The notes under the pieces are model-generated. The model was given only the letters and a program-made list of their open reading frames with translations, was not told the origin of the DNA and made no database searches. From Acetobacteraceae bacterium AT-5844 (GTDB lineage Bacteria; Pseudomonadota; Alphaproteobacteria; Acetobacterales; Acetobacteraceae), in assembly GCA_000245075.1 (NCBI GenBank), contig JH599933.1, forward strand, positions 1 to 44,346: 44,346 nucleotides of DNA, written 5' to 3'. This document shows positions 1-44,346 of the stretch, one piece after another (position 1 is the first letter of the stretch; every line of letters starts with the position of its first letter). Made by a program: the position numbers and the translations under genes.

Positions 1-590
1 TGATGGGGAAAGCCACGTTGTCCGGCGCCGAATCGCCCGCACAGCGCCTCCGCCAGCGCCGCCGCGCGGCCCGCATCCTGGTCGAACAGGCTGAGCTGCC
101 CCACGCCCATATCCAGCGCCGCATGCGCCACTGCCGCGCCAGCCCCACCTGCACCGATCTGCACCACACGGCCCAGCGCGGCATCCGGCAATTGCCGCCG
201 GAAGCCCTCGGCCCAGCCCGGCGCGTCCGTATTGTGGCCGATGCGCCGCCCGTCCTTCAGCACCACCGTGTTCACCGCGCCCAGCGCCCGCGCGGCTTCG
301 GAAAGCTCATGCAGGTGAGGGATGATGGCCTGCTTGCAGGGATAAGTGATGTTCAGCCCATTGAAGCCCATCCGCTCCGCCGCCGTCAGCAGTTCCGGCA
401 GCGCCTCCACCCCCAGCCCCAGCACATCGAGGTCGATCAGCCGGTACATGGCAAGCAGGCCCTGCGCCGCGCCCTCGGCCTCATGCATGGCGGGAGTACG
501 GGAAAGCTGGATGCCAGCGCCGATCAGCCCCAGCAGCAGATGCGGGCGCCGCGGCAGGGCGGACTGAGGCTGGGCGGTGGTACTGGCCAA
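1..590 (-). CDS. Quinate/shikimate dehydrogenase-like protein (3' part lost at window edge)
   Basis: NAD(P)-dependent oxidoreductase of the shikimate dehydrogenase family; only the N-terminal two thirds lie in the window. Visible motifs are GLIGAGIQLSRTPAMHEAEG (substrate-binding Ser/Thr region), NITYPCKQ with the catalytic Lys, GHNTDAPGW with the catalytic Asp, and the dinucleotide-binding QIGAGGAG. SRTPAMHEAEG and the acidic FDQD after the second Rossmann strand resemble the NAD-preferring quinate/shikimate dehydrogenases of actinobacteria more than biosynthetic AroE, so a catabolic role is inferred. I chose the TTG at 590 because AGGAGA lies 8 bases upstream and the family has a short N-terminus. 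An in-frame ATG at 638 lacks a Shine-Dalgarno sequence. It is divergent from a Bug receptor gene, suggesting import and oxidation of a hydroaromatic acid. Confidence 0.8.
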   Translation of the reverse strand, partial: MASTTAQPQSALPRRPHLLLGLIGAGIQLSRTPAMHEAEGAAQGLLAMYRLIDLDVLGLGVEALPELLTAAERMGFNGLNITYPCKQAIIPHLHELSEAARALGAVNTVVLKDGRRIGHNTDAPGWAEGFRRQLPDAALGRVVQIGAGGAGAAVAHAALDMGVGQLSLFDQDAGRAAALAEALCGRFGAGQRGFPH

Positions 591-640
591 GGACAAATCT
601 CCTGCAATGCGCGTGGCTTTTGCTCTTGCCAGGTTCATGG

Positions 641-650
641 ACTAACTAGT
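641..650. promoter_or_regulatory. Candidate operator in the divergent aroE-like/Bug intergenic region
   Basis: ACTA-AC-TAGT is a small AT-rich inverted repeat in an otherwise GC-rich spacer between the divergent dehydrogenase and Bug receptor genes. It is a plausible site for the TetR regulator encoded at 1823, but the arms are only four bases long. Confidence 0.3.
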
Positions 651-736
651 ACGTAAAGGTCAATGCGGCATCGCGCCGCACCCCCAAAGGCGTGACCTCG
701 AAGCGCGCCGGAAACGAAGCTCAGGAAGGACGTACC

Positions 737-1738
737 ATGAATCGTCGCCAATTTGGTTGCGCCGGTCTCGGCATGCTGGCCGCCTCCACCGGGCTGCTGC
801 CCCGCGGCTCCCTGGCGCAGCAGGCCGCCGCTCCCGGCACCTACCCTGACCGTACCGTGACCCTGGTGGTCTCCTGGGCCCCCGGCGGCTCCACCGATTT
901 CGTCGGCCGACTGCTGGCGCAGCAGATGAGCAAGGAACTCGGTCAGCAGGTGGTGGTGGAAAACCGCGCCGGCGCCTCGGGCACCATCGGCCATCTCTAC
1001 GTCGCCCGCGCGCGGCCGGATGGCTATACGCTCCTGATGGGTGTCAACAGCACCTACGCCATGGCGACGCATCTCTTCCCCCAGAAGGGCTATGACGACG
1101 CCACCAGCTTCGCACCCATCGGCCGCATCGCCGAGACGCCGATCTTCCTCTGCGTCCGCCCGCAGACCGGCATCAAATCCGTCCAGGAGCTGATCGCCAA
1201 GGCCAAGGCCGCGCCGGGCAAGATGAGCTATGCCTCCTCCGGCGCCGGCTCCTCCGCCCACCTGGCCACCGAGCTGTTCCTGAAGATGGCCGATATCCAG
1301 GTGATGAACGTCACCTATCGCGGCGGCGCCCCTGCCGTGCAGGCCATGCTGGCAGGCGATGTGGAGATGGCGTTTGTCGATGCGGTGACGGCGCTGCCGC
1401 TCATCGCGGCCAAGGAAGTCGTGCCGATCGGCGTCAGCAGCCTCACGCGCAACCCGCTGGCGCCGGATGTGCCGACCATCGACGAGGCCGGGTTGAAGGG
1501 CTTCGAGTGCTCCTCGCAATTCGCCCTGCTGGCGCCTGCGGGCACGCCGGAACCCATCATCCGCCGCCTGCACACCGCCATGGCCAACACCATGAAGGAC
1601 CCGGGCGTGCTGGAGCGGCTGCGCCAGGCCTCCAACTTCCCCACCGTGGGCACGCCGGAAGCTTTCCCGGCCTATCTGGCGGCCGAGAGCGCCAAATGGG
1701 GCGAGGTGATTCGCACCCGTGGCATTACTGCTGAGTAA
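737..1738 (+). CDS. Bug-family tripartite tricarboxylate transporter substrate-binding receptor (TctC-like)
   Basis: Periplasmic solute receptor of 333 residues. The N-terminus has a twin-arginine-like RRQF motif and a hydrophobic stretch ending LAQQ, so export by Tat or Sec is likely. Bug-family hallmarks follow: YPDRTVTLVVSWAPGGSTDF near residue 38, VVENRAGASGTIG, ARARPDGYTLLMG, VTYRGGAPAVQAMLAGDV and LLAPAGTPEPIIRRL. The family binds carboxylates and feeds TctAB permeases, but no permease genes are adjacent, so it is an orphan receptor. The ATG at 737 is preceded by AGGAAGGA. The flanking dehydrogenase and TetR genes suggest a hydroaromatic or aromatic acid ligand; that is inference. Confidence 0.92.
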   Translation: MNRRQFGCAGLGMLAASTGLLPRGSLAQQAAAPGTYPDRTVTLVVSWAPGGSTDFVGRLLAQQMSKELGQQVVVENRAGASGTIGHLYVARARPDGYTLLMGVNSTYAMATHLFPQKGYDDATSFAPIGRIAETPIFLCVRPQTGIKSVQELIAKAKAAPGKMSYASSGAGSSAHLATELFLKMADIQVMNVTYRGGAPAVQAMLAGDVEMAFVDAVTALPLIAAKEVVPIGVSSLTRNPLAPDVPTIDEAGLKGFECSSQFALLAPAGTPEPIIRRLHTAMANTMKDPGVLERLRQASNFPTVGTPEAFPAYLAAESAKWGEVIRTRGITAE

Positions 1739-1822
1739 GCCGTGCTTCCCCGCGCCGCGACAAAGGCGGCGCGGGATGATAGGCTTGGGCCCCACAGTGA
1801 CGATGCCGGATGAAGGAAGCCC

Positions 1823-2533
1823 GTGCCAACCACACCCGCGCCCTCCACGAAGGAAGCCCCGGCGCGAGCCGGCACCCGGGTCCGCCGGCCAGATGCCGAC
1901 CGCACGCGGCAAGAGATTCTTGAGGTCGCGCGGGAGGAATTCGCGCTCAACGGGCTGAGCGGCGCGCGGGTGGATGCCATCGCGGCCCGTACCAAAACCG
2001 CGAAGCGGATGATCTACTACTACTTCGGCAGCAAGGACGGCCTGTACCTGGCCGTGCTGGAAGATGCCTATAGCCGGATCCGCGCCATCGAGCAGGATCT
2101 CGACCTGCACGCGCTTCCACCGCGCGAAGCCATTCGCCGCATCGCCGATTTCACGCTGGACTATCACGATGCCCACCCGGATTTCGTCCGCCTCGTGAGC
2201 ATCGAGAACATTCACCACGGCAGCTATGTGGCGAAGTCCGAAGCCATTCAGAACCTCAACGTCACCATCATCGACCTCCTGGCCGATATCGTCCGTCGCG
2301 GCCAGCAGGAAGGCATCTTCCGCAAGGACGCGGACCCGGTGGACGTCCATATGCTGATCAGTTCGTTTTCCTTCTACCGCGTCTCCAACCGCCACACCTT
2401 CGGCCGCCTGTTCCGGCGCGACGTCGCATCACCAGAATCGAAGCGCCTGCATAAGCGCATGCTGGCGGATGCCGTTCTGGGGTATCTGGAAATGCGAGAA
2501 TCCTCGGGCGAGACGCGAACGGCTCCTCGTTAA
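1823..2533 (+). CDS. TetR/AcrR-family transcriptional regulator
   Basis: DNA-binding regulator of 236 residues starting at GTG 1823, with GAAGGAAG just upstream. After a roughly 25-residue basic, proline-rich tail comes a TetR helix-turn-helix: TRQEILEVAREEFALNGLSG then ARTKTAKRMIYYYFGSKDGL. The C-terminal ligand domain contains DFTLDYHDAHPDFVRLVSIE, as in TetR proteins near aromatic-acid and Bug-receptor genes. It lies 84 bases after the Bug receptor on the same strand and probably controls that gene and the divergent dehydrogenase. Ligand unknown. Confidence 0.93.
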   Translation: MPTTPAPSTKEAPARAGTRVRRPDADRTRQEILEVAREEFALNGLSGARVDAIAARTKTAKRMIYYYFGSKDGLYLAVLEDAYSRIRAIEQDLDLHALPPREAIRRIADFTLDYHDAHPDFVRLVSIENIHHGSYVAKSEAIQNLNVTIIDLLADIVRRGQQEGIFRKDADPVDVHMLISSFSFYRVSNRHTFGRLFRRDVASPESKRLHKRMLADAVLGYLEMRESSGETRTAPR

Positions 2534-2537
2534 GCAC

Positions 2538-2572
2538 GTCCGGGTGCCTCCGCTTGGCGGAAGCACCCGGAC
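2538..2572. terminator. Strong hairpin after the TetR gene
   Basis: GTCCGGGTGC and GCACCCGGAC form a perfect 10-bp stem, with an inner TCCGC/GCGGA stem around TTG. It begins five bases past the TetR stop codon. There is no T-tract, so termination strength is uncertain. Confidence 0.6.
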
Positions 2573-2756
2573 GACCTGGTGGAAGCAAGGCATACGGCAA
2601 CTTTTGTCGCCGCCTTTTCCGAGGCATCTTGCCGTCGGTGAGGAGACTATGCCGTCAAATAGTTCACGCCCGGCAAACGCCGGCTGAAAAAATTGTCCGG
2701 CCCAAGCCAGCACATGGAAGATGGCCCAGCTGCTCCCGCGCCATGCTGTTCTGGCG

Positions 2757-3029
2757 TCACGACAGCCGGCGCGGCAACCCCATCAACGCACCTGCAAGGC
2801 CTCCAATCAGAAGCGCCGTAAAGGGCCGGTTCCGGATGGCGGCCGCCACGGCACTGCCCGTGTTGCTCAAGGTCGCCAGCCCCCTATGAACATAGGTCTC
2901 CGGTTCCTTGGAGGCCGCCTGGGTCGCATCGCTCGCTTCCTTGGCGACGCGCTTGGCGGTCTCGTCCAGCCGGCTGAAGCCGTCCTGCAGGCTGCTCTGG
3001 ATCTCCGGTGTCTCGCCAGGCTTCTCCAT
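2757..3029 (-). CDS. Small DUF883/ElaB-like membrane-anchored protein
   Basis: A small protein of about 90 residues with an amphipathic, Lys/Glu/Ala-rich N-terminal half (LDETAKRVAKEASDATQAAS) likely to form a coiled coil, and one C-terminal hydrophobic segment (FTALLIGGLAGALMGLP) preceded by IRNRP. This architecture matches the DUF883/ElaB/YqjD group of inner-membrane, stress-associated small proteins. I prefer the ATG at 3029, which has GGAGAAAG upstream, over the ATG at 3044, which has none. It stands alone between the TetR gene and the DUF4214 gene. Function in this organism unknown. Confidence 0.72.
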   Translation of the reverse strand: MEKPGETPEIQSSLQDGFSRLDETAKRVAKEASDATQAASKEPETYVHRGLATLSNTGSAVAAAIRNRPFTALLIGGLAGALMGLPRRLS

Positions 3030-3277
3030 GGCCGCTTTCTCCATGATTGTGGCCGTAATCTAACCTGCCGCTTCGAGGCGGGTTGCAACGATGCGATTTC
3101 ACTGAACGCGCCAAATCGAAAGAAGTAACAACGGTCCAGCGAACGCTAAGGACAATTTTTTTTCATTTTACGCAGTCATAAAACTGTCCCGAGCATTTCT
3201 CCGCCAGCATGGAATTTCGCTTCTCCAAGCTGGAACTTAGGCATGGATAACGGCGAAGAAAGCGGAGAGAAAGACCA

Positions 3278-4762
3278 ATGGGAACGCCCATCAACGTCCC
3301 GATCCTCGGGGAATATACGCTGAACACTTCGGGGGCCTATGACATCACCCTCGGCCTCAGCTCTCGCATCATCGTCGAGCGCAACGGGGGCAGCCCGGCG
3401 GGAGACGCGGTCAATGTCGTCTTTGACACCGTCACCATCGGCGCGCTTTCCAGCATCACCGTGCAGAACGCCAGCCTCACCATCGACAGCCTGGCCACCG
3501 TCAACGCATTGACCACCTACAACATCGGCAATAGCGGCACGCTGGATCTTTCCTCGACCATCGGCGTCAACCTGCTTTCGCCCATCAACTTCACCGGTGT
3601 CGGCGGCCGGCTGGTGCTGGACGCCGGCCTGAATGTGAGCCTGCTGAGCAACGTCACAGGCTTCGATAGCGACGACGTCCTCTCCTTCAACGACGTATCC
3701 TCCGCCACTGACGTCCGCTACGAGAACGGCGAGATCCGCGTCTATGACGGCGACACAGTCGTCGCCCGGGCCGATGTCAGCGGTAATTTCGATGGCGATG
3801 CGCTGGGCTTCCAGTCCGACGGGCAGGGCGGCATCAATGTCGGCGTCGGCCTCGGCAATGGGGGTGGCGATCCCAACGACAATTTTGTCAACGGCCTGCA
3901 CAGCGAATACATCATCGCGCAGACGCCACTCGGGCAGCTCTACCTGCAAGATAAGGTGCCTGGGCGCGACGGCTCCGCCACGATTGCCGACGCCAAGTAC
4001 ATCGTCTTCGCGGATGGCGTTGCCCGCTTCGATGCCTCCGGCGCCGCCCAGGATGTGACGCATCTCTACCAGGCGGCCTTCGACCGCCGACCGGACGCCG
4101 TCGGCCTGGAATATTGGACAGGCCGCCTGGAATCCAGCGACCTCACCGAGGCACAGATCGCTTCGTCCTTCAGCGCGACGCCGGAATTTGCCACTAGGTA
4201 TGGTGCGCTGGACAATGCCGGCTACGTCAACCAACTCTATCAGAACGTCCTCGGTCGTGCCGGTGAGACATCTGGCGTAGAGTACTGGACCAGCGAGCTG
4301 AACAGCGGCGCGCGGGACCGCGGCAACGTGCTAATGGGCTTCTCCGACAGCATCGAGAATATCGAGAACTCGCTATCCTTTACCGGAGACCGGGAATACG
4401 GTGCCGCATATCGCCTTTATGAGGCGGCCCTCAACCGCGAACCCGAAGCGGTGGGCCTCGCATACTGGTACGAGCGGTTGGAGGGAGGGGATTCCCTCAC
4501 CAACGTTGCACAGGGCTTCGTCGATTCACAAGAATTCGGCCGCCTCTACGGCACGTTGGATAACTCGTCCTTCGTGTCTCAGCTTTATCAAAACGTGCTG
4601 GATCGTCCAGGAGATCAGGTCGGGCAGGAATATTGGACAGGCGTTCTGGAGAACGGCGGCAGCCGGGCGGACGTTCTCGTCGGCTTCTCCGACAGCCTGG
4701 AGGCCCGCATTCTGACAGCGGATGCAACGCACGATAGCTGGGTGTTCCTCGGCGCCGCCTGA
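3278..4762 (+). CDS. DUF4214 domain protein, probably secreted (type I secretion-like)
   Basis: Acidic, cysteine-poor protein of 494 residues without an N-terminal signal peptide. Residues 1-185 are rich in Val/Ile/Thr/Asn/Gly, as in beta-helical adhesins. A Gly/Asp/Asn linker (GNGGGDPNDNF) follows, then two tandem DUF4214 units (about residues 263-365 and 375-475). Each unit carries LYQAAFDRRPDAVGLEYW or LYEAALNREPEAVGLAYW, a FVDSQEF or FSATPEF turn, and a second half with LYQNVLGR or LYQNVLDR. DUF4214 modules are common at the C-termini of RTX/type I-secreted and S-layer-associated proteins. The ATG at 3278 has GGAGAGA 8 bases upstream. No secretion genes are adjacent. Surface or matrix role inferred. 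Confidence 0.85.
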   Translation: MGTPINVPILGEYTLNTSGAYDITLGLSSRIIVERNGGSPAGDAVNVVFDTVTIGALSSITVQNASLTIDSLATVNALTTYNIGNSGTLDLSSTIGVNLLSPINFTGVGGRLVLDAGLNVSLLSNVTGFDSDDVLSFNDVSSATDVRYENGEIRVYDGDTVVARADVSGNFDGDALGFQSDGQGGINVGVGLGNGGGDPNDNFVNGLHSEYIIAQTPLGQLYLQDKVPGRDGSATIADAKYIVFADGVARFDASGAAQDVTHLYQAAFDRRPDAVGLEYWTGRLESSDLTEAQIASSFSATPEFATRYGALDNAGYVNQLYQNVLGRAGETSGVEYWTSELNSGARDRGNVLMGFSDSIENIENSLSFTGDREYGAAYRLYEAALNREPEAVGLAYWYERLEGGDSLTNVAQGFVDSQEFGRLYGTLDNSSFVSQLYQNVLDRPGDQVGQEYWTGVLENGGSRADVLVGFSDSLEARILTADATHDSWVFLGAA

Positions 4763-4778
4763 GGCCACGGAATCGGTA

Positions 4779-4806
4779 ATGCCGGCCCGGTCACCGGTGC
4801 CGGCAT
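4779..4806. terminator. Hairpin after the DUF4214 gene
   Basis: ATGCCGGC pairs with GCCGGCAT, enclosing an inner CCGG/CCGG pairing. It lies 17 bases past the stop codon of the DUF4214 gene and has no T-tract. It may serve both convergent transcripts (DUF4214 and cydB). Confidence 0.5.
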
Positions 4807-5026
4807 CACTCAAATGCAGCCCTGCCCCTGAACAATCCTGCATTCCAGGCGAGCGGCAAAGTCTACGTCAGCTTCAACGAGACTCCTGCCTGCGCAGCTG
4901 CGCTGCAACTTCTGAAATCCCATGCGTAGCCGGTAAGAGCCCGTCCGACAGGACCCGAGGTTGTAGCAGTCGGCGGCCTAAGGCCAGCTTGGCAAACAGC
5001 GCGGTGGCCGCGCCGCGTCGCTCACG

Positions 5027-6037
5027 TCAATGGTAGCCGAGATCAGCTTTGACCTTGCCACGAAAGACCCAATAGGACCAGGCCGTGTACATCAGGATCA
5101 CCGGGAGCAGGAAGAGCGTCCCGACCAGCAGAAAAGCCTGCGTGCGTTCCGAGGAGGCTGCCTCCCACAGCGTGAACTGATAAGGGACGATCATCGGAAA
5201 CAAGCTGATGGCGATGCCGAGATAAGACAGCGCAAACAGAATGACGGCGCCGATGAAGGGGCCGAACTCGGATTTCCCGTCAAGAGAGCGCCAGGTGAAC
5301 AGCGCGGCGGCCGCTGTGGCGAGCGGGACGGGCGCGAGGAGCAGAGTGTTGGGCCAGCCGAACCAGCGCGAGGCAATCACGTCATGCTGAAGAGGGGTCC
5401 AGACACTCACGATTCCAACCGCGACAAGAACTCCAAGGAAGCATATTTTCCCCTGCTTCCGTGAGGAATCTTGCAAACGCCCTTCCGTTTTCAGAATCAG
5501 CCAACCCGCGCCCAGAAGGCCATAGCCGAAAATGAGGGCAACGCCGGTGAGAAGCGAGAACGGAGTCATGAAATCGAAGGATGATCCCGTGAACTCACGC
5601 CCGGAGACCTCGAAGCCCTGGATAAAGGCACCAAGAACCATGCCCTGGGCGAAGGTCGCAATCGCGGAGCCATAGCAGAAGGCATGGTCCCAGAAGGTCC
5701 TGTGCTGCGCGTCGCGGAAGCGGAACTCGAAGGCGACGCCTCTGAACACCAGGGCAAGCAGCATTACCAGAATGGGAAAATACACGGCCGGGATAATCAC
5801 GGCGAAAGCAAGCGGGAACGCCGCCAATAGCGCGATGCCACCAAGGACAAGCCAGGTTTCATTGCCGTCCCAGATGGGGGCGATGGAGTTCATCACGGTA
5901 TTGCGGGTCGGGGCGTCCGGCGCGAAACCGTAAAGCATGCCGACGCCCAGGTCGAAACCATCGAGCAGCACATAAAAGAAGACCGCCAGGCCAAGGATCA
6001 AGGTCCATAGCGGCACGAAGTCGAGAACCTCCGTCAT
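5027..6037 (-). CDS. cydB: Cytochrome bd-type (cyanide-insensitive) quinol oxidase subunit II
   Basis: Integral membrane subunit of the bd-type terminal oxidase, 336 residues with about eight hydrophobic helices. Family signatures are FYVLLDGFDLGVGMLYGF at the N-terminus, the WDGNETWLVLGG motif, and FRGVAFEFRFRD. It pairs with subunit I to oxidise quinol and reduce oxygen to water without proton pumping. Its ATG overlaps the cydA stop codon (ATGA at 6034-6037), so the two are translationally coupled. No cydX-like small ORF was recognised after it. Base composition is visibly less GC-rich than in the housekeeping genes downstream. Confidence 0.96.
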   Translation of the reverse strand: MTEVLDFVPLWTLILGLAVFFYVLLDGFDLGVGMLYGFAPDAPTRNTVMNSIAPIWDGNETWLVLGGIALLAAFPLAFAVIIPAVYFPILVMLLALVFRGVAFEFRFRDAQHRTFWDHAFCYGSAIATFAQGMVLGAFIQGFEVSGREFTGSSFDFMTPFSLLTGVALIFGYGLLGAGWLILKTEGRLQDSSRKQGKICFLGVLVAVGIVSVWTPLQHDVIASRWFGWPNTLLLAPVPLATAAAALFTWRSLDGKSEFGPFIGAVILFALSYLGIAISLFPMIVPYQFTLWEAASSERTQAFLLVGTLFLLPVILMYTAWSYWVFRGKVKADLGYH

Positions 6038-7431
6038 GGCATGCCCTCCTCGCCCTTCACGGCACCCGCAAGGACAGGTGCCACCGGACGCCCGCCTTCG
6101 ATCGGTTCGGAATGGTCCGCCGCGGCAGGTCCCATCTTGGCGATCCGCGCCATCAGAACAATGCCGACCGGGTAGACCAACAAATAGACCGTGACATAGG
6201 CGAACAGAGAGATGGCGACATTGCCACCCGTCAGGGAGGGTGTGACGGAATCCGCCGTTCGAAGATGGCCATACACCGTCCATGGTTGGCGTCCGATCTC
6301 GGTGACCATCCAGCCCGCCACCACGGCCACGAAGCCGATGGGCATCACGTACTGACAGATCGCCAGGAATGCACGGCTATGATGAAGCCGGCGTTTCCAT
6401 CGTAACCATCCCCCGCAGAGCACAATCGCCAGCATCACGAGCCCGCATCCCACCATAATTCGGAACGCGAAGAAGGGGATTGCGACCGGAGGTCGTTGAT
6501 CGGGCGGAAAATCCCTGAGCCCTCTCACTTCACCGTCGAGCTCATGCGTCAGGATCAAGCTGCCCAGGAGTGGGACATCAACCGCGAAGCGGTTGGTCTC
6601 CGCATTCTCATCCGGCCAGGCAAACAATGTCAGCGGAACGGATCGTGCGGTGTCCCAGCGCGCTTCGATCGCTGCGAGCTTGGCCGGCTGATGCTCCCGC
6701 GTATTCAAGCCATGCAGGTCGCCGATGTAAATCTGGAGAGGGACCAGTACCGTCAGAAGCCACAGTGTCATCGACACCATGATCCGGCCTTCCTCCACGG
6801 CGCGGTTGCGGCGAAGTAGATAGGCCCCCACACCAAGGACGACGAAACCGGTCGTGACGAAGAATCCCACGACGACATGTGCCAGCCGGTAGGGGAAGGA
6901 GGGATTGAAGATGACCTCGATCCAGTCCTTCGGATAGAAGCGGCCGTCGATGATCTCATAGCCCGCTGGGGTCTGCATCCAGCTATTAGCGGAGAGAATC
7001 CAGAATGTTGAAAGCAGGGTGCCAAGCGCCACCATGATGGCAGCTACAAAATGCGCCCATCGCGGCACAAGCTCACGGCCGAAGAGCAGGACGCCAAGGA
7101 ACGCAGCCTCAAGGAAGAAGGCCATCAGCCCCTCATAGGCGAAGAGGGGGGAGAGTACGTTGGCGGTCGCGTCCGAAAATTTGCTCCAGTTTGTTCCAAA
7201 CTGAAAAGGCATGATAACGCCAGACACCACGCCCATCCCGAACGAGATGGAAAATATCTTGATCCAGAATGTCGAGATACGAAGATAAATCTCGCGTCCC
7301 GTAAGCAGGTTCAGCCCTTCAAGCACGGCGATGTAGGAAGCCAGGCCAACCGTGAATGCCGGAAGCAGGATATGCCAGGCGATGACCCAGGCGAACTGCA
7401 AGCGGGACAGGAAGACGGGATCGAGATCCAT
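6034..7431 (-). CDS. cydA: Cytochrome bd-type (cyanide-insensitive, CioA-like) quinol oxidase subunit I
   Basis: Haem-bearing subunit of a bd oxidase, 465 residues. Expected haem ligands are present: His20 (haem b595) in FAWVIAWHILLP, His185 (b558) in YRLAHVVVGF and Met375 (b558) in GWMVTEIGRQPW. Conserved Glu100 and Glu108 lie in YEGLMAFFLEAAFLG. The quinol loop begins GDLHGLNTREHQPAK and is short, as in the CIO (cyanide-insensitive) subgroup rather than E. coli CydA. The ATG at 7431 is chosen because GGAGG lies 6 bases upstream; an earlier in-frame ATG at 7455 has no such site. First gene of the cydAB operon, probably used under low oxygen or respiratory inhibition. Confidence 0.96.
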   Translation of the reverse strand: MDLDPVFLSRLQFAWVIAWHILLPAFTVGLASYIAVLEGLNLLTGREIYLRISTFWIKIFSISFGMGVVSGVIMPFQFGTNWSKFSDATANVLSPLFAYEGLMAFFLEAAFLGVLLFGRELVPRWAHFVAAIMVALGTLLSTFWILSANSWMQTPAGYEIIDGRFYPKDWIEVIFNPSFPYRLAHVVVGFFVTTGFVVLGVGAYLLRRNRAVEEGRIMVSMTLWLLTVLVPLQIYIGDLHGLNTREHQPAKLAAIEARWDTARSVPLTLFAWPDENAETNRFAVDVPLLGSLILTHELDGEVRGLRDFPPDQRPPVAIPFFAFRIMVGCGLVMLAIVLCGGWLRWKRRLHHSRAFLAICQYVMPIGFVAVVAGWMVTEIGRQPWTVYGHLRTADSVTPSLTGGNVAISLFAYVTVYLLVYPVGIVLMARIAKMGPAAADHSEPIEGGRPVAPVLAGAVKGEEGMP

Positions 7432-7541
7432 CGCATGCCTCCAGAAGACAGCCAAGGCACGACCTGCCCCGTTTCATCAACCTAAGTCCTTGCGGCGGGG
7501 CAAATTTCTACGATCGGGTGGCTACGCTAACTGAAGGGATA

Positions 7542-7554
7542 TCGTTGTCAACGA
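7542..7554 (-). promoter_or_regulatory. Candidate cydAB promoter element with overlapping palindrome
   Basis: Read on the minus strand, TCGTTG-A-CAACGA is a perfect 13-base palindrome containing TTGACA, a consensus -35 hexamer, about 110 bases upstream of cydA. The matching -10 region is weak (AGCGTA after 17 bases). An operator overlapping the -35 box would fit oxygen- or redox-controlled expression. No full FNR box was found. Confidence 0.35.
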
Positions 7555-7559
7555 CACTG

Positions 7560-8438
7560 ATCCGGCGCTCTGATCATCGCTTTGGAAGGCCGGACCTGCG
7601 AAAGATCCATATTGGAGCGTGAGAATGAGCCGAACTCGCCTGATGCCGTCGCCCTTCGCCACGCCACAAATCTGTTCGGCGCTGCAGCATGCTCCCGGCG
7701 CCTCCGGCGGAAGAGGCATGCAGGGCGTTGATCGAACAGATCGTGCCGATCTTGTTGGTCGTATTCCCTTGCGCTTCTTTCTTCGGGATTTTTGGAGCAC
7801 CGCTCGCTGTCGGTGACTGCGCTCCACCATTCCCGGCAGTCACCATCTCCTCCGGCCGCAGCACTGGCATATCGAAGGTGAGTTGCCGCGGCGTCGCGAG
7901 ATGCTCTGCGTGTTCGACGTGCCTGGCCGTTGCGGCCGCGAGCAAATCCCCCGACGGGCGTCTGGCTTATATGCCTGAAATCCTGGTGGACCAGACACTG
8001 CATGGTGGTGGCTGCGTGCTCATGCGCGCCTGGGCCTTATCATCAAGCAGCTATGGCGCGAGCGAGGAGGGCTCCTCCACCCACCAGAGCACGATCCAGG
8101 CCGGCCCCGGCTGTTCTCTACGTCCTGCCACCCCTCGGTCCCCTGGTTGCCCAGCGCCCGGTCCGCGCCCGTGAGCAAGGATGAGTACCGGCAGGCAGCG
8201 GCCAAGGCTCTCGGGCCCGAGGTCCTCCACCTGTTGATTGTGGCGTCGGGAAGGGTGCGACTGACGAAGCACGGGCAAGCCTGACCGCGGCGCAACCAGG
8301 CAAAGAGGAATACGAGCCTGAACTTGGCCGGAAGCGTGGAGGCCAGCGCTTGAGCTTGAGAGCTCGGACCTGGCAGGACAAGGAGCTTAAGGGGGACTTC
8401 GGAGAGCCTCGTCCGCGAAACCGGCGATGCTCGTCAGA
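7560..8438. other. Gene-poor stretch between cydA and tRNA-Ser
   Basis: About 0.9 kb in which no reading frame looks like a real gene. Open frames exist on both strands (for example 7574-7945 minus and 7689-8174 plus) but lack Shine-Dalgarno sequences, recognisable domains and the third-position GC bias of neighbouring genes. One plus-strand frame around 8170-8280 reads KDEYRQAAAKALGPEVLHLL, which looks protein-like but has no clear start. I read the stretch as decayed sequence or remnants of transferred DNA beside the tRNA gene. Confidence 0.5.
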
Positions 8439-8529
8439 TGGCGGATGGGGTGGGATTCGAACCCACGATACCCTTTTGAGGTATACACACTTTCCAGGCG
8501 TGCGCCTTCGACCACTCGGCCACCCATCC
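8439..8529 (-). tRNA. tRNA-Ser (anticodon GGA)
   Basis: A 91-nucleotide class II tRNA with encoded CCA. The acceptor stem GGATGGG pairs with CCCATCC, followed by G and CCA. The D-arm begins TGGCCGAGTGG, the anticodon loop is CTGGAAA (anticodon GGA, plus-strand 8493-8495), there is a long variable arm with TACC/GGTA pairing, and the T-loop GTGGGTTCGAATCCCAC is standard. It reads UCC and UCU codons. Its 3' end faces the gene-poor stretch and cydAB. Confidence 0.96.
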
Positions 8530-8543
8530 AGCGCAGGACCGGG

Positions 8544-8572
8544 GGTATAGTCAGGCGGCCCGGGCTCTGCAA
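8544..8572 (-). promoter_or_regulatory. Promoter of tRNA-Ser
   Basis: On the minus strand TTGCAG (-35) and TATACC (-10) are separated by exactly 17 bases, and the -10 box lies 14 bases before the tRNA 5' end. Good match to a housekeeping sigma promoter. Confidence 0.65.
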
Positions 8573-8886
8573 GCGCCTCTGAGGCGGAAATCGTGCGCTT
8601 TTTCTCCTCATCCTCCGTTTTTTTGCCCCGTGCCCTCTTTGCACGGCTTTCGCTCGGCTCACCGCCGATTCCGGGCCGGTTTTTTTTCAGCCTCCGCCCG
8701 CCCTCGCTGGAGGCATTGCGGACCCTCCCCACCCTCCACGCGGCGAGATGCGCGTCCAACGCGGGGGGGACACGCGATTCTTTCGGCCTCGAGGTCCCGA
8801 TTTTTCTTGAGAAGCGGGAAAGATTGCCCCATATGCGGCGCCGTTGACCCGATCGATGTCCGATCACCCTGGTCATCTGCTGGTGG
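8573..8886. other. Non-coding stretch upstream of speD
   Basis: No convincing gene. The stretch contains several T-rich runs and one candidate promoter for speD: TTGAGA (8807-8812), 17 bases, then CATATG (8830-8835). Open frames here have no ribosome-binding sites and no recognisable domains. Confidence 0.4.
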
Positions 8887-8901
8887 AAAGGAGCCCGCAA
8901 C

Positions 8902-9348
8902 ATGGACTCTCTCGTCTCTCCGCTGGGGATGGTCTCGGAGACCCCGAGCGAAGCCCAGACTTTTGATACGCCCGAGGCGAAGGATCACTTCGTCGAGCGC
9001 GATGGCGTGCGCTTCGCTGGCACGCATCTGATCATCGATCTGTGGGGCGCCACGAACCTCAACGACCCCGCGCACATTGATTCCGTGCTGCGCGAGGCCG
9101 CCATTGAGACCGGCGCGACCATTCTGCATGGCCATTTCCACCACTTCTCCCCGGAGGGTGTGTCGGGTGTGCTGGTGCTGGCCGAGAGCCATGTCTCGAT
9201 CCACACCTGGCCGGAGCGTGCCTATGCCGCGCTGGACATCTTCGTCTGCGGCATCTGCAACCCCTACAAGGCCGTGCCGATCCTGAAGAAGGGCTTCCTG
9301 CCCGAGCGCGTGCAGCTCGCTGAGCACAAGCGCGGCCTGATCGGCTGA
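8902..9348 (+). CDS. speD: S-adenosylmethionine decarboxylase proenzyme (prokaryotic type)
   Basis: Makes decarboxylated S-adenosylmethionine, the aminopropyl donor for spermidine. The 148-residue proenzyme should self-cleave before Ser96 in AESHVSIHTWPE, producing the pyruvoyl cofactor. His101 and Cys116 sit at the same spacing from that serine (5 and 20 residues) as the catalytic His and Cys of the Thermotoga enzyme. About 35 extra N-terminal residues precede the core. The ATG at 8902 has AAAGGAG 8 bases upstream. It is followed by speE, and a strong hairpin separates the two. Confidence 0.97.
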   Translation: MDSLVSPLGMVSETPSEAQTFDTPEAKDHFVERDGVRFAGTHLIIDLWGATNLNDPAHIDSVLREAAIETGATILHGHFHHFSPEGVSGVLVLAESHVSIHTWPERAYAALDIFVCGICNPYKAVPILKKGFLPERVQLAEHKRGLIG

Positions 9349-9373
9349 CACCAGCCTTTCATGTGACTTGATG

Positions 9374-9406
9374 GAGGGCGGGGTCCATATGACCCCGCCC
9401 TCTTTT
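9374..9406 (+). terminator. Intrinsic terminator or attenuator between speD and speE
   Basis: GAGGGCGGGGTC and GACCCCGCCCTC form a perfect 12-bp stem with loop CATAT, directly followed by TTTT. This is a complete intrinsic terminator in an 84-base gap between two genes of one pathway. It could lower speE relative to speD or be conditional. Confidence 0.8.
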
Positions 9407-9432
9407 CGTGCATCGCCAGAGGATAACCCCCA

Positions 9433-10302
9433 ATGCCGACCGATTCCTGGATCAACGAGACCCTCTACCCCGAATGGGGCCAGCGCTTCATGGTGAAGCG
9501 TGAGCTCGCCCGCGTGCAGAGCGACTTCCAGGATATCGCCGTGTTCGAGAGCTACACGCACGGCCGCGTGCTCATGCTGGATGGCGTGGTGCAGATCACC
9601 GAAGGCGACGAGTTCGTCTATCAGGAGATGCTGACCCATGTGCCCCTGCTGGCCCATGGCGACGCCAAGCGCGTCCTGATCATCGGCGCCGGTGACGGCG
9701 GCGTCCTGCGCCGCGTGCTGCAGCACCGGAATGTCGAGAAGGCCGTGATGGTCGAGATCGACGGCGAAGTGATCCGCCTCGCCAAGGAATTCATGCCTGG
9801 CATCGCCGGCGACGCATGGAACGACCCGCGCGCCGAAGTGCTGGTGGCCGACGGCATCGACTATGTCCGCAAGGCCGCTGATGGCAGCTTCGACGTCGTC
9901 ATCGTGGACAGCACGGACCCGATCGGCGTGGGCGAGGTGCTCTTCACCGATGAGTTCTACGCCAATGTGGCACGCCTGCTCTCCGAGAAGGGCGTGATCG
10001 TCAACCAGTGCGGCGTGCCCGCCATGCAGGCGGACGAGCTGCACGACACCTCGCTGCGCCGTGCCAAGTCCTTCAGCGACATCTATGCTTATGTCGCCGC
10101 CGTGCCGACCTATGTGGGCGGCTTCATGACGCTCGGCTGGTCGGCCAAGGATGCCTCCCTGCGTCAGGTGGACACCGCCACCATCCGTGCCCGCGCGGAA
10201 GCCGCCGGCATCCTGGGCCAGACGCAGTACTGGACGCCGGAGATCCACACCGGCGCCTTCAACCTGCCGCCCTACATCGCCAAGCATCTGCCGAAGGCGT
10301 AA
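9433..10302 (+). CDS. speE: Spermidine synthase (polyamine aminopropyltransferase)
   Basis: Transfers the aminopropyl group of decarboxylated S-adenosylmethionine to putrescine. At 289 residues it has the usual length. Motifs include the N-terminal beta-sheet domain (SDFQDIAVFESYTHGRVLML), the substrate loop GDEFVYQEMLTHVPL, the Rossmann motif VLIIGAGDGGVLRRVL, and VIVDSTDPIGVGEVLF with the catalytic Asp. The ATG at 9433 follows AGAGGA. Downstream of speD, it completes spermidine synthesis. The end of the protein (PPYIAKHLPK) is typical. Confidence 0.97.
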   Translation: MPTDSWINETLYPEWGQRFMVKRELARVQSDFQDIAVFESYTHGRVLMLDGVVQITEGDEFVYQEMLTHVPLLAHGDAKRVLIIGAGDGGVLRRVLQHRNVEKAVMVEIDGEVIRLAKEFMPGIAGDAWNDPRAEVLVADGIDYVRKAADGSFDVVIVDSTDPIGVGEVLFTDEFYANVARLLSEKGVIVNQCGVPAMQADELHDTSLRRAKSFSDIYAYVAAVPTYVGGFMTLGWSAKDASLRQVDTATIRARAEAAGILGQTQYWTPEIHTGAFNLPPYIAKHLPKA

Positions 10303-10310
10303 GGCGTTCC

Positions 10311-10348
10311 GCATCCCGCCCTCCGGCCCGCGCCGGATGGCGGGATGC
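10311..10348. terminator. Bidirectional hairpin after speE
   Basis: GCATCCCGCC and GGCGGGATGC form a perfect 10-bp stem with an inner CCGG/CCGG pairing. It sits between the convergent speE and the small gene at 10355. No T-tract on either side. Confidence 0.5.
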
Positions 10349-10354
10349 GCATCC

Positions 10355-10597
10355 TTACCGGGGCAGGGCGGCTGCCAGCCCTTCCAGCCTCGCCAGCAAG
10401 CCGGCCATAGCGGGGCGCAATGCCCTCCCATCGGCCTGGGGCAACATCAGCACCGCGCCGCAAAGCCGCGTCATTTCTTCTTCCAACCCCTCCAGATCCA
10501 GCCAGCGCCCCGCGGCTGCCAGCGCAGTAGCGACGGCGAGTGTGGTATCCATTTCTTCGATACGCGCCAGAATGGCCGGTTGCGGCAGGGTCGTCAT
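10355..10597 (-). CDS. Hypothetical small protein, 80 residues
   Basis: I do not recognise the family. The predicted protein is mostly helical and leucine/alanine-rich (ARIEEMDTTLAVATALAAAG and LEEEMTRLCGAVLMLP), soluble, and without signal peptide or membrane segment. The size and helical pattern recall small chaperone-like proteins such as FliT, but no flagellar genes are near. No clear Shine-Dalgarno sequence precedes the ATG. It shares a hairpin terminator with the convergent speE, which supports its being transcribed. Confidence 0.55.
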   Translation of the reverse strand: MTTLPQPAILARIEEMDTTLAVATALAAAGRWLDLEGLEEEMTRLCGAVLMLPQADGRALRPAMAGLLARLEGLAAALPR

Positions 10598-10721
10598 AGG
10601 GCCAGCCTAGCGCGGCCACCCTAACAAACTCCTGCCACCGTCACGCCTTTTGACGATTCCTTCACGCTGCCCGGCGCAGACTGCGCCTGTCTCACAGCAG
10701 TGGTGGAAGGCGAATCGTACC

Positions 10722-10922
10722 ATGCGGATGGATCATGCCCTGCGGATGGCATCTGCTCCCGCGCGTGTGGAGGATATCCTCTCCGCCGCAGAGCGCCTCG
10801 CGCGGCCGGACCTCCCCGCCGCGACGTCCCCTCTCGCGCCCACCGGCCAGCCGCCGGACAACGGCGCCACCGTGCGGGCCTGCACGGCATTGCTGCGGCG
10901 TACGATTTCCCTGCTCCGTTGA
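10722..10922 (+). CDS. Possible small hypothetical protein, 66 residues
   Basis: A short open frame beginning MRMDHALRMASAPARVEDIL, with GGAAGG about 11 bases upstream, ending 48 bases before the CckA-like kinase. The N-terminal part could be helical; the middle is proline-rich. I recognise no domain. It fills most of the 370-base gap upstream of the kinase and may equally be untranslated leader sequence. Confidence 0.3.
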   Translation: MRMDHALRMASAPARVEDILSAAERLARPDLPAATSPLAPTGQPPDNGATVRACTALLRRTISLLR

Positions 10923-10970
10923 GACTTGCCCTCTCGGCCTCACGGTTTCGTGAGGCTATGCTGCACACCC

Positions 10971-12479
10971 ATGAAGTGGTTCCGTCGGTGGAAGCAGAAC
11001 GAGAGTGAAGTGTCTCAGGCCGTACTCAACGGCCTGCCGGATGCTGCCATGCTGCTCGACCCGCGTGGTGTCCGCGCTGCCAACGCGCAGCTGCGCCTCA
11101 CGCTCGGCCCGGCCCAGCCCGTCCACCCCGGAATGCCTGCCGAGCGCCTTTTCGCCCCGGCATGCCGGGAGGCGGTCGCTGCCTGGCTGCGCGGTGGCCC
11201 CTTGCCTCAGCAGGTACGGCTGGCGGCCCCAGAAGGCATGGCAGAGCAGCCGGTCCAGCCGCACCGTATTCTCCTGCCCCGCAGCGAGTCGCTCATCCTT
11301 CTCCGTCCTCTCTCCACTCCTGAGGGCGGAGCCGAAGCAGACCGCTTGCAGACCCTCGGCACCCTGGCCGGCGGCATCGCGCATGATTTCAACAACCTGC
11401 TGACGGTGGTGCTGGGCGCCAGCGAGGACGCGCTGAGCCTCGCCGGCCCGTGCCCTGACCCCGCCCTGGCCGCCGAACTCTCCCAGATAAAGCGGGCGGC
11501 CGAGCGCGGCGCACAGCTCGTCCGGCAACTCCTGGCCTATGCCCGCCGGCAGGTCCTGGCGCCGCAGCTCGTCGGGCTGAACGAGGCCGTGGAAGGCATC
11601 GCCCGCCTGTTGGACCGCACGGTGCTGCGAGAGGGCGTCACCCTGGAACTGACGCTGGACGAACCCGGCCGCCTGGTCCGAATCGACCCATCGCAGCTGG
11701 ACCGGGTGGTGATGAACCTCGCGATGAACGCCCGCCAGGCCATGCCCCAGGGCGGAAGGCTGCGCCTGGGCACGGGGCGGCAGGTCTTGCTCTCCGCCAT
11801 GCCCGGCGTGCCGGATACCGTGCCCGCTGGCCGCTGGACGGTACTGGAGGTCGCCGATACCGGCGCCGGCATCTCTCCCGAGCTCTTGCCGCGAATCTTC
11901 CAGCCCTTCTTCAGCACGCGCGTCGCGCAGGGGGGCACCGGCCTCGGGCTGGCGACTGTGCATGGCATTGTGCGTCAGTCCGGCGGCTACATGGTGGTGG
12001 AAAGCACACCCGGGCAGGGCTCCTGCTTCCGTATCCTCCTCCCGCGGGTGGAGGAGGCGGAGGCGCCCGCTGAAATTCTCCAGCTCGCGCCGCCCCAGAC
12101 AACTGCTCCCGGCGCCACCGGCACCGTTCTGCTGGTGGAGGACGAGGCTCCTCTTCGCCGCTTGGCCGAGCGGGCCATCTCTCGTGCCGGCCACGCCGTC
12201 ACCGTGGCGGAGGATGCCGAATCGGCTCTTGAAATGGTGGAGGAGGGGCTGCTGCCCGCCATGCTGGTCTCGGACGTGGCAATGCCCGGCATGGACGGCG
12301 TGGCTCTTGCGAAGACTCTGCGTCAACGCCTGCCGGGGCTGCCCGTTCTATTAGTGAGCGGCTATGCCAGCGCGGCCGTCGAGGCAGAGCTTGGAACCGA
12401 AAATATCCGTTATTTGCCAAAGCCTTATAAGCCGGTGGAATTGGTCTCGGCGATAAATGAACAATTCCAGCGGTCGTGA
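10971..12479 (+). CDS. CckA-like hybrid histidine kinase with receiver domain
   Basis: Soluble-looking hybrid sensor kinase of 502 residues. Residues 14-112 resemble a degenerate PAS domain (VLNGLPDAAMLLDPRGV). A HisKA domain has phospho-acceptor His138 in LAGGIAHDFNNLLT, the CckA-type H-box. The ATPase domain shows N-box NLAMNARQAM (about 249), G1 DTGAGI, F-box FQPFFST and G2 GGTGLGL. The receiver (384-500) has acceptor Asp435 in SDVAMPGMDG and Lys484 in LPKPYKP. In alphaproteobacteria CckA feeds ChpT-CtrA and is often encoded near recA and alaS, as here. Unlike Caulobacter CckA there are no N-terminal membrane helices and the sensor part is short, so it may be a shortened CckA or a paralogue. 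The ATG at 10971 is chosen; ribosome-binding site weak. Confidence 0.85.
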   Translation: MKWFRRWKQNESEVSQAVLNGLPDAAMLLDPRGVRAANAQLRLTLGPAQPVHPGMPAERLFAPACREAVAAWLRGGPLPQQVRLAAPEGMAEQPVQPHRILLPRSESLILLRPLSTPEGGAEADRLQTLGTLAGGIAHDFNNLLTVVLGASEDALSLAGPCPDPALAAELSQIKRAAERGAQLVRQLLAYARRQVLAPQLVGLNEAVEGIARLLDRTVLREGVTLELTLDEPGRLVRIDPSQLDRVVMNLAMNARQAMPQGGRLRLGTGRQVLLSAMPGVPDTVPAGRWTVLEVADTGAGISPELLPRIFQPFFSTRVAQGGTGLGLATVHGIVRQSGGYMVVESTPGQGSCFRILLPRVEEAEAPAEILQLAPPQTTAPGATGTVLLVEDEAPLRRLAERAISRAGHAVTVAEDAESALEMVEEGLLPAMLVSDVAMPGMDGVALAKTLRQRLPGLPVLLVSGYASAAVEAELGTENIRYLPKPYKPVELVSAINEQFQRS

Positions 12480-12490
12480 TGGGAAAGCGC

Positions 12491-12519
12491 TTGCGGAAAT
12501 GCTTCTATGTGAACATATA
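12491..12519 (+). promoter_or_regulatory. recA promoter
   Basis: TTGCGG (12491-12496) and CATATA (12514-12519) are separated by 17 bases, 166 bases upstream of recA. The -10 element overlaps the SOS box. Confidence 0.6.
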
Positions 12520-12525
12520 GCGAAC
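12511..12525. promoter_or_regulatory. LexA (SOS) box of recA
   Basis: GAAC-ATATAGC-GAAC matches the alphaproteobacterial LexA direct-repeat box (GTTC/GAAC-N7-GAAC). It overlaps the -10 element of the recA promoter, so LexA would block RNA polymerase there until DNA damage. Confidence 0.85.
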
Positions 12526-12684
12526 GAAAGATGAGCAAGCCCGCCGGATTGGTATCCTGCGCGATCCGGGGCATCATCGATCGCGGAATCGTGAAATTTG
12601 CCCGGACCCTTGTTCCTGCGGGGCAGTCCGGCCCATACCAAGCACCACCATTTAAGACCTGGGATGCCAGAAGGGGTCCTCACC

Positions 12685-13725
12685 ATGGATAAGAACAAGG
12701 CGCTGGACGCCGCGCTCAGCCAGATCGAACGGGCTTTCGGCAAGGGCTCCATCATGCGGATGGGCGCCAAGCAGCAGTCGGATGAGGTGGAAGTCATTCC
12801 CACCGGCTCGCTCGGGCTCGACCTGGCGCTGGGCATTGGCGGTCTGCCGAAGGGCCGCATTATCGAGATCTACGGCCCGGAATCTTCCGGTAAGACGACG
12901 CTCGCCCTGCACGCCATCGCCGAGGCGCAGAAGCGTGGCGGCACCTGCGCCTTCATCGATGCCGAGCACGCGCTCGACCCCGGCTATGCCCGCAAGCTGG
13001 GCGTGGATGTGGACAACCTCCTCATCTCCCAGCCGGATGCTGGTGAGCAGGCGCTGGAGATCTGCGACACGCTGGTGCGCTCCGGCGCCGTGGACGTGCT
13101 GGTCGTCGACTCCGTCGCCGCCCTGGTGCCGCGCGCCGAGCTGGAAGGCGAGATGGGCGACAGCCATGTCGGCCTGCACGCCCGCCTGATGTCCCAGGCG
13201 CTGCGCAAGCTGACGGGCACCGTCTCCCGCTCCAACTGCCTGCTGATCTTCCTGAACCAGATCCGCCTGAAGATCGGCGTGATGTTCGGCAACCCGGAGA
13301 CCACGACGGGCGGCAACGCGCTGAAGTTCTATGCGTCCGTGCGCCTGGAAATTCGCCGCATCGGTCAGATCAAGGACCGCGACAACGTCGTCGGCAACCA
13401 GACGCGCGTGAAGGTGGTGAAGAACAAGATGGCCCCGCCGTTCCGGCAGGTCGAGTTCGACATCATGTATGGCGAGGGTGTCTCCAAGGTCGGCGAGCTG
13501 ATCGATCTGGGCGTGAAGGCCAGCGTGGTCGAGAAGTCCGGCGCCTGGTTCAGCTGCGACAACCAGCGCATCGGCCAGGGCCGCGAGAACGCCAAGCAGT
13601 TCCTGCGGGACAACCCGGCGATGGCGGAAAGCATCGAGAACCGCATCCGCGCCGATGCGGGCCTGGTGACGGAAGGCATGCTGACCAGCCCGGATGCCGA
13701 GGCGGAAGACGCTGCGGCTGAGTAA
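12685..13725 (+). CDS. recA: Recombinase RecA
   Basis: Homologous-recombination ATPase and LexA co-protease, 346 residues. The N-terminus is [20 protein letters not shown]. Walker A is GPESSGKTT, Walker B lies in [14 protein letters not shown]1/L2 regions include [17 protein letters not shown], and the C-terminal tail is acidic ([11 protein letters not shown]). Start at ATG 12685 with AGAAGGGG upstream; earlier in-frame codons read as non-coding leader. Preceded by a promoter with an SOS box and closed by a strong terminator, so it is a single-gene unit. No recX follows. Confidence 0.99.
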
Positions 13726-13747
13726 GGCCAGCACAAGCGTGGACGAG

Positions 13748-13776
13748 AAAAGGGGCCCTGGAGGGCCCCTTTTTTT
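13748..13776 (+). terminator. Intrinsic terminator of recA
   Basis: An A-run, then GGGGCCC-TGGA-GGGCCCC, then seven T. Because the A- and T-runs flank the stem symmetrically it can also act for the convergent AsmA-like transcript. Confidence 0.9.
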
Positions 13777-13794
13777 ATGGCGGTGACGCTTGGT

Positions 13795-16389
13795 TCAGCG
13801 GCCCAGCAGGCCGCGCAGGATGTCCGCTGGGTTCACCCGCCGTTGTTCCTGCTGTTGCTGGCGGGCCTCGGCCGCCGGCATGGGGCCGCTCCGGCCCCCA
13901 CGCGCAACGGTGAGTTGCTGGGCGCAATCCGGCATGCTGCCGGCCGGGCGGCCAGCCAGCTCCTGCGCCAGTTGCCCGAGGGCGGAGACGGTGGACTCCC
14001 TCTGCCGCGCAGCCAACTCGCCCAGGATTCCAGCGGCGGCCTGGGCGGTGCCCGCCTGATCCAGCCGGATGCCGGGCTTCGCGAAGCTGCCGGTGACGCG
14101 CGCAGGTGCGCTGATGCCGGTGCCGCTGATGCGCAAGACGGGCAACAGGCGCAAATTTAGCCGCTCCTCACCCAGATCAATCTCGCCGCTACCGGCGACG
14201 CTGGCGAGGTTGGTGTCCAGGAGCATGGCTTCCGGCCGGCCAACGCCATCGCGGAAGGCGAGGCGAACGGCCAGACAACGCAGTGCCGTGCTGCCATCGG
14301 CTGGCAGGGCGGGAAGCAGGACACGGCGCAGATCGCCCAGGAAGCGGTCGAACAGCGCGTTGCTGATCTGGCCATTGGCCATGGCGAGGGCGGCGTAGCC
14401 ATTCAGCGAATCGGCGACAGCGCGAAGGTCCGTGCCATGACCATTGACGTTGGCGTCGATCTCGACCCGGCCGCTGCTTTGCGCCGGCTGTCCATAAGCT
14501 TGCAGCAGCGGGCGCAGATCCAGCCCGCTGCCTTCATGCCGTGCGGTCAGGCCGAATTGGGGCGGGGTGGCGGTGGCGTCGGTGCGCAGGGTCAGCGCCA
14601 GGCGCCCACCCGGGATGCCGAGGGAGACCGGGTCCATCGCCAGCTTGCCACCGGCCAGCAGCAGGGTGATGCGCTGGTCGCGATAGGTGATTTCATCCGC
14701 GATCCATTCACCGACGGTGAGACGGATGTCGGCGTCCAGGGCCTTCAGCGGATCCACCGGCAGGGGCAGGGCTGGGATGAGGCGTGGGGCCGCGGCGGTT
14801 TCGGCGGGCGGGGGCTGCGGTACGGCTGGGACAGCCGGGGTGCCGGGTGTCGCCGGAGCTTGCGGCGGTGCGGCTGTGGCGGCGGCTGCGGCCGTCAGCT
14901 CGTCCACATCGACGCGCGGGGCATTGAGCCTCGTGGTGATGGCAAGGCGTGGCGCGAGGACGACGCTGGTCTCGCCTTCCACCGACAGGCCGCGGGCCTG
15001 CAACTGAAGCTGGCTGGCGGAGATACGGCCGGGCTCAGCGGCAAGGGCTGTCTGGAGCCGCGCATCGTGCAGACCCGGCAGGGCCAGCGCGAGGGAGCGC
15101 GCCAGCGGCGTGGTGTCCGCCGATTGCAGGGCCAGGTTGCCGGTGAGGCTGGTGTGGTTCGGGCCCGAGAGGGTGCCCTGTATCTGCGCCGAGGTGCCCT
15201 CGCCGCGCAGGGCGGCGGTGACAGGCCAGGGCTCGGCGGAGAGCAGCGTCGGCGCGGGAGGGAGGGTGGCTTCGGCCTGCCAGTTCTCGCCGTTGAGAGA
15301 GATGGCCGCGTTGGCGCTGACCGGCTGGCCCGGACCGGCGACGGTAAGGGTGGCCGCGCCCAGGCGGAGGCCGGGCCAGAGGGTGGCGAGATCGCCCCCG
15401 GCGGTGTGCAGGCGCAGGTCGTGCAGCTGCGGCAGAACGCCGGGGCCGGCATCGGCCAGGCGGGCGGTGAGGTCGAGGCCGGTGAGCGGCGGGATTGTCG
15501 TGCCCGGGGGCAGGAAAGGCGTGAGGCGGTCTGTCCGGTCGGCGGTGGCGTTCAGGGCGATGCGCCAGCCGGCGGCGGCCTCGGGCTGCGCGATGGCGCC
15601 GTCCAGCACGGCCTGGATGCCGGGGGCGGCGAGGCTGAGGCGCAGGGGCCACTCGGCGGGCTCGGTCTGGGTGCCCAGCAGGCGGGGCAGAGGGCCGGCC
15701 TGACCGCGCGCGGCCAGCGCGACGCCGCGCAGGGTGAACTGACCCTCGAAATCGATGGGCGCTGAAGGTTCCGGCGCGGTGAGGGCGAGTTCGCGGATCT
15801 CCAGCGTCTCCACCTTACCGGTTGCCGGGTCTCGCCAGCCGACGCGGCCGCCCTCGATGCCGATGGCGGCGATGGAGAGGGCGAGCGGGGAGGAGGCGGC
15901 GGGTTCGGCGGGGGTGGCCGGGGGCGGTGCGGAAGACGCCTGCGGCGGGGCGAAGCGCCAGTTGCCGCGGCCCTCGGCATCCATCTCCAGCAGCAGGTCG
16001 GGCTCGATCAGCGTGACGCGCTCGAAGGCCACGTGGCGGGAAAGCAGGGGGATGAGGGCCAGCTTGGCTTCCACCCGGCGGGCGGTGAGCATCTGCGGGC
16101 GGCTGGTGCCGGGCGGGTTGGAGAGGGTGACGCCATCCAGCGTCACCGTCGGTACCAGGGAGAGCTTCAGGCCGATGGGGCCGGAGAGGGTGAGGGTGCG
16201 GCCGGTGGATTGCTCCACCGCCGCGATGAGCCGGGGACGGAGGATCTCGTCCCGCAGCAGGTAGCGCATCGTGCCATAGCCAGCCGCCGGGATGGCGATG
16301 ATGACGGCCAGGGCGATGAGCGCGCGGCGGCCGCGCCGGCGGCGGGATGGCGGTGCCGCCGGCCGGCGGCTGGACGGGGGCGTGGCCAT
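13795..16389 (-). CDS. AsmA-family envelope protein
   Basis: Large protein of 864 residues anchored in the inner membrane by one N-terminal helix (ALIALAVIIAIPAAGYG, residues 24-40) after an Arg/Pro-rich cytoplasmic tail. The AsmA N-terminal domain follows, with GRTLTLSGPIGLKLSLVPTV and the VEAKLALIPLLSR type of strand. A Pro/Ala linker lies near residues 500-540, and the C-terminal AsmA_2-like region contains GRVEIDANVNGHGTDLRAV and LDTNLASVAGSGEIDLGEER. AsmA-like proteins are thought to bridge the periplasm and influence outer-membrane lipid supply. It starts 6 bases after the pseudouridine synthase gene, so the two form an operon. Confidence 0.9.
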   Translation of the reverse strand: MATPPSSRRPAAPPSRRRRGRRALIALAVIIAIPAAGYGTMRYLLRDEILRPRLIAAVEQSTGRTLTLSGPIGLKLSLVPTVTLDGVTLSNPPGTSRPQMLTARRVEAKLALIPLLSRHVAFERVTLIEPDLLLEMDAEGRGNWRFAPPQASSAPPPATPAEPAASSPLALSIAAIGIEGGRVGWRDPATGKVETLEIRELALTAPEPSAPIDFEGQFTLRGVALAARGQAGPLPRLLGTQTEPAEWPLRLSLAAPGIQAVLDGAIAQPEAAAGWRIALNATADRTDRLTPFLPPGTTIPPLTGLDLTARLADAGPGVLPQLHDLRLHTAGGDLATLWPGLRLGAATLTVAGPGQPVSANAAISLNGENWQAEATLPPAPTLLSAEPWPVTAALRGEGTSAQIQGTLSGPNHTSLTGNLALQSADTTPLARSLALALPGLHDARLQTALAAEPGRISASQLQLQARGLSVEGETSVVLAPRLAITTRLNAPRVDVDELTAAAAATAAPPQAPATPGTPAVPAVPQPPPAETAAAPRLIPALPLPVDPLKALDADIRLTVGEWIADEITYRDQRITLLLAGGKLAMDPVSLGIPGGRLALTLRTDATATPPQFGLTARHEGSGLDLRPLLQAYGQPAQSSGRVEIDANVNGHGTDLRAVADSLNGYAALAMANGQISNALFDRFLGDLRRVLLPALPADGSTALRCLAVRLAFRDGVGRPEAMLLDTNLASVAGSGEIDLGEERLNLRLLPVLRISGTGISAPARVTGSFAKPGIRLDQAGTAQAAAGILGELAARQRESTVSALGQLAQELAGRPAGSMPDCAQQLTVARGGRSGPMPAAEARQQQQEQRRVNPADILRGLLGR

Positions 16390-16395
16390 GTGCGG

Positions 16396-17376
16396 TCAGG
16401 CCTTGCGTTTCGGGGCTGCGTTGCGGGGCTTTTCGAAGCCCAGTGTCGCGAAGCTTTCGAGCATATGGGGCGGCAGGGGGGCGGTGACATCCAGCGTGCC
16501 GCCATCCGGGTGGGGGATGTGCAGGTGGCGGGCGTGCAGGTGCAGGCTGTGGGACATGCCTTCCAGATGCGCGGCCTGTCCGCCGTATTTGCCATCACCC
16601 AGGATCGGCGTTTCCAGCGCGCTGGCGCAGTGGACGCGAAGCTGGTGGGTACGGCCGGTGAGGGGGTGCAACTCCAGCCAGGTGGCGTGGCGGCGGGCGA
16701 CGTCCCTGGTGGTGTATTCCGTGACGGCGAAGGCGCCTTCCTTACCTTCGGCCGGAACGACGCGTTCGCCCTGCGGGCCGCCGCCCTGCTTGGCCAGCGG
16801 CATGTCGATGCGCCCGGCCTCGTATTGCGGCTGGCCGACGACGATGGCCCAGTAGGTCTTCTTCGCGTCGCGCGAGCGGAAGGCCTTGGCGAGGAAGGAG
16901 GCCGCGCGCTGGTCCCGCGCCAGGAGGATGACGCCTGATGTGTCCCGGTCCAGCCGGTGGACGAGGCGGGGGCGCTCCTCATGGCCGAAGCGCAGGGCGT
17001 CCAGCATGCCGTCCAGGTGCTTCTTGATGTTCGGGCCGCCCTGCACGGGCAGGCCATGCGGCTTGTTCAGGGCGATGATGGACTCGTCCTGGAACAGGAT
17101 CATCCGCTCCAGCGCCTTGGCGTCCTCGGGCGAGACCTCCCGCACCTTCGGGCCGGTATCAGGGGCGGGGCCTTCGGGGATGGGTGGGATGCGGATTTCC
17201 TGGCCGCGCGCGAGGCGGGTATTGGCTTCCACACGCTTGCCGTCCACGCGGATCTGGCCCGTGCGCAGCAGCTTCTGCAATGCGCCCTGGGTCAGCTGGG
17301 GGAAGTAGCGGCGGAACCAGCGGTCCAGCCGGGAATCGGCGTCCGCCGCGTGAACAGTGCGGTGCTGGATGGTCAT
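16396..17376 (-). CDS. RluC/RluD-family 23S rRNA pseudouridine synthase
   Basis: Isomerises uridine to pseudouridine in 23S rRNA. In 326 residues it carries an N-terminal S4 RNA-binding domain (about 14-75; SRLDRWFRRYFPQLTQGALQ), then the catalytic domain with LNKPHGLPVQGG, the signature HRLDRDTSG with catalytic Asp143, and LTGRTHQLRVHCA. GGPNIKKHLD and the overall layout are those of the RluC group in alphaproteobacteria, but RluC versus RluD cannot be settled by eye. First gene of an operon with the AsmA-like gene. Confidence 0.92.
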   Translation of the reverse strand: MTIQHRTVHAADADSRLDRWFRRYFPQLTQGALQKLLRTGQIRVDGKRVEANTRLARGQEIRIPPIPEGPAPDTGPKVREVSPEDAKALERMILFQDESIIALNKPHGLPVQGGPNIKKHLDGMLDALRFGHEERPRLVHRLDRDTSGVILLARDQRAASFLAKAFRSRDAKKTYWAIVVGQPQYEAGRIDMPLAKQGGGPQGERVVPAEGKEGAFAVTEYTTRDVARRHATWLELHPLTGRTHQLRVHCASALETPILGDGKYGGQAAHLEGMSHSLHLHARHLHIPHPDGGTLDVTAPLPPHMLESFATLGFEKPRNAAPKRKA

Positions 17377-17422
17377 GCGCGCGGATTAGCGGCAGCGAGG
17401 CGTGGCGTCGAGGCAAAATCGC

Positions 17423-17451
17423 TTGACGGAAAGGAATATTTTCCTTATTAT
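17423..17451 (+). promoter_or_regulatory. Promoter and operator-like palindrome of the AbrB-type gene
   Basis: TTGACG and TATTAT are separated by 17 bases, close to consensus and unusual in this GC-rich sequence. The spacer holds the palindrome AAGGAA-TATT-TTCCTT (17431-17446), ideally placed for a repressor. The product of the next gene is the obvious candidate. Confidence 0.7.
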
Positions 17452-17483
17452 CTTACTTCCTTACCACGGGAGGAAAGCAGCGC

Positions 17484-17687
17484 ATGCGGCGGATGGCGAA
17501 ACTGACCAGCAAAAACCAGCTGACCCTGCCGAAGCGCGTAGTGCAGGATTTGGGAAATCCTACGCATTTCCGCGTGCAAGTTCATGATGGCGTGCTGCTG
17601 CTGTGGCCGGGGCGGCTGGTGAGCGCGGCGGACGCAGATGTGGCTAGTGATGGCGCTCAGATTAAGCTGGGGCAGGGTAAAAAGTAA
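17484..17687 (+). CDS. AbrB/MazE/SpoVT-type DNA-binding protein
   Basis: A 67-residue protein whose N-terminus, MAKLTSKNQLTLPKRVVQDL, is the swapped-hairpin beta-barrel motif of AbrB/MazE proteins, normally antitoxins or small transition-state regulators. The C-terminal half is short and ends in GQGKK. No toxin gene (PIN, MazF, Fic or other) lies on either side: the downstream neighbour is the convergent MocR gene, so it is either an orphan antitoxin or an autonomous regulator. GGGAGGAAAG precedes the ATG at 17484. An internal ATG at 17493 is another possible start. Its promoter contains a palindrome, and a related one overlaps its stop codon. Confidence 0.88.
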   Translation: MRRMAKLTSKNQLTLPKRVVQDLGNPTHFRVQVHDGVLLLWPGRLVSAADADVASDGAQIKLGQGKK

Positions 17688-17706
17688 AGGAATATATTCA
17701 CTTTAC
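17684..17706. repeat. AT-rich palindrome spanning the stop codons of the AbrB-type and MocR genes
   Basis: GTAAAG-GAATATATTC-A-CTTTAC is a nearly perfect 23-base inverted repeat. It shares AAAGGAATAT (17686-17695) with the palindrome in the AbrB promoter (17430-17439). It could be a second binding site for the AbrB-type protein or a weak bidirectional terminator. Confidence 0.5.
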
Positions 17707-19179
17707 GAGGGCTGCGGCGTGGCGGCGGCAATAGGCCTCGGCAGCGGCGCCCAGGCGGGCAGCGGCCTGCTTCAGCGCGGCGGGGCTGTGGCCCGAATAG
17801 CCGAGGACGAAGCCATCCGCGCCACCGGGGATGAGGCGGGTTTCGGAGAGGAGCCAGCCTTCGGTGCCGGCTGCCGCGCGGATGTCGCTGGCGGCGGTGG
17901 GCGGGAGGTCCGCGGGCAGGGTGGCGACGAGGTGGAGGCCCTGGTCTGGCACCGTGACGGTGAGGCAGCCTTTGGCGGCGCGGGTGACAGCTTCCGCCAC
18001 CAGGTCTCGCGCCGTGCGGTAGCGGCTGCGCATGCGGCGGAGATGGGCGGCGAAGGCGCCGGAGGTCATCAGCTCCGCGAGCGCGCCTTCCAGCAGGCTG
18101 GGCGGGAAGCGGTCCATGACCGCGCGGGCGGCGGCGAAAGGCGTAACCAGCGCGGGGGGAAGGACGACGTAGCCGATGCGCAGGCCGGGGAAGAGGGTTT
18201 TGGAAAAGGTGCCGATGTAGATGACGCGGCCCTGCCCATCGAGCCCGGGGCCGTCGATGCCGGCGAGGGCGGTGAGAGGCGGGCCGGCGAAGCGGAATTC
18301 ACTGTCGTAGTCATCCTCCACCACCCAGGCGCCGGCTTCATGCGCCCAGTCCAGCAGGGCGATGCGGCGGGCCATGCTCATGGTGACGCCGGTGGGGAAC
18401 TGGTGGGAGGGCGTGACGTAAGCGAGCCGCGCGGCGGGGGCGAGGGCGCGGCCGGCGGCGGCGTCCAGCCCGGCGGCATCGACCGGGACGGGGATGAGGG
18501 TGGTGCCGCGCGATTGCAGGATGCGGCGCGCGGCGGGGTAGCCGGGATCTTCCATCCAGGCCTGGTCCCCCGGTTGCAACAGCACCTCCGTGCAGAGGCG
18601 GAGCGCCTGTTGCATGCCGCTGGTGACGATGATGCAGCCGGGGTCGCAAACGATGCCGCGCGTGGCGGCCAGGTGGCGGGCGATGGCGGCGCGCAGGGCC
18701 TCGCTGCCGCGTGGGTCGCCATAGCCGAAATGGGCGGGGTCTGGCTCCGTGAGATGGTGGCGGAGCAGGCGGCTGAACTGGCGGAGCAGCAGCGCATCCG
18801 CATGGGTGCGGCCGAGGGCGAAGGGCTTGCTGCCGGTGGGCGGCGGCAGGGTGGGAGCGGGGGCAGGAAGGGCCGGGCCGCGTGGAAGCTCGGCGGCGAC
18901 GAAGGTGCCGGAGCCGGTGCGGGCTTCGGCGAGGCCATCGCTCAACAGGTGCTCATAGGCGGTGACGACGGCATTGCGGCGGACGCCGAGCTGAGTGGCG
19001 AGGGCACGGCTGGACGGCAGGCGCAGCCCGGCCGGAAGGCGGCCGCCGAGAATGGCGGCGCGCAGGGCGGCGTGGACGCGGCTGGGCTGGCTGTCGCCAG
19101 CTTCCGGCGCCAGGGCGATGTCCAGCGGGATGTCGAGTGCGGCGGCGGGGGCGCCCAGGGTTTTTGAAGTGGTTGGCAT
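17698..19179 (-). CDS. MocR/PdxR-type GntR regulator with aminotransferase-like domain
   Basis: A 493-residue fusion. The N-terminal winged helix of the GntR type (about residues 30-100) contains LRAAILGGRLPAGLRLPSSR and YEHLLSDGLAEARTGSGTFV. A class I aminotransferase-like domain follows, with VVEDDYDSEF and the pyridoxal phosphate lysine in IYIGTFSKTLFPGLRIGY. MocR regulators sense pyridoxal phosphate or amino compounds. It is divergent from a pyridoxamine-phosphate-oxidase-family gene, which suggests control of vitamin B6-related metabolism. TTGGACCT (19193-19200) and GGTCC (19256-19260) in the shared spacer recall the GGACC-type sites of this family. I use the ATG at 19179; a TTG at 19212 is less likely. 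Confidence 0.93.
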   Translation of the reverse strand: MPTTSKTLGAPAAALDIPLDIALAPEAGDSQPSRVHAALRAAILGGRLPAGLRLPSSRALATQLGVRRNAVVTAYEHLLSDGLAEARTGSGTFVAAELPRGPALPAPAPTLPPPTGSKPFALGRTHADALLLRQFSRLLRHHLTEPDPAHFGYGDPRGSEALRAAIARHLAATRGIVCDPGCIIVTSGMQQALRLCTEVLLQPGDQAWMEDPGYPAARRILQSRGTTLIPVPVDAAGLDAAAGRALAPAARLAYVTPSHQFPTGVTMSMARRIALLDWAHEAGAWVVEDDYDSEFRFAGPPLTALAGIDGPGLDGQGRVIYIGTFSKTLFPGLRIGYVVLPPALVTPFAAARAVMDRFPPSLLEGALAELMTSGAFAAHLRRMRSRYRTARDLVAEAVTRAAKGCLTVTVPDQGLHLVATLPADLPPTAASDIRAAAGTEGWLLSETRLIPGGADGFVLGYSGHSPAALKQAAARLGAAAEAYCRRHAAALVK

Positions 19180-19297
19180 TTCGGGGTGGGGATTGGACCT
19201 CGCGGCAACCAATTTCGCCGGCGCATGGTGGGGGCGTCAACAGGGAGGGCGCGCAGGTCCTCCTGCTTGATCCTCTCTTTTGATTGGAATTCGGTGC

Positions 19298-20014
19298 ATG
19301 TCCGCCAGCGATACCCCTGCCTATCCCGTCGATGCCGTGAACCGCGTGAAGCGGCGCCATGACCGTGGCGCCTATGACCATGAGACGGTGCACGCCCTGC
19401 TGGATGCCGCCGCGCTGTGCCATGTGTCCTACGTGATCGACGGGCAGCCCTATTGCACGCCGACGCTGTTCTGGCGGGAGGGCACGCGGCTGTACTGGCA
19501 TGGCAGCAGCGCCAGCCGGATGCTGCGGAACCTCTCCGACGGGCAGCCGGCCTGCCTGACGGTGACGCATCTGGACAGCCTGGTGCTGGCGCGGTGTGGC
19601 TTCAATCACTCGGCGGATTATCGCTCCGTGATGGCCTTCGGCCAGGCGCGGCTGGTGGAGGACCAGGAAGAGAAGGAGCGGGCGCTGGTGATGATGGTGG
19701 ACCGCTTCTTCCCCAACCGGACGGCGGGGCTGCGGGCGAGTTCACCGCAGGAGATCAAGGCGACGGCCGTGGTGACGATGGAGATTGAGCGGGCGTCCGC
19801 GAAGATTCGTGCCAAGGGCGTGGCGGATGACGATGAGGACTATGCGCTGCCGATCTATGCCGAGCGCTTGCCGGTGCGGATGACGATCGGGGCGCCGGAG
19901 CCGTGCCCGCGGTTGATGCCGGGGGTGGAGCGGAGCGCCGATCTGCGCGCCTATCAGGAGGGGCGGGCGCTGGATGAGGCGCTGACCGAGGCTTATGCGG
20001 AGGCGTATCGCTAA
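19298..20014 (+). CDS. Pyridoxamine 5'-phosphate oxidase-family (split-barrel flavin) protein
   Basis: A 238-residue member of the PNPOx-like split-barrel superfamily (Nim/Pyridox_ox_2 branch). Visible are VNRVKRRHDRGAYDHETVHA, HVSYVIDGQPYCTPTLFWRE, LYWHGSSASRMLRNL and YRSVMAFGQARLVEDQEEKE, which form the FMN-binding barrel. True PdxH catalytic motifs are absent, so substrate and flavin chemistry are unknown. It is divergent from the MocR regulator, a common pairing. The C-terminal region is acidic and extended relative to the shortest members. Its stop codon overlaps that of the convergent nsrR gene (CTAA at 20011-20014). Confidence 0.88.
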   Translation: MSASDTPAYPVDAVNRVKRRHDRGAYDHETVHALLDAAALCHVSYVIDGQPYCTPTLFWREGTRLYWHGSSASRMLRNLSDGQPACLTVTHLDSLVLARCGFNHSADYRSVMAFGQARLVEDQEEKERALVMMVDRFFPNRTAGLRASSPQEIKATAVVTMEIERASAKIRAKGVADDDEDYALPIYAERLPVRMTIGAPEPCPRLMPGVERSADLRAYQEGRALDEALTEAYAEAYR

Positions 20015-20520
20015 AGGTTCGGCTGCCCCTGGCCCTCAGGCGCCGGGGGCAAGGCTGCTGAGGCAGGCCCAGGTGGGGCGACGCCCAGGCGGCCCGCCAT
20101 GGCGAGGCCGTGGGGGCGGGCGATCAGGTCCGCCAGGGTGCGGCCATCCAGCACGGCGAGGAAGGCGGAGAGCGCCTCGCCAAGCAGGGATTGCAGCCGG
20201 CACACATTGATGAGCGCGCAGACGCCTGCCTCGGCCGCCGGCTGGAAGCAGGCCACGAGGGCCATGTCCTCTTCCGTGAAGCGCACGACCTCACCGATGC
20301 AGATCTGTTCCGGGGGGCGGGCCAGGCGAAGGCCGCCGCCCTTGCCGCGCGTGGTCTCCACGAAGCCGCCACGGCCGAGTTGGTGCACCACCTTGATGAG
20401 GTGGTTTTCCGAGATGCGGTGGGCTTCCGCGACCTCACGGATGGAGACGCGGCGGTCCTGCCGGAGACCGAGATAGATCAAAGTCCGCAGGGCGTAGTCC
20501 GTGTAGAGGGTGAGGCGCAT
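20011..20520 (-). CDS. nsrR: Rrf2-family nitric-oxide-sensing repressor NsrR
   Basis: An Fe-S cluster regulator of 169 residues. The N-terminus MRLTLYTDYALRTLIYLGL and recognition region RISENHLIKVVHQL are those of NsrR. Cys91, Cys101 and Cys107 can ligate the cluster; the first spacing is longer than in E. coli NsrR (C91, C96, C102). The C-terminus has a Pro/Ala-rich tail. Divergent from hmp, with one NsrR-type dyad next to each gene's start, so it should repress both itself and hmp and release them when nitric oxide damages the cluster. Confidence 0.94.
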   Translation of the reverse strand: MRLTLYTDYALRTLIYLGLRQDRRVSIREVAEAHRISENHLIKVVHQLGRGGFVETTRGKGGGLRLARPPEQICIGEVVRFTEEDMALVACFQPAAEAGVCALINVCRLQSLLGEALSAFLAVLDGRTLADLIARPHGLAMAGRLGVAPPGPASAALPPAPEGQGQPNL

Positions 20521-20524
20521 GGTG

Positions 20525-20547
20525 AAGATGTAGCATCTTTACACCTT
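20525..20547. promoter_or_regulatory. NsrR-type operator next to nsrR
   Basis: AAGATGTA-N7-TACACCTT, a 23-base dyad fitting the NsrR pattern AAGRTGYA-N7-TRCAYCTT. It ends four bases from the nsrR start codon, so bound NsrR would block its own gene. Confidence 0.8.
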
Positions 20548-20563
20548 TGAACCAGGGGCGCAT

Positions 20564-20586
20564 AAGGTGCATGTACGATACACCTT
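20564..20586. promoter_or_regulatory. NsrR-type operator next to hmp
   Basis: AAGGTGCA-N7-TACACCTT, a 23-base dyad of the same pattern. It lies 13 bases before the hmp start and directly upstream of its Shine-Dalgarno sequence (AAAGAGG). Confidence 0.85.
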
Positions 20587-20599
20587 TAAAGAGGCAACC

Positions 20600-21814
20600 A
20601 TGCCCCGCCCGCTCAGCGACCAGACCATCGCCCTGGTGAAGGCCACCGTTCCCGCCCTTGAGGCGCACGGCCTGGCGATCACGCGCCGGATGTATGAGCG
20701 CATGTTCCAGAACGAGGCGATCCGCGACCTGTTCAACCAGTCGCACCATGGCGAGACGGGCTCCCAGCCCAAGGCGTTGGCGGGTGCGGTGCTGGCCTAT
20801 GCTCGGAACATCGACAATCTCGGCGTGCTGGCCGGTGCGGTGGAGCGCATCGCGCAGAAGCATGTCGGGCTGAATATCCTGGCCGAGCATTACCCGTTCG
20901 TGGCCGAGGCGCTGCTGGGTGCCATTCAGGACGTGCTGGGGGAGGCGGCGACGCCCCAGATTTTGGCCGCCTGGGGTGAGGCCTACTGGTTCCTGGCCGA
21001 TCTGTTGATCGGGCGGGAGAAGGAGATCTACGAGGCCAATGCGGCGGCCGAGGGCGGCTGGACGGGTTGGCGCGACTTCGTCCTTCGCGAGAAGATCGTG
21101 GAGAGCGGGATCATCACCTCCTTCGTGCTGGAGCCGGTGGATGGGAAGAAGGTGCTGGCGCATCGGCCGGGGCAGTACCTGACCTTCTGGCTGGAGATTC
21201 CGGGCCGGGCACCGGTGAAGCGGAATTACAGCATCTCCTCCGCGCCCGGCACGGCGCGGTACCGCATCAGTGTGAAACGGGAGCCGCATGGTGTTGCTTC
21301 CAACTGGCTGCATGACGTGGTGCAGCCGGGGGCGGTGCTGAAGGTGGCCGCGCCGGCGGGCGAGTTCTTCCTGCCGGGGCAGCCGGAGCGGCCGGTGGTG
21401 CTGCTGAGCGGTGGCGTGGGCCAGACGCCGATGCTGAGCATGCTGCACGCCGTGGCGGGGATGCCGGGCAGCGCGCCGGTGCAGTTCATCCATGGCACGC
21501 AATCCGGCGAGACCCATGCGCTGGGGGCCGAGGCGCGGGCGTTGGCGGCAGCTTCGGCCGGGCGGGTAAGCGTTACCACCTTCTATGAATGCCCGCGTGC
21601 CGGGGATCGGCAGGGGGTGGATTACGACGTGGAAGGCCGGATTGGCGTGGAGTGGCTGCGCGACAACACGCCGGTGGGTGAGGCGGAGTATTACCTCTGC
21701 GGGCCGCGCGAGTTCCTGCGGGTGTTCGCGGAAGGGCTGGTGGCGCTGGGCGTGCCGGCGGCGCGCATCCGCTACGAGTTCTTCGGGCCGGCGGACGAGC
21801 TGCTGGCGGCTTGA
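20600..21814 (+). CDS. hmp: Flavohaemoprotein (nitric oxide dioxygenase)
   Basis: Converts nitric oxide and oxygen to nitrate using NAD(P)H. The 404-residue protein has the full three-domain layout. The globin domain has distal Tyr32 in TRRMYERMF and proximal haem ligand His88 in IAQKHVGL. The FAD domain has the RxYS motif in KRNYSISSAPG. The NAD domain has LLSGGVGQTPMLSMLHA and the terminal YEFFGP. The ATG at 20600 is chosen because AAAGAGG lies just upstream. It is the only structural gene of the nsrR-hmp pair and ends in a strong terminator. Confidence 0.97.
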   Translation: MPRPLSDQTIALVKATVPALEAHGLAITRRMYERMFQNEAIRDLFNQSHHGETGSQPKALAGAVLAYARNIDNLGVLAGAVERIAQKHVGLNILAEHYPFVAEALLGAIQDVLGEAATPQILAAWGEAYWFLADLLIGREKEIYEANAAAEGGWTGWRDFVLREKIVESGIITSFVLEPVDGKKVLAHRPGQYLTFWLEIPGRAPVKRNYSISSAPGTARYRISVKREPHGVASNWLHDVVQPGAVLKVAAPAGEFFLPGQPERPVVLLSGGVGQTPMLSMLHAVAGMPGSAPVQFIHGTQSGETHALGAEARALAAASAGRVSVTTFYECPRAGDRQGVDYDVEGRIGVEWLRDNTPVGEAEYYLCGPREFLRVFAEGLVALGVPAARIRYEFFGPADELLAA

Positions 21815-21824
21815 GTTGATGAGG

Positions 21825-21874
21825 GCCAGGGCCGGAAGGTCTCTGGCCCTGGCTTTTTCTGGCCCTGGCTTTTT
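21825..21874 (+). terminator. hmp terminator with duplicated 3' arm
   Basis: GCCAGGGCC (21825-21833) pairs with GGCCCTGGC (21845-21853), followed by five T. The 16-base unit CTGGCCCTGGCTTTTT then occurs a second time in tandem (21843-21858 and 21859-21874), giving a second 3' arm and T-run for the same 5' arm. The repeat runs into the stop codon of the convergent GntR gene. Confidence 0.85.
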
Positions 21875-22638
21875 CAGGCGGGCTCGTGGGTTTTTTGCCG
21901 CGAGCCTGCGCGCTGGTTTTTGGGCGGGCGGGCTTTGGGTGCCCGGCTGGTTGCCGGTGAATCCGGTGTGCGGGCGCGGAAGTTTTCGAGCGCGCCGCTT
22001 TCCAGAACCTGATCCACACAGCCTTCGACATGCTGCTTCAGGACGGCGCGGGCGGCGGTGACGTCGCGGGCCAGGGCGGCTTCCAGCAGCTTGCGGTGTT
22101 CATCGGCGGCCACGGCGCCGCGGAAGACGACGGCCACCATCTGGTAGCGGAGATAGCGGTCGTAGATGGCGGCGTGGGTTTGCAGCAGGGCCCTGGAGCC
22201 GCAGGCCGAGACCAGCGCGTGATGGAATTCCCAGTCGTAGCGCTTCCACTGTTCGGCTTCGGCGTTGCTGCCGGCGAGGAGGGTTTGCTCCACGGCGGAG
22301 AGCTTGTGATGCGCGGCGACCACCGTGCCTTCCCAATCCAGCCCGCCGGCGGCGAAGGATTGCTCCAGCGCGTGGTTCTCCAGGAGGAGGCGGAGCGCGG
22401 CGACCTCGCGCAGTTCGGCGGCGGAGACGGGGGCGACCTCAAAGCCTTTCAGGCCTTCGGCGCGGACCAGTTCCTCCGATGACAGGCGGCTGAGCAGCTC
22501 CCGCAATGTGCTGATGCTGGTGCCGTAGGTCTCCCGCATCCAGTCGAGCGCCAGGCGCTGCCCGGGGGCGAGGCGCCCGAAGATGATGTCCGTCCTGATG
22601 CGGCGATAGGCCGTTTCGCCGACCGAACTCCCGTCCAC
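21874..22638 (-). CDS. GntR-family regulator (FCD/FadR subfamily)
   Basis: A 254-residue regulator. The N-terminal winged helix (about 8-70) includes AYRRIRTDIIFGRLAPGQRL and YGTSISTLRELLSRLSSEEL. The helical FCD ligand domain includes LRLLLENHALEQ, DWEFHHALVSACGS and DEHRKLLEAALARDVTAA, with the Asp/His positions that bind a metal and a small carboxylate. The C-terminus is a basic low-complexity tail. It starts at GTG 22638 with GGAGGAA six bases upstream. Divergent from the dehydroquinase-like and Bug receptor genes, which it probably controls through the palindrome at 22725. Confidence 0.93.
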   Translation of the reverse strand: MDGSSVGETAYRRIRTDIIFGRLAPGQRLALDWMRETYGTSISTLRELLSRLSSEELVRAEGLKGFEVAPVSAAELREVAALRLLLENHALEQSFAAGGLDWEGTVVAAHHKLSAVEQTLLAGSNAEAEQWKRYDWEFHHALVSACGSRALLQTHAAIYDRYLRYQMVAVVFRGAVAADEHRKLLEAALARDVTAARAVLKQHVEGCVDQVLESGALENFRARTPDSPATSRAPKARPPKNQRAGSRQKTHEPA

Positions 22639-22724
22639 GGCCCGTTCCTCCGATGGTGTGAGGAGAAGGATGCACCATCTGGGGCGGCATACAAGGGGAT
22701 CGGAGGTTTAGGGTGATGAAACGA

Positions 22725-22741
22725 GAATCATCATATGATTC
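22725..22741. promoter_or_regulatory. Operator-like palindrome between gntR and the dehydroquinase-like gene
   Basis: GAATCAT-CAT-ATGATTC is a perfect 17-base inverted repeat (7-bp arms) in the divergent spacer, 84 bases upstream of the GntR start. It is the best candidate binding site of that regulator. Confidence 0.6.
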
Positions 22742-22875
22742 GCGATTCACATGTTGAAACGCACGACGAATGACGGCAGGCTGCGGTGCAGGCCGAAGGG
22801 CTGGCGTTGCAGGGGAGGTTGCGAGGTGCGTTATCGCTGGGCGGGCTGTGGCCCGCATGGATGGGGGCGGCTGGG

Positions 22876-23310
22876 ATGAGTGGCGTGATCCATGTGCTCA
22901 ACGGCCCCAATCTCAACCGGCTGGGGAAGCGGGAGCCGGAGATCTATGGCCACACCACCCTGGCAGAGGTGGAGGCGATGTGCCGGGAGGCGGCGGGGCC
23001 GGAGGAAATCGTGTTCCGGCAGACGAATTACGAAGGGCAGCTCGTGGAGTGGATCCATGAGGCGATCGATGCGCCGGCGGCGGGGATCGTCATCAACCCG
23101 GCGGGGCTGACCTTTACCTCGGTGCCGGTACTGGATGCGCTGAAGATGTTTCCGGGGCCGCTGATCGAGCTGCACATCACCAACATCCATCGGCGTGAGG
23201 CGATCTATCACCGCTCTTTGGTTTCGACGGCCGCCACGGCGGTGATCGCGGGGCTGGGGGCGCGGGGATATGCGACGGCCATCCGCGCCGTGCGGGACAT
23301 GTTGGGCTGA
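22876..23310 (+). CDS. Type II 3-dehydroquinate dehydratase homologue with altered active site
   Basis: A flavodoxin-like enzyme of 144 residues, normal length for type II dehydroquinases, which dehydrate 3-dehydroquinate in quinate catabolism or the shikimate pathway. NGPNLNRLGKREPEIYG (Asn12, Arg19, Tyr24), Asn74 in INPAGLT, and His100 in ELHITNIH are present. Compared with the Mycobacterium tuberculosis enzyme, Phe80 replaces His81 (LTFTSV instead of LTHTSV) and Tyr111 replaces Arg112, both substrate-contacting residues. It probably acts on a related but different substrate. The ATG at 22876 gives the family N-terminus; its ribosome-binding site is weak. A Bug receptor follows 57 bases later. 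Confidence 0.85.
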   Translation: MSGVIHVLNGPNLNRLGKREPEIYGHTTLAEVEAMCREAAGPEEIVFRQTNYEGQLVEWIHEAIDAPAAGIVINPAGLTFTSVPVLDALKMFPGPLIELHITNIHRREAIYHRSLVSTAATAVIAGLGARGYATAIRAVRDMLG

Positions 23311-23367
23311 TGTTTCGCGCGGTGGGTGATCCGCGTGGCCATGAATGAATCAATAAGGAAAACGTCC

Positions 23368-24375
23368 ATGACAGATCAGGAAGGCAGGGCGGTGGCCCTG
23401 GGCAGGAGAGGCTTGCTCGGAGGGGCGGCGGCGCTGGGCCTCGCAGGAGCGATGCCGGCGATGGCGCAGGAGGCGGCTTACCCGACCCGCGCGGTGACGG
23501 TGATCGTGCCGTTCGCGCCGGGTGGCTCGACGGATTTCGTGGCGCGGCTGCTGGCGCAGTATCTTTCGACGTCGCTGAGTGGCAGCTTCGTGGTGGAGAA
23601 CCGCGCGGGCGGCAGCGGCACGGTGGGACATGGGGCGCTGGCCCGCGCGCGGCCGGATGGATACACGCTGGATGTGGCGCCGACGGGCACCTTCGCGGTG
23701 GCGCCGTTCCTGTTCAGCCCGCTGCCTTACGACAATGACCGCGCCTTCGCGCCGATCAGCCTGCTGGCGAGCAATGCGATGTTCGTCTGCGTGCATCCGT
23801 CGAGCGGGATGAATACCTTTGCCGATCTCGTGGCGGCGGCGAAGGCGCAGCCGGGGAAGCTCTCCTATGCTTCGCCGGGTTCGGGCACGGTGGGGCAGCT
23901 GGCGCCGGAGTTGATGCTCGACATGGCGGGGATCGAGATGCTGCATGTCTCTTATCGCGGGGGCGGGCCGGCCTTGCAGGCGCTGCTGGCGAAGGAGACG
24001 ACGATGGGCTTCGTGGATACGGTGACGGCCCTTCCGTATCTTCAGTCGGGCGAGTTGCGGGCGCTGGCGGTGACGGGGAAGCAGCGCGACCCCAAGGCGC
24101 CCAATGTGCCGACGCTCGCGGAGAGTGGGCTCGCCGGATATCACGCGACGAATGATTTCGGCTTCTTCGCGCCGGCGGGGACGCCGCAGCCGATCATTCA
24201 GCGGCTGGCGGCGGCGGCACGGGAGGCGCTGAACAATCCGGAGGTGAAGGCCAAGCTGGATGCAGCCTCCATCGACGTGATTGGTGGTAGTTCGGAGGCC
24301 TTTCCGCCTTATCTGGCGGAAGAGGGGAAGCGCTGGGGCTCGCTGATCCAGCGGCGCAATATCAAGGCGGAGTGA
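23368..24375 (+). CDS. Bug-family tripartite tricarboxylate transporter substrate-binding receptor (second copy)
   Basis: Periplasmic receptor of 335 residues. A twin-arginine-like signal (GRRGLLGGAAALGLAG) ends at AMAQ. Mature-domain hallmarks are YPTRAVTVIVPFAPGGSTDF, VVENRAGGSGTVGHG, ARARPDGYTLDV and FFAPAGTPQPIIQRL. It resembles the receptor at 737 in several of these motifs, so the two are paralogues. The ATG at 23368 has AAGGAAA upstream. No TctAB permease genes are nearby. Co-directional with the dehydroquinase homologue and presumably under the same GntR regulator. The ligand is inferred to be a hydroaromatic or related carboxylate. Confidence 0.93.
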   Translation: MTDQEGRAVALGRRGLLGGAAALGLAGAMPAMAQEAAYPTRAVTVIVPFAPGGSTDFVARLLAQYLSTSLSGSFVVENRAGGSGTVGHGALARARPDGYTLDVAPTGTFAVAPFLFSPLPYDNDRAFAPISLLASNAMFVCVHPSSGMNTFADLVAAAKAQPGKLSYASPGSGTVGQLAPELMLDMAGIEMLHVSYRGGGPALQALLAKETTMGFVDTVTALPYLQSGELRALAVTGKQRDPKAPNVPTLAESGLAGYHATNDFGFFAPAGTPQPIIQRLAAAAREALNNPEVKAKLDAASIDVIGGSSEAFPPYLAEEGKRWGSLIQRRNIKAE

Positions 24376-24380
24376 GAGGA

Positions 24381-24419
24381 CGGCGGGCTGCTCCTGGCCC
24401 TCAGGCAGGCAGCCCGCCG
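24381..24419. terminator. Hairpin between the Bug receptor and ECF sigma genes
   Basis: CGGCGGGCTGC and GCAGCCCGCCG form a perfect 11-bp stem. It starts six bases past the Bug receptor stop codon and overlaps the last codons of the convergent sigma factor gene. No T-tract. Confidence 0.5.
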
Positions 24420-25306
24420 AAGCGGCGACGCACCGTGCCGAGCTTCTCCGGGTTACGCACGATGTAGACGGCGGTGACGAGGCCGCCCTGGACTTCCAGC
24501 GTCGTGGTCTGGGGCAGGCCATCGTATTCGAGAGTAACGAAGCCGGGCAGGCCGTTGATGCGGCCGGCATGCAGCAGCTCCGGCGGGCGCGGGCGCTTGC
24601 GGGCGATGCCGGAGAAGAAGCGCAGCGCCTTTTCCAGCCCCTCGATAAGGTTGAGGGCGGCCGGGCGGATGCCGCCGCCATCGGTGTGGATGATGGCGTC
24701 GGCCGCCAGCAGGTTTTGCAGGGCGGCGAGGTCCCCCGCCGCGCTGGCGGCATGGAAGGCGGTGGCGATGCGGGTGGCTTCCGCGTCATCCACCTCGTGG
24801 CGGGGTGTCTCCTCTTCCAGGTGGGCGCGGGCGCGGCTGGCGAGCTTGCGGCAGGAGGCTTCCGTGCGGTGGAGGAGGGCGGCGATCTCGGGGAAGGGCG
24901 TGTCGAACAGGTCGTGCAGGATGAAGACGGCGCGTTCCGCGGGCGTGAGCCGTTGCAGGGTGAGCAGCATGGCCACGGAGACATCCTGTGCGCGGCGATA
25001 GGCAGCCTGTTGCGGGGCTTCTTCGTCTTCCACCAAGGGCTCGGGCAGCCAGGGGCCGACATAGGCCTCCCGCCGCACGCGGGCGGATTTCAGGTAATCC
25101 AGGCTGAGGCGGGCTGCGGTTTTCAGCAGGTAAGAGCGGGGGGTTTCGATTTGCTCCCGCGGCGCGGTGCGCCAGCGGAGGAAGGCGTCCTGCGCGATGT
25201 CCTCCGCCTGGGCGAGCGAGCCGGTCATGCGGTAGGCGAGGCCGATCAGCTCCGTGCGGACGGCGGTGAAGCTTTCCAGATCGGGGTTGATGGTCTCGCC
25301 TTGCAT
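24401..25306 (-). CDS. ECF41-type RNA polymerase sigma factor (SigJ-like)
   Basis: Extracytoplasmic-function sigma factor of 301 residues with a fused SnoaL-like C-terminal domain instead of a separate anti-sigma factor. Region 2 is seen in LIGLAYRMTGSLAQAEDIAQ and region 4 in LQRLTPAERAVFILHDLF. ECF41 signatures are all present: WLPEPL in the linker, DGGG in the C-terminal domain, and NPEKL (family NPDKL) near the end, the part known to both activate and inhibit these sigmas. It is the second gene of an operon, four bases after a carboxymuconolactone-decarboxylase-type gene, the standard ECF41 partner, behind a promoter of the ECF41 type. Confidence 0.93.
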   Translation of the reverse strand: MQGETINPDLESFTAVRTELIGLAYRMTGSLAQAEDIAQDAFLRWRTAPREQIETPRSYLLKTAARLSLDYLKSARVRREAYVGPWLPEPLVEDEEAPQQAAYRRAQDVSVAMLLTLQRLTPAERAVFILHDLFDTPFPEIAALLHRTEASCRKLASRARAHLEEETPRHEVDDAEATRIATAFHAASAAGDLAALQNLLAADAIIHTDGGGIRPAALNLIEGLEKALRFFSGIARKRPRPPELLHAGRINGLPGFVTLEYDGLPQTTTLEVQGGLVTAVYIVRNPEKLGTVRRRFGGLPA

Positions 25307-25310
25307 GGGG

Positions 25311-25760
25311 TCAGGCCTTCGGCAGCGGGGGAACGGCGCGGAAGCCGATGGCGAGGCGGTTCCAGGCGTTGATGGTGTTGATCAGCATGGTGAGCTGCAC
25401 CTTCTCCGCATCCGTGAAGTGGGGGGAGAGGCCGTCATAGACGGCGTCCGGCGCGTGGGTGGTGGAGACGAGGGTCAGGGCCTCCGTCCAGGCCAGGGCG
25501 GCGCGCTCACGGTCCGTGTAGTGCGGGGCCTCGTGCCAGGCGTTGAGCAGGTAGAGGCGCGCCTCGGTCTCGCCGGCCTTGCGGGCGTCCTTGGAGTGCA
25601 TGTCCAGGCAGAAGGCGCAGCCATTGATCTGGGAGGCCCGCATCTTCACCAGCTCGATGAGGCTGTGTTCCAGGCCGGCGGAGGTGACGGCGCGCTCCAG
25701 CGCGTACATCGCCTTGTAGAGGTCCGGGGCGGCCTTGGCGTAGTCCAGTCTCGGGGTCAT
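25311..25760 (-). CDS. Carboxymuconolactone decarboxylase/AhpD-like protein
   Basis: A 149-residue all-helical protein of the CMD/AhpD family. The redox motif is CAFCLDMHS (a CxxC with a following His) in MRASQINGCAFCLDMHSKDA. Such proteins can act as peroxidase-linked disulfide reductants; the exact substrate is unknown. It is the first gene of the operon with the ECF41 sigma factor and the probable main target of that sigma. GAGAG precedes the ATG at 25760. Confidence 0.93.
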   Translation of the reverse strand: MTPRLDYAKAAPDLYKAMYALERAVTSAGLEHSLIELVKMRASQINGCAFCLDMHSKDARKAGETEARLYLLNAWHEAPHYTDRERAALAWTEALTLVSTTHAPDAVYDGLSPHFTDAEKVQLTMLINTINAWNRLAIGFRAVPPLPKA

Positions 25761-25794
25761 CGGTGTTCTCTCACACGGTGTTTGATGCCGGTAA

Positions 25795-25821
25795 GACGAG
25801 GCGGCGCGGGCGGGTGTGACA
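25795..25821 (-). promoter_or_regulatory. ECF41-type promoter
   Basis: On the minus strand TGTCACA (25821-25815) is followed after 16 bases by CGTC (25798-25795), the known ECF41 consensus. The start codon of the CMD gene lies 34 bases further. This indicates autoregulation of the operon by its own sigma factor. Confidence 0.85.
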
Positions 25822-25850
25822 GCGGGCCGGAAAAAAAACCGAAGAAATCT

Positions 25851-26243
25851 TCAGTGCATGATGGCACGGCCCAGGGCGAATGCCAGCGCGAAGGCACCGA
25901 GGCCCCCGGCGAGGGAAAGGCCGAGATAGGTGGCGGCGAGCGCGGGCGAGCGCAGGAACAGTGTGCCGACTTCCAGCGAGAAGGCCGAGAAGGTGGTGAA
26001 GCCGCCGAGAAGGCCGGTGATGAGGAGCAGGCGGGCCTCGGTGGAGATGGGGAATTCGGCGGCGATGAGTCCGCCCAGCAGGCCGATGAAGGCGCTGCCG
26101 ATGACGTTCACCGCCAGCGTGCCCCAGGGCAGCGCGACGCCGAACCAACGCATGCACCAGATGCCGGTGGCGTAGCGCAGCACGGAGCCGGCGGCGCCGC
26201 CCATGGCGACGAGGGCGAGAAGGTGAGGTGCGAAGGGGTTCAT
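25851..26243 (-). CDS. crcB: Fluoride channel CrcB/Fluc
   Basis: A small four-helix membrane protein (130 residues) that forms dimeric fluoride exporters. Motifs are GGAAGSVLRYATG in helix 1, GTLAVNVIGSAFIGLLGG in helix 2 and GGFTTFSAFSLE in helix 3, with the FTTFS phenylalanine box. The start at ATG 26243 gives the family N-terminus. No fluoride (crcB) riboswitch was recognised in the 70 bases between it and the TetR gene upstream, so expression may come from the TetR promoter or be constitutive. Confidence 0.94.
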   Translation of the reverse strand: MNPFAPHLLALVAMGGAAGSVLRYATGIWCMRWFGVALPWGTLAVNVIGSAFIGLLGGLIAAEFPISTEARLLLITGLLGGFTTFSAFSLEVGTLFLRSPALAATYLGLSLAGGLGAFALAFALGRAIMH

Positions 26244-26313
26244 GCGGTGCGGCCGTCGTGGGGAACCCCGGCAGAGTGGGGGCTGCCGTGTGGCGCGACA
26301 ATGCCCGGGCCGG

Positions 26314-26886
26314 TCATCGGTGCGGGAGGGCGGCCTGGATGAGGGCGTGGGCGGCTTCTCCGGCGGTTTCCATGTAGGAGGGGTCCCGGTGCAGCTGGGA
26401 GACGGCGAAGGCGCCATCGAGCAGCAGCATGATCTGGCGTGCCAGGGCCTGGCTGCCGGGGATGCCGGCGGCGCTGGCTTCCTCATTCATCCAGCGTTCG
26501 AAGCTCTTCTTGTGGGCGGCGCCGGCCTTGATGGCGGGGTGGCCGGGCATGTTGGCGAGTTCCGCCGCCGTGCGCAGGAAGCCGCAGCCCTTCCACTTCG
26601 GGTGGCGGGCGGAGGTGGCGAGGTTGGTGAAGATGGCGCGGGTTTTCTCGGCGAAGTTGCCGGGGGCCTCGCTGAACCATCGGCGGAAGAGGGCGATGTT
26701 GGGCTGGTCCCGGCTTTGCAGATAGGCCTCGACCAGATCGTCCTTGCTGCGGAAATGGTAGTAGAGCGTGCGCTTGGTGACGCCGGCCTTCTCGGCGATG
26801 AGTTCCATGCCGGCGGCGCGGATGCCCTGGGCATAGAAGAGCTTGCTGGCGGCGGCGACGATCCGCTCGCGCGTGGTGGCCTCCAT
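26314..26886 (-). CDS. TetR/AcrR-family transcriptional regulator
   Basis: A 190-residue regulator. The helix-turn-helix domain reads MEATTRERIVAAASKLFYAQ and KAGVTKRTLYYHFRSKDDLV. The C-terminal domain contains GCGFLRTAAELANMPGHPA, a motif of the TetR_C_36-like group. The ATG at 26886 is the natural N-terminus; the open frame continues upstream without conserved features. It is divergent from the enoyl-CoA hydratase gene with 97 bases between, and upstream of crcB on the same strand. Control of the divergent gene is likely but unproven. Confidence 0.92.
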   Translation of the reverse strand: MEATTRERIVAAASKLFYAQGIRAAGMELIAEKAGVTKRTLYYHFRSKDDLVEAYLQSRDQPNIALFRRWFSEAPGNFAEKTRAIFTNLATSARHPKWKGCGFLRTAAELANMPGHPAIKAGAAHKKSFERWMNEEASAAGIPGSQALARQIMLLLDGAFAVSQLHRDPSYMETAGEAAHALIQAALPHR

Positions 26887-26983
26887 GGCCCTGTCGTTCC
26901 CCCTAGGTATACCCGGCAGTGAATACACCAGGGGCCGAGGCGCGCGGTAGCCTTCCACCGGCAGGAAGACAGGGAGGCCCGAG

Positions 26984-27772
26984 ATGGAAAAGCTGCTGGA
27001 CATGCGGGTGGAAGGGGCGGTGGCGGTGCTGACGTTGAACCGGCCCGCGAAGTTGAACGCCTTCAGCAATGCGCTGCTGGAGGCGATGATGGCGGCGCTG
27101 GACAGGATCGAGCTGGACCGGGCGATCCGGGTGGTGGTGGTGACCGGCGCGGGGCGGGCTTTCAGCGCGGGGGCGGATATCGCGGACTTTCAGCAGCATG
27201 TGCGGGCGGGGGCCGCCGAGGCGGTGGCGCATTTCATGCGGCCGGGCCACCGCATGACGCGGCGGGTGGAGGCTTTCCCCAAGCCGGTGATCGCGGCGGT
27301 GAACGGGCTGGCCTTCGGCGGCGGATGCGAGCTGGTGGAGGCGACGCATCTGGCCCTGGCGGCGGAGAGCGCGGTGTTCTGCAAGTCTGAGGTGAATATC
27401 GGCATCATTCCGACCTTTGGCGGCACGCAGCGCCTGCCGCGCAATGTGGGACGCAAGGCGGCGACGGAGCTGATTTTGACCGGGCGGCGCTTCAGCGCGG
27501 CGGAGGCGGCGCGGCTGGGGCTGGTGAACCGCGTGGTGGCGGATGATGCGCTGATGGCGGCCACGATGGCGCTGGCGGAGGAGCTGGCGGCCAAGCCACC
27601 GCTGACCCTGGCGGCGGCGCTTTCGGCCATTCACCGGGGGATGGATGCCGCCATCGATGATGGGCTGGCGATCGAGGAGGCGGCTTTCGCGCGGATTGTG
27701 CCGACGGCGGATGCGCGGGAGGGAATCGCGGCCTTCCTGGAGCGGCGTGAGCCGGCCTATCGCGGGGAGTGA
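26984..27772 (+). CDS. Enoyl-CoA hydratase/isomerase-family protein
   Basis: Crotonase-fold enzyme of 262 residues, acting on acyl-CoA thioesters. The oxyanion-hole and CoA motifs are AFSAGADIADF and NGLAFGGGCELVEATHLALA. Both catalytic glutamates of hydratases are present: the one in GGGCELVE and the one in SEVNIGIIPTFGGTQRLPR. This supports true hydratase activity, though the substrate is unknown. The start ATG follows GGGAGG. Single gene, divergent from the TetR regulator and convergent with rarA. Confidence 0.92.
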   Translation: MEKLLDMRVEGAVAVLTLNRPAKLNAFSNALLEAMMAALDRIELDRAIRVVVVTGAGRAFSAGADIADFQQHVRAGAAEAVAHFMRPGHRMTRRVEAFPKPVIAAVNGLAFGGGCELVEATHLALAAESAVFCKSEVNIGIIPTFGGTQRLPRNVGRKAATELILTGRRFSAAEAARLGLVNRVVADDALMAATMALAEELAAKPPLTLAAALSAIHRGMDAAIDDGLAIEEAAFARIVPTADAREGIAAFLERREPAYRGE

Positions 27773-27790
27773 GGAGAGAGAAGGCGGGGT

Positions 27791-29101
27791 TCAGCCAGGG
27801 TCCCGCCGCCGCTCCTTCAGATTGGCCCAGTAGTCCAGGCGGCGGCGGATGTCGCGCTCGAAGCCGCGTTCATTGGGCTCGTAGAATTCGGCGCTGGAGA
27901 GCTCGTCCGGCAGGAATTGCTGGCCGGCATAGGCGTCCGGATAGTCGTGGTCGTACTGGTAGCCGGCGTGGCGGCCGATGTCCTTCATCAGCTTGGTTGG
28001 CGCGTTGAGGATGCGCATGGGGGGCGCGACGTGGCTGGTGCGCTGGGCGGCGGCCATGGCGGCGTTCCAGCCATTGTAGCTGGCGTTGGATTTGGGGGCG
28101 GTGGCGACGTAGTTGATGGCCTGGGCGAGGAAGAGGCGGCCTTCCGGCCAGCCGATGCGCTCGAAGGCCTGCCAGGCGGTGATGACCTGCACCATGGCCT
28201 GCGGGTCCGCCATGCCGACATCCTCGCTGGCGGCGCAGGAGAGGCGGCGGAAGACGGCCTCCGGCGCTTCCCCGGCATGGATCATGCGGGCGGCGTAGTA
28301 GAGGGCCGCGTGGGGGTCTGAGCCACGTAGGGATTTGTGGAAGGCGCTCAGCAGGTCGTAATGCCCATCGCCGGCCTTGTCGTGCGACGGCATGCGGCGT
28401 TGCAGGAGCTGGCCCATATCCTCGATGGCGAGGTTGTCGCCCTCGGCCAGGGCAAAAATCTGCTCGGCCATGTTGAGCATGTAGCGGCCATCGCCGCCGG
28501 CCATGTCGATGAGGGCTTCGCGGGCCTCGGGGGCGAGGGGGAGCGGGCGCTCCATCAGGGCCTCCGCGCGCTCCAGCAGGGTGCGGAGGGCGTCCGTATC
28601 CAGTGCGTTCAGGATGAAGACGCGGACGCGGGAGAGGATGGCGCCGTTCAGCTCGAAGGAGGGGTTCTCGGTGGTGGCGCCGACCAGGATGATGGTGCCG
28701 TCCTCGATATAGGGGAGGAAGGCGTCCTGCTGGGCGCGGTTGAAGCGGTGGATCTCGTCCACGAAGAGCAGCGTGCCCTGGCCGCCGGCGCGGCGGCCGC
28801 GGGCGGCCTCGAACACCTTGCGCAGGTCGGCGACGCCGCCCTGGATGGCGGAGACGGCCTCGAAATGCAGGTCCGTGGCGCCGGCGAGCAGGCGGGCGAT
28901 GGTGGTCTTGCCAGTACCGGGCGGGCCCCACAGCACCATGGAGGTGATGGCGCGGGCGGCGACCATGCGGGCGAGCGGGCCGGCGGGGCCAAGGAGATGG
29001 TCCTGGCCTGCGACCTCCGAGAGGCTCTGGGGCCGCAGGCGGTCGGCCAGGGGGCGGGGGGCCTGACTTTCGAAGAGGCCGGGACCGGCGGGCTGCTTCA
29101 C
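27791..29101 (-). CDS. rarA: Replication-associated recombination protein RarA (MgsA), AAA ATPase
   Basis: Clamp-loader-like ATPase of about 436 residues acting at stalled replication forks. It begins LFESQAPRPLADRLRPQSL and AGQDHLLGPAGPLARM, with Walker A GPPGTGKTT, Walker B TLLFVDEIHRFNRAQQDAF, sensor 1 VGATTENPSFELN, and the C-terminal tetramerisation domain (SAFHKSLRGSDPHAALYYAA, YDHDYPDAYAGQQFLPD). I place the start at GTG 29101 by comparison with usual RarA length. The frame remains open upstream, and the Shine-Dalgarno sequence is weak, so the start is uncertain by some codons. Confidence 0.94.
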   Translation of the reverse strand: MKQPAGPGLFESQAPRPLADRLRPQSLSEVAGQDHLLGPAGPLARMVAARAITSMVLWGPPGTGKTTIARLLAGATDLHFEAVSAIQGGVADLRKVFEAARGRRAGGQGTLLFVDEIHRFNRAQQDAFLPYIEDGTIILVGATTENPSFELNGAILSRVRVFILNALDTDALRTLLERAEALMERPLPLAPEAREALIDMAGGDGRYMLNMAEQIFALAEGDNLAIEDMGQLLQRRMPSHDKAGDGHYDLLSAFHKSLRGSDPHAALYYAARMIHAGEAPEAVFRRLSCAASEDVGMADPQAMVQVITAWQAFERIGWPEGRLFLAQAINYVATAPKSNASYNGWNAAMAAAQRTSHVAPPMRILNAPTKLMKDIGRHAGYQYDHDYPDAYAGQQFLPDELSSAEFYEPNERGFERDIRRRLDYWANLKERRRDPG

Positions 29102-29257
29102 GGGCTGGGGGTCTCTCGCTGGCTTTGGTCGGTGACTTCGGGCGGTGGGGTGGTGACCGCCGGGCGGGGGGTGCACAGTGGGTGCACCGTATATAGGGCC
29201 GAACTGTCCTGCCGGGCAGGGTGGGCGGCCGCTGGATGAGAACAAAAGGGGTTTGGC

Positions 29258-29851
29258 ATGGCAGGGCATGGCATCCGCGCGGCATTGGTGGCCATGGGGG
29301 TGTTGTGCCCCGCGCTGGGTTGGGCCCAGGCCGGTGGGGAGGGCAAGCCGGCGGTGTTGACCCTGGAGGGGACGCGCATCCGCCAGATGGTGGCCTGCGA
29401 CGGGCGGGATGTTTCCGTGCGGGGCGAGCATGTGGAGGTGCTGCTGACCGGGCCCTGTGGCGTGGTGCGCGTGGCGGGGGCGCGGAATGTGGTGGCGCTG
29501 GCCGGGGCGCGCGCGTTGCGGGTGGCGGGGCAGCATAATGCGGCTGTGGCCACGGGGGATATCGGCGCGCTGACCATCGATGGACGGAGCAATGCGGTGA
29601 TGGCGCCGGTGCGCGCGCCGGATGGTGGCGTGGCGCTGGTGGAGTTGCGCGGCATCGCCTCCGCCGCGCGGGTGGTGTTGCATGGGCCGGGGCGGATTGA
29701 GATGCGGGGAAACAGCCACAGGGTGGACTGGTCCGCCGATGAGGGGGTGCCGGAGCCGGTGGTGGAGCGTGCCGGGCGGGCGCATATCCTGCGGCATGTG
29801 CTGCCGGGGGCCGCCATGCCGGCGGGGCCGCGCAGCAGCGCGGTTCCGTAA
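29258..29851 (+). CDS. Secreted DUF3060-like protein
   Basis: A 197-residue exported protein. Residues 1-23 form a signal peptide ([20 protein letters not shown]). The mature part has short repeating strands such as [37 protein letters not shown] and [13 protein letters not shown], as in DUF3060, a beta-solenoid-like domain. Two cysteines (ACDGRD and GPCGVV) may form a disulfide. The C-terminal 30 residues are Pro/Ala-rich. AAAAGGGG precedes the ATG. Role unknown; periplasmic or surface location inferred. Confidence 0.72.
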
Positions 29852-29925
29852 GAGGACTTTCCAGGGCTGGCCCATCGCGCTACGTCCTGCGGCAAATTTC
29901 CCTGACGCGGGCGACAGAGCGGACG

Positions 29926-32570
<2,645 letters not shown>

Positions 32571-32574
<4 letters not shown>

Positions 32575-33650
32575 GGCCGCGGGCGCGGGAGATCGGGCTG
32601 CGGCCGGGGCAGTTCGCGCCCGGGCCGCTGAACGCCATCACCGATGTGGCGGGCGTGCTGGTGGGGCAGGTGACCCGGATTGAGGGGGAGGCTGTCCGCA
32701 CCGGCGTGACGGCGATCCGGCCGCATGGGGGGAACCTCTATGCGGAGCGGGTGCCGGCGGGGCTCGCGGTGATGAACGGCTTCGGCAAGCTGGCGGGTGC
32801 CACCCAGCTTCAGGAGTTGGGAGAGCTGGAGACGCCCATCGTGCTGACGAACACCCTCGCCGTGGGGCGGGCGGTGGAGGCGCTGGTCGATTGGACGCTG
32901 GCGCGGAATGCGGAGGCGCGTTCCGTGAACGCCGTGGTCGGCGAGACCAATGACGGGCGGATCAACGATATCCGCGCGCGCGGCGTGACGGGCCAGGACG
33001 TGCTGGCGGCGCTGGATGGCGCTGTGGCCGGGCCTGTCGAAGAAGGCAGTGTGGGTGCGGGCACTGGCACCATGGCTTTCGGGTGGAAGGGGGGTATCGG
33101 CACCTCCTCCCGCATGTTGCCGGCGGCGCTGGGCGGGTTTTCCGTGGGCGCGCTGGTGCAGAGCAATTATGGCGGTGCGCTGGTGATGGATGGGGTTCCC
33201 GTAGGGCGGGAGCTCGGGAAGTTCTATCTGCGCGAGCATGCCGATAAGGGCGATGCGGATGGGTCGGTGATGGTGGTGATCGCCACCGATGCGCCGCTCT
33301 CCGACCGCAACCTGGAGAGGTTGGCGCTGCGGGCCATGGCGGGGCTGGCGCGGACGGGGGCGGCGTTCTCGGACGGGTCTGGGGATTATGCCATCGCCTT
33401 TTCCACCCATGAGGGGGTGCGGCGTGGCGAGGCGTATCGCGCGGGCGAGGCGCGGCTGCCGGACTGGCCGAATGACAAGATGTCCCCGCTGTTTGTCGCC
33501 GCCATCGAGGCGGTGGAGGAAGCGGTGCTGAACTCGCTGTTGCGCGCGACGACGATGGAAAGCCGCGACCCGGCGACGGGGAAGAAGCGCAAGGGCGAGG
33601 CGATTGATATTGAGGCGGTGAAAGGGGTGTTGGGGCGGTACGGGCGGTAG
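32571..33650 (+). CDS. P1 family peptidase (DmpA/BapA-type beta-aminopeptidase fold)
   Basis: A 359-residue protein of the DmpA group, N-terminal-nucleophile peptidases that cleave themselves into alpha and beta chains and release D- or beta-amino-acid residues. Motifs: [56 protein letters not shown], and [20 protein letters not shown], in which the Ser after Gly is the expected nucleophile and cleavage point. [11 protein letters not shown] follows, as in DmpA. It starts with GTG inside the alaS stop codon (GTGA), so it is translated by coupling. No signal peptide, hence cytoplasmic. Confidence 0.9.
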
Positions 33651-33716
33651 GGCGGAAACCCGATCGGAAAGGGCGGCTTACGGCCCAAGGCGGCGGTAAA
33701 GAAGAAGACACAGGGC

Positions 33717-34622
33717 TCAGCGTCGGCTGAAAACCCGTCCGTCTAGAGCCAGGAGGCCAAGCCCGATCAGGCCCATGCCACCGAGTTGAGCTGCCGATAG
33801 CCGCTCGCCTAGAAAGGTCACCCCCAGCAGGATCGCGCTGATCGGGATCAGCAACGTGACCAGGGAAGTGTTCGTCGCCCCCGCCGTGGCGATGAGGCGG
33901 AAGAAGATGATGTAGGCCAGGGCCGTGGAGAGAAGAGCCAGGCCGACCAGGGCGCCCCACACGACGGCTCCTGGCGCAGCGAGACGCCAGGGCTGGTCGA
34001 TCAGCAGCACGAGCGGAAGCGCCATGACCGTCGTACCGGCGATCTGCCCGAAGGCACTCACGGCGGGATCAATGCCCATGTGCTTGAAGCGGCGGCCATA
34101 GGTGTTGGCGAAGCCCTAGGACAGAGCAGCGCCGAGGCAAGCCAGAATGCCCCACAAGGTGCCCCCCGCTCCCAAGGATGCTTGCCCACTTAGCAACACG
34201 GCCACGCCAGCGATCCCGAGTGTGATCCCTACCAGCTTGGCAAGAGACATCTTCTCGTCTCGCGCCAGGAAGTGAGCTACCAGGATAGAGAAGACCGGCG
34301 TGGTGGCATTGAGGATGGACGCCAAACCACTGCCGATAACGGTCTGGCCCCAAAAGATCAGCGTGAAGGGGATGAGGCTGTTCAGCAGCCCCATACCGAG
34401 GAAGGCTGACCATAGGGAGGCTGAGGTTGGAATGGAGATGCTCCGCAGCAGGAGGTAGGCCCACAGGGCAGCGGCAGCGATGCCCACGCGCGCCAGCACC
34501 ACCGTCAGGGGCGACAACTCCAACAAAGCGACCTTGGAGAAGAAGAAGGACCCGCCCCAGAGAAGCGAGAGGAGGCCGAGGAGGCCCCATTCGGGCAAGC
34601 GCATGCGGCGAGACTCGGACAT
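33717..34622 (-). pseudogene. EamA/DMT-family transporter interrupted by an in-frame TAG
   Basis: Drug/metabolite transporter of the EamA type, which would have 301 residues and ten helices. The first half (34622 to 34119) reads LLGLLSLLWGGSFFFSKVAL and LNSLIPFTLIFWGQTVIGSG, then ends at TAG (34118-34116), codon 169, in the middle of ACLGAALS-stop-GFANTYGRRF. The same frame continues uninterrupted to 33717 through the second EamA repeat (YIIFFRLIATAGATNTSLVT, GVTFLGERLSAAQ). Family members usually have Tyr at the stop position, so one base change explains it. It may be a recent pseudogene, a sequencing error, or two separately translated halves (an ATG at 34079 follows). Divergent from the AdaA-type gene. 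Confidence 0.8.
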
Positions 34623-34736
34623 TGAGTGAAGCCCTGTGGTGGACGGGGTTGCATAGACGCCTGTCGGAGCGGCGTTGCTCGCCGGATTCGGACCTCATCG
34701 TCCGCGCTGACCTCCGTTCGGTATATGTTCGGTGAC

Positions 34737-35315
34737 ATGACGGGCGAGGCTGCAATCTGGGAGAGGGCCTGGGCGGAGCGCGATCCCGCGTTTGATGGGG
34801 CGTTCTTTGCGTGCGTCAGGACCACGGGTATTTACTGCCGGTGCGTCTGCCCTGTGCGCCTCCCTTTCCGCCGCAACGTCGATTTCGCGCCGAGTGCCGC
34901 GGCAGCCGAGGCAGCGGGCTTCCGCCCCTGCCTGCGATGTCGGCCGGAGACGGCGCCGTTCTCTCCTGCATGGAAAGGAACCTTGACGACGGTGGAACGG
35001 GCTTTCAGGCTCATCGTCGAGGATGGCGCGCTCGATGGGGACGGAGCCACTGTCGAGGGTCTGGCCGCACGGCTGGGAATGACGGAGCGGCACCTCCGGC
35101 GGCTGTTCTGCCGCCATCTCGGAGCCACGCCTACTGCCATTGCTCGGACAGCGCGGGTGCAGCGGGCCAAACGCCTGTTGAACGAGACGGGCCTGACGAT
35201 GACCGAGGTTGCCCTACAAGCGGGTTTCGGGAGCCTGCGGCGCTTCAACGCTGTCTTTGCTGAGGTCTACCGCTGTCCGCCCAGCGCGATCAGACGAAAG
35301 ACACGAAGCTACTAG
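34737..35315 (+). CDS. AdaA-type methylphosphotriester sensor and AraC-family activator
   Basis: A 192-residue two-domain protein. The N-terminal Ada zinc domain has Cys34, Cys38, Cys65 and Cys68 with the same spacing as Cys38/42/69/72 of E. coli Ada (TTGIYCRCVC and FRPCLRCRPE). Cys34 is the expected methyl acceptor from DNA phosphotriesters. The C-terminal AraC helix-turn-helix region shows VEGLAARLGMTERHLRRLF and EVALQAGFGSLRRFNAVFAE. There is no O6-methylguanine transferase or AlkA domain and no alkA neighbour, so it is sensor and activator only, like Bacillus AdaA. Composition is less GC-rich than flanking genes. An upstream ATG at 34725 is an alternative start. Confidence 0.9.
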   Translation: MTGEAAIWERAWAERDPAFDGAFFACVRTTGIYCRCVCPVRLPFRRNVDFAPSAAAAEAAGFRPCLRCRPETAPFSPAWKGTLTTVERAFRLIVEDGALDGDGATVEGLAARLGMTERHLRRLFCRHLGATPTAIARTARVQRAKRLLNETGLTMTEVALQAGFGSLRRFNAVFAEVYRCPPSAIRRKTRSY

Positions 35316-35414
35316 GCCAAGCCCGCATCGGTGGTTGAAGGACCGCTTTCCACCCTTCTCTGCCATTCAGAAAAGTGCCGGACGGCGGGCGCGAAGGATT
35401 GGGGGGAGAGAGGC

Positions 35415-36053
35415 ATGCTCAAGCTCGATCATCTGACCGTCATTGCGCCGAGCCTGGCGGAAGGCGTCGAGCACGTTCGGAGATGCCTCGACCTTGATGT
35501 GCCGTTCGGGCAGCGCCACGCCTATATGGGCACCCATAACCATCTCCTGCAGCTGGGAGATACGGTCTATCTGGAGATCGTTGCGCTCGATCCGGACGCT
35601 AAGCACCCTGGGCGTGCCCGCTGGTTTGGCCTCGACGATCAAGGTAGGGTCAGGCGGGATTGGGATGCGGGCTATCGGCTCCGTGGGTGGGTGGCCCGGA
35701 CAGACGATATCGATGGCGTGCTTGAGGGCCGGGAGGCCATCTTCGGGCGGAAGGTCGCGCTGCCCATGGACAATCCGTCGTTTGACTTCGCGATCCCTGA
35801 CGATGGCTCGCTGCCCCTGGATGGCGGTGCGCCTTGTATTATCGACCGACGGGGCAAGCCACGCTCGATGGCATCGATTGCTGATCTTGGCGCCCGGCTA
35901 CAGGGGTTTTCGCTAGAACATCCTGAGGCCGAGGCAATCGAGACGCTGTTGCGGGGCCTTTCCGTCGACCGGCCGCCTGTCGTCATGCAGAGTGGCCGGC
36001 AATGCTATCGCGCGCGGATCGCAACGCCGGGCGGCGTCAGGGAGCTTTGTTGA
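35415..36053 (+). CDS. VOC/glyoxalase-like domain protein
   Basis: A 212-residue protein of the vicinal-oxygen-chelate fold (Glyoxalase_3 type). The N-terminal motif LKLDHLTVIAPSLAEGVEHV is followed by GTHNHLLQLGDTVYLEIVAL with the His and Glu expected at the metal site, then a second half with RDWDAGYRLRGWVARTDDID and the conserved-looking ADLGARLQGFSLEHPEAEAI. Substrate unknown. GGGGAGAGAGG precedes the ATG at 35415. Part of the lower-GC cassette with the AdaA-type gene, 99 bases upstream. Confidence 0.85.
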   Translation: MLKLDHLTVIAPSLAEGVEHVRRCLDLDVPFGQRHAYMGTHNHLLQLGDTVYLEIVALDPDAKHPGRARWFGLDDQGRVRRDWDAGYRLRGWVARTDDIDGVLEGREAIFGRKVALPMDNPSFDFAIPDDGSLPLDGGAPCIIDRRGKPRSMASIADLGARLQGFSLEHPEAEAIETLLRGLSVDRPPVVMQSGRQCYRARIATPGGVRELC

Positions 36054-36077
36054 GTTCCATATCGTTGGTGAGTGCGC

Positions 36078-36713
36078 CTAGCGTTTGACCAGATGCGCGG
36101 CGGCGGGGCGGCGGTGTTCCCAGTCCTCGCGCTCGAGTTCAGGCGTGTCGTCCTCTGCCGCAGGATAGCCGATGCAGAGATAGCCGATGAAGCGCCAGTG
36201 GGCGGGGACGTCCAGCGCGGCGGCGACGCCGGTGGGGTCGAGGATGGAGACCCAGCCGAGGCCGATGCCTTCCGCGCGGGCGGCGAGCCAGATGGTGTGG
36301 ATGGCCATGGCTGCCGAATAGGCCACCGTCTCCGGCATGGTGGCGCGGCCGAGGCCGTGGCCCTGCTCCGGGTCGGGCTCGGCGAAGACGGCCAGGTGGC
36401 AGGGGGCTTCGTCCAGCCCGGCGAGCTTCAGGCGGGCGTAGTTGGCGGCGCGGCCCTTCTCCTGGGCGGAGAGGGCGGCGGCGTTGGCCTCGGTGAAATT
36501 CGCCCGGATGGCGGCGCGGCGGGCGGGGTCCTCCACCAGCACGAAGCGCCAGGGCTGGCTGAGGCCGACCGAGGGGGCGAGGTTCGCCAGTTCCAGCAGC
36601 GCGGTGAGCCGCTCGGGTGGGAGGGGCGTGGGGCGGAAATGGCGCACGTCCCGCCGCCATTCGAACAGCATGCGCAGGCGGTCGCGGAAATTGCTGTCGA
36701 AGGCGGGGGACAT
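36078..36713 (-). CDS. bluB: 5,6-dimethylbenzimidazole synthase (BluB)
   Basis: Flavin-destructase of the nitroreductase fold that converts reduced FMN into dimethylbenzimidazole, the lower ligand of vitamin B12. The 211-residue protein carries FEWRRDVRHFRPTPL, LAPSVGLSQPWRFVLV, LDEAPCHLAVFAEPD and GHGLGRATMPETVAYSAAMA, all typical of BluB rather than general nitroreductases. It starts at ATG 36713, 20 bases after the epimerase stop codon, so it is probably the last gene of that operon. No cobalamin riboswitch or other cob genes are visible here. Confidence 0.92.
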   Translation of the reverse strand: MSPAFDSNFRDRLRMLFEWRRDVRHFRPTPLPPERLTALLELANLAPSVGLSQPWRFVLVEDPARRAAIRANFTEANAAALSAQEKGRAANYARLKLAGLDEAPCHLAVFAEPDPEQGHGLGRATMPETVAYSAAMAIHTIWLAARAEGIGLGWVSILDPTGVAAALDVPAHWRFIGYLCIGYPAAEDDTPELEREDWEHRRPAAAHLVKR

Positions 36714-36733
36714 GACGGGGCCTTGGGCGGTTG

Positions 36734-37750
36734 TCAGCGGATCTGGTGGTATTCGCGGTACCATTCAACAAAGCGGCGGAGGCCATCTTCCAGCAGGGTG
36801 TGCGGGGCGAAGCCGATGGCGGCGCGGAGGGCGGAGACATCGGCCCAGGTGCGTTCAACGTCGCCGGGCTGCATGGGCAGGTCGATGCGGTTGGCTTTCT
36901 TGCCCGTCAGGCGCTCCAGGATGGCGAGGAACTCGTCCACCTTCACCGGGGTGTCGTTGCCGATGTTAAAGAGGCGGTGGGGCGTGGCCGGGGCGACGCG
37001 GCCGGGTTCGTCTTCCTCTTCAGGGGCGCGCGGGGTCAGGCGGGCGATGGCTTCGACGATTTCGTCGATATAAGTGAAATCGCGCCAGACATTGCCGTGG
37101 TTGAAGACCTTGATGGGCGTGCCCGCGAACAATGCGCGGGTGAAGCCCCAATAGGCCATGTCCGGCCGGCCCATCGGCCCGTAGACGGTGAAGAAGCGCA
37201 GGCCGGTGACGGGGATGCGGTAGAGATGCGCATAGGTCTGCGCCATCAGCTCGTTGGAGCGCTTGGTGGCGGCGTAGAGGCTGACGGGTTGTTCCACCGG
37301 GTCCCGCTCGCTGAAGGGAACTTTCGTGTTGGCGCCGTAGACGGAGGAGGATGAGGCGTAGATGAGGTGCCTCACCGGTGTCTCGCGCGCTGCCTCCAGC
37401 ACCTCCAGGAAGCCGTTCAGGTTGGAGGCGGCATAGGCGCGCGGGTGCTCGATGGAGTAGCGGACGCCGGCCTGGGCGGCGAGGTGGACGACATAGTCCG
37501 GCTTCGACTCACGCCAGAGGGCGCCGAGAGCGCCGGATTCCGAAAGTTCCACGCGGTGGAAGGTGAAGTTCGGATGCGCCGCCAGCGGCTCCAGCCGCGC
37601 GTGCTTCAGGGCAGGGTCGTAATAGGCGTTGAGGTTGTCGCAACCGGTGACCCGGGCACCCTCGGCGAGCAGGCGGTGAGAGAGCGCGGCGCCGATGAAG
37701 CCGGCGGCGCCGGTGACGAGCACATGCGCGCCCGCGAGGGAGTGGATCAT
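36734..37750 (-). CDS. NAD-dependent nucleotide-sugar epimerase (UDP-glucuronate 4-epimerase-like)
   Basis: Extended short-chain dehydrogenase of 338 residues. The N-terminal Rossmann motif is VLVTGAAGFIGAALSHRLL, and the catalytic segment has SSSSVYGANTKVPFSE followed by YAATKRSNELM (Tyr-x3-Lys). YDPALKHARLEPL near residue 45, VRYSIEHPRAYAASNLNGFL and FTVYGPMGRPDMAYWGFTRA are typical of UDP-glucuronate 4-epimerases, which make UDP-galacturonate for capsule or lipopolysaccharide. It begins two bases after the glycosyltransferase stop codon, so the pair is one operon acting on surface polysaccharide. Confidence 0.92.
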   Translation of the reverse strand: MIHSLAGAHVLVTGAAGFIGAALSHRLLAEGARVTGCDNLNAYYDPALKHARLEPLAAHPNFTFHRVELSESGALGALWRESKPDYVVHLAAQAGVRYSIEHPRAYAASNLNGFLEVLEAARETPVRHLIYASSSSVYGANTKVPFSERDPVEQPVSLYAATKRSNELMAQTYAHLYRIPVTGLRFFTVYGPMGRPDMAYWGFTRALFAGTPIKVFNHGNVWRDFTYIDEIVEAIARLTPRAPEEEDEPGRVAPATPHRLFNIGNDTPVKVDEFLAILERLTGKKANRIDLPMQPGDVERTWADVSALRAAIGFAPHTLLEDGLRRFVEWYREYHQIR

Positions 37751-37752
37751 GG

Positions 37753-40014
37753 TCAGGGCGTTGCCGGAAGCACGGTGTTGAAGCTGTGGTCTTCGAGGAA
37801 AGTGATGCGCGCCGCGTGGTCTTCCAGCCGGCAGAGCATGAGGTTGATGAGGCCGACGCCCAGGCGCCGGGCCTCGCCGAATTGCAGGGCGTATTGGCCC
37901 TCGCCGCTGTCGATGTCCAGGACCAAGGTGGGGCCGGAGGGAGCGGGCAGGTCGAACAGGCAGGTCTGGGTCTCGCCGGCCTGGAGGGTGACGAGGAAGG
38001 TGCTGGTGGGGCCGCCGGGAGTGTGGAAGCGGAATTCCACCTCCATGTCCGCAGGTGCGCGCAGGGTGAGGCAGGCGCGCAGGGGGGCATCGGCGCCCGG
38101 CGGGAGGGGCAGGCGCAGCGTGGCGATGCCGGCCATGGTGGAGACGCCCCAATTCTCCAGCGGGTACCAGCCGGAGCCATCCCGTATCAGGTCCGCCATG
38201 GCGGGAGCCAGAGCGGGGGTGGGGCTTTCCATCCGCCGCAGGGCGTAGGTCTGGCCGAGGGCGAGGGGCGCGGCCTCGGCCACGGGGCGGGCAGGGAGCG
38301 AGGCGAGCTGGCGGATGGCGGCGAGGGCGTCGTCCTTCACCGCATCCCATGTCCGCGGGCGGTCCTGCGCGCGGATGCGCTGTTCCTGCGCGGCGCGGTA
38401 GGCGGGGTCGAGGATCACCTTTTCCAGCGTTGCCGTGAGGTCCGGCAGGCTTTGCGGCGTGAAGTAGGTGGCGACTTCGCCGCCGGCCTCGACCAGGGCG
38501 GAGTGGCGCGGGGTGACGGTGACCTTGCCATGGGCCAGTGCCTCGGTGATCGGCAGGCCCCAGCCTTCGTAATGGCTGTTGTAGACGGTGAAGGTGCAGG
38601 ATTCGTAGAGCGCGTCCAGCTCCTGGTCCGACACATGGGGCAGCATGAGCACGTGCCGGCCGAGTTCGGGCGAGGTGTTCAGCAGGTTGAGCGCGGCCTC
38701 CGAGTGCCAGCCGGGCTTGCCGACGCAGACCAGGCGCGGAATGGCATCCGGCCCGTGCTGGCGCAGCAATTGCAGCCAGGCGCTGAAGACCAGCAGATGG
38801 TTCTTCCGGCTTTCCAGCGTCGCGACGAAGAGGGCGAAGCTTTCACCGGGGCGCAGGTCTCGCAGGGCCTCGGACTGCGCTTCCGACTGGCGCGGGGGGA
38901 GGAGGCCGCGCGGGTCGGCATCCAGCCGCACCACATGGGCGGGCGGGGTGAGGCCGGCGCCCAGGGCCTCCGTGTGTTCCCGCACGTCCCGCCGCGTATT
39001 TTCCGAATTGCAGAGCAGGCCGTGCGCGTGCAGGCCGAGTGCGCTGAACCAGCGGACATAGGAGTGGACGAGGGTGGAGAGGCAGTGCTCCGGCACGATG
39101 AGCGGCACGCAGTCGTGCACGAAGGGCACGTAGCGGACGCCCTGTTCCCGCTGCACCTGCCGCAGCGCGCGGAAATAGTCCGTCAGGCTCCAGGAATTGC
39201 CGAGATTGACCAGCATGGCATTCGCCGGGAAGCGCAGCGCCGGGGTGGCGTTGAGGCGGCGGCGGATGGCGTCCCGCAGCTGGATCCATTCGCCTTCCTC
39301 CGGGTCCGAGCCGGTGGCGGAGAGGGCGCAGAGGCGGGCGAAGGCGTTGCGGTCCAGCGGCTTCCAGACGCGCAGGCGGTTGTCGAAGAAGGCCAGGGTG
39401 ATGGCCATGTCCGGCGCGGGCGAGGCCAGGGCGCGGGTGATGATGCCGGATTGCACGCGCTGGATGCCGGTGGGGGTGCGGCGGTCCGTGAAGTAGTGCA
39501 GCAGGTCCGTGATATCGAGCACCAGGTTGATGGTGTTCGGGCCCGGCGCGGGCTGCGGCGCGGGGCGGAAGGGGGCGAAGCGCGGGTCGCTGTCCTGCGC
39601 CGGGGAGAGGGCGGCGCGGTCGGCGGCGTCGATTTCGGGGCCGGTGAGCCATTCGGCGGTGGCGGCGGTCTCGATGCGCGCGGCCTGGCTCGCGGGGTTC
39701 ATGGCGAGGGCGCGGCGATAGGTGCGCGCGGCCTCGTGCCAGCGGCCGAGCACCTTCTGGGCATGGCCGATCTGCACCTGGAGGTCGGCATCCTCGGGCG
39801 CGTAGGCCTCGGCTTCACGGTAGCGGGCGAGGGCCTCCGCGACCTTGCCGCCTTCCTCCAGGCAATGGCCTTCCTGGACGAGGATGCCCCAGTCATCCGG
39901 CCGGAGGGCCAAATAGGCGCGATAGGCTTCGGCGGCGGCGAGCCATTCCCGATTGGCCCTGAATGCTTCGGCGCGGGCCAGTAGCGTATCGGAGTCGTCG
40001 GCCGGAGCTGCCAT
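37753..40014 (-). CDS. TPR-containing glycosyltransferase (GT4-like) with C-terminal beta domain
   Basis: A 753-residue modular protein. Residues about 10-115 hold TPR helices (EWLAAAEAYRAYLALRPDDW, KVAEALARYREAEAYAPED, RWHEAARTYRRALAMNPAS). Residues about 165-580 form a glycosyltransferase with LVLDITDLLHYFTDRRTPTG at the start, LFVATLESRKNHLLVFSAWL in the donor domain and EGWGLPITEALAHG with the two-Glu nucleotide-sugar motif. Residues 600-745 look like a beta-sandwich (FRFHTPGGPTSTFLV, CLFDLPAPSGPTLVLDIDSG). No signal peptide; cytoplasmic or membrane-associated. Operon with the epimerase; likely role in extracellular polysaccharide assembly. Confidence 0.88.
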   Translation of the reverse strand: MAAPADDSDTLLARAEAFRANREWLAAAEAYRAYLALRPDDWGILVQEGHCLEEGGKVAEALARYREAEAYAPEDADLQVQIGHAQKVLGRWHEAARTYRRALAMNPASQAARIETAATAEWLTGPEIDAADRAALSPAQDSDPRFAPFRPAPQPAPGPNTINLVLDITDLLHYFTDRRTPTGIQRVQSGIITRALASPAPDMAITLAFFDNRLRVWKPLDRNAFARLCALSATGSDPEEGEWIQLRDAIRRRLNATPALRFPANAMLVNLGNSWSLTDYFRALRQVQREQGVRYVPFVHDCVPLIVPEHCLSTLVHSYVRWFSALGLHAHGLLCNSENTRRDVREHTEALGAGLTPPAHVVRLDADPRGLLPPRQSEAQSEALRDLRPGESFALFVATLESRKNHLLVFSAWLQLLRQHGPDAIPRLVCVGKPGWHSEAALNLLNTSPELGRHVLMLPHVSDQELDALYESCTFTVYNSHYEGWGLPITEALAHGKVTVTPRHSALVEAGGEVATYFTPQSLPDLTATLEKVILDPAYRAAQEQRIRAQDRPRTWDAVKDDALAAIRQLASLPARPVAEAAPLALGQTYALRRMESPTPALAPAMADLIRDGSGWYPLENWGVSTMAGIATLRLPLPPGADAPLRACLTLRAPADMEVEFRFHTPGGPTSTFLVTLQAGETQTCLFDLPAPSGPTLVLDIDSGEGQYALQFGEARRLGVGLINLMLCRLEDHAARITFLEDHSFNTVLPATP

Positions 40015-40113
40015 GCGGTGTGTGCCTGTCCGTCAGTTGGGCGGAGGTGCAGTCGTAAGCCAGGCGGTGGGGCAGGGCAAATGAGGGATGCCCGCGCCTT
40101 CAGGGAAGCGGTT

Positions 40114-40142
40114 TTGACGTTCATGGGCAAATTCTGTACATT
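40114..40142 (+). promoter_or_regulatory. nhaA promoter
   Basis: TTGACG and TACATT are separated by 17 bases. Transcription from it would start near 40149 and yield a leader of about 85 nucleotides. Confidence 0.65.
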
Positions 40143-40148
40143 TTGTCA

Positions 40149-40233
40149 CCTTCCCTGGGCTGTGTGCTGCGTGCGCCCAGGGATCAGCACCCCAACGGAG
40201 ACAGGTATCAACGTTATTCCGTGAGGAGTGCGC
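40149..40233 (+). promoter_or_regulatory. Structured nhaA leader with H-type pseudoknot (candidate riboswitch)
   Basis: CCCTGGGC (40153-40160) pairs with GCCCAGGG (40175-40182). GTGCTG in its loop (40164-40169) is complementary to CAGCAC (40185-40190) just downstream, giving an H-type pseudoknot with 8- and 6-bp stems. A second hairpin, ACGGA (40195-40199) with TCCGT (40218-40222), ends at the base before the Shine-Dalgarno sequence GAGGAG. Lithium/sodium-sensing nhaA leader RNAs are known; whether this belongs to one of those classes is untested. Confidence 0.55.
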
Positions 40234-41439
40234 ATGACTCACCTCGCCCGGGCCGGCCGTGTTCAGAACACGTTCCGGCGCTTTCTCGATAATGAGTCCT
40301 CTGGTGGGCTCGTGCTGATGGCGGTGGCCGTGCTGGCCATCATCACTGCCAATTCAGCGGCCGCGGCAGAGTATTTCGCCGGGCTGCACGCCTATATCGG
40401 CCCGCTCAGCGTGCAGCATTGGATCAATGACGCGTTGATGGCGCTGTTCTTCCTGCTGGTTGGGCTGGAGCTGAAGCGCGAGATGCTGGACGGGCAGCTC
40501 GCCACCTGGAGCCGCCGGGTGCTGCCAGGGGTAGCGGCGGCGGGCGGCATGCTGGCGCCGGCGCTGATCTACCTCATCTTTAATGGTGGTGATCCGGCAG
40601 CGGCGCGGGGCTGGGCGATACCGGCGGCGACGGACATTGCCTTCGCGCTCGGCGTTCTGTCGCTGCTCGGGCCGCGTGTGCCCGTGTCCTTGAAGGTGTT
40701 TCTCGCGGCGCTGGCGATCATCGATGATCTGGGTGCCGTCGTCATCATTGCCCTGTTCTACAGCGGCAATCTGTCGCTGCCGGATCTGGCGGGCGCCGCC
40801 GCCGTGTTGGGCCTGCTGGTGGTGCTGAACCGGCGCGGGGTGATGAGCCTGGCGCCGTATCTGCTGCTGGGGGCCGTGCTCTGGCTGTTGGTGCTGCGCT
40901 CGGGCGTGCATGCGACTCTGGCGGGTGTGCTGCTGGCGCTGACCATCCCGATCCGCCTGACGCCGGGCACGCCGGAGGCCAAGGTGCAGGAATCGCCCCT
41001 GCATCGGTTGGAGCATTGGCTGCAACGGCCGGTGGCCTTCCTGGTGGTGCCGATTTTCGGCTTTGCCAATGCCGGTGTTTCTTTCTCGGGCGTGACGCCG
41101 GCTGTGCTGGTGGAGCCGCTGACGCTGGGCGTGGCCGGGGGGCTGCTGCTCGGCAAGCTGTTGGGGGTGTTTGGGGCCACGGCGGTGATGGTGCGGCTGA
41201 AGCTGGCAGACCTGCCGGCCGGGGCGAGCTGGGGGCAGATGTTCGGCGTCTCTCTGCTCTGCGGTATCGGTTTCACCATGAGCCTGTTCATCGGGCTGCT
41301 GGCCTTCGATGAGCCGGCCATGCAGGACAAGGTGAAGTTCGGCATCCTCGCTGGCTCGCTGGCGGCGGGGCTGCTGGGGTATCTCGTGCTGCGGATGACA
41401 TCCCGCGAAGGCAAGGCGCCGGGAACCCGGGGCGCCTGA
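40234..41439 (+). CDS. nhaA: Na+/H+ antiporter NhaA
   Basis: Inner-membrane sodium/proton antiporter of 401 residues with about twelve helices. The conserved sites are present: the transport pair Asp-Asp in [20 protein letters not shown], Asp in [39 protein letters not shown] near the N-terminus and [16 protein letters not shown] in the C-terminal half. The ATG at 40234 is preceded by GAGGAG; a GTG six bases earlier would leave the ribosome-binding site inside the gene. Transcribed alone from the promoter at 40114 with a structured leader. Confidence 0.97.
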
Positions 41440-41455
41440 CCGGGTGGCGGAGAGT

Positions 41456-41488
41456 GCCGGGGACAGAGAGCCCCGGCGCCTTTTGTTT
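41456..41488 (+). terminator. Intrinsic terminator of nhaA
   Basis: GCCGGGG (41456-41462) pairs with CCCCGGC (41471-41477), followed three bases later by TTTTGTTT. It lies between the convergent nhaA and methyltransferase genes. Confidence 0.65.
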
Positions 41489-41490
41489 GT

Positions 41491-42261
41491 TCAGCGCAGC
41501 TTCAGGGGCGCGGCGTCCCGCAGGATGGCGGTGGCCGCTTCCGTCCAGCCCCCGGAATCGTGAAGTGTGAGGCCGGGGTGGAGATGGTCCGGCTGGCGGC
41601 TGAGGCGGCGGGCCTGGATGAGGATGCGGCGTGCCGGTTGGCCCGTGCGTGACCACAGGGGCAAAAGAGCGATGCCGGCGCAACGCGCATCCCGGAGCGC
41701 GGTGGCGGCCTCGGAGAAGCGGCCGGCGGGCAGGACGAAGGTAACGGTGCCTTTCTGCGCCAGCGGGGTGGCGAGGGCGGTGGCCCAGTCCTCCAGCAGG
41801 GGGCCGGTGCCGGCATGGGTGGCCTCGGCGCGCAGGCGCAGGGGCGGGGCGGTGCCGCCGGGCCAGTAAGGCGGGTTGGCGCAGGCGTGATGCGGGCGGG
41901 GCTGGTCCCGCAGGAGGCGGCGATCCGCAATGTCGCCGGTGAGGACCGTGACGCGGTCTGCCACGCCGTTGAGAGCGGCGTTGTGGCGAGCGAGGGCGGC
42001 GAGGGCGGGCTCGCGCTCGATCGCAAGGATGTGCAGATCCGGCTGGCGGGCGAGCAGGCAGAGGAAGACGGCACCCGTGCCGCAGCCGCCTTCCAGAATT
42101 ACTTGTCCCGGGCGGGCGGGGATGGCAGCGGCCAAGAGGACGGCATCCAGCCCGGCGCGCAGGCCCTGGAGGGGCTGGCGGAGACGGACGCGGCCATCCA
42201 GCAGCGTGTCTTCGGTGGTTTCGCCGATCGTGCCGGGGATCGGGGGCAGGAGCGGCGTCAT
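41491..42261 (-). CDS. TrmN6-like tRNA1(Val) (adenine-37-N6) methyltransferase family protein
   Basis: SAM-dependent N6-adenine methyltransferase of 256 residues. The N-terminal part TIGETTEDTLLDGRVRLRQP leads to the SAM motif ILEGGCGTGAVFLCLLAR, the ribose-binding acidic residue in AIEREPALAAL and the catalytic ANPPYWPGG. These are the signatures of the YfiC/TrmN6 group; tRNA is the expected substrate but cannot be verified here. The start at ATG 42261 matches the family. Divergent from the polyprenyl synthase gene with 99 bases between. Confidence 0.9.
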   Translation of the reverse strand: MTPLLPPIPGTIGETTEDTLLDGRVRLRQPLQGLRAGLDAVLLAAAIPARPGQVILEGGCGTGAVFLCLLARQPDLHILAIEREPALAALARHNAALNGVADRVTVLTGDIADRRLLRDQPRPHHACANPPYWPGGTAPPLRLRAEATHAGTGPLLEDWATALATPLAQKGTVTFVLPAGRFSEAATALRDARCAGIALLPLWSRTGQPARRILIQARRLSRQPDHLHPGLTLHDSGGWTEAATAILRDAAPLKLR

Positions 42262-42360
42262 GCCAGGGCAACTCCTTGAATTGTCGTGGCCGAGGGCTTG
42301 GCTTGCTGGGCTGGACCCCCGCCGGTATGGTGCGCCCGCCAGCAAGAGGTCAATCCCCGC

Positions 42361-43392
42361 GTGAGCTTCCCCGCCGTACAGAGCCGCACCGATCAGTCGC
42401 CTGCCCCCAATGCGGAGGACGCACTCACCGCGCTGGTCGCGCTGGTGCGTGAGGATCTGGATGCGTGCAACCGCCAGATTATCGAGCGGATGCAGAGCCC
42501 GGTGGCGCTGATTCCGCAGCTGGCGGCGCATCTGATCGCGGCGGGTGGCAAGCGGCTGCGGCCCCTGCTGACGCTCGCGGCGGCGCGGATGTGTGGTTAT
42601 CGCGGTGACCGGCATGTGCGGCTGGCGGCCTGCGTGGAATTCATCCACACCGCCACGCTGCTGCATGACGATGTGGTGGATGAGAGCGATCTTCGCCGCG
42701 GCCGGGCGAGCGCCAATGCGGTGTTCGGCAACCAGGCCAGCGTGCTGGTGGGCGACTTCCTCTTCGCGCGCAGCTTCGAGCTGATGGTGGAGGATGGCTC
42801 GCTGGAAGTGCTGCGCATTCTGTGCAGCGCCTCGGCCACCATCGCCGAAGGCGAGGTGCTGCAGCTCGTCATTCAGAACGACACGTCCTCGACCGAGGCC
42901 CAGTATCTCGACGTGATCGAGGGCAAGACGGCGGCGCTGTTCGCCGCGGCCTCCCGCGTGGGCGCGGTGGTGGCGGACCGGACGGCGGCGGAGGCCGAGG
43001 CGCTGGACGCCTATGGCCGCAACCTCGGGATTGCCTTCCAGCTGGTGGATGACGCGCTCGACTATTCCGCCGAGCAGGAGAAGCTGGGCAAGACGGTGGG
43101 AGATGACTTCCGCGAGGGGAAGATCACCCTGCCGGTGCTGCTGGCCTTCGCCCGGGGCGACGAGGCGGAGAAGGCCTTCTGGAAGCGCGTGCTGGAAGAG
43201 AAGCAGCAAGAGGACGGCGATCTCGCCCATGCGCTGGAACTGATGCAGCGGCACGGGGCGTTTGCCGACACCATTGCCCGCGCGCGCGAGTATGGCGACA
43301 AGGCCATCGCCGCCCTGGCGGGCTTCCAGGACAATGCCGAGAAGCGCGCCCTGGCGGCGGTGGTGGAGTTCTGCATCGCCCGCGCCCACTGA
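42361..43392 (+). CDS. Long-chain polyprenyl (octa-/decaprenyl) diphosphate synthase
   Basis: Builds the isoprenoid tail of ubiquinone from isopentenyl diphosphate. In 343 residues it shows GGKRLRPLLTLAAARMCGY, the first Asp-rich motif LLHDDVVDESDLRRG, GDFLFARSFELM and the second Asp-rich motif QLVDDALDYSAEQEKLGK. The residues before the first Asp-rich motif are small (EFIHTATLLHDD), consistent with a long product; chain length (octaprenyl versus decaprenyl) cannot be decided by eye, and decaprenyl is usual in acetic acid bacteria relatives. Start at GTG 42361 with AAGAGG about 11 bases upstream. Confidence 0.94.
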   Translation: MSFPAVQSRTDQSPAPNAEDALTALVALVREDLDACNRQIIERMQSPVALIPQLAAHLIAAGGKRLRPLLTLAAARMCGYRGDRHVRLAACVEFIHTATLLHDDVVDESDLRRGRASANAVFGNQASVLVGDFLFARSFELMVEDGSLEVLRILCSASATIAEGEVLQLVIQNDTSSTEAQYLDVIEGKTAALFAAASRVGAVVADRTAAEAEALDAYGRNLGIAFQLVDDALDYSAEQEKLGKTVGDDFREGKITLPVLLAFARGDEAEKAFWKRVLEEKQQEDGDLAHALELMQRHGAFADTIARAREYGDKAIAALAGFQDNAEKRALAAVVEFCIARAH

Positions 43393-43419
43393 GGGGCGGG
43401 GCGAAGGCTTTTCACATCG

Positions 43420-44043
43420 TCAGATCTGGCGGTCGTTGAACGGGCCGCCCGGCATCAGAGGATCCCGCGGGTTACGCGTGCGCGGGTTGTCGCTCATCGG
43501 TACCGGCTCTTCCTCATAGCCACGCCAGCCGCCGGCGCGATATTCCGTCTCGCGCAGGGCGGGGTCTACCGGATTGTGACGGGCGAGGATGGCTTCCACC
43601 TCGCCGGCACGGTTTTCCGGCACGCGGGCGGTAACGAGGCTGCCGCCGCGCCGCATGCCCTCCGCATAGACATGCGCGTGCTCTTCGCTCACACCGTGAT
43701 GCACGAGGCTGCCGACGACGCCGCCGGCAACAGCGCCCGCGCCGGCTCCGACGAGGGTCGTTGCGAGCGCGCCCGCGGCGACGAGCGGACCGATACCCGG
43801 GATGGCAAGGGCGCCGAGCGCCGCCGCCAGGCCGGCACCGCCACCCACGAGGGTGCCGAGGGTCGCCCCCAGGCCGGTGCTGGAGCGTTCCTGTTTCGGC
43901 TCAGTCGTGGTCGTGGTGGTGTCCTGCGCGTCGGTGGCGACAATGCCGAGGTCGTCATGCGAGAAGCCGGCGGCTTCCAGATCCCGGATGGCCGCCAGGG
44001 CGTTTTCCCGTGTGTCGTAGAGGCGGGTGATGGTGCGTTGCAT
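43420..44043 (-). CDS. General-stress-protein-17M-like protein with glycine-zipper segment
   Basis: A 207-residue protein. The N-terminal domain (TITRLYDTRENALAAIRDLE, then AAGFSHDDLGIVATD) is the ferredoxin-like fold of general stress protein 17M/YflT. A Gly/Ala-rich hydrophobic stretch with glycine-zipper spacing (residues about 57-112; GTLVGGGAGLAAALGALAIP) may insert in a membrane. A second alpha/beta part follows (GVSEEHAHVYAEGMRRGGSL), and the tail is Pro/Asn-rich. Role in stress is inferred from the family. It may be co-transcribed with the partial gene upstream. Confidence 0.85.
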   Translation of the reverse strand: MQRTITRLYDTRENALAAIRDLEAAGFSHDDLGIVATDAQDTTTTTTEPKQERSSTGLGATLGTLVGGGAGLAAALGALAIPGIGPLVAAGALATTLVGAGAGAVAGGVVGSLVHHGVSEEHAHVYAEGMRRGGSLVTARVPENRAGEVEAILARHNPVDPALRETEYRAGGWRGYEEEPVPMSDNPRTRNPRDPLMPGGPFNDRQI

Positions 44044-44066
44044 AGAGAAGCTCCTTCCTGGCCGTA

Positions 44067-44346
44067 TCAGCGCGCGGCGGGCGCGTTGCCGATGACGACG
44101 TTGCCGCGGAAGTCGAGGCCCACATCGGCGCGGGTGCCATTGCGCATGCCCTGGCCGCGCCAGACGCCTTGCTCGTCCTTCCGCAGGTTCTGGACGTCGG
44201 TGAAGCCGGCCTCCTCAATGCGGCGGCGTGCCTGTCCTTCGGTGAAGCTGTTGGCGCCGGCGGCGGGGGTGGCCGTGGTCGGCGGCCCTTCGGAGCGCTG
44301 CGGCGTGCCGGGCTGGGCAGGCGCGCCAGGCTGAGTGGGCGTGCCG
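44067..44346 (-). CDS. Hypothetical protein with C-terminal PepSY/BON-like segment (N-terminus outside the window)
   Basis: Only the last 93 residues are present. A Pro/Gln/Gly/Thr-rich linker (GTPTQPGAPAQPGTPQ) is followed by a folded segment, SFTEGQARRRIEEAGFTDVQ and VWRGQGMRNGTRADVGLDFR, whose helix-turn-strand pattern resembles PepSY-type modules of exported proteins. Low-complexity proline/glutamine linkers are usual in periplasmic proteins. The gene ends 23 bases before the stress-protein-like gene on the same strand. Full function cannot be assigned. Confidence 0.65.
   Translation of the reverse strand, partial: GTPTQPGAPAQPGTPQRSEGPPTTATPAAGANSFTEGQARRRIEEAGFTDVQNLRKDEQGVWRGQGMRNGTRADVGLDFRGNVVIGNAPAAR

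Follow-up and report, generated by a model that had tools for sequence, protein, structure and literature searches.

A conserved structured leader RNA upstream of nhaA as a candidate third class of nhaA riboswitch in Alphaproteobacteria

The nhaA gene of Acetobacteraceae bacterium AT-5844 raises the question of whether the leader of this sodium/proton antiporter gene folds into a conserved regulatory RNA and, if so, which structure and which signal are involved. The window analyzed here (the whole stretch of 44,346 nucleotides of contig JH599933.1) encodes nhaA on the forward strand at 40234..41439, with the start codon ATG at 40234 and a match to PF06965 of 468.4 bits (E 2e-140). A Shine-Dalgarno (SD) sequence, GAGGAG (40223..40228, +), is located 5 nt ahead of the start codon. 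Four NhaA-like matches were found in this genome, and the leader used as a DNA query against the same genome matched a single place, namely the nhaA leader itself. Within positions 40015-40260, the only promoter-like site is a predicted sigma-70-type promoter at 40114..40142 (+), assigned by consensus match and composed of TTGACG (40114-40119), a 17-nt spacer, and TACATT (40137-40142) (shuffled mean 0.0, sd 0.1). Since this sole site ends at 40142, the transcript is expected to start near 40148 and would then probably include the whole structure discussed below. A start downstream of 40180, which according to the earlier note would speak against a leader RNA at this place, is not indicated by the predicted promoter. 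A sequence scan found no terminator in the nhaA leader.

The earlier note, made from the window sequence, had described the leader as a perfect 8-bp stem, the loop of which can form an H-type pseudoknot, followed by a hairpin ending exactly at the SD sequence. In the window, CCCTGGGC (40153-40160) indeed pairs with GCCCAGGG (40175-40182) across a 14-base loop, GTGCTG within this loop (40164-40169) has its full complement in CAGCAC (40185-40190), and ACGGAG (40195-40200) pairs with TTCCGT (40217-40222), the end of which abuts the SD sequence. The further statement that such nesting is unlikely to occur by chance held for the 85-nt segment, whose fold was more stable than that of its shuffles (z −2.80, with 1 of 200 reaching the same level), but not for other cuts, which were unremarkable (z −1.25 for the stem segment alone, −1.90 and 0.00 for two longer cuts of the leader, and −0.37 for 40148-40203). 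As the z value varies with the cut between −2.80 and 0.00, folding energy alone is not decisive.

To place the leader among its relatives, similarity and pattern searches were considered together. In a DNA search of 58 relatives, one leader match was obtained outside the window's genome, namely in the congener G008 (85% over query positions 31-83). The nhaA leader of G027 (locus L009), which belongs to another genus, keeps GCGUGUGCUGCGUGCGC and AUACGGAGAC without CAGCAC. An exact scan with the pattern GTGTGCTGCGTGCN{8,38}CGGAGAC, covering 84,980 species with one genome per species, returned 110 sites in 109 stretches. An NhaA match was present within 1600 nt downstream of 91 of the 110 sites and directly downstream of 90, with the extrapolated start codon 54-116 nt from the motif start; the first copy in L089 was excluded from the 90, its NhaA match being reached only via the next gene, 1.5 kb on. 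Sixteen sites, at which NhaA was absent, were judged to be chance matches, one was cut by the locus end, and two look like true copies preceding other ORFs. The leader tests excluded five of the 91 NhaA sites, which lacked a usable start codon. Matches of other searches that were judged to be chance comprised a first-pattern match in G188, judged by eye to lie in coding sequence, and, in the class pattern search, in which 7 of 385 genomes matched, the six besides the window, all of which lay inside long open frames.

Among the titles listed, which covered 80 of the 109 stretches, 68 were motif loci; two of these are MAGs titled only Proteobacteria, and 66 of the 68 are taken by us, from title or genus, to belong to the Alphaproteobacteria. 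Motif carriers include rhizobia, the Brucella group, Pleomorphomonas, Aureimonas, and Paracoccus, as well as Rhodobacter, Roseomonas, Asticcacaulis, and a Sphingomonadales MAG.

The motif was also found on plasmids, where an annotated nhaA gene lies right behind it in 10 of the 14 regions examined (13 from 67 matching records and one from another 20). A DNA search of the plasmid collection with the window leader itself gave no match. On two Agrobacterium plasmids (L197 and L206, 1-2768), the tniB/tniQ transposition genes are followed directly by the motif and nhaA, which suggests that switch and pump move together. A truncated copy on an Agrobacterium plasmid (L202:1501-1539, +), with no annotated nhaA behind it, is probably a remnant. 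Other riboswitches occur in the vicinity of some copies, namely a fluoride riboswitch about 190 nt past the nhaA gene in L197 (2955-3031, +) and a sul1 riboswitch about 1.4 kb from the motif in L159 (2184-2239, −). Sinorhizobium psoraleae (L089) carries two identical motif copies 1.4 kb apart (2832-2885 and 4257-4310, both −), one ahead of nhaA and the other ahead of a short NhaA-like start only. Three Paracoccus copies (L092:3722-3777, +; L158:3398-3453, −; L205:1499-1554, +) precede short ORFs instead of nhaA, measuring 50, 109, and 52 codons, respectively, by the best-placed start, with those of L092 and L205 being alike. Possibly, these ORFs represent another gene under the same control.

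The conserved motif, about 54 nt long, lies immediately ahead of the ribosome binding site. Its parts are the stem P1, a GC-rich but variable hairpin (P2), the ACGGAGAC box, which hardly varies, and an [A/G]AC element. In the window, this candidate nhaA-III motif occupies 40153..40206 (+), i.e., nearly the same coordinates as the fold proposed in the earlier note, but it is a different structure. P1 (40158..40177, +) is formed by GGC (40158-40160) with GCC (40175-40177) and by GUGU (40162-40165) with GUGC (40171-40174), leaving a bulged U at 40161 and the terminal loop GCUGC at 40166-40170. Its core, GUGYGCUGCGUGC, is G·U-rich and nearly invariant, the invariance being partly a matter of selection, since most rows had been retrieved with a pattern that prescribes this core. 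P2 (40180..40193, +) pairs GGG (40180-40182) with CCC (40191-40193) in the model alignment, with a fold z of −2.21 in the window. The ACGGAGAC box follows at 40195..40202 (+); in the 100-row alignment, its sixth base is G in 99 rows, its eighth base is C in 98, and the remaining six are identical in all 100; for most rows, the pattern had prescribed seven of the eight bases. The element [A/G]AC[C/G/U], represented in the window by AACG (40210..40213, +), was found in 70 of 77 distinct leaders, mostly 6-8 nt past the box. After thinning, it was present in 21 of 24 leaders, compared with a shuffled mean of 10.4 and a maximum of 18.

Support for P1 and P2 as paired elements was evaluated in alignment A5, which holds 100 rows (99 distinct) from 99 of the 109 motif sources, without eight near-duplicates and without L202 and L204. 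Across the 99 distinct sequences, 99.7% of the P1 cells form a pair. Its outer pair varies considerably (GC 64, AU 16, GU 14, CG 1, UG 1, other 2), and its second pair to a smaller extent (GC 93, GU 2, CG 1, UA 1). Inside P1, a U·G pair is replaced by C-G in 7 of the 100 rows, and pairing is kept; all seven are plasmid copies, which came from the similarity search and not from the pattern. For P2, the paired share amounts to 79.8% of cells, and three of its four pairs show double changes. In total, 57 cells were changed on both sides, compared with 18.5 ± 3.4 in shuffles, and the covariation score was 0.177 versus 0.099 in shuffled alignments (a value reached in 0 of 500 shuffles and in none of the slid controls), figures that lean towards the structure because A5 consists of related sequences aligned by fitting to the model. 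Both the P1 flanks and P2 had been left free by the search pattern, and the P2 region, considered without any alignment, beat its own shuffles in 93 of 100 cases (mean z −2.0). The motif is thus almost certainly a real structured cis-regulatory RNA, and one feature expected of a riboswitch, namely a conserved, structured 5′ leader RNA with covariation support, was found here.

Membership of the window leader was assessed by means of covariance models. Model R3, composed of 90 copies with the window, L067, L137, L139, and L141 left out, detected the leader with 35.3 bits (E 4.9e-7 in 85.5 kb), and model R1, derived from 24 rhizobial-type copies, scored it at 18.6 bits (E 0.001 in 163 kb; 0.03 per genome). 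Over 385 genomes of the class, R1 matched 155 at E up to 0.1; these matches were taken as chance, NhaA being present in 0 of 30 loci examined. The even class sample (385 genomes, searched by pattern and R1) contained no clear member besides the window. For 27 other nhaA loci of relatives, R3 revealed no convincing motif (best 18.1 bits, E 0.011). Model R2, which includes the window, found the motif in 4 of 377 family genomes; the newly found one, G345, carries it right before NhaA and was also detected by a window-free model. With four of the 377 family genomes and no further clear member in the class sample, the motif appears patchy in the Acetobacteraceae.

The structure drawn in the earlier note behaves differently in the same alignment. 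Its uninterrupted 8-pair outer stem (40153..40182, +) occurs in the window only among the 100 aligned members; the longest one elsewhere has six pairs (two rows), L116 shows four pairs plus five past a bulge, and G008 has two mismatches. In its outer part, the stem competes with P2, the 5′ strand of which it engages. A full 6-nt complement to GTGCTG, required for the pseudoknot (40164..40190, +; not counted as part of the motif), is present in 2 of the 100 members, the second one being G008, and shuffled sequence gives about 2.6 per 100. Moreover, the consensus fold assigns the place of CAGCAC to P2 and its loop, with CAGCA inside the loop. Although every pair of the pseudoknot model exists in the window, and the full complement recurs in G008, a functional core made up of the 8-bp stem and the pairing of its 14-nt loop with CAGCAC is very improbable on these counts, and the pseudoknot was rejected as the conserved core. 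The earlier note had regarded compensatory changes in its two stems among relatives as decisive; as the drawn stems are not conserved across the 100 members, its pseudoknot version falls by its own measure. The wider claim of a regulatory nhaA leader stood in that a real, conserved, structured RNA lies beside the ribosome binding site, but the conserved fold is not the one that was drawn.

Weighing against the riboswitch reading proposed below, besides the three Paracoccus copies that precede short ORFs, is the far higher predicted stability of the non-consensus long stem in the window (−16.8 kcal/mol versus −5.9 for P1 plus P2). The minimum-energy fold of the window leader contains this stem, with GCACCC paired to the SD region. 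Because the energy model is ignorant of any ligand, the predicted stability does not settle which fold is used, and the long-stem fold may represent a species-specific off state.

The relation of the motif to known sodium- and lithium-responsive leaders was addressed by comparison with Rfam 15. At gathering scores, the window yielded a tRNA gene only (8442-8529, −), and for the leader, none of the riboswitch families gave a match at E up to 10. The families suggested in the earlier note thus do not account for it: nhaA-I (RF03057) had no match in the window at the gathering score nor in the leader at E up to 10, nhaA-II (RF03038) had no leader match at E up to 10 and a differing consensus, and DUF1646 had no leader match at E up to 10 in all of Rfam 15. 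For nhaA-II, no match reached the gathering cut-off of 70.4 bits among the 150 candidates scored per genome in five genomes, including the window's, G008, and G027, and the window leader was not among the matches listed up to E 10 from these candidates. In the class sample, nhaA-II matched 0 of 190 genomes, and no control matched either, so that this sample carries little weight. The motif was also free of overlapping Rfam matches in 31 additional loci carrying it (13 and 18; L094 and L126 excluded as chance sites, and some loci being one genome under two ids) and in L005 and L009. A Brucella-type copy gave nothing convincing at E up to 10, its only match being one of 9.7 bits on the opposite strand.

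The Rfam method itself works at these loci, as nhaA-I was detected in 5 of 20 nhaA loci of relatives (19 from the same family and one from elsewhere in the class) with 43.8-51.4 bits. All five belong to the window's genus and carry nhaA-I (Li+-I) before nhaA (L003:1395-1449, +; L014:1389-1444, +; L015:2699-2754, −; L016:2703-2759, −; L017:1392-1447, +), in agreement with the remark of the earlier note that Li+-sensing nhaA leaders exist elsewhere. None of the 20 loci scanned had nhaA-I and the new motif together. Both are small leader RNAs near the ribosome binding site, occupy the same place before nhaA in congeners, and probably share the same task. However, nhaA-I has its own consensus, GGGUGC...GCAGG...UGGUCGGGCCGCCA, as opposed to GGC-GUGUGCUGCGUGC-GCC...ACGGAGAC of the motif, and no cross-match was obtained in either direction. 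Similarly, nhaA-II (Li+-II) is an nhaA leader with several hairpins near the SD sequence, but it is described by an 84-position, three-hairpin model ending in GCCCGUCGAUAACC...CACG, a consensus read off a chance alignment. DUF1646 (Na+-I) likewise is an alkali-ion sensor before sodium-transport genes; according to PMC9646797, its consensus resembles that of nhaA-I, whereas that of the new motif does not. An earlier description of the motif was not found among the open-access papers listed, and the main texts of the motif-discovery papers PMC11109978, PMC8632094, and PMC2864571 hold no word starting with 'nha'. Matching no Rfam family, the motif is a class not found described, which is to be read as 'not found' rather than as 'unpublished'.

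By analogy, the leader is probably a translational riboswitch with Li+ and/or Na+ as ligand, representing a third class of nhaA leaders in Alphaproteobacteria (nhaA-III). The ligand is suggested by the downstream gene, by nhaA-I at the same place in congeners, and by the response of nhaA-I and nhaA-II to Li+; according to PMC9646797, the latter two presumably exert their control at the ribosome binding site. In the proposed mechanism, the leader would bind Li+ and/or Na+ at high concentration and thereby raise NhaA synthesis. Binding of the ion would bring the P1-P2 core and the ACGGAG box into a common fold, allowing the last hairpin of the earlier note, termed P3 (40195..40222, +), to form. 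P3 would occupy the pyrimidine stretch before the SD sequence, which would thus remain unpaired and accessible to the ribosome. Without the ion, the pyrimidine stretch would pair with the SD sequence, resulting in low translation. In the window species, the long stem would free GCACCC for the SD region and may add to the off state.

The two hairpins on which this switch would depend are mutually exclusive in the window. P3 (ACGGAG with UUCCGU) is perfect there and reaches −4.3 kcal/mol, compared with −4.7 kcal/mol for the proposed alternative hairpin at 40216..40229 (+), in which AUUCC (40216-40220) pairs with GGAGU (40225-40229) and hides the SD sequence. In Paracoccus- and Brucella-type leaders, P3 extends to 7-8 pairs, and comparable choices exist in relatives. 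Cross-relative support is weak: over 81 leaders, P3 and the anti-SD pairing had mean z values of −0.57 and −0.32, a more favourable picture that faded after thinning to 22 leaders, where 82 and 117 of 1000 shuffles, respectively, were as low. The two segments overlap in 20 of the 22 thinned leaders versus 16.4 expected. As the excess over shuffles is slight, the P3/SD switch is put forward as a proposal.

Regarding the signal, the identity of the gene alone leaves it unfixed, and NhaA works at alkaline pH. A conserved leader that controls nhaA in response to something else, such as a different ion or small molecule, temperature, or alkaline pH sensed by the folding of the leader itself, is the strongest competitor, albeit an unlikely one. 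Ligand-binding aptamers usually have a long, nearly invariant core, and such a core is less expected of a thermometer. In addition, the nhaA-I RNA found ahead of nhaA in five congeners is a Li+ sensor according to PMC9646797.

Clearly less probable is a leader whose conserved core and GGAG-containing box are bound by a repressor or activator protein. CsrA-type proteins bind GGA sequences, and a possible target of this kind is contained in ACGGAGAC; leaders conserved at such a size can also be protein sites. The travel of the motif with nhaA on plasmids argues against protein binding and favours self-contained sensing. The notion of a leader peptide, in which translation of a short ORF beginning GUG UGC UGC GUG CGC controls nhaA, can hardly be upheld. 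In the window, this frame is open for 20 codons up to the stop TGA (40222-40224), which adjoins the SD sequence, but the GUG start is removed by the core change in 7 of 100 rows, the spacing between the core and ACGGA is spread over the three frames (28, 37, and 35 of 100), and the ORF length is widely variable, on which grounds this reading was rejected. Furthermore, the core changes track base pairing and not codons.

Taken as an alkali-ion riboswitch, the motif would constitute a third, structurally independent class for nhaA, widespread in Alphaproteobacteria, mobile with its gene, having a tandem G·U helix in the ion site, and alternating with nhaA-I at one position ahead of nhaA within one genus; for this combined reading, we consider the chances to be slightly better than even. 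The motif offers a concrete, alignable candidate in much-studied groups, i.e., rhizobia, Paracoccus, and Roseomonas, and is plasmid-borne as well. If confirmed, it would represent a third, unrelated RNA solution for telling Li+ or Na+ from K+, and it would reveal the means by which a main sodium/lithium exporter is regulated in these bacteria.
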